Assembly (NCBI GenBank): GCA_003650925.1
Contig: QMSP01000014.1
Span: 1 to 44,813, forward strand
DNA from: Thermoprotei archaeon
Lineage (GTDB): Archaea > Thermoproteota > Thermoprotei > QMSL01
Length of the DNA stretch: 44,813 nt
Reading direction: 5' to 3'
Shown here: positions 1-44,813 of the stretch, piece after piece
Position numbering within the stretch: position 1 is the stretch's first letter
Layout of the letters: each line of letters starts with the position of its first letter
The notes under the pieces: model-generated
Database searches by the model: none
The model's input: only the letters and a program-made list of their open reading frames with translations
What the model was told of the DNA's origin: nothing
Program-made: the position numbers and the translations under genes

Positions 1-64
1 CAGCAGTCACCAATAAACTTGTAGAGTCTAGGAGCTTATAAGCCTTCACCTCAACATACCTCAT
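1..64 (-). CDS. Start of an unidentified protein, cut by the window edge
   Basis: An ATG at 64 on the minus strand opens 21 codons that run off the window. The peptide begins MRYVEVKAYKLLDSTS. It starts 4 bases after the stop of the neighbouring 106-residue gene, so the two probably share a transcript. The opening faintly recalls flavin-reductase-like split-barrel proteins, which often begin with a similar 'MRYKEV...AYKLLHP' stretch, but this is far too short to assign. The family is unknown. Confidence 0.4.
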   Translation of the reverse strand, partial: MRYVEVKAYKLLDSTSLLVTA

Positions 65-68
65 AGCA

Positions 69-389
69 TTAAGAGGCATAGAAAGACACACTATAATACA
101 GAAAGTTACAGTCTAACGTTTCTACCCCAAGAATACGCTTGTAGAATAAAGCTAATGCATTATCGGCGAAAGGCTTGCTTTCATCAGCTCTAAATCCTCC
201 AAATAGTATTTCCTTGTAAATATCTGATTTTGAGATAAGCTCACTTACAGGGGCTGAAGTGAGTTCCTTGACTAATTCCTCTCTAAGTTTAAGCACACCT
301 TCAACAGAGCTGTATAGTTCAGCTAAGTAAATGTTGAAATATCTTTCCCAAGATGCCTCTTCATAATACTTTATTGTCTCCTCAAGCAT
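69..389 (-). CDS. Hypothetical 106-residue helical protein
   Basis: The protein is short, acidic and predicted mostly helical. It begins MLEETIKYYEEASWERYF and has no signal peptide, membrane segment or cysteine motif. I do not recognise the family. An ATG start is available and the downstream gene starts 4 bases after its stop, which supports a real two-gene transcript. A helical partner in a small toxin-antitoxin or regulatory pair would fit the size, but nothing in the sequence shows that. Function unknown. Confidence 0.55.
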   Translation of the reverse strand: MLEETIKYYEEASWERYFNIYLAELYSSVEGVLKLREELVKELTSAPVSELISKSDIYKEILFGGFRADESKPFADNALALFYKRILGVETLDCNFLYYSVSFYAS

Positions 390-736
390 GATATCGGCCT
401 CAACTCCTGTTGATGAATTACCCTCTTGAAGCTAATATAAACATTAATTAAACCAACAATCTTAGTCATTGAGAGTATAAACACATAGTATGACATGAAT
501 GTGGAGGGCTCTCGATCATTATTCTACATGGAATCCTACAGAATAACCTACTACATCTTCTCTTTTCTCCTGAATGGATGGTTTATTTTAGGGTAGCTTA
601 AGAAGTAGGTAGGTCATCAAACTTTTAGCCCTCTCGCTTATATCTCGTGCAGGCAGCCTCCAAGCATCAATCATGTAAGCTTAAAAGTGAGCATACTACG
701 AACGCGTAAACGCGGACCTAAAGATGGCTTGAATAG

Positions 737-1440
737 TTTAACATTAAGATTTTGAGATATGTGGTTGAGGAGGGTGTCGTTACTAGGCATGAGATTGAGG
801 AGGCCTTCGATTTAACTCAGAATGCTGCATTGTACCATCTAAGGTAAGATGAGGTCCAGCTATAGTGTACATATTCGATCATAGGCTATGGAGTGGCCTT
901 GCAAATTGGAGTTGCTTAACTTCTGAGACTGATGAACCATGCCTTAATGAAGATTCTAATATTCTTGTTGAAGGCCTTAGGCGTGTTTGTAGGCTTGCTG
1001 ATAACGGCTTCGGTAGGGATAGGATGGGTTTTGGTGTCCTTGTTAGAGTATGGCTTTCCTTATGCTTCTATAGGAGCGTGATGGGCTGTTAATGTTCGTG
1101 AGCCTGCTGGAAAGCTAGGCTAGTTGCTTAGGTATGTTCAGAGATGTCTTGCTAAACTTATCGAAAATGGCCTTGCTGTTTCTACCAGTGATGGGCAAAA
1201 GTTGGGATAATTGCCTTGGGCACTTTGGGTTTCGCGCCATACATAGCGCATGGTGTCTTTCAAGAACTCTTTTAGCAACTTTAAGCACAGAGACCTGTTG
1301 TGGATGGGACTAAGCTGACTATATCCATGGCAGTGAGGTTATAATTCATTCTCCCATTCATGACAAGATAGCATTCAGAAAGTCTACTATACCTTAGTTG
1401 ATTGCCTTGAGAGACCTTGGCTTGCCTACTTCAAGTAATT
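737..1440 (+). pseudogene. Decayed winged-helix plus membrane-segment gene
   Basis: No intact gene covers 390-1425. Reading the frame of position 752 through its stops gives a coherent pattern. There is a helix-turn-helix-like start (LRYVVEEGVVTRHEIEEAFD at 752-811), then a hydrophobic stretch (ILIFLLKALGVFVGLLITAS around 955-1014) and a charged segment (RYVQRCLAKLIENGLAV around 1133-1183). At least six in-frame stops interrupt it (first TAA at 845-847). The likely parent was a membrane-bound winged-helix protein, comparable in plan to the intact gene at 24939-25361. The rest of the interval, 390-736, shows nothing I can support. An alternative is that the pattern is chance in non-coding DNA, so confidence is moderate. 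Confidence 0.45.
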
Positions 1441-2325
1441 TGATATAATGTCAGCATAATCCTCAGGGCTTCTTCCAGTAACTTGGAAGCACTCTGCTGT
1501 ATTCACCACTTCTTCGTATAGGTTTCTTTGAACTCTATATAAGTCATCAAGGTCTACTGATTGTTCTTCATGAGCACACCTCATGATGAGATCCTCAAAT
1601 ATGCTCCTGTGCATTCTCCCCACTGTACATAAGCTTATGAGCGTTCTCCTCTTTGAAATACTCGTTAGCTTAGGGCGGCCTCCCCTCTTGAGGACGAAGA
1701 TGTATCTTATCCTCGTGGTGTGTATAAGGCTATCACTCCCTATGAGCTTATCATAAGATATCTTGGAGTCACCAAGAATTCTCGACATGTAAGGGATTTT
1801 CCTAAGAGTATCCTTCATGTAAACACCTAACCTAAAGCTCATGGAGATTCTCATGCGTAGCCTCTTCAGATGATATACATGGATCGTCATTGATGTTGGG
1901 AAGCAATAGGCTACACTACTTGGCCCTACTATGACCATGTCATCTGAGAGGAAGCCAAAATCATGATCTCTAACTAAGATGATAGAGGTATGAGTTTTGC
2001 CTGTATCAGGAGGAGCCACTATGAGGAGACCTTCTCCATCCCTATCCAGACAAGCAGCATGAAGGAAGGAGTGCCGCCTTTGTAAAAGCTTGAGCTCCAT
2101 AAGGCTGAATATCAACCTTTTAAGTCTTCTATTTAACTTGCCTAGTATCCTATATCGTGGACTTAACGCTAACAGCTCGGTTCTATCGCTAAGATCTCTT
2201 AAAAGAAGTTTTGCCCTAAGAGGACCTATCTTGACTGAGCTTCTCCAGAAGAGGCCTCTGCTTAGTTGTTCAACTTTGAAATCTCCAAAATATACCTTTA
2301 AGTCTGCTGTATCAGAGGATACCAT
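1426..2325 (-). CDS. HPr kinase-like P-loop ATPase
   Basis: A P-loop (APPDTGKT, about residues 104-111) is followed by a hydrophobic strand and FLSDDMVIVG (about 123-132). This is the layout of HprK/P-like kinase domains, where the aspartates after the P-loop help bind Mg2+ and phosphate. The preceding SFLHAACLDRDGEGLLIV is also typical of this family. Length (299) suits a single-domain HprK-like protein; these archaeal members do not act on HPr and their substrate is unknown. The frame stays open upstream of the chosen ATG to about 2457 without any start codon, while an ATG at about 2463 in another frame opens MRLSEMAIDVRNVVI. The true N-terminus may therefore have been lost to a frameshift. 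Confidence 0.65.
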   Translation of the reverse strand: MVSSDTADLKVYFGDFKVEQLSRGLFWRSSVKIGPLRAKLLLRDLSDRTELLALSPRYRILGKLNRRLKRLIFSLMELKLLQRRHSFLHAACLDRDGEGLLIVAPPDTGKTHTSIILVRDHDFGFLSDDMVIVGPSSVAYCFPTSMTIHVYHLKRLRMRISMSFRLGVYMKDTLRKIPYMSRILGDSKISYDKLIGSDSLIHTTRIRYIFVLKRGGRPKLTSISKRRTLISLCTVGRMHRSIFEDLIMRCAHEEQSVDLDDLYRVQRNLYEEVVNTAECFQVTGRSPEDYADIISNYLK

Positions 2326-2498
2326 TGGTGAGATGAAGATTGCTGGAAGAAACTCATCACAGACACTTCTCCTGAGGTTTGTGATGACTCTTATGACTCC
2401 ATGTATATCATAGCCTCTTAGATTACAACGTTCCTGACATCTATGGCCATTTCACTTAGCCTCATGTTGATGCCCCATAGCCTCGTAAGTTGCGCGGT

Positions 2499-2549
2499 CT
2501 ATATATTGATGATCCAAAGTGCTAATTAGCCTTATGATCAATATCATAA
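2499..2549 (+). promoter_or_regulatory. TATA box and palindromic operator before the aldo/keto reductase
   Basis: TCTATATAT at 2499-2507 is a good archaeal TATA box, predicting transcription start near 2530. Just downstream, 2532-2549 is a perfect inverted repeat, TTATGAT-caat-ATCATAA, between that start and the ATG at 2563. A repressor bound there would block initiation. The factor is unknown. Confidence 0.45.
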
Positions 2550-2562
2550 CAGGGCGACTAAG

Positions 2563-3672
2563 ATGAGGTACAAAGTCCTAGGAGAAACGGGGCTAAAGGT
2601 GTCGGTTATAGGTTTTGGGGCTATAAAGCTACCGGAGATCTCGCTTGAGGAGGCCATAAAACTCCTCAATAGAGCCCTTGACCTAGGCATCAACTTCATT
2701 GATACTGCAAGAGGATATGGTGATAGTGAGACAAAGATAGGAATAGCCCTCAAGGATAGGAGAGATGAGTTCCACATAGCTACTAAGACTCATATAAGGG
2801 ATGCAGACGGTGCATTTAAAGACATTGAGCGAAGCCTCAAGGAGCTTCAGACTGACTACATTGATCTCTACCAGCTACACACTGTCAGCACAAAGGAGGA
2901 ATATAGGAAGGTCATGTCTCCTGGAGGAGCATTGGAAGCTCTCAAGAGGGCGAGACAAAAAGGGCTCATAGGCCATATAGGCATAACAATCCATAGGGAC
3001 CTTGATGTCATGAGGATGGCCATAGAGAGTGGAGAGTTTGAGACCATAATGCTGGCGTACAACCCATTGGACCCCGAAGGAGTGGAGCGTGAAGGCATTC
3101 TCAAGCTAGCTAAGGAGTATGGCCTAGGCGTCATAATTATGAAGCCTCTATCAGGAGGTCAGCTAGTCCTTCCTGAGACTGAAATGGGAAGACAAATTGG
3201 AAATGACCCACTTGTCAGAGGATGTCTTCGCTATATCCTCTCAAATCAATATGTAGACACTGTGATACCGGGCATAAAAAGAGTTGAGGAGCTTGAGGAA
3301 GACGTCCTAGTGGCAGATATGCCAATCCCCATGAGCGAGGAGGAGAAACAAGAACTCTTCGCTATGATAGGCAAGCTTGGGAAGAGCTTCAGATACGGCC
3401 AAATATGTCTAAGATGTGGCTATTGTCTTCCTTGCCCACAAGGCATCGAAATCCCAGAGGTATTTCGAGCTTATGACTCCTACATGAATTACCCAGAGGA
3501 GGTGAAGGAGGTGGGGCTTAAAATCTACGCTTCATTAAAGGTCAAGCCAGATGCGTGCACAGAATGCCGGCAATGTGTTCAGCGCTGTCCTGCAGGCATA
3601 GACATCCCTGCTAAGTTGAAGGAGGTCACTAAAGTCCTTGAGGAGGCCTTAAGAGCTAGGAGCTTAGCCTAA
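2563..3672 (+). CDS. Aldo/keto reductase with C-terminal 4Fe-4S ferredoxin domain
   Basis: Residues 1 to about 270 form an aldo/keto reductase TIM barrel: TGLKVSVIGFGAIKLP at the start, FIDTARGYGDSE with the catalytic tyrosine, IATKTH with the paired lysine, and DYIDLYQLH. Residues about 285-355 carry two cysteine clusters, CLRCGYCLPCPQG and CTECRQCVQRCPAG, fitting two [4Fe-4S] clusters. This fused architecture is a known family of predicted oxidoreductases in archaea and anaerobes; its substrates are not established. The protein is cytoplasmic, with no signal peptide. It lies 21 bases ahead of the propeller glycosidase-like gene and probably shares its transcript, which suggests reduction or oxidation of a released sugar. 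The upstream palindrome may control it. Confidence 0.85.
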   Translation: MRYKVLGETGLKVSVIGFGAIKLPEISLEEAIKLLNRALDLGINFIDTARGYGDSETKIGIALKDRRDEFHIATKTHIRDADGAFKDIERSLKELQTDYIDLYQLHTVSTKEEYRKVMSPGGALEALKRARQKGLIGHIGITIHRDLDVMRMAIESGEFETIMLAYNPLDPEGVEREGILKLAKEYGLGVIIMKPLSGGQLVLPETEMGRQIGNDPLVRGCLRYILSNQYVDTVIPGIKRVEELEEDVLVADMPIPMSEEEKQELFAMIGKLGKSFRYGQICLRCGYCLPCPQGIEIPEVFRAYDSYMNYPEEVKEVGLKIYASLKVKPDACTECRQCVQRCPAGIDIPAKLKEVTKVLEEALRARSLA

Positions 3673-3693
3673 GGTAGCTACTAGGTGAGGAAT

Positions 3694-4683
3694 ATGTGGA
3701 GTAGATATTCTGGTCGTAGATGGGAAGGACTTCTACCACCACAGTATTTACTTCGAAGACGAAGGTTTCTAAGGGTAGTACTGAATCCACCTGATTATAA
3801 TCCTGGTTCATGGATAGGTGCTGGGAATGTGATCTTTGATGATGCCATTGAAGGATTTTGGCTTGTAGCTAGGCTTAGAAGAGCTCCACCTGCTCGCGGC
3901 TATGCGCTGGGCATCTATAGGTCTAGTGATGGTGAGCATTTTGACCAGACATTTAGGATAACCAAGGAGGAGCTAGGGGAGATAGCTGGACTGGAAGTCA
4001 AGAGCATAGAGGGCTCCCAGCTCATCCAAGATCCTAGAACTGGAATGTTCTACCTCTACGTGTCGATTGATATAGATGGATGGGAAACCCTATTGCTCAA
4101 GGCAGATGACCCTCGTGGGCCCTGGGAAGTTATTGGAACTGTCTTGAGGAGAGAGAAGAGCTATGAGGTGGAAGAGGCAAGAGACCCTGTCGTGGGGATC
4201 ATAGATGGGCTATATATGATGTTCTATAAGGCTAATGATGGAAAGAAGGTTAACACAGCACTTGCTATAAGCCAGGATGGAGTTAAATGGAGAAAACTAG
4301 GTGTACCCATGATCAATGGACATCCTCAGCCTGACTATCTTCAGCTATGTGGAAGCCTCTTCTCAGGATCCCTTGGGCCTGTGTTCATGGGCCTTGCTCG
4401 GCGTCACATAGTGAGTGGATGTGGAATAGCTAAGAGTTTTGAGGCCTATGTTATCGATCTAAGACAGGTGGAGATGATGGAAGTGTTCAGGACAGAGTGG
4501 AGGCCACTATCACCATATGAGCACAAGGAATGGCCTACTCATGGATATTGTAGCATAATTCATGATTTGAAAAGGAATAGGATACTTATGTACATTGAGG
4601 CAATAGACCCTGAGTATACCAAGGAGGTGGGATGGCGGACTCAAGTAGACAGGCTCATAGCCTATGAAGTACCTCTGGAATAG
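3694..4683 (+). CDS. Five-bladed beta-propeller glycosidase-like protein (GH43/GH130 superfamily fold)
   Basis: The 329-residue protein is built of repeated strands with glycosidase-propeller signatures: EGSQLIQDPRTGMFYLYVS, then EEARDPVVGIIDGLYMMFYK and ALAISQDGVKWRKLG. These resemble GH32/43/68/130 proteins, where an acidic residue beside each 'DP' turn shapes the active site. The exact family and substrate cannot be named. ATG 3694 is preferred because AGGTGAGG at 3683-3690 is a strong ribosome-binding site five bases away; GTG 3685 lies inside it. There is no signal peptide. It follows the aldo/keto reductase by 21 bases, so the two are probably co-transcribed. Confidence 0.6.
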   Translation: MWSRYSGRRWEGLLPPQYLLRRRRFLRVVLNPPDYNPGSWIGAGNVIFDDAIEGFWLVARLRRAPPARGYALGIYRSSDGEHFDQTFRITKEELGEIAGLEVKSIEGSQLIQDPRTGMFYLYVSIDIDGWETLLLKADDPRGPWEVIGTVLRREKSYEVEEARDPVVGIIDGLYMMFYKANDGKKVNTALAISQDGVKWRKLGVPMINGHPQPDYLQLCGSLFSGSLGPVFMGLARRHIVSGCGIAKSFEAYVIDLRQVEMMEVFRTEWRPLSPYEHKEWPTHGYCSIIHDLKRNRILMYIEAIDPEYTKEVGWRTQVDRLIAYEVPLE

Positions 4684-4801
4684 TATTCTCTGCTTTTAGA
4701 GCTAAAGAAAAGTGCATAGTATTGTTGCTCCTCATGAGCGTCATGAACATTTCCTATTCTCAATAGTCTTAAATGAGCCACACTGAAGATCTGAATGAGG
4801 T

Positions 4802-7555
4802 GTGCATGTCTTGAGGTACTCATATTGTCATGCTGTAGCCTCTGGGGTTCCTCTTGGAGGCATAGGAACAGGCTCTCTTGAGATAAGAGCTGATGGAAGG
4901 CTTCATGAATGGCATATATTCAACAATGGTCCGTGGAGCAGCAGAGATGATGATAGAAAATTGAAACCTATGGACCTCGAGGATAGCTTCTTTGCTTTGA
5001 GGGTGAGAAAGGGTGACAAAGTTATGGTTAGAATTCTAAGAGCAAGCTCTTATGAGCTTGGAGCTAGTCCATATAGAATTCCTTGGGTTAAACCTGTTGA
5101 TGAGATACTATTTGAAGGAAGGCCACCCTTCGCTTTTCTCAGCTTCATTGATCGAAAGCTTGAGGCTGATGTAAAGCTTGAGGCTTTCTCACCCTTCATA
5201 CCAGGCGATGTCAGGAACTCTGCCATCCCTGTTGCATTGTTCAGATTCTCAGTTGAAAATAGATCAAGCGAAACTATTGAAGCGACCATAGTATTCGCCC
5301 TTAAGAATCCCTTCTCAGGACTTGGCAAAGAAATAACTGGAATAAGTGAGGTGAAGAAAGAGGAGAAGTACACAGCCATAATCATGAAGGGACAGAACCT
5401 ATCTCCGCTTCACCCAATGAAGAATGGCTCACTTGGCCTTGCTGTGCTCAGTGTAGAAGAGGTAACTGCTACTGCCTACGTCAAAAAGGACAATATGGCC
5501 TTGGAGAGGTTCTGGGTTGACTTGAGAAAGGATGGATGTATATCAGGTCCAGAACGCTATGAAGGAAAGGATGTACATTATGTAGCGCTTGCCAAGAAGC
5601 TGAGTATTCCCGCTAAGGGAAGGGGAGAGGTCATATTCTTGGTAGCTTGGTTCTTCCCAAATCACTTAGATGAAGCTAATGAGAGATTAGGACACATGTA
5701 TGAGAACTGGTTCTCATCTTCTGAGGATGTGGTCAAGTATGTTGTGGAGAACTTCGAGTACCTCCATAACATGACAAGGAGCTTCTACAAGAGGCTTTAT
5801 GAAGACACTACCATGGAGGAATGGCTCTGTGATATAATTGGCTCTCAAGTCAGTACTCTTCAGAAGGCCACTTGGTTCACAAAGGAGGGTAGGATTGGGG
5901 TATGGGAGGGATATTATGACCCTTACTATGCAGGCCCCACTCATGCAGCTTTCAACACCACTGATGTCATGTACTATGCATCTGTGATGCTTCTCTTCCT
6001 ATTTCCTGAGCTTGAAAGGAAGTTCATCATGCAACAAGCTGAGTGGCAACTAAGTCCTGACATTGAGCCATATTACACTCTCTATGCTCTAAGCATTCCT
6101 GAGAATCTTGATGAATTCAAGAAAGAGATAGCAAAGGATCCTTCACTCATAGCTGATTTCGACAAGGTCAAGAAGGTGGTGAGGGAAATAGTCAAGAGGA
6201 CAGGGAAAGATCCAAGAGGACGTGTAATGCACTTCTTCGGCTTCTCCTTGAAGAGACCTGATGCATACCACATGGTCGACCTCATGCCCAAGTACATACT
6301 CATGTCGTACAGAGATGCCTTGTGGATGGGAGATGAGAAACTCCTCAGGAGCCTATGGAACAAGCTAAAGGAGGAGGTTGAGTGTATCCTCAGGATACAT
6401 AATAAAGCTGAAGTGAAACTGCCCTATCACCAGACGCCAGCCGGCTTTGAGGCCTTCATGAAGATATCTGAGCTGCTGAGGAACTATGGCATGCTCACTC
6501 AGCTTGGTCTTCCAATACTTTATGGAGAGACTTTGCTTCCCATAGGCTTTCAGACTTTCGATGTATGGAGCTTCATAGGAATTGCTGCCTATAGCAGCAT
6601 ACTATGGCTCTCAGCTTTAAAGGCCATGATCAAGGCGTCTGAGGAGCTGCTTAAGGATAGAGCATACGCAGAGAAGCTTAAGGAGATATACGACGAGGCT
6701 AAGAGCAATCTGGAGAAGCTTCTCTGGAACGGCGAGTACTTTGATCTATGGTATGATCCCATTAGTGGAAAAAGGGACAAAGCCTGTATGGCGGCTCAGC
6801 TGATAGGGCAATGGTATGCCTCAGTACTGACTGATATAGGTTATGCTATTGACAAAGAGAAAGTCGTAAAAACTCTTAGAAGCATAGCCAAGTACAACAT
6901 AATTGAAGATGAGGGGTTGATAAATGGAGTTTATCCCAATGAGAAGAGGCCTGCTTATGAAGGAGACCTAGTGTATCCCAATGATACAGGCCTACCATAT
7001 AGCGTTGGTTGCCAGATGGATACACCATGGTCGGGAGTAGAGTATGCTGTAGCTTCTCACATGATACATGAAGGACTGGTGGAGGAGGGCATGAAGATAC
7101 TTAGAGAAATTCACGAGAGATATATGAAAGGAGGGCACTATTGGAATCACATCGAATGGGGGGCGCATTATATGAGGCCTATGTCATCATGGTCAGTAAT
7201 CGTAGCAATTGAAGGGCTTCTCTACGATGGAATAAGGGGAAAGTTGAAGGTAAGGCCTAGATTAAGAAAGGAATCCTTCAAGTGGATATTCACATTGCCT
7301 GGTGTCTGGGGGAATATTGAACATAAGGTGATTGACAAGACACTTCACCTGATTATAACACTTGATAAAGGAGCCTTTAATGTCAGGGAGGTAGTAGTTG
7401 AGAGATTAGGCACCGTCGGGGAAGTTAAGGTTAGTATTGATGGAGCAGTGGTTCAAGTCAAGGAGACAAAGGAGCTAGACGAGAGTGTAGTAGTGACACT
7501 AAGCGAGGAGGTCAAGGTTAATAGAAGGCTAGAAGTGATAGTGACCTATGTCTAG
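4802..7555 (+). CDS. GH116 family glycosidase (GBA2-like beta-glucosidase/glucosylceramidase)
   Basis: The N-terminal beta-sandwich begins with GVPLGGIGTGSLEIRADG and HEWHIFNNGPW, the hallmark of GH116 (formerly DUF608). The C-terminal (alpha/alpha)6 barrel contains GVWEGYYDPYY with a likely nucleophile Glu369, FNTTDVMYYAS, and VDLMPKYILMSYRD, where an Asp (493 or 505) should be the acid/base. At 917 residues it is full length for archaeal members. GH116 includes a characterised Sulfolobus beta-glucosidase/xylosidase (SSO1353) and human GBA2, so a beta-linked glucoside or glycolipid is a plausible substrate. No signal peptide is seen, implying cytoplasmic action. TTAAATG at about 4770-4776 sits 26-30 bases before GTG 4802, consistent with a leaderless mRNA. 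Confidence 0.88.
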   Translation: MHVLRYSYCHAVASGVPLGGIGTGSLEIRADGRLHEWHIFNNGPWSSRDDDRKLKPMDLEDSFFALRVRKGDKVMVRILRASSYELGASPYRIPWVKPVDEILFEGRPPFAFLSFIDRKLEADVKLEAFSPFIPGDVRNSAIPVALFRFSVENRSSETIEATIVFALKNPFSGLGKEITGISEVKKEEKYTAIIMKGQNLSPLHPMKNGSLGLAVLSVEEVTATAYVKKDNMALERFWVDLRKDGCISGPERYEGKDVHYVALAKKLSIPAKGRGEVIFLVAWFFPNHLDEANERLGHMYENWFSSSEDVVKYVVENFEYLHNMTRSFYKRLYEDTTMEEWLCDIIGSQVSTLQKATWFTKEGRIGVWEGYYDPYYAGPTHAAFNTTDVMYYASVMLLFLFPELERKFIMQQAEWQLSPDIEPYYTLYALSIPENLDEFKKEIAKDPSLIADFDKVKKVVREIVKRTGKDPRGRVMHFFGFSLKRPDAYHMVDLMPKYILMSYRDALWMGDEKLLRSLWNKLKEEVECILRIHNKAEVKLPYHQTPAGFEAFMKISELLRNYGMLTQLGLPILYGETLLPIGFQTFDVWSFIGIAAYSSILWLSALKAMIKASEELLKDRAYAEKLKEIYDEAKSNLEKLLWNGEYFDLWYDPISGKRDKACMAAQLIGQWYASVLTDIGYAIDKEKVVKTLRSIAKYNIIEDEGLINGVYPNEKRPAYEGDLVYPNDTGLPYSVGCQMDTPWSGVEYAVASHMIHEGLVEEGMKILREIHERYMKGGHYWNHIEWGAHYMRPMSSWSVIVAIEGLLYDGIRGKLKVRPRLRKESFKWIFTLPGVWGNIEHKVIDKTLHLIITLDKGAFNVREVVVERLGTVGEVKVSIDGAVVQVKETKELDESVVVTLSEEVKVNRRLEVIVTYV

Positions 7556-7616
7556 AGCCACAGTATGATGGCCGATAAGTGATGTGACCTTCTAGAACTC
7601 TATATCTCTCTAATGC

Positions 7617-8036
7617 TTATTTTGTCCTTCGTATTTTCTTGCCTAACTCATCTCTGAAACACCAGAGACCTTCGCCAACAGCTATCATAACGATGTTAAG
7701 TTTATCGGTTAACTTGTCACTTATAAGGACTTCTTCTGCGCGCTCACTAATGACTAGATCAGAGATTACACCTCCTACAACTCTGTCCTCCTCCACTACA
7801 TGAACCTTGACGGCATCCATCACTTTGATTAGTCTTGTTCTGCTACCATCAGCCAGTATATACTCCCTGATCATAGCCCCAGCAGGTAGCTCTGGATAAT
7901 ATCCAAGAGCCTTGGCTACGTCAGGAGGCACTAAGATCTCAGGTCGTGTAGTCTCATAACCACTGTTGACGAGAGCTATTACATCAATGCTTGAGCCTTT
8001 CGCACTTTCTAGCCTCAGCCTCAACCTTAAAGCCAC
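7617..8036 (-). CDS. Retropepsin-like (clan AA) protein with Asn in place of the catalytic Asp
   Basis: The pattern ALVNSGYETTRPEILVPPDVA, then a middle strand region, then EEVLISDKLTDKLNI...GLWCF, matches the retropepsin-like fold: the strand with the D-T/S-G turn, then the LLG-D-L-G-hxhD end. Here the turn reads V-N-S-G (codon AAC). A normal aspartic protease of this fold acts as a dimer with one Asp per subunit, so catalysis should be lost or altered. A paralogue at 33920-34336 has the same Asn with a different codon, so this is not a read error. GTG start at 8036 is preceded by GAGGTGA. A small overlapping frame precedes it. Role unknown. Confidence 0.55.
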   Translation of the reverse strand: MALRLRLRLESAKGSSIDVIALVNSGYETTRPEILVPPDVAKALGYYPELPAGAMIREYILADGSRTRLIKVMDAVKVHVVEEDRVVGGVISDLVISERAEEVLISDKLTDKLNIVMIAVGEGLWCFRDELGKKIRRTK

Positions 8037-8124
8037 GAGGCTTCACCTCGTCAACAGGATAGATCCTGCCTATCCTCTGCAAGACAATCTCCCTTAGGTA
8101 TCCAATACGCTCAGCTTTTGTCAA
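7984..8124 (-). CDS. Possible small basic protein overlapping the retropepsin-like gene
   Basis: A TTG at 8124 opens 46 codons (LTKAERIGYLREIVLQRIGR at the start) ending at a TGA at 7984-7986, inside the next gene in another frame. The first 30 residues look like a genuine amphipathic helical peptide. A short basic frame also overlaps the start of the paralogous gene near 34.3 kb, which gives some weight to a conserved two-gene arrangement. Against it are the weak start codon, the small size and the lack of recognisable family. Confidence 0.3.
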   Translation of the reverse strand: MTKAERIGYLREIVLQRIGRIYPVDEVKPRGFKVEAEARKCERLKH

Positions 8125-8283
8125 TTCAATACCCCGCTACTCAATACACATATCCAGCATAAATAATTACCTACATGCATGCCCTCCTCAGAGAATTAAC
8201 GTAGACTCATGATGTAATTGGGAAAATGAGAAATATGTCTAAAAGGCGAGAGGCAACTCAAATAACAGATTGGTGAGTGAAAT

Positions 8284-10299
8284 TTGAATCATATCCTGAT
8301 CCTCCCCAAGCCCAAGAAGCTTGAGTTGAGAAAAGGAAAGGTTGACTTAAGCCAAGGCGTCAGCGTGAGATTAAAAGACGAGAGAGGCCCTAGACGTCCC
8401 ATGATGTTGCTAACTAGAGGCCTAAGGGAGATGGGGCTGAGAGTAACAGTTGAGGAAGGCTTTCCCATAACGCTTAGTGTAGAGAAAGAGGTCAATAATA
8501 GATATGGTGAGGAAGGCTATATCTTGGATATAGCTAAGGAGGAAGCCCGCATAATAGGGGGCTCAGAGATAGGTGTTCTGCATGGCGTGAGGACTTTTAC
8601 TCTTCTGGTCAGAACCCATGGTGTGGAGATGCCCTGCATGAGAATTGAGGACTTTCCAGACCTTTCACTAAGAGGCGTCCATATCGACCTAAAGTGTCAA
8701 ATGAGGCGCTCTAAATATCTTCTTGAGTTATTGAGCTTGCTCTCAGAGTATAAAGCCAATGCTGTCCTCTTGGAGTATGAGGATAAGTTCCCCTATCGTA
8801 GGCATTCGATAATAAGTGCTCCTGATGCTCTTACTCGTGAAGAAGTCAGGCTATTCCTAGAGGAAGCTGATGCTCACTACATAGAGGTCATACCTCTCCT
8901 ACAGTCTCTCGGCCATGTAGAATACATATTAAGGCATGAAGTTTACGCTAAGTTGCGAGAGGCAGGAAGCATTTATCAATTCTGTCCTTCAAATAAAGAC
9001 TCGATTAAGCTCTTTAGTGAGCTAGCCGAGGAGATATTCGAGCTCCACGAGAATATCAAATATTTCCACGTAGGAGGTGATGAAACCCATCTACTGGGAG
9101 CATGTGACATATGCGCTGAGAGAGTATGCAGAATAGGAAAGGGGGGTCTCTACGCTGAGCACATGATGAATATCCGTGATGTGATAAAGAATATGGGTGC
9201 AAGGCCAATGATATGGGGCGATATGCTGATCACTCATCCTGATGCACTAAGAAAGCTATCAAAGGACTTCATAATAGTCGATTGGGACTACTGGTCTACA
9301 GGCGAGCTAGTCGATAGAGTGCTCATCTACACAGTCGGAGCTTTTGATTCCAGTAATATTGACAAGGTTCCTGAGGACCTTAGGAGAGTATATGAGCCCT
9401 ATTGGAAGAGCAGCGTACCTGGCAAGTTCAGAGGCTTTCCATATACAAAGTTCTTTAAGGACCAAGGCTTCAGTGTAGTAGTCGCTTCATCGACAAGAAG
9501 TTATGGAGATACCTACATAGCTCCGAACTACACAAGACACCTCCCTAACATCATGGGCTTTTCACGTGAAGCTAAACGGCAAAGTGCTATAGGACACATA
9601 GTCACATCCTGGGCTATAAGACGCTGTCCTCCTGAGACCACGTGGATAGGGCTGATGTGCGGGATAGCATATTCTTGGAATGTTCACACTGACGAGGAGT
9701 ATTTCAAGAGAGCCTACGCACTATGTCTACATGGATTAGATAATGGCAGGCTAATCGACCTCATGATGGCGCTGGGTGCTAAGATGCCTACTCTTGAATC
9801 AAGGCCTCGATACAATCCAGCTAGAGGACTATGGGAGCGTGATATCTGCCTTAAGGAGGAGCTTGAACAACTCTTCAGGTCACCTGAGGTGAAACATCAC
9901 ATGAACACGGTACAGAGAATGAGGAGAGCTGCTCACGAGCTACTAGAGACATTAAGCTCATCAAGACCACGCTGGAATAGGCGAGCAATCGAAGTATGGA
10001 GGCTAGAGGCCATGACCATGAGGCACAAGTGTGAATTCCTCCTCACAATGTACAAGGCCTGGAGGATATTCAGAGGAGAGCTATCAGCAAGCCGTGCTAG
10101 CATAAAGAGCTTGATAGAGGAGCTTTCAAGACTAAGGAAAGAGCTGTGGATGCTACGCTCAGAAGCCACTAGGATACTTGGGCCTGTATTGACCGAGAGA
10201 GCTCTACTTGAGGAACTATGGATGAGATATGATGAGGAAGCGTCACTTCTCAACGAGACGATAGACCGATTAGCCAGATTGTTGACAAGCAAGGATTAG
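8284..10299 (+). CDS. GH20 beta-N-acetylhexosaminidase
   Basis: Residues 1 to about 120 form the GH20b-type domain (ILILPKPKKLELRKG at the start, GGSEIGVLHGVRTF near 100). The TIM barrel follows from LRGVHIDLKCQ, with the catalytic pair Asp266-Glu267 in FHVGGDETHLLG. In this family the Asp orients the substrate acetamido group and the Glu is the general acid. The last 150 residues are helical and charged. Length (671) is normal for the family. TTG 8284 follows a GGTGAGTG ribosome-binding site. There is no signal peptide, so it should release GlcNAc or GalNAc inside the cell. Substrate is inferred only from the family. Confidence 0.85.
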   Translation: MNHILILPKPKKLELRKGKVDLSQGVSVRLKDERGPRRPMMLLTRGLREMGLRVTVEEGFPITLSVEKEVNNRYGEEGYILDIAKEEARIIGGSEIGVLHGVRTFTLLVRTHGVEMPCMRIEDFPDLSLRGVHIDLKCQMRRSKYLLELLSLLSEYKANAVLLEYEDKFPYRRHSIISAPDALTREEVRLFLEEADAHYIEVIPLLQSLGHVEYILRHEVYAKLREAGSIYQFCPSNKDSIKLFSELAEEIFELHENIKYFHVGGDETHLLGACDICAERVCRIGKGGLYAEHMMNIRDVIKNMGARPMIWGDMLITHPDALRKLSKDFIIVDWDYWSTGELVDRVLIYTVGAFDSSNIDKVPEDLRRVYEPYWKSSVPGKFRGFPYTKFFKDQGFSVVVASSTRSYGDTYIAPNYTRHLPNIMGFSREAKRQSAIGHIVTSWAIRRCPPETTWIGLMCGIAYSWNVHTDEEYFKRAYALCLHGLDNGRLIDLMMALGAKMPTLESRPRYNPARGLWERDICLKEELEQLFRSPEVKHHMNTVQRMRRAAHELLETLSSSRPRWNRRAIEVWRLEAMTMRHKCEFLLTMYKAWRIFRGELSASRASIKSLIEELSRLRKELWMLRSEATRILGPVLTERALLEELWMRYDEEASLLNETIDRLARLLTSKD

Positions 10300-10311
10300 A
10301 GAATTGTAATA

Positions 10312-10977
10312 TCATCTACTAACTTGTGTTGATGAAGAGGTTGAAGCCTTTCTGAACAACAGCAGATAGTGAAGAATTCCACCACGCCTACCTATAAGCT
10401 CAAAACCAGCTTTCTTAGCCCAGTTAATAACCGTCCTCTTGAGCGGGCAATCAGGGTCAGGTAAGAATTCACCAATTGCCAAGAGACCATCATCCTTAAG
10501 TACTCGCCTTATCTCAAGCAGAGCTGTCTCCTTTTGAGGGAGCTCTCCAATAACGGCTATCATGAAGGCCCTATCAAACACTTCGTCAAGGAAAGGGAGG
10601 TTATAGACTGAGGCTACTACGGGCTCCACATTATTTACACCTGCTCTTTTGAGCCTGCTCCTCAGCCTCATGATGAGCGACGACTGTATGTCGATAGCAA
10701 GCACTATTCCCTTTAAGGCATGATTTGCAGCTTCAAGTGTAAATGTCCCAGGACCGCAACCTACTTCTAGAACATACATCTCATCCCTAATATTCATCCA
10801 GTTGATGACCTTTGAAGGAGGCTGAATTCTTCTTCTCACAGGGTTATCGATGTAACGAGCTATGAAAGCAGGTATAGGAAAATGCCTATACCGCCTGATA
10901 AGTCTCATTACGACCTGTACGAAGAGAGCCCAGATGACTAATACTGTGAGGATATACTGAACCACCACACTGAACAC
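10312..10977 (-). CDS. SAM-dependent methyltransferase, class I, with N-terminal membrane segment
   Basis: A hydrophobic N-terminus (about residues 5-24) looks like a membrane anchor. It is followed by a Rossmann methyltransferase: motif I VLEVGCGPGTFTLEAA, motif II LAIDIQSSLI, motif IV PFLDEVFDRAFMIAVIGE. This is the UbiE/Methyltransf_11 pattern. The substrate is unknown; a lipid or quinone head group would suit a membrane anchor. It converges with the GH20 gene with only 12 bases between them. AT-rich tandem repeats with TATA-like sequence lie 45-75 bases upstream, shared with the divergent DUF2284 gene. Confidence 0.75.
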   Translation of the reverse strand: MFSVVVQYILTVLVIWALFVQVVMRLIRRYRHFPIPAFIARYIDNPVRRRIQPPSKVINWMNIRDEMYVLEVGCGPGTFTLEAANHALKGIVLAIDIQSSLIMRLRSRLKRAGVNNVEPVVASVYNLPFLDEVFDRAFMIAVIGELPQKETALLEIRRVLKDDGLLAIGEFLPDPDCPLKRTVINWAKKAGFELIGRRGGILHYLLLFRKASTSSSTQVSR

Positions 10978-11021
10978 ATAGTCGTGCTCCCTCGTTGGTG
11001 ATTATGTGTGTAGTCTTCTAT

Positions 11022-11051
11022 TATATAATAATCCAATATATAATAATCCAA
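11022..11051. repeat. 15-bp perfect tandem repeat in a divergent promoter region
   Basis: TATATAATAATCCAA occurs twice head to tail (11022-11036 and 11037-11051). It lies between the divergently transcribed methyltransferase and DUF2284 genes. Each copy holds a TATA-like core readable on either strand, so the repeat may be a doubled promoter or a regulator site. Confidence 0.6.
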
Positions 11052-11165
11052 GAGAGAAGGCATATATCACACGGTTATAGATTAATATCAACCCGTAGGA
11101 AGATCTTGTCAGTGCGTAGTCTTTTTAGGCTTTAGTCCCAGAAGCTTAGTAGACTGGGGGATTAC

Positions 11166-11732
11166 ATGTCAGAGTACCTGAGACTTAATAAGGAGAAGCT
11201 TCAAAAGGACTTAGAGCGCTTCTGCAAAGAGGCCATTAAGCTAGGTGCAGAGACAGCTGTTCCAATAAGCACAAACAAGGTCGTAGTTCGAAACTGGGTT
11301 CGTCTTAAATGTAGATTTGGCTGTGGAGCTTATGGCAAAATACTAACCTGTCCTCCATATAGCCCTACGCCGGATGAGATGCGTAAAGTGCTCAAGGAGT
11401 ATGAAGTAGCCCTTCTGGTCAAGTTCGGACCAAGCGTTGAGGCTGGATATGATGATGGAGTGAACATACATGAGGCAATATTTAAGCTAGAGAGAATAGT
11501 CTTCCTCTCAGGCTACTATGCAGCCTTTGGACTGGCCTGTGGACCTTGCCCTCTATGCCCAGAGTGTAATGTCAAGGAGGGCATATGTGTCAAGCCTCGC
11601 ATGGCCAGGCCATCCATGGAGGCGTGTGGTATAGACGTCTTCGCAACTGCAAGGAATGCTGGCTTCGAGTTAAAAGTCCTTACCTCCTATTCACAGAAGC
11701 CTACATGCTTTGGACTAGTACTAATAACTTGA
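11166..11732 (+). CDS. DUF2284 cysteine-rich predicted metal-binding protein
   Basis: The signature CRFGCGAYGKILTCPPYSP at about residues 43-61 and the cluster CGPCPLCPECNVKEGICVKP at about 120-139 identify DUF2284. This is a family of anaerobe and archaeal proteins with eight or more conserved cysteines, probably binding Fe-S clusters. The biochemical role is not established. Length (188) is complete. GGGGGA at 11156-11161 is a strong ribosome-binding site just before ATG 11166. The CCCAG at about 11138 could pair with CTGGG beside it, which might modulate translation. It appears monocistronic. Confidence 0.8.
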   Translation: MSEYLRLNKEKLQKDLERFCKEAIKLGAETAVPISTNKVVVRNWVRLKCRFGCGAYGKILTCPPYSPTPDEMRKVLKEYEVALLVKFGPSVEAGYDDGVNIHEAIFKLERIVFLSGYYAAFGLACGPCPLCPECNVKEGICVKPRMARPSMEACGIDVFATARNAGFELKVLTSYSQKPTCFGLVLIT

Positions 11733-11810
11733 AAGACATCGATATTCAAAAACCACGATTTTATGATGTACAAAATGTCCATGATACTTCAAATCTAGTT
11801 ATGAACCATG

Positions 11811-12452
11811 TTATAGCTGATGTTTGGGGTTTATTATATCCCTTATCTTGGCTTTTAAGTGTCTGAGTTCATGAATCTTCTCTAGAACTCTCTTTTCATC
11901 TTTGAATTCATTCAATATAACGTCGAGTAGTTCGTTCAAATATATGAAGGGATCTTTTCCCGTGAGTTCAGCTAAATAGCTCCAGTCGATCTTATCATGG
12001 AACATATACATGAGCTGAAGGGAATCCTCGATATCCTTCAATGAGCCTAAAATCTTCAGCTTTGCCGTGATGAGCTCTTCGAGAGGAGATATATAGACCT
12101 TAACTGAGCCTATCAATATCATTCGTCGCCTACCTAACGTCGAGAAGTCAAGAGAAGACTTAGCGAATTTAAAGTCTACTACTGTTTTCTCGTATAGTGC
12201 CGTAAAGTGACTTTTCTCTTTGAGAGCTTGAAGAGCTTCCTCCAAGACGACCTCAAAGCCATTATTCCTCAAGGTTGATACTAAGGCTAATACCTCTTCA
12301 GGTTTCTCCAGATGAACAAGAACATCAATATCCAATGTAGTACGCTGTACACCATATAAGATAGCGGCTATGCCTCCTATAAGGGCGTAATCTAAGCTAA
12401 GCCTATCCAACAAGTCACAGAGCTTCATTATGACATCTCTCATGAGAAACAC
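11811..12452 (-). CDS. Nucleotidyltransferase-fold protein (AbiEii/MNT-like, putative toxin)
   Basis: The motif ALIGGIAAILYGVQRTTLDI followed by DVLV at about residues 22-45 is the GG...hDhDh signature of polymerase-beta-like nucleotidyltransferases. The later VDFKFA gives the third acidic residue. The helical C-terminal half resembles AbiEii/DUF6036-type toxins that transfer nucleotides to RNA. It overlaps the 3' end of the small upstream gene at 12415-12660 by 38 bases, the usual layout of a two-gene toxin-antitoxin module. The target is unknown. A TnpB element lies immediately beyond, consistent with an accessory region. Confidence 0.65.
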   Translation of the reverse strand: MFLMRDVIMKLCDLLDRLSLDYALIGGIAAILYGVQRTTLDIDVLVHLEKPEEVLALVSTLRNNGFEVVLEEALQALKEKSHFTALYEKTVVDFKFAKSSLDFSTLGRRRMILIGSVKVYISPLEELITAKLKILGSLKDIEDSLQLMYMFHDKIDWSYLAELTGKDPFIYLNELLDVILNEFKDEKRVLEKIHELRHLKAKIRDIINPKHQL

Positions 12453-12660
12453 CTCTTATCATCTTCACATAGGCTTTCCTTACCAGCTTTCTCAAGAGTA
12501 TGGCTTCAACTCTCCTTCTCCTAAACGTGTCCTGGTCCATCATGAACAATTGCTCAGCAACCAGCAGAGACAACTGGCTTAGCTCGTAGAATCGTTCCAG
12601 GATGAGTAGAGCCTCTCTGATATTATGGTCGATATCCCTCATGGAGATGTATCTCCTCAT
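12415..12660 (-). CDS. Small helical partner (putative antitoxin) of the nucleotidyltransferase
   Basis: The 81-residue protein is helical and basic at its C-terminus (FRRRRVEAILLRKLVRKAY). Its reading frame overlaps the start of the nucleotidyltransferase gene by 38 bases, so the two are translationally coupled. I recognise no DNA-binding domain, and no named family can be assigned. The antitoxin role is inferred only from position and size. Another possible start is the second Met (MRDIDHN). Confidence 0.5.
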   Translation of the reverse strand: MRRYISMRDIDHNIREALLILERFYELSQLSLLVAEQLFMMDQDTFRRRRVEAILLRKLVRKAYVKMIRGVSHERCHNEAL

Positions 12661-12832
12661 TTATAATGAAAACCTAGACTGTAAAAGTTGTTGTGTTGAA
12701 ATGTACCTCCTAAAGACCATCAAAGCAATATAACGGCCTGAGCGACATGACATATAGTCATGAAGATAAGGCAATGCAATAGGACCTGAACGCTTGTATT
12801 ACACATACTAGATGCTATCTGCAATCGTACAC

Positions 12833-14101
12833 CTAATGTAGTGTTGAAGCGTGGGAGCAAGCTATCCTAAATCCCTTAGGGTTCACCTCTTTATATGTTT
12901 TTAATGATGGATGTATATAGACGATCATAGGTTCATCTCTTAGCCCACCCTTCGCTCGGGTTTCATTGGTCATTGGGTGGGTGCCCCACGACCCAAGGCA
13001 TGGGGCAATTGTTTGAATTGCTCTGAGGTATATGTTCATAGCACCTACAACGTCTCTATCAGCTATGAATCTGCACTTACTACATATAGCTAGCCTGTGG
13101 GTGTAGGTCAATCTTGCTCCACACTTTGGACATGTAGATGATGTATTTTTCGGGTTTACGAAAACTATGGGTACGTTGTACTCAATAGCCTTAGTTATTA
13201 TTGCTAGCTGTAGCTTTCTATAGCCAAATCTCGATAACTTGTTCGCTAAACTGGAAGATTTCTGAGATGCATTGTACCACAACTTCTCTAAATCCTCAAG
13301 AACAATAGCACTTCTTGTCCTCTTAGCTCTTAACACTATGTACTTAGCGAACTTCCTACACCAATCAACTACAATGTTCCTACTCCTCCTATGTAGTGTT
13401 CTAATGATTTCAAGCCACTTCTCATCTCTTCTCCAAGCATAGCTATGCCTCTTTTGAACACCTTCAGCCAGCCTCTTAAGGTGTAGACCCTCAGTAAACC
13501 TAGTGTCTATCCTTCTAACTCTTCTACCATCGTAAACAACTACTTTCTTCAAGTTAATGTCGAGAGAAATCACATTTCTTGGCTTATATGGGTCATAATC
13601 CCATCTGAAAGGTATTGACACCCATATCTTACCCTGTCTATCTATGCTTATTATTACCTCGTACCACTTCCTACCAATGAACTTCCTGATGTAGTTCCTA
13701 CGATGTAGCAGCTTTATCTTGAACACTCTGTTCCTAAGCTTTATTATAACCACTTGGCTCTCAAGGTCTACACTAGCATCGTACTTATCTAATCTAGCTG
13801 ATAACTTCTTCAACTCAAGCTTCTTACCGCCGTTAACTTTAGCTGACTTAACAAGTGATAGAGCGTACTTGTATATCTGCTTGGCTTGATGTGCTCTAAA
13901 ACTCTGCTCCCTCAATACTTTGTAGAACATTTGATGAGCTTGGTTGGGCGTTGGTAACTTGTCTAACTCACACAAAGCATCTACAACATACTGCATAGCT
14001 CTACGTGTAAGATAAAGCTCCTCCCGTAGCTCTTCAGTAGAACCCTCTACTAGAAGACCTTGAGCTTTTAGAGTCAGCGTATACGCTCCTCGGGGAACCA
14101 T
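12833..14101 (-). CDS. tnpB: TnpB RNA-guided endonuclease (IS200/IS605-type OrfB)
   Basis: The RuvC-like catalytic residues are all present, numbered from an upstream in-frame start at 14140: Asp194 (VISLDINLKK), Glu282 (AIVLEDLEKLW) and Asp361 (FIADRDVVGAMNI). The zinc finger is CPKC at 337-340 with CSKC at 353-356. TnpB uses an omega-RNA from its own 3' end to cut DNA and helps retain the transposon. The start is placed at ATG 14101 (MVPRGAYTLTLKAQ), which fits the family better than the upstream TTG. The last 50 residues, after GSWGTHPMTNETRAKGG, are unusual and probably overlap the omega-RNA scaffold. No TnpA transposase is nearby, so the element is non-autonomous. Confidence 0.9.
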   Translation of the reverse strand: MVPRGAYTLTLKAQGLLVEGSTEELREELYLTRRAMQYVVDALCELDKLPTPNQAHQMFYKVLREQSFRAHQAKQIYKYALSLVKSAKVNGGKKLELKKLSARLDKYDASVDLESQVVIIKLRNRVFKIKLLHRRNYIRKFIGRKWYEVIISIDRQGKIWVSIPFRWDYDPYKPRNVISLDINLKKVVVYDGRRVRRIDTRFTEGLHLKRLAEGVQKRHSYAWRRDEKWLEIIRTLHRRSRNIVVDWCRKFAKYIVLRAKRTRSAIVLEDLEKLWYNASQKSSSLANKLSRFGYRKLQLAIITKAIEYNVPIVFVNPKNTSSTCPKCGARLTYTHRLAICSKCRFIADRDVVGAMNIYLRAIQTIAPCLGSWGTHPMTNETRAKGGLRDEPMIVYIHPSLKTYKEVNPKGFRIACSHASTLH

Positions 14102-14200
14102 CCTAGTTAGGGTGGTGCACCCCCTCATCGGAGGCACCAATTAATGCTTTGCATGCGAGTTTATAAGCTTTTACATGCATATTTAGTCTTGGGATACATT

Positions 14201-14350
14201 ATGGTCGTGGTTTATATGTTTGAAGCAAGTATCATAAAAATGGGTAATCGCTACTACATATATCCACCAAAACAATACCAAGACAGAATAGCAAGACTAC
14301 ATGGAAAGAAGGTAAAAATACTACTACTCCACGAAGAAGACACTCCATGA
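14201..14350 (+). CDS. Small AbrB-like protein divergent from tnpB
   Basis: The core FEASIIKMGNRYYIYPPKQY followed by a short helix and LHGKKVKILLL resembles a short AbrB/SpoVT-type swapped-hairpin strand pattern. ATG 14201 or 14216 are the credible starts; a longer reading from 14144 adds a hydrophobic leader that is probably not translated. Its position directly opposite tnpB suggests it travels with the element, perhaps as a repressor or antitoxin. That role is inferred from place and size only. Confidence 0.5.
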   Translation: MVVVYMFEASIIKMGNRYYIYPPKQYQDRIARLHGKKVKILLLHEEDTP

Positions 14351-14399
14351 GGAGTATGTAAAATAATATGCGTTTATATAAAACCTGCAACGGCTCATA

Positions 14400-14945
14400 G
14401 TGCTGCAGAGGGCTCAACTGGAGTTACAAGTGCCTTTCATACCTTCTCCAGTAGATGTTGTTGAAGTTATGCTTGAGTTAGCCAGGCCAAGGGCAGGAGA
14501 GTTGCTGATAGACCTCGGCTCGGGAGATGGCAGAATACTTATTGAGGTAGCTAAGCGATATTAGTGCACATGTATCGGCTATGAGATAAATCCATTCCTA
14601 GTCTTCTTATCGAGAAGAAGGATAGCTGATGCTGGGCTCAGTCATCTAGTCAGAGTAATTCATGGTAATCTTCTAGACGCTGATATAAGCAGAGCTGATG
14701 TAATAACCACATACTTGTCGCAGAAGGCTATGGAGATCTTAAGGCCTAAATTTGAGAGAGAAGCCAAAGTGGGGGCAAGGATAGTTAGCCATGACTATCC
14801 AATACCTGGATGGAGGCCTATCAGAGTGAAGCAAATTCATGGGTCAGAGATCCATGTCCATAAAGTATACTTGTACATCGTGGGCATCTCAAATGAACGT
14901 AGAATATGCTCCTATCCAACGCGTAGCCTGCTGACCAATGAATAA
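14400..14945 (+). pseudogene. aKMT-type protein lysine methyltransferase interrupted by an amber codon
   Basis: One frame from GTG 14400 to TAA 14945 encodes VPFIPSPVDVVEVMLELA, motif I LLIDLGSGDGRILIEVAKRY, then TAG at 14562-14564, then CTCIGYEINPFLVF, VRVIHGNLLDADIS, KVGARIVSHDYPIPGW and VHKVYLYIVG. This is the order of crenarchaeal aKMT, the broad-specificity enzyme that methylates lysines on many proteins. The stop falls just before motif II, where the family has an ordinary residue, and the frame is otherwise intact over 182 codons. It is therefore a recent nonsense mutation, a sequencing error, or read-through. ATG 14715 inside it could make only a non-functional C-terminal part. A transposon ends close upstream. 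Its tail overlaps the next gene by 8 bases. Confidence 0.75.
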
Positions 14946-16023
14946 TAACCTCAGATACATATCTTCTAATAAGGGGTCTAGAGTGGTCAAGGGCATAAGG
15001 CCAAGCGTATTCCTTGAGGAGGGCCTAGGAGAGGTATTCTATTGCTGGATAAGGAGGAAGATTGATGATCATACTGAGGCATTTGAGGCATCTGACCCAA
15101 GCAACTATGTTAAGATAAGTTGGCGTGAAAAGGCCTATACAGTCTTTGATGTAAGCGAATATCGTAAGCCGAGAGGTATCATAACGGTGAGCTTGAGGTC
15201 AAAAGAGGTATTTCCATTTGGAGCATTTCAACTAGATGCTAAGCTTCCAGACTGGAAGGGGAGAACGCCTACACTATGGTTTGGATTTGAGTGTGATGAC
15301 CTGTTTCGAGGCGGCGTGGTTCATTTTGCTTTCAACCCAGGCAGAAAGAAGATGCTCGTGTGTGCTGGATCCTCAAGGGCCATACCCTGTACTGACATCA
15401 GCTTCGCCTTGCCCAAAGACTACTCATTGACTAGACATCTATACTCCATCTATGTACATCAAAATATTGCACTGTGGTTCATTGATGAGAGGATCGTGGC
15501 AATGGCTATTCTGTCTCATAGGGATGAAACACGACCGCTTCACATAGCCTCAGGGCCACCTTATGCTTTGTTCGTCTCTTGCATGTTGCCGAGTACATCA
15601 CTACCCATATTAGTGGACATTGATGGTGAACCTGATAGAGAATGGGTTTGGAGCGATTTCCATCCATGGCAGATAAGAGTGCTTCCAGGTCAGCCCAGAG
15701 CTGTAATGTCAATGAGCCTATATGCAGAGAATCAGCATAGGAAAGTGGTTGAGATAAAAGCTAAGAGCCCTATAACTACTCATCCAGTTCCTACATCAGG
15801 GTTCAATAAGACATACTTCATCTTGAGGGGAAGCGAGAAGTACTCAGTCAGGATAGAGGCTTTCTCAATACATGGACATTGGTACCTTTATGATGAGGCC
15901 AAGGCAAGAGGCGAGAGGCCTTTTGTCTACGGAGTGGATGGTCAGCCTTTAGCAGTAAGGCTTGTCATTGAGCCCTTGGGAAGTGAGCTTAGTATGGACA
16001 CTGCAGAGGTATATCTAGCCTAG
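14938..16023 (+). CDS. Beta-rich hypothetical protein, possibly carbohydrate-binding
   Basis: This 361-residue protein is rich in aromatic and beta-forming residues and has no signal peptide or membrane segment. Passages such as GAFQLDAKLPDWKGRTPTLW and FECDDLFRGGVVHFAFNPG resemble concanavalin-like sandwich domains found in GH16-type and LamG-type proteins. I cannot point to a catalytic motif. Its second half (about 220-361) seems to be a further beta domain. It overlaps the aKMT remnant by 8 bases and sits among glycosidases, so recognition of a glycan is a reasonable guess, but only a guess. Confidence 0.5.
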   Translation: MNNNLRYISSNKGSRVVKGIRPSVFLEEGLGEVFYCWIRRKIDDHTEAFEASDPSNYVKISWREKAYTVFDVSEYRKPRGIITVSLRSKEVFPFGAFQLDAKLPDWKGRTPTLWFGFECDDLFRGGVVHFAFNPGRKKMLVCAGSSRAIPCTDISFALPKDYSLTRHLYSIYVHQNIALWFIDERIVAMAILSHRDETRPLHIASGPPYALFVSCMLPSTSLPILVDIDGEPDREWVWSDFHPWQIRVLPGQPRAVMSMSLYAENQHRKVVEIKAKSPITTHPVPTSGFNKTYFILRGSEKYSVRIEAFSIHGHWYLYDEAKARGERPFVYGVDGQPLAVRLVIEPLGSELSMDTAEVYLA

Positions 16024-16443
16024 CTCCAGCTCTATTCATATCCCATGATAGTCAGCCTTCGCCATGTCAATCCATGTTACTAAGCCTACCCATAGGTAGA
16101 CACATAAGGCTTCCCATCGTCCTAACATAGTGTTAAGGAGAGGAACGGCCTTGATGACTGAATATTAACTGCAGCCCACAGACATTCTTTCTTATGATGT
16201 TGCCGCTTCTTCATCTTTGACTATTTCAAAATACTCCAAGATCTAGGATGCTTATCATGCGTGACCGAGTGCACATATAATCCAGTGAGTGCAAGATCTA
16301 AAATATACTTGAGAATATCTAAATATACCGCTCAAGATGGTTAAGAAAGAATTGCGATATAACTACTTTTATGGTTTCAGAAAGGTTTATCAGTGAGAAA
16401 GTGTAGACCTTTATCCGCATGGGTGGCTGGTGGTGGCTAAAGG
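16024..16443. other. 420-bp intergenic region before ssb
   Basis: No reading frame with coding character was found on either strand. The only supportable element is a TATA-like CTTTTATGG near 16366-16374. GTTTATC at about 16385 is another weak candidate. Either would drive ssb, whose ATG at 16444 follows GGTGGTGG and AAAGG. I saw no tRNA and no C/D box pattern here. Confidence 0.4.
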
Positions 16444-16857
16444 ATGAGTAGAGAGTTGGACTTCATTAAAGTAAATGACCTAACTGCTACCTCACGTAGA
16501 GTTAACATAAAGCTTAAGGTAGTGAGAGTAGGTAAGGAGCGAAGGATAATATCAAGCTTTGATGGCAAAGCTCATAGAGTAGCTGAGGCTCTTGTAGGAG
16601 ACGAAACAGGAGTGATACTCATGACGCTATGGGATGACAAGATCGACTTCATAAGGGACTTGGAAGGCAAGACGATAGTGCTCATAAATGGTTATGTGTC
16701 CACCTTTAGAAATAGCATGAGACTCAACATAGGCAGGTATGGTAAGGTAGAGGAGTCTGATGAGGAGATAGAGGAGGTCAACGAGGATAATAACCTGTCT
16801 GAGAGAAGAGTGCCCTCAGGTTGGAGATCAAGAAGATATGGCAGATTCAGGAGATAG
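16444..16857 (+). CDS. ssb: Single-stranded DNA-binding protein, crenarchaeal single-OB type
   Basis: Residues 5 to about 100 form one OB fold. The segment IKVNDLTATSRRVNIKLKVV, then VAEALVGDETGVILMTLWDD and KTIVLINGYVSTFRNSMRLN, follows Sulfolobus SSB closely. The tail is acidic (EESDEEIEEVNEDN) and then basic (RSRRYGRFRR), the sort of flexible end used to recruit partners. It binds single-stranded DNA in replication and repair. Length (137) is normal. A C/D sRNA on the other strand begins about 2 bases after its stop codon, so transcripts converge there. Confidence 0.9.
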   Translation: MSRELDFIKVNDLTATSRRVNIKLKVVRVGKERRIISSFDGKAHRVAEALVGDETGVILMTLWDDKIDFIRDLEGKTIVLINGYVSTFRNSMRLNIGRYGKVEESDEEIEEVNEDNNLSERRVPSGWRSRRYGRFRR

Positions 16858-16909
16858 CTCAGCTCTGAAAAGTCTCATCATAGGTCGGCAATGGACGGGC
16901 TCATCATCT
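16857..16909 (-). ncRNA. C/D box guide sRNA A
   Basis: Read on the minus strand: C box ATGATGA (TGATGA at 16901-16906), 12-nt guide GCCCGTCCATTG, D' box CCGA (16885-16888), 4-nt spacer, C' box TGATGA (16875-16880), 12-nt guide GACTTTTCAGAG, D box CTGA (16859-16862). Spacing is exactly that of archaeal 2'-O-methylation guides. CTTTATATAC on the minus strand at 16931-16940 lies about 26 bases upstream, a well-placed promoter. Predicted targets are CAAUGGACGGGC and CUCUGAAAAGUC; I cannot assign them to an rRNA or tRNA position. Confidence 0.8.
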
Positions 16910-16974
16910 ATTACCTTAGAATACGCTCTAGTATATAAAGACAAGCCCATCTTCCACTGTTTTATCATACTGTT

Positions 16975-17031
16975 GCTCAGTACTCAGCTGGTTCATCACA
17001 TATCAGCTGAGGGACGGCTTCATCACAGCCA
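16975..17031 (-). ncRNA. C/D box guide sRNA B
   Basis: Minus strand order: C box GTGATGA (17020-17026), 13-nt guide AGCCGTCCCTCAG, D' box CTGA (17003-17006), C' box GTGATGA (16993-16999), 12-nt guide ACCAGCTGAGTA, D box CTGA (16977-16980). The D'-C' spacer is 4 nt to TGATGA, as usual. A TATA-like ACTTAAAAGG (minus strand, 17051-17060) sits about 25 bases before the RNA. It is a separate unit from sRNA A, about 65 bases away. The targets would be CUGAGGGACGGCU and UACUCAGCUGGU. Confidence 0.82.
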
Positions 17032-17071
17032 AATTCAACTATCAACATAGCCTTTTAAGTATGTTGGATCA

Positions 17072-17630
17072 TCAGGTGAAGGAGACTACAAATCTACATC
17101 TAACATGACCTAGAGCCCAACATTCCACCTCCTTGACCCTGTTTCTATCCTTCAGAAACTCTAGCAAGGATGATAGAACGCCTCGTTCAAAGTCGCACAC
17201 AGGCACGTCTAGTATGAGGAGACCACTACAGCTTATGCACTCGTATAAATCGAACATCATTCGATCATGTGAGCTCTCAACAATGTCAAGGAGACCCCAT
17301 CGCTGCTTGATGAAGACTTCAGCTATATCGCCCAGGTCCTTTACCAATCCTTCATCACACAGTTTTTCACCAAACATCCTACCAGCATAGAAGGCGTAAG
17401 TTCTATTGACCTCAGATACTCCAAAGCCATCAACGCCTGAGAAGCGAAGCGCTCTGAAAAGTCCTCACATAGACTGTGTCGCCAGGACATATTTTGCTGA
17501 AGAAGGGCCTCACTGGATTCATGATGTCCTCTATGGATAGTTTTCTGACGCGTCTTCTTCTAACCTTTCCAGGAAGTACACCTTGGCGATAAAGCTCTAT
17601 GTACTGATAGGGATCTGGCCTCTCTTGCAC
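17072..17630 (-). pseudogene. V4R-domain protein with a single-base frameshift
   Basis: Two adjoining frames make one V4R protein of about 185 residues. The first (17630 down to about 17460) begins MQERPDPYQYIELYRQG and ends GDTVYVRTF. The second continues FRALRFSGVDGFGVSE, YAFYAGRMFGEKL and the V4R core YECISCSGLLILDVPVCDFE...VECWALGHVRCRF. Removing one base from the AAAA run at 17457-17460 joins them seamlessly. V4R domains bind small hydrophobic ligands and often carry regulatory cysteines. The cause may be a mutation, a homopolymer sequencing error or programmed slippage; a run of four is short for slippage. The downstream frame has its own ATG at 17377, but the product would lack the N-terminal domain. 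Confidence 0.7.
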
Positions 17631-17741
17631 CAGACTGCTCCCCTATATTCGCATTTCTCACCCATACTTCTACTTTCTTTCAGGTGTTCACGTCAAAAGT
17701 ATAACATTTTGATTATCCATTTTGTCAGTCACTCAATGACC

Positions 17742-17751
17742 CTTTTAAATG
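17742..17751 (+). promoter_or_regulatory. TATA box for the GH130 gene
   Basis: CTTTTAAATG matches an archaeal TATA element. It predicts transcription start near 17773 and a short leader before ATG 17805. It also shows that the longer open frame from 17583 lies upstream of the promoter and is not translated. Confidence 0.45.
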
Positions 17752-17804
17752 GTTGCTTAACCACAAGCTCTAAAAGTACTCTATGGCTTAGAGGCTATGG
17801 GCTG

Positions 17805-18956
17805 ATGAGAGTCATGAAGCTGGATTGTCCTACATCACTACCCTTGAAGATCAGGATAAGTGATCTAGATGTCGTGAGCTATAGAGAGTATGTAATGAGC
17901 CTATTCAAAATGGTTGATAAGAGGTCAAGACGAGAATTGCTGGAGAAAATGCTCAAGATGAGAGGAAGGCGTAAGATCACTAGAAAGCTTAAGGGGAGTA
18001 ACATCTTCAAGCTTAAAGCGTACATCCTTCCAAGGGATATCGAAGTCGAAAGCCCCGAGGGAATAGCGCTCCAAGCCCTCACAGTATCGAACCCTGCCGC
18101 TATCATCAATGATAGGAACTCCATACTTCTACTGCCTAGAATAGGAGGATTGAACTTCTCGAGAACTCTCATAGGGTATTCACATGTCTCATTTGGTGAA
18201 ATTCAGGGAGAGATGAGGATTAGAGCCAAGGTACTGATGATGCCTATGCTTTCCTCAGAAAGCGTGGAGGATCCAAGAGTCGACCCAGATGATGAAACTC
18301 ACGTATATCACGTAAGGGCATTTGATGTACCGACTTGGCCATGTTTCAAGAGATTCGTCTTTCCATTTTCAGCTAGAATCGCACATAGAGGAGACCAGAT
18401 AATTGCTGAAGAAATAGAGCCCATAGTAGTAATCAGAGATGACAATGTCGTGCTCTTGGATCACTTCAGAGATACCTTTCCTCTATCAAGGAATATCATG
18501 TTGGTAAGGCCATGGTTTGATGAGAGGAAGATTGGAGGAGTATTCATTGGTGAGCGTGAGGAGAATCAGGTGAAGTATGAATCATTGAGGCCTGTACCTG
18601 AGCTTCTCCCCATTCCTGGACTTGAGGTTAAGGTCGGATGTAATGTGGTGTTGAGGTTGTCTAGAGGCGAGAGGCTTATCATATTTCATTCAGTTGACCA
18701 TCCCCATGGCACTTATCACCACTTCGCAGCTCTGGCCGATGATGGAGGAGAGATAATGGGCATAACTGATGAGCCCATAATATCGCCCATGCATCAGCTT
18801 TATTGCGGAAGAAGGCCTGCCACCATTTTTGTATGTGGAGCCATAAGAGCTAAAGATAAGCTTATGCTCTTTGCTGGAAAAGACAATGAAATCATTATAA
18901 TTCTTGAGAGTGAGATGGATGAGGTCTTTGAGAGGATGAAGTTCCTATGTGGATGA
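17805..18956 (+). CDS. GH130-like glycoside phosphorylase/hydrolase
   Basis: The protein of about 383 residues carries GH130 landmarks: NPAAIINDRNSILLLPRIGG, VEDPRVDPDDETHVYHVRAF (the family's E-D-P-R motif), and a late SVDHPHGTYHH-type strand followed by GDTY-like turns. GH130 enzymes are five-bladed propellers that phosphorolyse or hydrolyse beta-mannosides; which of the two applies cannot be read here. ATG 17805 is used because the frame upstream has no coding character and precedes the TATA box. The gene overlaps the convergent phosphatase gene by 62 bases at the 3' end. No signal peptide is seen. Confidence 0.7.
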   Translation: MRVMKLDCPTSLPLKIRISDLDVVSYREYVMSLFKMVDKRSRRELLEKMLKMRGRRKITRKLKGSNIFKLKAYILPRDIEVESPEGIALQALTVSNPAAIINDRNSILLLPRIGGLNFSRTLIGYSHVSFGEIQGEMRIRAKVLMMPMLSSESVEDPRVDPDDETHVYHVRAFDVPTWPCFKRFVFPFSARIAHRGDQIIAEEIEPIVVIRDDNVVLLDHFRDTFPLSRNIMLVRPWFDERKIGGVFIGEREENQVKYESLRPVPELLPIPGLEVKVGCNVVLRLSRGERLIIFHSVDHPHGTYHHFAALADDGGEIMGITDEPIISPMHQLYCGRRPATIFVCGAIRAKDKLMLFAGKDNEIIIILESEMDEVFERMKFLCG

Positions 18957-19767
18957 GCTCTACTGCATGTGAGGCAGTTTCGTTGAATACAACACCTCTC
19001 AGAGAAGTCACTTTTGAGTGGAATTCTGCTATTGACTTAGGACTCCCCCCTATGTACTTGACTTCCTCGTAGGAGAGAGGTAGTGACTTAATGGGTTTGA
19101 AGTCCCAGTCAACAAACATAATCCCACTTTCTCTTGCTATGAGGTAGCCAGCAACCATATCAGGAACCCATGTATGGCCTACTATTAGGTCGGCTACGCC
19201 TCTGGCTAGATAGCACAGTTCAAGCGCTGTACAATGGAGTTCTATGGAGCTCATTCCTTGAATTATGACCCCATTAGCTATAACTTGATAGCTGGCAGGA
19301 GTCTTAAGAGCTTCATCCTTCAGGCTTCTCAATCCCTTGCCAGGTCTTCCAAGATAAGCTCCTCGCCCCTTCTCTGCTCTATAGTACGTCATGTCCTCGA
19401 GGTCTATGACCATGGCATACACCAGCTCTCCTCCTCTGGCTAGTGCTAGGCTATAAGCGTAGTATTTGAGGTTGCACATGAAGTTTAATGAGCCATCAAG
19501 AGGGTCACATATGCAAAGCCACTCAGTGTTGCGCTGACCCACAAGCCCTGAGTCCTTGCCGAGTAGAGAGACGTTTCCCAAGAATTTCTTAAGAAGGAGG
19601 TAGACTTGTCTCTCCCAAGAGGGTTTATATCTTCTCATGAGAATCCTGTAGCTGACTCCTTTGTCACGTAGACGTAGCGCTTCCTCTAATACTTCCCCTG
19701 CGTGTTCAAGAAGTTTATCGTCTAGTTCAGCTAACTCTGTTTTCTCCGCTTTCATCACCGTTATCAT
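18895..19767 (-). CDS. Inositol monophosphatase-family phosphatase
   Basis: The metal-binding motif DPLDGSLNF (about residues 92-100) and the later WVPDMVAGYLIARESGIMF, where WD-x-AAG normally stands, place it in the IMPase/FBPase IV superfamily. These Mg2+ enzymes hydrolyse inositol phosphates, fructose-1,6-bisphosphate or PAP. The weaker second motif (P-D-M-V-A-G in place of W-D-x-A-A-G) makes the substrate uncertain. Length (290) includes about 20 extra C-terminal residues that overlap the GH130 gene. It is cytoplasmic and likely serves sugar or polyol phosphate turnover. Confidence 0.75.
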   Translation of the reverse strand: MITVMKAEKTELAELDDKLLEHAGEVLEEALRLRDKGVSYRILMRRYKPSWERQVYLLLKKFLGNVSLLGKDSGLVGQRNTEWLCICDPLDGSLNFMCNLKYYAYSLALARGGELVYAMVIDLEDMTYYRAEKGRGAYLGRPGKGLRSLKDEALKTPASYQVIANGVIIQGMSSIELHCTALELCYLARGVADLIVGHTWVPDMVAGYLIARESGIMFVDWDFKPIKSLPLSYEEVKYIGGSPKSIAEFHSKVTSLRGVVFNETASHAVELIHIGTSSSQRPHPSHSQEL

Positions 19768-19828
19768 AGGTTTGCACTTCCCAGATTTACGCTTAACGCT
19801 TATTAAGAGGAGGGATCAGCTAGACAAG

Positions 19829-20767
19829 CTACGTACTATGAGAAGATACCTCTATGCTTAGAGAAGCCTTCTGACCATGAGTTTGTAGCTCTGCTTCAAT
19901 TATATACCTTCCTTCTCTCCTTGGCCTCCACTCTAGGCTTTTTCCTCTGTAATATTCATCCATGGGCCCAGCTCTCCACTCCTCCTCATAGACTACATCT
20001 CCAGTGGCCATGTCTCTTATGATAAGCTTCCATTTATGATCAAGACAAAGACATGAAATGTTAGGGTTTAGGAATACGTTCACCTTCACAGTCTCATTGA
20101 CCAGAAGCTTCTGCTTTTCAGCTCTTATGATCAAATGCTCCTGACCTGAAGAACTGTTCCCTTCGAATAGTCTAGCCTGTTTTGTTGGCTTCAGAAGTTC
20201 ATCTAGTGAACGTATTCTCTCAGCTATGTCCTTGGGAGGCTTTGGGACTCTACCTAGTGCGATCTCGACAAAGAAGTGGTCTCTTACTGGTTCATATACA
20301 AGCTTATAGAACCTTTGAGGATCTTGTAAAATCCAGCTAGGGAACTGTTTCACATATTCGACGGCTAGTTTCCATGCCTTGTCAGGGTCCATGATGAAGG
20401 ATATCTTCCTAAGTATTTGGTCATCAAATTCCCATGGCTTCTGCTCCTTATCTCCTATCATGAAATAGCCTCTAGGGCCTCTAGGCGCTTCTTCCTCAAT
20501 CCTTGTCTTGTCCTTGACATCCTCCATCCGCCTCCTCTCTTTACTTAGCACTTCTAGAACTTTCCTATAGTCTATGAACTTACCTCTTGGACCATGATAC
20601 TTTGCCCAAGCATAGAATATGGCCCTGTTAAGTCCAAATGATTTAGCCTTCTCAAGATCCCCTGTCAACACATAATAGCGTGCAGCCTGAAGCAGAGCCA
20701 TAACTTGAAAGCGACCTATACGAAAAGATCTGAGCTTCTGCTCGATCTTGGATCTATCGGTCGTCAT
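19829..20767 (-). CDS. Hypothetical protein with C-terminal Ig-like domain
   Basis: The 312-residue protein is not recognised. Residues 1-90 are helical and basic (IGRFQVMALLQAARYYVLTG). The middle is charged, with WEFDDQILRKISFIMDPDKA and DPQRFYKLVYEPVRDHFFVE. Residues about 215-312 look like an Ig/FN3-type sandwich (VNETVKVNVFLNPN, WKLIIRDMATGDVVYEEEW, GRYIIEAELQTHG). Such domains are normally extracellular, but no signal peptide or membrane segment is present. It lies in the minus-strand run with DUF1634 and TauE, 77 bases downstream of the DUF1634 gene. Function unknown. Confidence 0.6.
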   Translation of the reverse strand: MTTDRSKIEQKLRSFRIGRFQVMALLQAARYYVLTGDLEKAKSFGLNRAIFYAWAKYHGPRGKFIDYRKVLEVLSKERRRMEDVKDKTRIEEEAPRGPRGYFMIGDKEQKPWEFDDQILRKISFIMDPDKAWKLAVEYVKQFPSWILQDPQRFYKLVYEPVRDHFFVEIALGRVPKPPKDIAERIRSLDELLKPTKQARLFEGNSSSGQEHLIIRAEKQKLLVNETVKVNVFLNPNISCLCLDHKWKLIIRDMATGDVVYEEEWRAGPMDEYYRGKSLEWRPRREGRYIIEAELQTHGQKASLSIEVSSHST

Positions 20768-20844
20768 ACTCCACCCTTCATAGGATAACGAACTAAAGCC
20801 TCTTATTCATAACCCACAAACTACGCCCATGCAATAGACACTTC

Positions 20845-21135
20845 CTAAGGGGTAGCATGGAGTACGAGGCTCATGGTAAGACTCAACATCATTATGATGA
20901 GCACTATTAGAGCTAGGACGAGAAGTCTATAGTCCCTTTTGAGGACTGACATCACTACTATGGATGCTATCGTGATATAGGGAGTGGCAATCAGCACTTC
21001 AACTCCTATTCTCGCAAGCATAGCTGATAGATAGATCTTCGTTATTGAGCTCAATAACATGCTAGTCACGAATAGTGCTATGCTGGTAATCATTCCTATG
21101 ACGAGAATGTAGAAAACTACTTTGTCAATCCTCAC
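20845..21135 (-). CDS. DUF1634 small membrane protein
   Basis: Three hydrophobic segments (about residues 6-30, 45-65, 70-92) and the phrase ARIGVEVLIATPYITIASIV are typical of DUF1634. This family is almost always next to TauE/SafE transporters, as here, 13 bases downstream of one. It probably works with the transporter in the membrane; its mechanism is not known. Length (96) is complete. Confidence 0.75.
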   Translation of the reverse strand: MRIDKVVFYILVIGMITSIALFVTSMLLSSITKIYLSAMLARIGVEVLIATPYITIASIVVMSVLKRDYRLLVLALIVLIIMMLSLTMSLVLHATP

Positions 21136-21148
21136 ATCTAATCACCTC

Positions 21149-22234
21149 CTATGGAAGAACCACGCCTAGGGCATATAGCAAACCCTTCTTAAGCATGGAG
21201 TATCCGATATATAGTGTTAAGCATGAAAAGGCAAGTTTCAACCACTTAACTCTGACCTTGTTCATTATCAACGTGCCAAGAAAGGCTCCACTGATCGTGC
21301 CGGTTGCTACAGGTGCTACTAGTTGAGGTCTTACTATTCCAGCCACATAGTAGACTATGGCGCCTGTAGCTGCTGTGAAGCCGATCATAAACTTACTCGT
21401 GGCGACGGCAGCCTTGAAGGGAACGTTCATGAACATGTTCATAGCCGATACCTTGATGAAGCCTCCTCCGATACCGAGCATAGCTGAGCCCATCCCAGCA
21501 AGGAAGGAGAGGAGCCAACCCTTGATCGAGCCCCTAACCACGTACTCGATGTCTTTGCTCTCTCTTAGATCGAAGTATCTACCAGAGAGGTGTAGATATC
21601 GTGAGAGAGCATCTGGAGCTGCTCTTTTGAAGCCACCTACATGAAGCTTCTCCACCTCTTTTCTAGCGGAATATGCTTGGGAGAAGCTTACGTAGAAGGC
21701 AAATAAAGCGAACATGAAGTATAGCAGCGATGCAGGAGTTATGAGAGCAAGAAGAGCGCCTGTCAGCGCTCCTAGCGTTGTAGAGGTCTCAAGGAACAGG
21801 GCCAAGCGTATGTTCGTCATCTTCTGTCTGATATAGGATGAGGCACTGGATATACTGGTAGCCACTACTCCTACTATGCTAGCGGCTATAGCCTCATGTA
21901 TGGGGACATCGAATACTATCGTGAGGGTAGGAACTATGATTAGACCACCACCTATGCCCATAAATGCTGCTATGAAGCCTGTCGCCATTGCGATCATGAG
22001 AAGGACTAGCTGCTGGGTTGATGAAATATTACTGCTTGTAATCGAAAAGGAGAACGTCAAGAGGTTCATGATGGAGTAGAGGCATGGTGACGTAAGTCCA
22101 CGAGCTAGCTGGTTGCTCAACGTAACCACTGAATTCATAGTGTTGAGGCATGTTGTGAGAGTTGGCATACAAAGAAGACTAGAATACCATGAGCTATTTA
22201 AGCATTTTAAGACATACTCTGGTGATTTCATCAC
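21149..22234 (-). CDS. TauE/SafE-family anion exporter
   Basis: The transporter has the duplicated TauE/SafE glycine motif: GFIAAFMGIGGGLIIVPTL in the first half and GSAMLGIGGGFIKVSAM in the second, with about eight membrane segments. The family exports sulfite, sulfoacetate or related organic anions. The start is uncertain: the first 55 residues are not membrane-like, and ATG 22069 (MNLLTFSFS) or ATG 22168 are alternatives. A TTAAATAG box on the minus strand near 22200 would favour 22168 as a leaderless start. It is followed by DUF1634 13 bases later. The substrate is unknown. Confidence 0.78.
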   Translation of the reverse strand: MMKSPEYVLKCLNSSWYSSLLCMPTLTTCLNTMNSVVTLSNQLARGLTSPCLYSIMNLLTFSFSITSSNISSTQQLVLLMIAMATGFIAAFMGIGGGLIIVPTLTIVFDVPIHEAIAASIVGVVATSISSASSYIRQKMTNIRLALFLETSTTLGALTGALLALITPASLLYFMFALFAFYVSFSQAYSARKEVEKLHVGGFKRAAPDALSRYLHLSGRYFDLRESKDIEYVVRGSIKGWLLSFLAGMGSAMLGIGGGFIKVSAMNMFMNVPFKAAVATSKFMIGFTAATGAIVYYVAGIVRPQLVAPVATGTISGAFLGTLIMNKVRVKWLKLAFSCLTLYIGYSMLKKGLLYALGVVLP

Positions 22235-22237
22235 ATG

Positions 22238-23218
22238 TCAGCTAACGTCTGCTCCTAGGAGGTGTGCAAGTATATTGACGACTTTGAGCTCAAGGCCTCT
22301 CTCCTTGGTGAATTTGACTACGTCTATGGCTTTAGGAAGACCTGTCTGAGCTCCTTTCCTTGTAACCTTTATGGCCGCAACTAGGTTAGCAAACTTCACT
22401 GCTTCATCAATATCGACTCCTAGGGCAAGAGCAAAAGCTAGTGCTCCATTGAAAGCATCACCAGCTCCTACAGTGTCAACAACTTCAACCTTATACGTAG
22501 GTATCATTCTTGGGCCTTTGTCATCCACTATCATAGCTCCTCGAGCACCCATGGTCACTATGACCCTACCAACTCCTAGTTCAAGAAGCCTCCTCCCTGC
22601 CTTCACAACATCCTCATCCTTCTCAACTTTGATCTTGCTTAACATCTCAAGCTCTCTTATGTTGGGGGTTATGACATCTACGTGCTTGAGGGCGTGGATA
22701 GGCACTTCCCTGGCAGGTGCAGGGTTGAGTATGGTTGTGATGCCATGCTCCTTTCCAAGCTCTATAGCTCTCATCGAGGTCTCTACAGGTATTTCAAGCT
22801 GAGCAAGCACGACATCCGCTCTTGAGAAGAGGTCTTCGGCTCGTTCAACATCACCTATTGAAACTCTGCTGTCCACTCCTGGCGCTACGGCAATGAGGTT
22901 CTCTCCCTTCTTATCAACCATTATCAGGGCTACACCGCTATGGGAAGCTTCATCCTCTACTACGTAATCCACGTTTACATTATTTCTCCTAGCATTTTCC
23001 AAGAGGAGCTTGCCGACGTAATCCTTCCCAACTCTGCTTATCAAATACACCTCAGCACCAAGTCTAGCAAGTGTAACAGCTTGATTAGCTCCTTTGCCTC
23101 CTGGACTCATCTCAAAACTATACCCTATAACGGTTTCACCATGAAGGGGCAGCCGTTCAACATACACAGTGAAGTCCATGTGCATGGTGCCTACTACAAT
23201 AGCTATAGGCCTCTTCAT
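22238..23218 (-). CDS. rbsK: PfkB-family sugar kinase, ribokinase-like
   Basis: The N-terminal sugar-binding signature SPGGKGANQAVTLARLGAEV and the C-terminal ATP/anion-hole signature DTVGAGDAFNGALAFALA are intact, with Asp of GAGD as catalytic base. The closest functional class is ribokinase, which makes ribose-5-phosphate, although archaeal PfkB kinases also act on nucleosides or other sugars. Length (326) is normal; the last 20 residues are a short extra tail. GGGGGCC precedes ATG 23218. A perfect 22-bp palindrome lies 10 bases upstream of the start. It is probably the first gene of the run that continues to TauE. Confidence 0.85.
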   Translation of the reverse strand: MKRPIAIVVGTMHMDFTVYVERLPLHGETVIGYSFEMSPGGKGANQAVTLARLGAEVYLISRVGKDYVGKLLLENARRNNVNVDYVVEDEASHSGVALIMVDKKGENLIAVAPGVDSRVSIGDVERAEDLFSRADVVLAQLEIPVETSMRAIELGKEHGITTILNPAPAREVPIHALKHVDVITPNIRELEMLSKIKVEKDEDVVKAGRRLLELGVGRVIVTMGARGAMIVDDKGPRMIPTYKVEVVDTVGAGDAFNGALAFALALGVDIDEAVKFANLVAAIKVTRKGAQTGLPKAIDVVKFTKERGLELKVVNILAHLLGADVS

Positions 23219-23227
23219 GTGAGGCCC

Positions 23228-23261
23228 CCTATCTAATGATATAGATAGGTCTGGATTTAAG
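23228..23261 (-). promoter_or_regulatory. Promoter and operator palindrome of the sugar kinase gene
   Basis: CTTAAATCC on the minus strand (23253-23261) is a TATA box that predicts initiation near 23231. Overlapping that point is a perfect inverted repeat, CCTATCTA-atgata-TAGATAGG (23228-23249). This is classic repressor geometry. The cognate factor is not in the window. Confidence 0.55.
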
Positions 23262-23296
23262 AAAAAGGTTGATGAAGGTCATCACTCAAAGTTATC

Positions 23297-24640
23297 CTAC
23301 GGTACTATAACCTCATGAGGCCAGGGAGTGTCCATGAGCTGTTCAGCTATCTTGCAGGGCACCTTGAGGACAAAGGCCCATATCATCTTATGAGCTTGAA
23401 TGAGGCCCTTATCGGTAAGTTTAAGGACATTTCCTTTATCTTCTATCATACCCATGAACTCCATGATCTTCAAGCAGAACTTAAGGCCTCTCGGAAGCTC
23501 ACTGAAGCTTACACCAGTTTTCGTCACGAGGCATTCCTCTCTTATCATGCCTCGACAAAAGAGCTGGTCAGCTACTATCCTAGCTGCTCTTTCAATGTCG
23601 CTGACAGACCTGGAGACCGCTACAGGGAGCTTGTTGTTGCCAAGACATCTGACGTACTCAGAGACTGAGTGAACATTAGCCCATTCATATGAGCTTGTGA
23701 AGCCCATGGCCCCTGGGCCTAGAGCCAGAAGAGGACCTACCATCTCCAAGTTCACGGTTGAGTAGTCTCCTCCTCTGCTCCATGACTCTATCCTCACCAT
23801 TGAGTAGCCTGATCTCTCGAGTATGTTCTTAGCTACTCTTATGAAGTCCGTAAGCATATTTACAGGCTGACTTACAAGCCCTTTCGATATGCTACTCCAT
23901 GCAATACACTGCGGAGTCATGAGGGTAGGATATATAGTCACTTGGTGAGGCTCCATCCAAGCAGCCGTCTCTACATCGGAGACCCAAGACCTTAGAGCTC
24001 TATTGGGGTCTTGATTGGGTATGGCAAACATGAGGTCTAGGTTTATTAACTTAAAGCCTGCCTCTCTAGCATTCTCAATGGAGTGGATTACATCCTCAGG
24101 GTCATGTCTTCTACCAAGCTCTTTGAGGAGGCTTCTATGGAAGGATTGACCACCAATACTTACTTCATCTACTCCTGCCTCAGCTAGTCCAAACGCTATG
24201 TCCTCCTTAGCGAGGTCTTCAGGATTAACCTCTATGCCAAAGCTAGCTCTCCACTCGAAACTTGACTTCAGCTCTTCAAGAACTTCACGCCAAAATGATG
24301 GAGTCCCTAGGCTTGGAGTGCCTCCTCCAGCATGAGCATCAACCACTATCAGGTCAAGCTCGCTCAAGATCTCTCCGAGGAGCTTTACCTCTTGAAGCAG
24401 AGCTTTCCAGTACTTCATGAATGCCTTCTCGTTCCACAGCTCTCTATAGTATGGACAGTACTTGCAGAAGGACCTGCAGAAGGGGAAATGTATGTACAGG
24501 CCTACTTCTCGCTCCTTAAAGCCCCTTATGAGGAGGCGTAAGTGCTCCTCGATGGAGGTTCTACTGAACTTGGCCTTAAAGGCCTTGTCTATTATGCGAG
24601 ACCATATTCCCCATGCGTGTTCATCAAGTACCTTGGGCAT
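23297..24640 (-). CDS. HemN-like radical SAM protein
   Basis: The radical SAM cluster motif CRSFCKYC (Cys55, Cys59, Cys62) is preceded by GLYIHFPF, exactly the HemN/HemW start. AGGGTPSL (SAM-binding), GIEVNPEDL, VDEVSIGGQSF and LINLDLMFAIPNQ follow in family order. HemN decarboxylates coproporphyrinogen III anaerobically; HemW-type relatives carry haem instead, and other relatives act as methyltransferases. Without other haem genes nearby the function stays open. The C-terminal HemN winged domain is present (ELPRGLKFCLKIMEFMGMIE). GGGGAAT precedes the ATG, and a TATA-like ATTTTTATC on the minus strand lies near 24685. Confidence 0.8.
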   Translation of the reverse strand: MPKVLDEHAWGIWSRIIDKAFKAKFSRTSIEEHLRLLIRGFKEREVGLYIHFPFCRSFCKYCPYYRELWNEKAFMKYWKALLQEVKLLGEILSELDLIVVDAHAGGGTPSLGTPSFWREVLEELKSSFEWRASFGIEVNPEDLAKEDIAFGLAEAGVDEVSIGGQSFHRSLLKELGRRHDPEDVIHSIENAREAGFKLINLDLMFAIPNQDPNRALRSWVSDVETAAWMEPHQVTIYPTLMTPQCIAWSSISKGLVSQPVNMLTDFIRVAKNILERSGYSMVRIESWSRGGDYSTVNLEMVGPLLALGPGAMGFTSSYEWANVHSVSEYVRCLGNNKLPVAVSRSVSDIERAARIVADQLFCRGMIREECLVTKTGVSFSELPRGLKFCLKIMEFMGMIEDKGNVLKLTDKGLIQAHKMIWAFVLKVPCKIAEQLMDTPWPHEVIVP

Positions 24641-24741
24641 AAGATTCCCCTTGTTACTTTTGTAATTAAGAGGTGTTACTGAGATAAAAATTTCTATTCA
24701 CCAATGGGAATAAAACTTATGAAGCAGCTCTTCCTAAGTAA

Positions 24742-24809
24742 GAAGCGCAGCCCTCCTGAGACACCCGCCATGGGTAGCCATGAAGGAGGGGACTGGAGGC
24801 CGCGGCTTC
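24742..24809. other. GC-rich structured hairpin, possible small RNA
   Basis: The 68 bases fold into one long hairpin: GAAGC (24742-24746) pairs with GCTTC (24805-24809). CAG-CCCTCC (24748-24756) pairs with GGAGGG-ga-CTG (24785-24795), and CATGG-gtag-CCATG (24769-24782) caps it. It is far more GC-rich than its AT-rich surroundings, the usual sign of a non-coding RNA in thermophiles. On the plus strand AACAACA follows about 12 bases after the stem, so an H/ACA guide RNA is possible, but I see no convincing kink-turn. Strand and function are unresolved. Confidence 0.35.
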
Positions 24810-24844
24810 AAATCACTTCTAACAACATGATAACAAATCTCTGA

Positions 24845-24899
24845 GGTCAGTGACCTCAGGATTCATCACTTGTCAGTTGCAGCCGTTCTCATCACTAAG
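24845..24899 (-). ncRNA. C/D box guide sRNA C
   Basis: Minus strand order: C box GTGATGA (24889-24895), 12-nt guide GAACGGCTGCAA, D' CTGA (24873-24876), 4-nt spacer, C' TGATGA (24863-24868), 12-nt guide ATCCTGAGGTCA, D CTGA (24847-24850). All boxes and spacers are canonical. The predicted targets are UUGCAGCCGUUC and UGACCUCAGGAU, which I cannot place. The apparent palindrome CTGAGGTCA-g-TGACCTCAG at 24841-24859 is made of the D guide and the downstream flank. A weak TATA-like TTAATAG on the minus strand lies near 24924. Confidence 0.82.
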
Positions 24900-24938
24900 T
24901 GAAGCTAGAACGGGCTCTTCTATTAACCTTCCTCTGCA

Positions 24939-25361
24939 CTATGATGCACGCTTGTGTGGAATCATTCTCTTCAAGTACATCCAAGCTCTTATGGCCTCGA
25001 TCAACATCATGATAGGAGCCAGGAGAGATAGTGTGAAGAAGACTACGTCGCTTCTCGTTAGAAGCCAATATGTCAAGTACAAGGCTATGAAGGAGATAGC
25101 TAGAGGGAGAAGTCTTGGTATGAAGAGGCCAGCTATTATCATGTGATTCCAGAGGATTGGGTTATTCTTTACTGCTACGTAGTCTCCACTCTCAAGCCTC
25201 TTGGCTAGACCACGCTTTACCAACTGTTCAAGTACTCTAGATGCCTTTCCAGGGCTTCGATAGTTCATTATCCGCTGAAACTGTCTAACGCCAACAGGCC
25301 TGTTCACTCTCACCAAAGTAAGATAAGCTCTTAGTAGCTCATAGTCCATCATGAAGACCAC
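24939..25361 (-). CDS. Membrane-anchored winged-helix protein
   Basis: Residues about 5-68 form a winged helix (RAYLTLVRVNRPVGVRQFQR, then ASRVLEQLVKRGLAKRLESG). Two membrane segments follow, about 75-95 and 103-125 (IIAGLFIPRLLPLAISFIAL; VVFFTLSLLAPIMMLIEA). A DNA-binding head on a membrane stalk suggests a one-component regulator that responds at the membrane. The gene overlaps the 3' end of the secreted-protein gene by 13 bases, so they are co-translated. The likely start is the Met-Met at residues 4-5. No ligand or target is known. Confidence 0.6.
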   Translation of the reverse strand: MVFMMDYELLRAYLTLVRVNRPVGVRQFQRIMNYRSPGKASRVLEQLVKRGLAKRLESGDYVAVKNNPILWNHMIIAGLFIPRLLPLAISFIALYLTYWLLTRSDVVFFTLSLLAPIMMLIEAIRAWMYLKRMIPHKRAS

Positions 25362-26572
25362 CTGATTCTTCTGGTTAAGACAAGGTATGATATCAAGCCA
25401 GCCATGACAGCTACGGCTATGGCTATGAGTGCGTTTAATGTTCTCCTGGGTAACTCACCAAAAGCTGCTGCTTCAGCTCTAGGTGATGATATGGGAGATA
25501 ACCTCTCAAGACCTAGCTCAACGTTGGCTTCCCTCAGGCGCTCATGTGAAAGCTCTGCGCGAACTGGGACCTCTAATGAGGAGGGAGGCAGTGATACTGC
25601 TTTCCTCATGGAGATGATGGGCTTAAGGCTCAGTACGATAACGTTATCACTAGGCTTTATTATTTTGCTGTCATATGATGCTACTACGTGAAGTAAAGAT
25701 GCAAGGATCTTTTCGAGGACACCAAGCAATGACCTTGAACTCTTACCAAACCTTGGCGATGAGAATCGCGGCTTCCACTGTATATAGGCTAAGGCTTTAA
25801 GCTCCATGACCGGAACCTTGATCTCGAACTCCATTTCCTCCTCTGTGAACAGAGGAGTGGCATTCGCAGTTAGCTGGGCATAGTAGCCTAAGCCTTGTAT
25901 GTGAAGGATAAGCTCAGGTTCTAGCTCAACCATGAGAGTTCCATTGCTAGTAGTGCACATGATCATAACCTCTCCTTCGCTGGACGTGTGAACGGTTAAG
26001 TTTAGAGTCTTCAGTCCACAGAGGCTTGCCACCTTATCACTCATGATATCTATCCTCTTTTTGACCTCCTCAAGAACTTCAGAGACCTTCTCTTTGTCTA
26101 CTAAGCGCACGCGAAGAGTAAGGTTCTTCTCTGGCTCCTCATCTATACTCTTTAGCTTCACTTCCATTTCAGTGTCATGATTTATGAGTACCTTGAGTAC
26201 GGCAAATCTTAGTTCGTTATAGGTTACAGTTAGCTTGGCCATGCCCTCTTTCAATAGCACCTCCTCAACCTTCTTCACACGAGGCTTATCTCTCATCTCC
26301 ATTATGGTGATGTAGTATTCTCCTTTAGGAACATACACTGCTACCCAAGGTATAGCACGTAGAGTCTGACTTATCTTGACTTCACCTCCTCCAACAGGTA
26401 CTATCTCTACGCTGTATGTGGCATCTGTATCGAAGTTTCTTATCTTAATCACTACGAGGTAGAGCGCCTCATCGTAAGCTTGAAGAGGCCACGAAGGTGC
26501 TGCTACCTGTAGGCATGCCAAGGCTACTAGGAGGAGCACTACTGCTGCATTCCTCATATGATGGACCTCCAT
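25349..26572 (-). CDS. Secreted, C-terminally membrane-anchored protein of unknown function
   Basis: A signal peptide is clear (NAAVVLLLVALACLQVAA, cleavage near residue 30). The extracellular part is beta-rich, with repeated sandwich-like strands (YLVVIKIRNFDTDATYSVEI, AVYVPKGEYYITIMEM). It carries several N-glycosylation sequons (NLTL, NLTV, NGTL, NATP). A helical region around 165-185 is charged. Residues about 380-400 form a single membrane helix followed by basic RRIRW, giving an outside-to-inside orientation. I do not recognise the family. Its partner is the overlapping membrane winged-helix gene; together they could form a surface sensor and regulator. Confidence 0.65.
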   Translation of the reverse strand: MEVHHMRNAAVVLLLVALACLQVAAPSWPLQAYDEALYLVVIKIRNFDTDATYSVEIVPVGGGEVKISQTLRAIPWVAVYVPKGEYYITIMEMRDKPRVKKVEEVLLKEGMAKLTVTYNELRFAVLKVLINHDTEMEVKLKSIDEEPEKNLTLRVRLVDKEKVSEVLEEVKKRIDIMSDKVASLCGLKTLNLTVHTSSEGEVMIMCTTSNGTLMVELEPELILHIQGLGYYAQLTANATPLFTEEEMEFEIKVPVMELKALAYIQWKPRFSSPRFGKSSRSLLGVLEKILASLLHVVASYDSKIIKPSDNVIVLSLKPIISMRKAVSLPPSSLEVPVRAELSHERLREANVELGLERLSPISSPRAEAAAFGELPRRTLNALIAIAVAVMAGLISYLVLTRRIRWSS

Positions 26573-26652
26573 GATAAGACTGCATGTCTCAAGTAATTAA
26601 GGATTTTCGAACCAAGAGACCTTGTCATGTACTTCATGACAAGGAGCATTTG

Positions 26653-26663
26653 ATTAATATACT
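26653..26663 (+). promoter_or_regulatory. TATA box for a leaderless FkbM gene
   Basis: ATTAATATACT centres about 27 bases before ATG 26685, so transcription should begin at or next to the start codon. Confidence 0.5.
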
Positions 26664-26684
26664 ATCACTACAGACTGTCCTTTG

Positions 26685-27494
26685 ATGCAACTGAGCCTGA
26701 GGGAGCATATAGTACCATCAATAAGAACGCTTCCCATAAGCTCCACGGTAAAGCTAGCTCTTCTGAGTATATCCCCTTTAAAGCCAGAGCTTGTCACAGT
26801 ATCTCTCCCTATGGGTCTCAAGGCCTATGTTCCTACGAAATGGCTTACACATGTATGGAGCAATATTCTCCACATCTTCTATCATCGTGACTATGAAGGA
26901 GTAGTTGAGGTCATTCCCCGTGATGGATGGAAGGTTATGGATGTAGGCTCCTTCATAGGCTTATGGACTTTGAGAGCTGCTAAGCTCGTCGGAGCCAAGG
27001 GCCGTGTAATAGCTCTTGAGCCCAACCCTCTGTGCTATAGGCTGACGCGAGCTAATGTGATGTTAAACTCATTGGATAACGTGGTAGTGCTGAACTATGC
27101 TCTAGATAGTGAGGCTAGGGAGAGGAGACTATATATCGCACCAAACATAGGCAATTCATCCTTTGTGAAGAGGTATGTTGATGATATGGGAGGATGTGTA
27201 GGGTCTATGGAGGTAGAAACCATAACTTTGGATGACATCTTCGATAAGCTTGATGTCAAGGCACTAGACCTAGTCAAGATTGATGTAGAAGGCTATGAGG
27301 ATGAGCTCCTTTATACGATATGCCAGTACATGGCTAAAGGGATAGTTAAACGAGTAGTCATAGAAGTTCATAGAAATGTAGTTGATGAGGATAAGGTAGT
27401 TGATGCCCTTGAAAAGGCTGGCTGCAAAGTCTACCTCTATGATGTAGGACTTGAAGTACAGACCTTCGTCTACGCTTTAAGGACTGAACCTTAA
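26685..27494 (+). CDS. FkbM-family SAM-dependent methyltransferase
   Basis: The FkbM order is clear: motif I VMDVGSFIGLWTLRAAKLVG, GRVIALEPNPLCYRLTRANV, then ETITLDDIFDKLDV and LVKIDVEGYEDELLY. FkbM enzymes methylate hydroxyl groups on sugars or other secondary metabolites. The first 70 residues are a less conserved N-terminal part. TTG 26682 directly precedes ATG 26685; the TATA spacing supports the ATG. The following GHL6-type gene starts 43 bases later, so a shared transcript and a methylated-sugar role are reasonable. Confidence 0.8.
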   Translation: MQLSLREHIVPSIRTLPISSTVKLALLSISPLKPELVTVSLPMGLKAYVPTKWLTHVWSNILHIFYHRDYEGVVEVIPRDGWKVMDVGSFIGLWTLRAAKLVGAKGRVIALEPNPLCYRLTRANVMLNSLDNVVVLNYALDSEARERRLYIAPNIGNSSFVKRYVDDMGGCVGSMEVETITLDDIFDKLDVKALDLVKIDVEGYEDELLYTICQYMAKGIVKRVVIEVHRNVVDEDKVVDALEKAGCKVYLYDVGLEVQTFVYALRTEP

Positions 27495-27537
27495 GGGAGA
27501 AATAGATAGGCGTGATCAATTACTGTGAGGAGGGCCT

Positions 27538-29499
27538 ATGGAGAAGCTCACAGGATACTTCAGACAGGTACATCTCGACTTCCACACCTCTCCTATCATA
27601 GAGGACATCTGCAGAGACTTTGATGCTAGAAAGTTTGTTGAGACCTTAAAGAGAGCTCATGTAAACTCAGTAACTGTCTTCGCTAAATGTCATCATGGCA
27701 TGTCATATTTCAACACCAAGGTTGGGATCAAACATCCTCACCTCAAAATAGACCTACTTGGAGAAATTGTTGAAGAGTGTAAGCGAGAAGATATCAGAGT
27801 TGTAGCTTACATCAGTGTAGGCTGGGACAATTACATGGGGGAGAGACATCCAGAGTGGCTTCAATGTGATCGTGAAGGTCGCCTTTTAAGGCCTAAGCCT
27901 TATGAGCCTGGATGGTATACCCTATGTCTCAACACTCCTTATGTAGACTACGTCAAGGCGCAGACAAAGGAGGTTCTAGAGAATTATGATGTAGATGGTA
28001 TCTTCTTCGACATCGTCTTTCAGGTAAGGCCAGGCTGTCTATGCTACTACTGTAGAAAAAGCATGAAAGAGCAGGGACTTGACATAGAGTCGGAGGAGGA
28101 CTTGGAGGAACATTCGCTCAGAGTAGAACACAGGTTCATGAAGATGATGAGGGATCTCGTTAAAAGCATTAAACCTGAGGCTACTGTATTCTTCAACGGC
28201 AGAATAGGACCTAATTTAAGAGAGGAAGCTGAGTACTTCACGCATTTCGAGATTGAGTCACTGCCAACAGCCTTCTGGGGATACTGGCATTTTCCCTTCT
28301 ATGTTAGATTTGTGAGAACGTTAGGAAAGCCCGTCGTTGGAATGACGGCCAGGTTTCATAAGGGCTGGGGCGACTTTGGAGGAGTAAAGACTATTGAACA
28401 GCTTGAGTACGAGTGTGCCACCATGTTAGCCAATGGTGCTCTCTGTTCAATAGGCGACCAGATGCATCCAAGAGGAAAGCTTGAAGATGCTGTATACGAA
28501 ATCATAGGCCAAGTGTATAGAGGCGTAGAGGAGAAAGAGGAGTGGTGTAGAAAGGCCAGGCCCATTACTGAGATCGCTATCATGCTTAGGAAAAGGGGAA
28601 AGAGGTACTTCGTATACGAGAGATCAGATTATGGCGCCACTAAGATATTACTTGAACTTAAGTATCAGTTCGATGTGATAGACCAAGAAGCTGACTTCAG
28701 CAAGTACAAAGTGCTGATAATTCCAGATGAGGGGTCGATATCTGATGAGTGTGAGGATAAACTAAAAGACTTCTTGAAGAGAGGAGGAGCTGTGATCTTC
28801 AGCCATAGCGCCACTCTGAGCGATAACGAATTTAGAATGCCAGGCGTTGATGTTGAATACATTGATACCTTCAAATACAGACCTGAGTACATAGAGCCCA
28901 TAAGCCCCATCTTCAAACTTCCAACGCACAAATACGTAGTGTATGAGCAGGGCCTTCACGTAAAGCCAAAGAAGGCCTGTGAAGTTCTTGCTAAGCTCCA
29001 TAGACCTTACTTCAGCCGCACATATAGAACCTTCACTTCTCATGCTCAGGCTCCTGCCTATGCAGAACTGCCCTATCCAGCCATAGTAAGATCGCGAAAT
29101 GTGATATACATAAGCTTCCCCATCTTCAAGGCCTATTTCATTCACGGATATCACGTTTATAAGAGGATAGTGGAGGGATGTCTGGAGCTACTCATGCCAG
29201 AGAGACTAGTTAAAGTGAAAGCGCCTGTGTCCATGGAGGTTACCTTATTGAGACAAGACAATAGGCTAGTAGTTCACCTAGTCAACTTCCAGCCTCACAG
29301 AAGAGGCCTAGGAACCGAGTACATAGAGGAGGTGTTTCCACTAAGAAACCTAGAGCTTGAGGTTCGTACAGAGGATGAGCCAAGCAGAGTCTACATGGCT
29401 CCTCAGAGGAGAGAACTTGAATTCAGTTATGAAAAGCCCTATACTAGATGCGTGGTTCCTGAGGTGAAGATTCATCAGATGGTGGTCTTTGAGATCTAG
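27538..29499 (+). CDS. GHL6/fucosidase-like TIM-barrel glycosidase with GATase-like domain
   Basis: Residues 1 to about 340 form a TIM barrel of the 'hypothetical glycosyl hydrolase 6' type: RQVHLDFHTSPIIEDICRDF, VAYISVGWDNYMGERHPEW and DVDGIFFDIVF, where the Asp is a likely nucleophile, then CYYCRKSMKEQG. Residues about 350-470 form the beta-galactosidase trimerisation (class I GATase-like) domain: KVLIIPDEGSISDECEDKLK and FLKRGGAVIFSH. A beta domain closes the protein. Related proteins are listed with alpha-L-fucosidases and beta-galactosidases, but the substrate is unknown. There is no signal peptide. A GAGG ribosome-binding site precedes the ATG. Confidence 0.72.
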   Translation: MEKLTGYFRQVHLDFHTSPIIEDICRDFDARKFVETLKRAHVNSVTVFAKCHHGMSYFNTKVGIKHPHLKIDLLGEIVEECKREDIRVVAYISVGWDNYMGERHPEWLQCDREGRLLRPKPYEPGWYTLCLNTPYVDYVKAQTKEVLENYDVDGIFFDIVFQVRPGCLCYYCRKSMKEQGLDIESEEDLEEHSLRVEHRFMKMMRDLVKSIKPEATVFFNGRIGPNLREEAEYFTHFEIESLPTAFWGYWHFPFYVRFVRTLGKPVVGMTARFHKGWGDFGGVKTIEQLEYECATMLANGALCSIGDQMHPRGKLEDAVYEIIGQVYRGVEEKEEWCRKARPITEIAIMLRKRGKRYFVYERSDYGATKILLELKYQFDVIDQEADFSKYKVLIIPDEGSISDECEDKLKDFLKRGGAVIFSHSATLSDNEFRMPGVDVEYIDTFKYRPEYIEPISPIFKLPTHKYVVYEQGLHVKPKKACEVLAKLHRPYFSRTYRTFTSHAQAPAYAELPYPAIVRSRNVIYISFPIFKAYFIHGYHVYKRIVEGCLELLMPERLVKVKAPVSMEVTLLRQDNRLVVHLVNFQPHRRGLGTEYIEEVFPLRNLELEVRTEDEPSRVYMAPQRRELEFSYEKPYTRCVVPEVKIHQMVVFEI

Positions 29500-29562
29500 A
29501 AAAGCGCTAGACCTATAATAGTGCTCACGATATCTCCTAGTGCTGGCTTAGAGCATGTGCTT

Positions 29563-30165
29563 TCAGTCCACTTCGCCCATTAATAGGCTCCTCAGCTTGG
29601 ATGCAACTATGATGGCTAGCACATGGTCAATGAGAACGTCTTGAGGTATGAATATCAGCATGCCCGAAACTATGAGTGACAAAGCAGAGTTCTCGGTAGA
29701 GATGCCAATCATGGACTATATCACAAATAGCCATCTCTTGATGGATCCTCCAAGGGACTCCATCCATGTCTCCAGCCACAGGATGCCAAGCACATATACT
29801 GGAAGTGAAGATATGAAGCACATAAGCCACGTCCTAAGTAGACGTCTCTTCATCAAGCAAGGTCTGGCCAGTATGCTGGTCAGGATAGCGGCTATGGGGA
29901 AGCCCCATAGATAGCCAGCTGTTGGGCCTAGAAGTACGCCTACTCCGCCCTTCGCACCAGCAGCTAGAGGGAGGCCAATGGCTATTAGAGCGAGGTAGAT
30001 GAGCTATGAGAGAAAAGCATACTTAGGCTTCAGCAGAAGTCCTGAGAGGACAATACCGAAGTTCTGCATCGTGTAAGGTATGGGCCCTATGTAGACATAG
30101 AGTTGAGCGCTCAAACCCGTTACTATAGCCATGTTGGAGGCTAGGATGAGCTCCTTAGGCCTCAC
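29563..30165 (-). pseudogene. bioY: BioY biotin transporter subunit with two in-frame amber codons
   Basis: A single frame of 201 codons from GTG 30165 keeps the BioY pattern. It has ELILASNMAIVTGLSAQLYV, GPIPYTMQNFGIVLSGLLL, then LIYLALIAIGLPLAAGAKGG, GVGVLLGPTAGYLWGFPIAA and a final LIFIPQDVLIDHVLAIIVAS. Two TAG codons break it, at 30004-30006 (codon 54) and 29716-29718 (codon 150). BioY is the substrate-binding membrane subunit of the biotin ECF transporter. The frame is otherwise well preserved, so loss is recent, or the ambers are read-through or errors. It is divergent from birA across a 59-base gap that holds a palindrome. Confidence 0.75.
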
Positions 30166-30196
30166 GGTTTACGGTAAATGTATTAGCTTTTTAAAT
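30166..30196 (+). promoter_or_regulatory. BirA-type operator and birA TATA box
   Basis: The near-perfect inverted repeat GTTTAC-g-GTAAAT (30167-30179) lies between divergent bioY and birA. GTTTAC/GTAAAC half-sites are the core of known BirA operators, here with unusual close spacing. CTTTTTAAAT at 30187-30196 is the birA TATA box, about 30 bases before ATG 30225. Autoregulation by BirA is plausible because this BirA keeps its DNA-binding domain. Confidence 0.5.
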
Positions 30197-30224
30197 CCTT
30201 CTGGTTAAAGTCTGCTTGAAAAGT

Positions 30225-31190
30225 ATGAGTCTAGAGGATAAAGTATTGGAGCTATTGAGGAGAGAAATGGGAAGATATGTAAGTGGAACTGAGATAGCTA
30301 CAATTCTTGGAGTCTCAAGAATGGCAGTCAACAAGGCTGTGTCTAACCTGAGGAAGAGAGGCTTCCTTATAGAGGCTCATCCTAGGCTTGGTTATAGGCT
30401 ATTAAGCTTAGATGATCTTAGGCTTCTGGAGAGTTATCTCCGCGACTTAGCTACAGCTCTCAGATATAAGGTCATATACATGGAGGAAGTTGCATCAACT
30501 CAGGACATGGCTCGTGCACTAGCTGAGGAGGGTGCTGCTGAAGGCACTATAGTCATCGCTGAGGAGCAGAGCTCAGGCAGAGGAAGGCTTGGGAGGCCAT
30601 GGATATCGCCAAGAGGAGGTCTATGGTTTACTATATTGTTGAGGCCTAGAATCACTCCCTCACGACTAGCCCTTATAAGCCTACTCAGTAGCGTTGCTAT
30701 AGCCTTAGGAGTAATGGATATCACTGGCCTCAAGCCTAGACTCAAATGGCCCAATGATGTTATCCTCAAGGGCAGAAAGCTGGCTGGAGTATTAGTCGAA
30801 GCCTCAGTAGAGGCCGATGTAGTAAGGCATTGTCTCGTAGGGGTTGGGGTTAATGTTAACAATAAAATTCCCATTGAGCTGGAAGGCGAGGCTATATCTC
30901 TCAAAGAAGTTCTTGAAGCAGAAGTGCCAAGAGTAGTGCTCATGAGGAGTCTTATCAGAAGATTCGATGAGCTCTATGTAGCACTCATGAGGGGAATGGT
31001 CAGGAGTATTCTAGATGTGTGGAGAAGTCTTAGCGATACCTTGGGAAGGAAAGTTAGAGTATTGAGTTATCAAGGTGAGCTTGAGGGCATAGCCACGGAT
31101 ATAGATGAGGAAGGAGCACTAATACTCAGGATCGATAAGAAGAAGATGAGAGTAAGAGCAGGCGATGTAATATACCTACGCTCATCATGA
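30225..31190 (+). CDS. birA: Biotin-protein ligase and biotin repressor
   Basis: Residues about 4-65 form a winged helix (GTEIATILGVSRMAVNKAVS). The catalytic domain follows: YMEEVASTQDMARAL, the biotinyl-adenylate loop SSGRGRLGRPWISPRGGLWF, and LKWPNDVILKGRKLAGVLVE. The C-terminal SH3-like domain starts near LGRKVRVLSYQGELEG. It attaches biotin to the biotin carboxyl carrier protein and, as a class II enzyme, represses biotin genes. Length is normal (about 321). ATG 30225 is chosen over TTG 30216 from the TATA distance. Bound operator candidates and the dead bioY lie directly upstream. Confidence 0.92.
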   Translation: MSLEDKVLELLRREMGRYVSGTEIATILGVSRMAVNKAVSNLRKRGFLIEAHPRLGYRLLSLDDLRLLESYLRDLATALRYKVIYMEEVASTQDMARALAEEGAAEGTIVIAEEQSSGRGRLGRPWISPRGGLWFTILLRPRITPSRLALISLLSSVAIALGVMDITGLKPRLKWPNDVILKGRKLAGVLVEASVEADVVRHCLVGVGVNVNNKIPIELEGEAISLKEVLEAEVPRVVLMRSLIRRFDELYVALMRGMVRSILDVWRSLSDTLGRKVRVLSYQGELEGIATDIDEEGALILRIDKKKMRVRAGDVIYLRSS

Positions 31191-31223
31191 GTAAGTTAAA
31201 AATAGTAGATGGAGATAAAAAGG

Positions 31224-32858
31224 CTAAGGCTTTGTATAGTTAGCTGTCGACAAGATCCATTCAACGACATTGCTGGCAAAGGCCTCGTTATCCTCTAGTA
31301 CTATGAATGGATCTAGAAGGAATGCTAAATCACCTATAGCCAATACGCTTCCGTTGATTGCTATAACACCATATACTCCTTGTTTTTCAGTGAAGGAGGA
31401 TATAGTGTCCTCATCAGTAAGAGCCAGGAGTGTTCCATTAGTGTATATGCAGGTAGCAGTCAACATGAGCAGTCTTCTAAGACCTTTAGTGAGGATGTGC
31501 TCCTTGAAGTTATCAACATATATGTACTTGTAGACGCCGTAGTGGAGCCTAAGGTTGTAGAGATAGCTATTGGTGAAGTACATTCCAAACCACTGCGCAA
31601 GCTGATTCATGGGCTTGACATAGGTGAATGCAGGATCATATACTAGAATGAGTATGCCTCCTGCTTTCACATAGTTGATTATAGCCTTAACTTCTCTAGG
31701 ACTATAGTCTATGCCGGGATTTATCACTATAAGGGCACGAGGCCTATCAAGGATTAATCTTGTAAGATTCATGTCTGCGGTGACTATGTATACTTTCATA
31801 CCGTGTTCTACAAGCTTACCGAGGAATGTGCTGAGAAGAGCTGGTTCGTACATATTCCTATGGCTACTATCGATTAGAACAGCTCCTTTAACGTTGACCT
31901 TTCCCTTTGCTGGAGGAGCTATGGGATAGATGGGATAATATGGAGACCCTTGAAGAAGTGGAGATAGCTCTAAGGTGGAGGAATCGTTTAGGTAGATGGG
32001 GAATAGGTAGAGAGGCTCAAGAGGCTTGTGATTGACCTTTCTTAGTATACTAAAGGAGAGGAGAGTGTTGTTCTGCCATAGGCTCCAGCCATAGGGGGTT
32101 ATGTCTAGATGCTCTCTGACTCTCTCTGTTATGTCCTCAACTACATAGACCTCAACCTCAGCAAGCTCTGCAGCAAGCTCAATTCCTTTTTCTAACGAGC
32201 CTATATCATCAATAAGGCCCATATCAAGCGCATCGCGTCCAAGGTAGACCTCTCCCTGAATCAAATCATCAATACTGGCTTTGAGCTTATCGGCTCTATT
32301 CTCGAGAATAGCTTGAACGAAGTTGTCTAGAGCTCTTCTGATGAGGAAGGGAAACTTCTTAAGAGAGAATCCAGCGTGCTTGTAAGGGCCTGTCTCAATG
32401 ATGCCTTCAGAGGGTATCACTATGGGCGGAAGATAGCCTATGACACCTATGCTGCCTATGAATGATGTGGGAACGGCTATTATCCTATCAGCTGCAAGAG
32501 CTACATAATATCCTCCTGAGGCTGCCATGCCTTCAACTACAGCTACTACAGGCTTCTCCTTAGAGAGCTCCTTCAGGCTGTAGTATATGTCCTCAACCAT
32601 AGTAGCATATCCACCTGGTGAGTCTATTCGAAGTACTATAGAGACAATGGACTCGTTTGCCCTAGCATAGTCTATGGAGGCTAAGTAAAGTTCTAGGTCC
32701 TGTTCCGAGACTATGTAGCCATATATCCTTATAATGCCTATAACGTTGACTCTAGGCTTTGGTATGAAGAACTCCTCTATAACGCCTCTATATAGATAGG
32801 TGATAGCCCCTGCAAGGATGAGAACAGCTATGACAATCGCTAGAACATTCCTCCTCAA
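31224..32858 (-). CDS. sppA: Signal peptide peptidase SppA (S49) fused to a DUF4350-like domain
   Basis: An N-terminal membrane helix (residues 4-22) anchors an S49 protease domain facing outward. The substrate-binding RIDSPGGYATMVEDIY is followed by GMAASGGYYVALAADRI with nucleophile Ser114, and TGPYKHAG with the likely general base Lys160. From about residue 300 the chain continues into a second domain: VNVKGAVLIDSSHRN, ALIVINPGIDYSPREVKAII and VKAGGILILVYDP, the GATase-like DUF4350 pattern. Archaeal SppA cleaves leftover signal peptides and other membrane peptides; the partner domain may bind a ligand. Typical archaeal SppA is about 250-330 residues, so this is an extended form of 544. Confidence 0.8.
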   Translation of the reverse strand: MRRNVLAIVIAVLILAGAITYLYRGVIEEFFIPKPRVNVIGIIRIYGYIVSEQDLELYLASIDYARANESIVSIVLRIDSPGGYATMVEDIYYSLKELSKEKPVVAVVEGMAASGGYYVALAADRIIAVPTSFIGSIGVIGYLPPIVIPSEGIIETGPYKHAGFSLKKFPFLIRRALDNFVQAILENRADKLKASIDDLIQGEVYLGRDALDMGLIDDIGSLEKGIELAAELAEVEVYVVEDITERVREHLDITPYGWSLWQNNTLLSFSILRKVNHKPLEPLYLFPIYLNDSSTLELSPLLQGSPYYPIYPIAPPAKGKVNVKGAVLIDSSHRNMYEPALLSTFLGKLVEHGMKVYIVTADMNLTRLILDRPRALIVINPGIDYSPREVKAIINYVKAGGILILVYDPAFTYVKPMNQLAQWFGMYFTNSYLYNLRLHYGVYKYIYVDNFKEHILTKGLRRLLMLTATCIYTNGTLLALTDEDTISSFTEKQGVYGVIAINGSVLAIGDLAFLLDPFIVLEDNEAFASNVVEWILSTANYTKP

Positions 32859-33034
32859 GACTGACCCTCTAGTGACATGAGCCGAGTGAGCTTAAATACT
32901 TTTGCACCTCCAACAAAGGATAGCAAAGGCATGCTCGTGCTCGCTACCCATTAAGCCAATGCTTGGGCTCCAGGTCAAAAGTCTCTCTAAAGATTAAAAG
33001 TTTCAATTTTATTAGTAGGAACTAGGTGTGATCA

Positions 33035-33916
33035 TTGAAGCTGCTCATCGTAGGCCTTGACGGACTAGAGCCAGAGCTTGTGGAGAGGTGGAATCTTGCG
33101 CTCTTTAAGCAGAGATCTTATGGCAGACACTACGTTGGAATTCTTAGAACGCTAAGCACTCCTCTTCTATGGGGAACTTTCCTCATAGGTAGAAATGTTG
33201 AGGAGCTGGGGTATGATGTTAAAACAATGATGATCAGGAAGAACCTAGGCCTCTTTCCATTGCCTCTAAAGCCCTTATATTGGTTAAGAGTGAAGCTGTT
33301 GCCAAGGAGGTTGGGTTTAAGAAGAGTACTCAGGAAGATGGGCCTTGTAAAAGAGTATTCAGCATGTATCATGCCTAGGCGCCTTATAGACATGACATTC
33401 CTTGAGAAGCTCAAGAGTATGGGCTACTCTGTTCATGCTATAGAGGTCCCAGGATATAATGAGACCATAAACGAGAAGTACCGAAATATGGTTCCTAGAT
33501 ACATATCTTCACCGTTCATTGTAAAGCTAAAGACCCTTATGGACATATTGGAGGAGCTCAAGGACAGAGTGAAGGAGGGCTTGGAGGCTGTGGAGAGAGG
33601 TTTCGACATAGTGTTCGTGTATCTCCCTATGCCTGACGTAGCACACCACTTCTTCTCTAAGGGCGATGCTAAGTCCATGAGAGGTCTTAGAAGAGTATAT
33701 ACACGCTTGGAGCAGCTAATAGAGCCTCTCATTAGAAGGGCGTATGGTGAGAATTATGTAGTACTCATAGTTAGCGATCATGGATTTGACTTTCAAACTC
33801 ATGACCATAGCGAATATGGCTTCTGGAGCTTGAACATAGATGACTTTGAATTTCACACTATTACTGACTTCTGTCCCAAGATTCTAGAACTCTTTGAGCG
33901 AAAGGAGTCCATCTAG
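33035..33916 (+). CDS. Alkaline phosphatase-superfamily phosphodiesterase/nucleotide pyrophosphatase
   Basis: The N-terminal metal site LLIVGLDGLEPELVERW, the nucleophile region STPLLWGTFLIGRN (Thr in ST-P) and the C-terminal metal motifs YLPMPDVAHHF and LIVSDHGFDFQTHDHSEYGF match type I phosphodiesterase/AP-superfamily enzymes. These use two metal ions to cleave phosphodiesters or pyrophosphates. The C-terminus is short compared with many relatives, and no signal peptide is visible, so it is probably cytoplasmic. The TTG start follows AGGTG at about 33023. It converges with the retropepsin-like gene 3 bases away. Confidence 0.75.
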   Translation: MKLLIVGLDGLEPELVERWNLALFKQRSYGRHYVGILRTLSTPLLWGTFLIGRNVEELGYDVKTMMIRKNLGLFPLPLKPLYWLRVKLLPRRLGLRRVLRKMGLVKEYSACIMPRRLIDMTFLEKLKSMGYSVHAIEVPGYNETINEKYRNMVPRYISSPFIVKLKTLMDILEELKDRVKEGLEAVERGFDIVFVYLPMPDVAHHFFSKGDAKSMRGLRRVYTRLEQLIEPLIRRAYGENYVVLIVSDHGFDFQTHDHSEYGFWSLNIDDFEFHTITDFCPKILELFERKESI

Positions 33917-33919
33917 GCA

Positions 33920-34336
33920 TCATTCAACCCAATATTCAGCTTCCTCACTTCTCCTTAGCTTCTCCTCATCAATGAATCTCCACAGACCAGACCTAGGCTT
34001 GACAACATCAATGCCTAACTCCTCTATGATAGCATCACCTAGCAAGACCTCTGGCTCACCAGGTACAGAGACAGCTCTAGCCCTTACCCATTCGCTTTCT
34101 CTATCCTCAGTGATGACTTTGACCTCTACATAACCTAAGACATAGGTGGTGGTCTCAGAGCCAACTACACGATAGCGTTCTGCTCTTAGACGCTCAAGAG
34201 GAAGACCTAGCCTTCGGGCAAGGGCGAGAGGCAGATGTATCTCTGGTATTTCACTCTCATAGCCACTATTCACAAGAGCTACGGTTGTGATGTTATTCTC
34301 CTTGTATCGAATGCTAACTCTTACCCTTACACCCAA
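33920..34336 (-). CDS. Retropepsin-like (clan AA) protein with Asn in place of Asp, second copy
   Basis: This paralogue of 7617-8036 has ALVNSGYESEIPEIHLPLAL, a central VKVITEDRESEWVRARAV and the fold's closing EVLLGDAIIEELGIDVVKPR then GLWRF. The active-site turn is again V-N-S-G, with Asn coded AAT instead of AAC. Sharing Asn by different codons points to selection for it. The TTG start at 34336 has GGTGAAGG upstream. A short basic frame overlaps the start as in the first copy. A binding or regulatory role rather than proteolysis is the simplest reading; nothing shows the ligand. Confidence 0.6.
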   Translation of the reverse strand: MGVRVRVSIRYKENNITTVALVNSGYESEIPEIHLPLALARRLGLPLERLRAERYRVVGSETTTYVLGYVEVKVITEDRESEWVRARAVSVPGEPEVLLGDAIIEELGIDVVKPRSGLWRFIDEEKLRRSEEAEYWVE

Positions 34337-34427
34337 CTTCCTTCACCTTGATGAATTTGCCAAACCTCTTCCTTATCCTTTTATGTTCCAAGTGAAGGGA
34401 TATGAGCTTGCCGAATCTCTTCATCAT
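34314..34427 (-). CDS. Possible 37-residue basic protein overlapping the retropepsin-like gene
   Basis: An ATG at 34427 opens MMKRFGKLISLHLEHKRIRK and ends at TAG 34314-34316, inside the next gene in another frame. It is strongly basic and helical. The position mirrors that of the small frame at 7984-8124, which is the main reason to list it. The two peptides show little direct similarity. It may simply be leader sequence. Confidence 0.25.
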   Translation of the reverse strand: MMKRFGKLISLHLEHKRIRKRFGKFIKVKEVGCKGKS

Positions 34428-34534
34428 GATGATGATCTACCTTGCTTCAATATATTCGTATCCTCTTCAAGGTTTAGCATTGAGAGAGCCTTAGCTTTCT
34501 CAGGTAGCTCTTCACTGTGGTCTTCATAATTCAA

Positions 34535-34597
34535 TGGCTCAGGGCGCGAAACCATCATCATATGTCAGTGGCTGCAGCCCACTCTTCATCGCCATAC
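34535..34597 (-). ncRNA. C/D box guide sRNA D, predicted to modify 16S rRNA
   Basis: Minus strand order: C box variant CGATGA (34586-34591), a long 17-nt guide ending GGGCTGCAGCCA, D' CTGA (34565-34568), 4-nt spacer, C' TGATGA (34555-34560), 12-nt guide TGGTTTCGCGCC, D CTGA (34539-34542). The D guide is complementary to GGCGCGAAACC, the conserved archaeal 16S rRNA stretch covered by the ARC344 probe site and just beyond it. By the fifth-base rule it should methylate the C of GGCGC, near E. coli position 361. GCTTATATCC on the minus strand at about 34616-34625 is a promoter 26 bases upstream. Confidence 0.85.
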
Positions 34598-34723
34598 ATC
34601 AACTTCTCACTTGAGGATATAAGCTTGTCTAGATAGGCTTCATTCATCAAAGGACAACATGTTCAGTCTCAAAATAGAGCTAGAATTATATTCAGTTACT
34701 AGCACAGATATTACTGGGGGAAT

Positions 34724-35323
34724 ATGCCTGAGACCATTAGGACTAGAGTAGTCAGAGCTGCTGGCTTTGCTGATGTCCTTAGAAGAGCTGCTTTTGCTGT
34801 ATTTGGAAAGAAAGTTCCCTCTCAAGTTATAGTAAGGGATGTGGGGCAACTTAACAAGAAGATCTTTGAAGAGCTTGTCAATAGGGGGGTCAAGAAGGAG
34901 GATTATATTAGGATAACTGTTGAAGGAGAATATGATGAAGAGAAGCAAGAGATTAGGTGGAGTAATCTAGTTATTGAGAGGTTCATACCTGAGACTTCAC
35001 TAAAAGATCTAGAGGAGAAGCTGAAGCAGCTGGAGGAGGAGAATAAGAAGCTAAGAGAGGAGATTGATAGTCTAAGGAGGAAGTATAGTGAAGAGGCTCT
35101 TAGAGAGGTAGAAGAGCTAAGGAGAAGTCTTGAGGAGGCAAGGAGAGAGGCTGAGGAAAAGGGCAGAGAGGTTGCAAGACTGAGAGAGGAGCTAGATAAG
35201 GCTAGAGGAGAGCTTGATAAGGTAAAGGCTAGAGTCAAGGAGCTGGAGGAGGAGAATAGTAGACTAAGAGGCTCACTTAGGGCTGTTATGGAGCTAGCTT
35301 CTAAGGCCTTGGCCAAGCGCTAG
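34724..35323 (+). CDS. DUF2258-like domain with long C-terminal coiled coil
   Basis: Residues 1 to about 90 are a compact domain (VVRAAGFADVLRRAAFAVFG; ITVEGEYDEEKQEIRWSNLV) resembling DUF2258 of Thermoproteota. Residues about 92-190 form an unbroken heptad-rich coiled coil of Glu, Lys, Arg and Leu (LEEKLKQLEEENKKLREEID). This shape suits a dimer or a scaffold protein. GGGGGA at 34716-34721 is the ribosome-binding site, and AATTATATT near 34683-34691 is the TATA box. The end overlaps the convergent eL33 gene by 4 bases. Function not established. Confidence 0.6.
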   Translation: MPETIRTRVVRAAGFADVLRRAAFAVFGKKVPSQVIVRDVGQLNKKIFEELVNRGVKKEDYIRITVEGEYDEEKQEIRWSNLVIERFIPETSLKDLEEKLKQLEEENKKLREEIDSLRRKYSEEALREVEELRRSLEEARREAEEKGREVARLREELDKARGELDKVKARVKELEEENSRLRGSLRAVMELASKALAKR

Positions 35324-35610
35324 CCGACTATGAAGACCTCAGTCCCTAAAGCCTGGCCAGGCAAGGGCTTTCTGAAGTAGGCTACAACAACTCCTTTTTT
35401 ACCATGCAGCCTTCTTATAACGCCCCTGATCTCATTCCCTTTATTATTCCTCCAGACAACTTTCCTCCCAAGAAGTCTAGCCGCCTCTTTATAGTTGTTG
35501 ATGTTGGGGAACTTGATGAGTACCTGCTTTGGATAGTCCCCTCCGCCACCTCTTCTGAAGGAGAGTATGTAGCCTCTTAGGCCGATCAATGTCTTGATCT
35601 TCTGCTCCAA
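35320..35610 (-). CDS. rpl35ae: Large-subunit ribosomal protein eL33 (L35Ae)
   Basis: The segment KVVWRNNKGNEIRGVIRRLH followed by GKKGVVVAYFRKPLPGQALG is the diagnostic core of L35Ae. It is an archaeal/eukaryotic 60S-type protein with a small beta barrel. Length (96) is normal for archaea. It lies opposite the DUF2258 gene and just downstream of DUF4152 on the same strand (41 bases apart), which suggests co-transcription with it. Confidence 0.92.
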   Translation of the reverse strand: MEQKIKTLIGLRGYILSFRRGGGGDYPKQVLIKFPNINNYKEAARLLGRKVVWRNNKGNEIRGVIRRLHGKKGVVVAYFRKPLPGQALGTEVFIVG

Positions 35611-35651
35611 GCTGAACCCCTAGAGCAAGTAATAGTCTGTGCTTAAAAGTG

Positions 35652-36350
35652 TTAAGCAATGGGCCTCATCTCTACAACTCTAAAGCCTGTAGCCACTGGA
35701 TTTGGATATTCCCTCCACATGATCTTCCTAAGGATGCTTGGATCCTCAAGCCTAAACTTAGCTAACATATCGTGCTCGCCTGGCTTCAAGGACCTTGCTA
35801 TTATGGTTCCTTCTCGTATGTCTATCGATATAGCCCTTGGGAGGCCCAATAAGGTGGTGGATCCTATTTTGAGGCTTCTCTTTATAGCATAAGCTACGCT
35901 GTAGACTGCAGTATATAGTTCAGCAAGCCTTACAGGGGTGCTCTCCTTACCTAGAGCGAGTACAGGAACTCCTATCTCTTCCTTTATCATCTTTAAGTCA
36001 GCGCTTATCAGCATCAATACTGTCCTGAGATGGTCCTTGGCCCTGGACGAGATATTCAACAGGTCTATATCGTCTGGAGTTAAGGTCGTCAGATCGAGCC
36101 CTCGAAGCGTTATATCAATATGGATTACATCCACCTTGGTTATGGAGGCAACCTCCCTTATGAGCCTTAATTCCTCTACTATGACCGATGGATCTTCAGC
36201 TCTCTTCTCAACATACTTATACTTCACGTGATCAGCCTTGGTGTAGGGAGGAGAGACTACTACAGCGACTGTAGTCACGAGCTTTATAGGCCTATAGAAG
36301 CCATCCAGTATTGCACATCCACTATCAGCAGCTGCTACCCTCAATGCCAT
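35652..36350 (-). CDS. DUF4152 archaeal conserved protein
   Basis: The start MALRVAAADSGCAILDGFYR and the following VTTVAVVVSPPYTKADHVKY match the archaeal DUF4152 family. The next part, VIHIDITLRGLDLTTLTPDD, reads like an RNase H-like or nucleotide-binding alpha/beta fold. The frame is open 13 codons further upstream, but the chosen Met fits family starts better. The function is unknown; conservation near ribosomal genes suggests a housekeeping role. It sits 41 bases upstream of eL33. Confidence 0.65.
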   Translation of the reverse strand: MALRVAAADSGCAILDGFYRPIKLVTTVAVVVSPPYTKADHVKYKYVEKRAEDPSVIVEELRLIREVASITKVDVIHIDITLRGLDLTTLTPDDIDLLNISSRAKDHLRTVLMLISADLKMIKEEIGVPVLALGKESTPVRLAELYTAVYSVAYAIKRSLKIGSTTLLGLPRAISIDIREGTIIARSLKPGEHDMLAKFRLEDPSILRKIMWREYPNPVATGFRVVEMRPIA

Positions 36351-36593
36351 CAACCTCCTTAGAGAGGTCTTCAATATCCCTTTAATCACTTACTCTTACT
36401 TTTATCCTCTAACGCTATCGACAAGTCGTCTTGATGTCTCAGTCTCATAAATTACCTCGCTCATGCCCTCTACATGATAGCCTCCTGACAATAGGCTCAG
36501 AGATAGGGTCGCGGCCAACAGTATTCTGAGCTTCAGCTCTTAAGCATAGTGTAGCGTTAGAATTAAATTGAACAGAGCAGAGGAGGATATGCT

Positions 36594-37358
36594 ATGAAGT
36601 CAACGATAGTAGTGTTCCTAGGCCCAGCTGGCTCTGGGAAGAGTAGTTTGACAGCAGCCTTTGGTAGATGGCTGGAGGAGTATATGAGCTATAAAGTAGC
36701 CTATGTGAATCTAGACCCTGGCTGTGACTATGTTCCTTACGATCCAGACTATGACATCAGGAAGCTAGTTACTGTTGATGAGGTCATGAGGAGGGAGAAT
36801 CTAGGCCCCAATGGTGCAGTCGTCAGGTGCATGGAGATAATGCTGGAGAGAGCAGAGGGCATAGTGAAGGAGATTGGAAGTCTAGGTGCTGAGTACATAC
36901 TCGTCGATACTCCTGGCCAGATGGAGCCCTTCGCCTTTAGGAGAACAGGTCCTGTGATACTTGACATGCTGAGGAACATAGGGCCCGTAATAGGGGTTTT
37001 CATAGTTGACCCTGAGTTGGCTAGTTCAGCCCCCGACCTAGTGGTCGTGTACCTGTTAGGCGTCGTCATACAGATAAGGCTAGGCGTCCCCACAGTCATA
37101 GTGGTCAATAAAGTTGACCTAGTGAGGGACGTTGAGGAGCTTGACATAATGCTTACCAATATAGAATACCTCAAGAGAGCTGTTGAGAGCAGTGGAGCTG
37201 GAGCCATCATAGACCTGGCTGATATGTGTAGTGATGTGATAATGAAGCTAGCTCAAGCTGCAAGAGTGGTCAAGGTGTCTGCTAGAACTGGATATGGCAT
37301 GGAGCTTCTCTATGATATAATACACGAGGTCTTCTGTACCTGTGGAGACCTCACATAG
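36594..37358 (+). CDS. GPN-loop GTPase
   Basis: The Walker A GPAGSGKSS, the switch region NLDPGCDYVPYDPDYDIRKL, the signature Gly-Pro-Asn insertion (NLGPNGAV, about residues 66-73), DTPGQ and VVNKVDLV are all in place. GPN GTPases form dimers; eukaryotic members assemble RNA polymerase II, and archaeal ones are single and probably act in similar complex assembly. Length (254) is complete. The 3' end overlaps the convergent glycosyltransferase gene by 8 bases. Confidence 0.92.
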   Translation: MKSTIVVFLGPAGSGKSSLTAAFGRWLEEYMSYKVAYVNLDPGCDYVPYDPDYDIRKLVTVDEVMRRENLGPNGAVVRCMEIMLERAEGIVKEIGSLGAEYILVDTPGQMEPFAFRRTGPVILDMLRNIGPVIGVFIVDPELASSAPDLVVVYLLGVVIQIRLGVPTVIVVNKVDLVRDVEELDIMLTNIEYLKRAVESSGAGAIIDLADMCSDVIMKLAQAARVVKVSARTGYGMELLYDIIHEVFCTCGDLT

Positions 37359-38550
37359 CGCCCATCGCTAGCTTCTCAATGATTCCAGCAGCCATGGCTT
37401 GAGCGTGGAACTGAGAGGCTAGCTCACGGACCTTCATAGCTTTGCTTCTATACTCAGGATTGCTCAATACATCCTCCAGGGCCTCCTTTAAGGTCTTGTA
37501 TGTCAACTTCTCTTGAGGCACTATTCTAGCTATGCCAAGCTCCTCAGCTGACTTGGCATTACCCATCCTCTCAGTATGGCCCGTAGTGGGAATAACTATC
37601 ATGGGCACGCCATAGTACATGGCCTCGGCTATGGTTGTGTGCCCTCCATGGCATATAAGTAGGTCAGCTGCCTTCAAGACCTCGTATCGATTTCTAATCC
37701 ATGAGTAGACCTTTATGAAGCCATCAACCTCATAGAATTCATGCACGCCAGGGAGACCTTGCGACATGATGACGTAGTAGTTGCCTCGATGCTTTCTGAA
37801 GAAGTCTATGAGTAGACCACAGATGTTAAGTTTCTCGTACAGAGTACCGCTGAGAGCTACGAATATGAGGGGACGGTCCTCAACTCCAAGCTTCCTCCTC
37901 AGCTCCTCTCTAGGCGGAAGCTCCTCAGGCCTAGTAGGTATTAGGGGGCCTATGAAGATGCTTTTATCAGCATATTCATCCTTTATCAAGAGGTTGTTCT
38001 TGGATATGGTGAGAGGTGGTGGGAAATCAGGAATCATTATAAGGTCGCTCAAGTTCCACAGCCTTGATAATATCTCAAGGGATAGCCTCTCAAACATGCC
38101 CTTAACCTTCATCACGAACTGTCTTCTTGGTGGCTTTAGCTTCGGTATGACTATCAACAGCTGGTTTATTATCAGTATCCTTGGTATGAGCCTGAAAGCT
38201 GATGCCATGACCGCAGATAAGCGCGTATCTGATACCACTATGTCTGGCTTATACTGCCCTGTATAGTAGATCTCAGCTCCAACCTGCCTCATGAAGCGGT
38301 ATAGAATGCTTGGCCCTCTTGATAGAGTAAGCTTCAGATCTATGGTACCATCGTCTCTTTGCTTGTATTCAACCTGTGGCGCTTTAAGGACTTTGAATCC
38401 CTCCTTCCTTAGATACTCCACAGCCTCACCATAGGTTGAGAAGACAACTTCATGACCCCTTTTCACGAGTTCCTTAGCTATGGCGAGAGTTCTAGCTGCA
38501 TGGCCTAGACCAATGCCGCATGGAGCCATGTACACTAGCAACTTCACCAT
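37351..38550 (-). CDS. MurG/UGT-like GT-B glycosyltransferase
   Basis: The N-terminal acceptor lobe begins MAPCGIGLGHAARTLAIAKE, the glycine-rich loop of MurG and GT28/GT1 enzymes. The C-terminal donor lobe contains FVALSGTLYEKLNI and ADLLICHGGHTTIAEAMYYG followed by VPMIVIP, the nucleotide-sugar diphosphate site. Length (399) is typical. Acceptor and sugar are unknown; a lipid or protein glycan is likely. It overlaps the upstream AMMECR1 gene by 7 bases, so the two are translationally coupled. Confidence 0.82.
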   Translation of the reverse strand: MVKLLVYMAPCGIGLGHAARTLAIAKELVKRGHEVVFSTYGEAVEYLRKEGFKVLKAPQVEYKQRDDGTIDLKLTLSRGPSILYRFMRQVGAEIYYTGQYKPDIVVSDTRLSAVMASAFRLIPRILIINQLLIVIPKLKPPRRQFVMKVKGMFERLSLEILSRLWNLSDLIMIPDFPPPLTISKNNLLIKDEYADKSIFIGPLIPTRPEELPPREELRRKLGVEDRPLIFVALSGTLYEKLNICGLLIDFFRKHRGNYYVIMSQGLPGVHEFYEVDGFIKVYSWIRNRYEVLKAADLLICHGGHTTIAEAMYYGVPMIVIPTTGHTERMGNAKSAEELGIARIVPQEKLTYKTLKEALEDVLSNPEYRSKAMKVRELASQFHAQAMAAGIIEKLAMGAM

Positions 38551-39227
38551 CCTCCACGGAGGAAGTTATATCGACTTCTCCTTGGCGGTATGTAGCCGAG
38601 GTCAGGTCTCCTCTGTATGATCTGCCCACCTGGCTCAAGCTCAGCGAAGATCTCAGCCTGGAACTTATAAACTTTGGTCTCTGGATATAGCCATGCATCA
38701 GGAGGGAGCCCAGCTTTCACACAACACTCAGAGAGGAACTCCTCAGGGGTAAGGTAGTATTCAACAGCTGTCTGAGGTAGAAGTATGCCTCTAGCATAAC
38801 AATGCTCAACAAGAATTCCGTCAACTCCAATCTTTATCATCTTGGGATATTCTCTTGGCTTAGAGACCTTTATGAGCTGAAGGGGGGTGAGGACGCTCAC
38901 CTCAAATATAACTTGATTGAGCTCCTGTGGAGTCATCTGAGGAAAGCGAGGATCATCAGTGGCTGCCTCTATGGCTGCGCTTATGGTAGCCTCTATGAGA
39001 GGCATGACTGGTTCAGGGTAGCCTACACATCCTCTTAGATGCTTCTTCCTGACTCCAGTCTCAGGATCCACGAAGAGCTTGTATATGGAGACGAAAACCC
39101 CTCTCCTCTCCCAGAGCTTCTTGGGAGCATCCGAAGGAGGGCTTATTTTCCTACCCTCCCTAAGAAATGTCGTAACAGCTTCCCTAGCCAGCTTGACGAG
39201 CAGTTTGCCCTCTTCAGGGATCAGCAT
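38544..39227 (-). CDS. AMMECR1-domain protein
   Basis: LRGCVGYPEPVMPLIEATIS, AATDDPRFPQMTPQEL and FEVSVLTPLQLIKVSKPREY are the classic AMMECR1 landmarks, with the conserved LRGCVG hexapeptide-type loop bearing a Cys. The family is universal in archaea and eukaryotes, and in bacteria is often fused to MEMO-type proteins. Its enzyme activity is not established. Length (227) is normal. It is the first gene of a pair with the glycosyltransferase. Confidence 0.9.
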   Translation of the reverse strand: MLIPEEGKLLVKLAREAVTTFLREGRKISPPSDAPKKLWERRGVFVSIYKLFVDPETGVRKKHLRGCVGYPEPVMPLIEATISAAIEAATDDPRFPQMTPQELNQVIFEVSVLTPLQLIKVSKPREYPKMIKIGVDGILVEHCYARGILLPQTAVEYYLTPEEFLSECCVKAGLPPDAWLYPETKVYKFQAEIFAELEPGGQIIQRRPDLGYIPPRRSRYNFLRGGW

Positions 39228-39265
39228 ATCAGTACCCAGTCTTAGAAATATCCCATGACTCCCTA

Positions 39266-39745
39266 TTAAGCCTTTGAGAAGCGTTTTAGCTCATCTAGAA
39301 CTTTTAACATAGTTCGAAAATGTTTACCTCTCCAATAGACATGCCTACATCGAGGACAAACCCAATACTCATCAGCTTGTACTGGAGGAGCCCAAGTAGT
39401 CAGGAGTTCCTCAGGCTTTTTGACGACCACCAGTTTCTCATTACAGAGAGGACATCTAGTCCTATTAGGCTCTATCGATAGCGGTATTTCATATCTTCTA
39501 CAAACCCTCAGGAGAGCCTGCTTTATATTGCAGGTATCAAGCAGGAAAACCTCGATGCCCTGCCTCCTAGCTATCTCTGCAAGTTTCTTATCCCTAGTAA
39601 TAATCACACGCTTCTCTCTTCGAGCTAACATTATGAGCTCCTCATCGGAGTAGTCCCTAGGGTATAGAGTGTCAACACCGAGTATTCTGAGCCACCTAGC
39701 AAGACTGCCCAGCATGGCATCCACTATGAACTTAGCCTCCTTCAC
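39266..39745 (-). CDS. Mut7-C (PIN-like) ribonuclease with zinc ribbon
   Basis: The N-terminal PIN-like part has KFIVDAMLGSLARWLRILGV, YSDEELIMLA and VIITRDKKLAEIARRQG with the expected acidic residues. The C-terminal zinc ribbon is CPLCNEKL...CPRCRHVYWRGKH. This is the Mut7-C/DUF82 architecture, a predicted RNase. It overlaps the rqcH stop by 4 bases (39742-39745), so it should be translated after RqcH. That places it with ribosome rescue, a role inferred from position. Confidence 0.85.
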   Translation of the reverse strand: MKEAKFIVDAMLGSLARWLRILGVDTLYPRDYSDEELIMLARREKRVIITRDKKLAEIARRQGIEVFLLDTCNIKQALLRVCRRYEIPLSIEPNRTRCPLCNEKLVVVKKPEELLTTWAPPVQADEYWVCPRCRHVYWRGKHFRTMLKVLDELKRFSKA

Positions 39746-41739
39746 TCGACCACCTCTGAGCCACCTGGAGGGAGTAGTCTGTCGATCTCATCATCAGAGG
39801 TCCTCCTCAAGTAGTATGCTATATCCTCATCTTCAGTCTTGGAAATAAGCATGTCTCTTATCTTCTTGATTACTTCCCTCCTCCTTGTCCTTGGACTAGG
39901 CCTTATCTTAACCCAAACTATGCACCTGTTCTTAGCAGTTTCAGGTGGACAAGCCATGAGCTTGAAGCCATCATTTGACCTCAGCACTCCTATGGCTAGC
40001 TGAAGAGGCACTCCTCTGAAGTAATTCCTCTTTCCTCTTACCATGAATGAACCTTTTGGTAAATATTCTCCAGAAGGAGGAGACTTCGACACCTGAGAAC
40101 CTCTGACCCAGTAGACATCAACACCAGCCATGCCCTCCTTCCATGCTCTAGAATATGCGGCTGCGAACATGATTGCTTCAGATATCGTCCTCTCAGGAAT
40201 CTTATTCCCTTTAGTCATTATGACCACGACAGGCGCCCCATGTATATCTGCATGCACAAATATATCGTTATCTCCTAGGTATTTTCGAACAAGGACTTCA
40301 TTCTGCTTAGCGTCTCTACCACCCAAGACCAGGAATCCATCGCTTGATATGAACCATCTAAAGCGCTCATACCATTCTCTCCTTGGCCTCACCTTTGGTA
40401 GAATAGGCTTCTTAGCTTCTTCTAGTTTGGCATGAACCTCCTCAAGTCTTCTCTTGACCTCCTCCATCAACTCCTCTATGCGCTTAGCTTTTCTCTCATA
40501 TTCCCTGGCTCTATTGTAGTATTCTCCAGCCACCTCCTGTACGCTCTTTTTGAGATTAAGAGTCACGCGCTTTCCATCTACCTCCACTATGATGGCAGGA
40601 ACTTTATAGTCTACATCGATCACATGCTCGAAGGGCGCCTTCCCTTTAAGGGATTCAATGACCCTAAGGGCTTCACTCCAAGAGCCTGTGGAGTATCTAA
40701 GCTCTCTAGCCCTTGCTATAAGCGTGTTGAGATCGCTCATATTCTTAAAGAGCAGGTCTCCTAGAGATCTGAGCTCTCTAGCCTTATCCTTGTACTCCTT
40801 GACCCTCGCCATATAGGCCTCTAGCCTGCTTCTAAGCCTTGCCTCTTCCTCTTCAACCTTTTTAGCCTTAATGAGAGATTTCTTTTCAGCATAAACCCGT
40901 ATAAAATATTCATCCAAGGCTTCATTGAAGCTCTTGTACAAGAGCTTCTCTCCTTCCACATGCTCAGGTATGAAAGGATATACGCCTAGGTATGTGTCAT
41001 TCTTGACAACTATACAGGGCACTATCGCTCTTCTCATGACTTTGATAAAGACCTCCTTGGCCTTATCGATTATCATCTTGACTTCATCTTCGCTTATCTC
41101 CTTGATAGGCTTATCCTTGTTTACGCCCGATACATAGCAAGCATATTCCGCTAGCTCGCTTGGTATTCCAAGCTTCACAACCAAGTTGTTAATAAGCCTG
41201 CCTCTTCCACTCTTGAGAATCTTATACGCCTCCTCAGCAGATAGCTCCGTCAAAGGAGGAGCTGGGCGTGGAGGAGGCCTATAGGCTATGCCGCGGAGTA
41301 CATCTCGATCCTTCATCCTCTTGTACTCAAATGCCTGGATGATCTCGCCCTTTTCATTAGTCAATATCAGATTTCCTTCTCTCATGAGCTCAATTATCAC
41401 CCTATATATCTCCTGGCCTCTTATAGCTTCGATAGCTATTATTCTGTCCATGTTGACTACATGAACATCAACTACTCTAGCTCCCTTAAGATGTTTTCTT
41501 AAAGCCATGCAGAATGCAGGAGGAGTTCTGGGCTTTTCAAATTCATGAGTGGTTAGGTGTATTCTCTTGCCCACTTCAACTAGTAGGTCAGTTCTGCCCC
41601 TCTTGGTGTGAAGCTTGAATATTATCACATTGCCGATTTGATATATGTTGCTTATCAGGCCTCCTACGATCTCCTCTTTCAGCTCCCCTACTACTGCTAC
41701 CAAGTCCAGTAATGACATCTTCTCCTTCACGATTAACAC
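39742..41739 (-). CDS. rqcH: RqcH/NEMF-family ribosome quality control factor
   Basis: The NFACT-N domain begins SLLDLVAVVGELKEEIVGGL and includes the DR motif (Asp98-Arg99 in NMDRIIAIEA) needed for tRNA binding and tailing. A helical hairpin and long coiled coil (about 290-455) follow, then NFACT-R with FRWFISSDGFLVLGGRDAKQ, KYLGDNDIFVHADIHGAPVV and GVPLQLAIGV. RqcH binds obstructed 50S subunits with peptidyl-tRNA and in bacteria and archaea directs alanine tailing. Length (665) is full. The start is near the divergent EMC6-like gene (45 bases). Confidence 0.92.
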   Translation of the reverse strand: MLIVKEKMSLLDLVAVVGELKEEIVGGLISNIYQIGNVIIFKLHTKRGRTDLLVEVGKRIHLTTHEFEKPRTPPAFCMALRKHLKGARVVDVHVVNMDRIIAIEAIRGQEIYRVIIELMREGNLILTNEKGEIIQAFEYKRMKDRDVLRGIAYRPPPRPAPPLTELSAEEAYKILKSGRGRLINNLVVKLGIPSELAEYACYVSGVNKDKPIKEISEDEVKMIIDKAKEVFIKVMRRAIVPCIVVKNDTYLGVYPFIPEHVEGEKLLYKSFNEALDEYFIRVYAEKKSLIKAKKVEEEEARLRSRLEAYMARVKEYKDKARELRSLGDLLFKNMSDLNTLIARARELRYSTGSWSEALRVIESLKGKAPFEHVIDVDYKVPAIIVEVDGKRVTLNLKKSVQEVAGEYYNRAREYERKAKRIEELMEEVKRRLEEVHAKLEEAKKPILPKVRPRREWYERFRWFISSDGFLVLGGRDAKQNEVLVRKYLGDNDIFVHADIHGAPVVVIMTKGNKIPERTISEAIMFAAAYSRAWKEGMAGVDVYWVRGSQVSKSPPSGEYLPKGSFMVRGKRNYFRGVPLQLAIGVLRSNDGFKLMACPPETAKNRCIVWVKIRPSPRTRRREVIKKIRDMLISKTEDEDIAYYLRRTSDDEIDRLLPPGGSEVVE

Positions 41740-41784
41740 CGTGAGCTTTTAATTGCTAGACACATACTATACAGGGGGTTCTAC

Positions 41785-42045
41785 TTGGGCCCTGAGGATA
41801 AACTTTACTATACAAGACTTCTAGCAGGCTTCATAGTCGGCGTGCTTGAGGGCTTCCTAGGCGTAAGTGGCATCATTGGACTCATCATAGCCCTGTGGGC
41901 CTACATATTCACCTACTATGTGGCAAGATGGATCCTCAGAATAGAGTCTTTGAGGGAATGCTTCATAGGAGGGGCTTCAGCCTATTTCCCTCTATGGCTG
42001 ATACTATGGGTCCTAGTCTTCAATCTCACCCAGGCTCCTCCATGA
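41785..42045 (+). CDS. EMC6-like small membrane protein
   Basis: The 86-residue protein has three hydrophobic segments, GFIVGVLEGFLGVSGIIGLI, WAYIFTYYVARWIL and FPLWLILWVLVFNL. The first, with its Gly-rich loop, resembles archaeal EMC6/Rab5ip-type proteins. In eukaryotes EMC6 is part of the membrane protein insertase; archaeal homologues may help Get3/SecY-linked insertion. TTG 41785 is preceded by AGGGGG. The end overlaps the convergent SPOUT gene by 20 bases. The assignment is by pattern only. Confidence 0.5.
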   Translation: MGPEDKLYYTRLLAGFIVGVLEGFLGVSGIIGLIIALWAYIFTYYVARWILRIESLRECFIGGASAYFPLWLILWVLVFNLTQAPP

Positions 42046-42679
42046 ACTCAGCTATACTCCTAACACGGCCTGACCTTATAGCCTCAACTTCATCCTCCTC
42101 TATGCCGTGCTTTAGGTACTCCACTAGCTCCTTGGAGATCAAAGGCCTTCCATTGATTAAGGGATAGGCATAGGGCAGCTCTATGGTGAGGAATTCATTA
42201 ACCTTTATCTCAAGGCCTATCCTTATGGGTATCTCCTCCACTTCATAGCCATGCATCACCATGTGCGCCATGTACACAGCCCCATCAACGGAGAACTGAT
42301 GAGGGCCGAGGTTTCTAGCTATGCATCCTGGAAGTCTTGATGTTAAGAGAGTCCACGTTCTTCCCCTAGGAGGATGATCGCCCATTATTCCTCCTATGAC
42401 TACATACTTCACCTCTTTGAAGTCATCTGGCCTTAGAAGTGTTGGAGCCTTGGGATCAAGTATGAGCATTTTATCGGCTGGCAGACCTACTTTAAGTATG
42501 CTCATCTTGGAGACCATAGCTATTTTTCTAAGGATGGCTCTTTCTCTAGGATCCTTAACATTGCTTATAAGAAGCCTTTCTCTGCCAATGATCCTTGATG
42601 AGCTGAGGTATTCATACCACACCCACCTACTGACGACGGGCTCCAAGTGTTCTATGACGAATATCACCTCACTCGACAT
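42026..42679 (-). CDS. SPOUT-fold methyltransferase of the Sfm1/DUF431 type
   Basis: The opening FVIEHLEPVVSRWVWYEYLS is highly characteristic of Sfm1-like proteins. GGIMGDHPPRGRTWTLLTSR and NLGPHQFSVDGAVYMAHMVM provide the knotted SAM-binding region. Yeast Sfm1 methylates an arginine of ribosomal protein uS3; the archaeal homologue is predicted to act on protein or RNA. Length (217) is normal. It overlaps the 3' end of the radA gene upstream by 11 bases and so belongs to its operon. Confidence 0.8.
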   Translation of the reverse strand: MSSEVIFVIEHLEPVVSRWVWYEYLSSSRIIGRERLLISNVKDPRERAILRKIAMVSKMSILKVGLPADKMLILDPKAPTLLRPDDFKEVKYVVIGGIMGDHPPRGRTWTLLTSRLPGCIARNLGPHQFSVDGAVYMAHMVMHGYEVEEIPIRIGLEIKVNEFLTIELPYAYPLINGRPLISKELVEYLKHGIEEDEVEAIRSGRVRSIAEFMEEPG

Positions 42680-43607
42680 CTACTATACCCCCGTCTAGTA
42701 TTCTGAAGGTAGCCTTGCCTTCAGGAAGTACCACGCTGTGCACTATCCTAGCCTCTCTACGATCACCTTTTTCCTTGAGCAGAAGTATTCTTATATCAAC
42801 TGCTTGTGGCAATATCAAGCCGCCTACGGGCACTAGCTCTCCTGTCTTCATGTTCACAGTGACCTGATTGGTTATGACCACTGAGGCCCCCCCTTCAGCT
42901 AGTGATCGAGCCTCCATCAAGAGCCTGGCTAGAGCCTCTTGTCTTCTTATGAGATCCCCTCCGAACTCCTCCCTTACGAGCCCTGATAAGGAGTCAAGTA
43001 CAACAAGTCTAATACCCTTCTCCAAGAACTTCCTAGACCTTACAAGTGCTGAATACTGCTCAGCAAAGGAGAGAACCCTTGCATATAATATTCTTCGAAG
43101 CACAGACCTCCCATCTAGTTTGAACCTCTTAGCTATTCTGATTATACGCTCAGGCCTGAAGGTTCCATCAGCATCTATGAACACTGCTCCGCTTTCTAAA
43201 CCACCCTCACTTTGAGGAAGCTGAACAGTTACACAGAGCTGATGACATAGCTGGGTTTTGCCGCTTCCAAAAGGCCCTGCTAGCTCTACTAAGTGATGGG
43301 TGGGGATGCCTCCACCTAGTAAGTTATCAAGCGCATGAGAACCTGTGGTGAAGATATCAAATCTCATTCTATTCCTCTCCAAGTACTCCAAGAGGTCCAT
43401 TAACTCAAGGCCAATCATCTCCCTAGCTCGTTTGATGAGGCCTTCTGCAGTTGGCTCATCAATTCCAAGCGCTTCCGCTAGACGGCGAGAGCTCATGAAG
43501 GCTAGGGATTCAAGGCTTCTTATGTTGGCTCTGCTAAGCTTGCGTAAGGCCTCTTCACCTAGGCCTATCTCTCTAAGCAATCTAGCGAGAGCACTCAATG
43601 AGAGCAC
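42669..43607 (-). CDS. radA: RadA-family recombinase (possibly a paralogue)
   Basis: The N-terminal helix-hairpin-helix domain (1 to about 65) precedes a RecA-fold core. That core has Walker A GPFGSGKTQL (111-120), LCVTVQLPQSEGGLESG, FRPERI and Walker B LVVLDS (201-206). Archaeal RadA makes strand-exchange filaments on ssDNA. Several conserved RadA positions differ. It has FIDADGTF instead of WIDTENTF, a shortened linker before the core, and NQVTVNMKTGELVPVGGLIL where RadA has a longer L2 loop with DPTRPVGG. It may be a divergent RadA or a RadA paralogue. GTG start. It is co-transcribed with the SPOUT gene. Confidence 0.8.
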   Translation of the reverse strand: MLSLSALARLLREIGLGEEALRKLSRANIRSLESLAFMSSRRLAEALGIDEPTAEGLIKRAREMIGLELMDLLEYLERNRMRFDIFTTGSHALDNLLGGGIPTHHLVELAGPFGSGKTQLCHQLCVTVQLPQSEGGLESGAVFIDADGTFRPERIIRIAKRFKLDGRSVLRRILYARVLSFAEQYSALVRSRKFLEKGIRLVVLDSLSGLVREEFGGDLIRRQEALARLLMEARSLAEGGASVVITNQVTVNMKTGELVPVGGLILPQAVDIRILLLKEKGDRREARIVHSVVLPEGKATFRILDGGIVDVE

Positions 43608-43656
43608 CTCAGAAAGGCTTATGGGGTTGGCTGCTGTTATTCCTAACGGTGTTCAA

Positions 43657-43917
43657 ATGAACCTAGTCACACTCATGACGATATTAGGCATAGCCCTCAT
43701 ACTCATAGGCTTCCTCCTGATAACACTGTCAGTCATCATGCCTCTCCTCAAGGGAAAAAGCAGATCCAGAGTTAGTGGGGGAGGCGTAATACTGGTAGGG
43801 CCTTTCCCAATCATCATAGGTACAAGGGATGTGGTGAAAGCCATGATAGTCGCCACATTATTCTTCATGATAGTCATGGTGATAATAGTCATACTGAACC
43901 TCATGGCAGCTCTATAG
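43657..43917 (+). CDS. DUF131 small membrane protein
   Basis: Two membrane helices (about residues 5-30 and 63-85) flank GGGVILVGPFPIIIGTRDVV, the diagnostic DUF131/TIGR00304 loop. The family is archaeal and its function is unknown. The start may be ATG 43657 or the in-frame ATG 43621, which adds MGLAAVIPNGVQ. It is divergent from radA, with under 50 bases between starts, so the promoters must overlap. The long frame upstream of this start is a shadow of radA. Confidence 0.7.
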   Translation: MNLVTLMTILGIALILIGFLLITLSVIMPLLKGKSRSRVSGGGVILVGPFPIIIGTRDVVKAMIVATLFFMIVMVIIVILNLMAAL

Positions 43918-43937
43918 GCTGTTTTGTGATAACGATA

Positions 43938-43947
43938 CATTTAAATA
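43938..43947 (+). promoter_or_regulatory. TATA box of the IS607 transposase
   Basis: CATTTAAATA is a strong archaeal TATA element about 35 bases before ATG 43979. GGTGAT just before the start codon is the ribosome-binding site. Confidence 0.5.
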
Positions 43948-43978
43948 CTTTTAATCACTTCTAATTACTTGGTGATAG

Positions 43979-44599
43979 ATGGAGAAGTTGTATAAGCTTA
44001 GTGAGTTTGCTAAGCTGGTTGGTGTTAGCCGCAGCGGTGTTGTTAAGTGGATTAGAGAGGGCAGAATTAGAGCTATTAATATTCATGGCAGGTGGTATAT
44101 TCCAGAATCAGAGCTTGAGAGATTAACAAGGGGGTTCTACGTTGGTTTTAAGAGAATCGCTATCTATGCTAGAGTTAGCGGTAGCGCACAGAAGGATGAC
44201 CTAGAGAGACAGATATCCTCACTAGAAGACTATGCTAGAAAACATTTCCCACAAGCAGAGTACATAGTTATCAAGGACATTGCAAGTGGTCTCAAAGAGG
44301 ATAGGAGAGGACTAAGGAAACTAATAGAGATGGCTAGGAAGAGGCAAATAGATGCTATAGTGGTAGCTTACAAGGATAGATTAACAAGATTCGGGTTCAC
44401 TTACCTTAGAGAACTCTTTGAAGCATACGGTGTAAGAGTAATAGTAGCTTTTCAAGAAGAGCCTAAAGACTATTATCAAGAGTTGGTTGAGGATTTGATA
44501 GCAATTGTTACTAGCTTTGCTGGTAGAATCTATGGTAAGCGTAGCCATAAGTATAAGAAGGTGGTGGAAGCAGTTGAACAAGCGGTTAAAGACCCTTAA
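43979..44599 (+). CDS. IS607 serine recombinase (TnpA)
   Basis: Residues 1-52 are a MerR-type helix-turn-helix (YKLSEFAKLVGVSRSGVVKW; GRWYIPESELERL). The serine resolvase core follows with IAIYARVSGSAQKDDLERQI, where Ser68 is the nucleophile, then IVVAYKDRLTRFGFTYLREL. It cuts and rejoins DNA through phosphoserine links and inserts with little target preference. Length (206) is complete. The tnpB frame begins 26 bases before its stop. Confidence 0.93.
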   Translation: MEKLYKLSEFAKLVGVSRSGVVKWIREGRIRAINIHGRWYIPESELERLTRGFYVGFKRIAIYARVSGSAQKDDLERQISSLEDYARKHFPQAEYIVIKDIASGLKEDRRGLRKLIEMARKRQIDAIVVAYKDRLTRFGFTYLRELFEAYGVRVIVAFQEEPKDYYQELVEDLIAIVTSFAGRIYGKRSHKYKKVVEAVEQAVKDP

Positions 44600-44813
44600 A
44601 CGTACAGTAATCCTAGAAGGATGGATTAATAGATATGGTAGACAAGCTCTTAGAGAGATTACTGAAGCTTATAAGGAAATGCTTCAAGAAATGGTAGAAT
44701 ACGCTGTAGAAAACAAAGCATCACAAGCTACTCTACATAAGTTGTTCTATCATAGGTTTAGGGAAAAGCATCCTTGGCTACCTACAAGAGTGATTAAAGG
44801 TGCTTACAGGGAC
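44574..44813 (+). CDS. tnpB: IS607-type TnpB, N-terminal fragment cut by the window edge
   Basis: From TTG 44574 the 80 codons read LNKRLKTLKRTVILEGWINR..., LREITEAYKEMLQEMVEYAV and LFYHRFREKHPWLPTRVIKG. These are the first helices typical of archaeal IS607 TnpB. The gene overlaps tnpA by 26 bases, and no ATG or GTG is available in this frame. The catalytic RuvC part is outside the window. Confidence 0.8.
   Translation, partial: MNKRLKTLKRTVILEGWINRYGRQALREITEAYKEMLQEMVEYAVENKASQATLHKLFYHRFREKHPWLPTRVIKGAYRD

Follow-up and report, generated by a model that had tools for sequence, protein, structure and literature searches.

A probable double-guide C/D-box sRNA gene in a Thermoprotei archaeon, predicted to direct 2′-O-methylation of 16S rRNA

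Archaeal C/D-box sRNAs (Dennis et al. 2015, PMC4644070; review PMC7994747) are RNAs of ~50–70 nt in which four boxes, in the order C-D′-C′-D, accompany two guides; D guides of 12 nt, the D-minus-5 rule and targets in rRNA, with two of them linked in one rRNA, belong to the described features of the class. Methylations of this kind are usually proposed to serve local rRNA folding or stability (PMC4644070, PMC7994747). We here describe a locus that shares these features, found in a window of 44,813 nt (the whole stretch of DNA that was analysed) from a Thermoprotei archaeon (GCA_003650925.1, contig QMSP01000014.1). Its minus strand holds, at 34595-34534, a complete double-guide C/D-box motif of 62 nt that reads AUGGC G AUGAAGA GUGGGCUGCAGCCA CUGA CAU AUGAUGA UGGUUUCGCGCC CUGA GCCAU (Table 1). 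The D, D′ and C′ boxes are of consensus sequence and the C box, AUGAAGA, is one change away from RUGAUGA; in this, the preferred register, the guides measure 12 nt (D) and 14 nt (D′). The C′ box ATGATGA, the 12-nt guide TGGTTTCGCGCC and the D box CTGA lie exactly where a first-pass annotation of the window had placed them, and the D′ box is as described there. Judging from the sequence, the locus is very probably the gene for an archaeal C/D-box sRNA of ~55–65 nt with two guides, which would direct 16S rRNA methylation, the second target being less certain.

Table 1. Features of the predicted sRNA gene, and C/D sRNAs elsewhere that carry the same 16S guide
Feature	Position in window or locus	Strand	Remarks
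Terminal stem, 5′ strand, AUGGC	34591..34595	-	pairs with GCCAU (34538-34534); appears in predicted fold
C box AUGAAGA (preferred register)	34583..34589	-	Rfam sR1 alignment agrees; first-pass GCGAUGA at 34592-34586
D′ guide GUGGGCUGCAGCCA, 14 nt	34569..34582	-	13 consecutive pairs (2 G-U) to same-order 16S GGGCUGCGGCCCAU
D′ box CUGA	34565..34568	-	from sequence
C′ box AUGAUGA, 3 nt (CAU) past D′	34555..34561	-	from sequence
D guide UGGUUUCGCGCC, 12 nt	34543..34554	-	complementary to 16S GGCGCGAAACC; methylation predicted at C361 (E. coli numbering)
D box CUGA	34539..34542	-	from sequence
Terminal stem, 3′ strand, GCCAU	34534..34538	-	pairs with AUGGC
TATA-like element CTTATATCC	34615..34623	-	~26-30 nt upstream; putative promoter
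361-guide C/D sRNAs, genus g28 (family f7), five species	L141, L142, L144, L145, L147		
361-guide C/D sRNA, Desulfurococcales archaeon AUK150	L140		ATGAAGA as both C and C′
361-guide C/D sRNA, Thermoproteota L_MaxBin.041	L148		
361-guide C/D sRNAs, family f29, three genomes	L136-L138		C′ box non-standard, less certain
361-guide candidate, Thermofilaceae SKYB99/G032	L128/L146		weaker architecture

Where does the C box begin? The first-pass annotation had read GCGAUGA and regarded both this box and the resulting 17-nt D′ guide as unusual. Both are present in that register; a better one, AUGAAGA, begins 3 nt further downstream and gives a D′ interval of 14 nt, so that the unusual appearance is a consequence of the register chosen. 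With AUGAAGA, the segments AUGGC and GCCAU also give a terminal stem of 5 bp directly adjoining the D box; precisely three nucleotides (G, A, U) separate this stem from the GA pairs, and a 3-nt bulge at this place is the usual geometry of the box C/D kink-turn. The single deviation from consensus lies opposite the U of CUGA, a position that is variable among C′ boxes too, and the alignment to Rfam sR1 chose the same register. This genome has 51 distinct candidates whose C′ box follows the consensus; their C box reads RTGATGA in 32, ATGAAGA in seven, ATGAGGA in three and GCGATGA in three, with D′ following at 9–14 nt after ATGAAGA and at 14–16 nt after GCGATGA; in neither register is the C box unusual for this genome. 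One further candidate sRNA (L169; contig C16, 8712-8746) reads ATGAAGA, 14 nt, CTGA CAT ATGATGA and lacks a preceding GCG; its C box, interval and D′-CAT-C′ core are those of the window sRNA, but its guides are different and its D box is degenerate (CGGA). Because of the 14-nt interval, the stem and bulge geometry, the single change at a variable position, the sR1 register, the genome counts and L169, AUGAAGA is the preferred, if unproven, register and probably the C box.

In whichever register, a C box off consensus might also betray boxes that came together by chance, or a C/D sRNA gene in decay. We deem this very improbable: the pattern controls give just 0–1 matches per genome, guide and terminal stem are intact with a TATA-like element at the expected distance, and the same guide occurs in other lineages. 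The assembly of this organism (G000, 2.14 Mb, 98.6% complete) served as search genome, in which the strict C-D′-C′ pattern (RTGATGA-N9-14-CTGA-N2-6-RTGANGA) has 35 matches versus 0 for the reversed pattern used as control, and a relaxed C-box pattern that includes this locus has 57 raw matches versus 1. Together, this suggests about 50 such sRNA genes in the genome, of which this locus is one, and all of which escape ORF finding during annotation. As a population, the candidate guides point to rRNA, with 41% of them reaching a score of at least 10 against the rRNA of relatives versus 5% of shuffled guides. The protein partners are encoded as well, genes for Nop5 (PF01798, E 1.2e-74) and fibrillarin (PF01269, E 4.1e-105) lying adjacent on contig C16. 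Rfam models of archaeal C/D sRNAs match the locus at E ~1e-5, with 26–29 bits versus curated cut-offs of 36–45 bits; the sR1 model (RF01152) aligns to 34593-34537 of the minus strand with 29.2 bits (E 9.9e-6), short of its 45-bit cut-off. The energy fold, uninformative for k-turn guide RNAs, is no more stable than that of shuffles (z 0.08).

Two other canonical C/D sRNAs lie on the minus strand of the window: GTGATGA AGCCGTCCCTCAG CTGA TAT GTGATGA ACCAGCTGAGTA CTGA at 17026-16977 and GTGATGA GAACGGCTGCAA CTGA CAA GTGATGA ATCCTGAGGTCA CTGA at 24895-24847. At curated Rfam cut-offs, none of the window's three sRNAs is called. The window also contains genes for a TnpB-family RNA-guided endonuclease (12833-14140, minus strand), an IS607-family transposase (43979-44599, plus strand) and a RadA/Rad51-like recombinase of 312 aa (42669-43607, minus strand), the last scoring just below the RadA cut-offs and perhaps a RadA paralogue.

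The gene is intergenic, as had been proposed, with the nearest ORFs at 33920-34336 (minus strand) and 34724-35323 (plus strand), and the TATA box ascribed to it was recovered as the TATA-like CTTATATCC. Throughout the genome, TATA-like motifs are enriched at −45 to −20 from C boxes (18 of 48 stretches, some of which overlap; shuffles, mean 6.4, maximum 13). A scan for bacterial promoters and terminators found nothing, and the neighbouring coiled-coil protein, used as query, returned no named relatives. With the minus-strand ORF ~200 nt downstream, the boxes might instead form a kink-turn in the leader of its mRNA, which L7Ae would bind to control translation, and guide nothing; regulation of archaeal mRNAs by L7Ae is reported (PMC5539422). 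However, such a kink-turn has no need of two complete box pairs, guide-length spacers and rRNA targets, and L169 shows the same box architecture at another place in the genome, combined with different guides, which makes a leader element hardly credible.

What would the guide RNA methylate? Since both the 16S and the 23S gene are absent from the organism's own assembly, the rRNA of relatives was used for the target search. The 16S of a same-order genome (G002) carries CAGCAGGCGCGAAACCTCCGC at the target site, and against its GGCGCGAAACC the 11 D-proximal nucleotides of the D guide form 11 of 11 consecutive Watson-Crick pairs from the D box on, the twelfth position (U-U) being unpaired. This bears out the 16S complementarity noted by the first-pass annotation, which had expected a methylated cytidine near E. 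coli position 361: by the D-minus-5 rule, the site lies across from the guide's fifth base before D, which is a C in the 16S and aligns to 361. These pairings predict 2′-O-methylation of 16S C361. We found no mention of 16S C361 in the main text of PMC4644070 or PMC7994747.

For the D′ guide, where the first-pass annotation had named no target, the best match among the 16S and 23S of relatives is GGGCUGCGGCCCAU in same-order 16S (E. coli 231-244). Thirteen consecutive pairs, two of them G-U, start at the second nucleotide before D′, the first D′-adjacent base being mismatched, and the predicted site, 126 nt away from that of the D guide, is the U that corresponds to E. coli 235. The scores of the D-guide and the D′-guide match are each equalled by 8 of 300 shuffled guides (~15 kb of partly redundant rRNA from relatives), so neither match is decisive alone, and the weight of the target evidence lies in their combination and in conservation. 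Alternatively, the sRNA may be real and serve C361 through its D guide alone, with an orphan D′ guide that matches 16S simply through its self-complementary GGCUGCAGCC core. The mismatched first base, the two G-U pairs required and the equally good shuffles would be in line with this, as would the 28% of Pyrobaculum guides reported to be orphans (PMC7994747). Yet, of all 15 kb of proxy rRNA, the stretch that matches best is in same-order 16S, 126 nt from the D target, and linked sites are often targeted by both guides of one sRNA (PMC7994747); we consider an orphan D′ guide unlikely, if a serious contender. We favour a reading with two guides, the D′ guide having a less certain candidate target near 16S position 235.

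Is the 361 guide found in other archaea? An orthologue of the whole sRNA was sought in three same-order genomes and none was found. Across 398 genomes of the phylum, the guide with its adjoining D box was matched 16 times when up to one mismatch was tolerated, versus 3 times for the reversed control. The shared guide reads GKUUUCGCGCC directly before CUGA and targets the same 16S nucleotide (Table 1); guide-string matches without C/D architecture (L014–L017, L019, L020, L022, L023, L029–L033, L035–L037, L124, L125, L134, L135, and L143 from a KSB1 bacterium) were left out, as was L129 with its degenerate D box. The genome's own 16S carries the 361 site in G257 and G272 of family f29 and in G032. 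The partner guide in f29, UUACGGUUGCCCU, has a complement in the f29 16S as well, ~20 nt downstream. In all three f29 loci the C/D sRNA is long, additional sequence, with a hairpin in at least one, lying between the D′ and C′ regions. In genus g28, the D′ side, instead of the D side, carries the 361 guide, whose partner fits 23S. The g28 guides read GUUUUCGCGCC and a sister genus of the same family has GGCGCGAAAACU at that place in its 16S, a matched guide/target change that rests on the sister-genus 16S, as that of g28 is missing from its assemblies; where the related genus's rRNA reads GGCGCGAAAAC, the guide bears the corresponding change. The partner guide is different in each lineage that carries the 361 guide, which fits the earlier suggestion of fluid guide modules (PMC4644070). 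In family f3 (site GGCGCGAAUAC) and genus g5 of family f4 (site GGGGCGAAACU), the sites are altered and no guide was found, making the target patchy. In the 16S of genome G055 (L067), the 361 site is altered to GGCTCGAATAC and an insertion of ~40–50 nt follows shortly downstream, behind CTCCGCAA. We tentatively suggest, with somewhat less than even confidence, that the 16S-361 guide and its flanking boxes form a recurrent module, placed on either side, with varied partners, in unrelated or reshuffled sRNAs, and tracking changes in 16S. If true, methylation at this single 16S nucleotide would have been captured repeatedly or have evolved convergently.

A guide for C361 best explains the locus, given its architecture, the machinery genes, the many similar genes, the perfect 11-bp target in the same order and the recurrence across lineages. 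Transcription would start from the gene's own TATA box, and maturation would yield an sRNA of ~60 nt. Tandem G-A pairs, stem I and the 3-nt bulge of a kink-turn can all be drawn from the sequence, with AUGAAGA/CUGA set on the AUGGC/GCCAU stem, and C′/D′ would form a kink-loop; L7Ae binding is a prediction, and the two elements would be expected to assemble an RNP with L7Ae, Nop5 and fibrillarin. Paired to GGCGCGAAACC, the D guide would let fibrillarin methylate the 2′-OH of C361, while the D′ guide, paired to GGGCUGCGGCCCAU ~126 nt upstream, would probably direct methylation of the U at 235. This amounts to a specific prediction of 16S C361 methylation for an archaeon known here from a fragmented assembly alone, and to one 16S site targeted in several archaeal lineages by guides with different partners.

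How does the window sRNA relate to its nearest described counterparts? It differs from the archaeal C/D-box sRNAs of PMC4644070 and PMC7994747 in its C box, which departs from RUGAUGA (AUGAAGA, or GCGAUGA in the other register), and in its D′ interval of 14 (or 17) nt. It aligns over its full length, on the minus strand, to Rfam sR1 (RF01152), sR3 (RF01133), sR17 (RF01144) and snoPyro_CD (RF00095) and is an RNA of the same class; its guides, however, differ from theirs and its scores stay under the curated cut-offs, which places it outside these target-defined families. With the sRNAs of g28, AUK150, L_MaxBin.041 and f29, it shares the same guide before CUGA and the same 16S nucleotide, whereas that guide lies on the D′ side in g28 and the C′ box is non-standard in f29. 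The window sRNA is a new example of a thoroughly known class.
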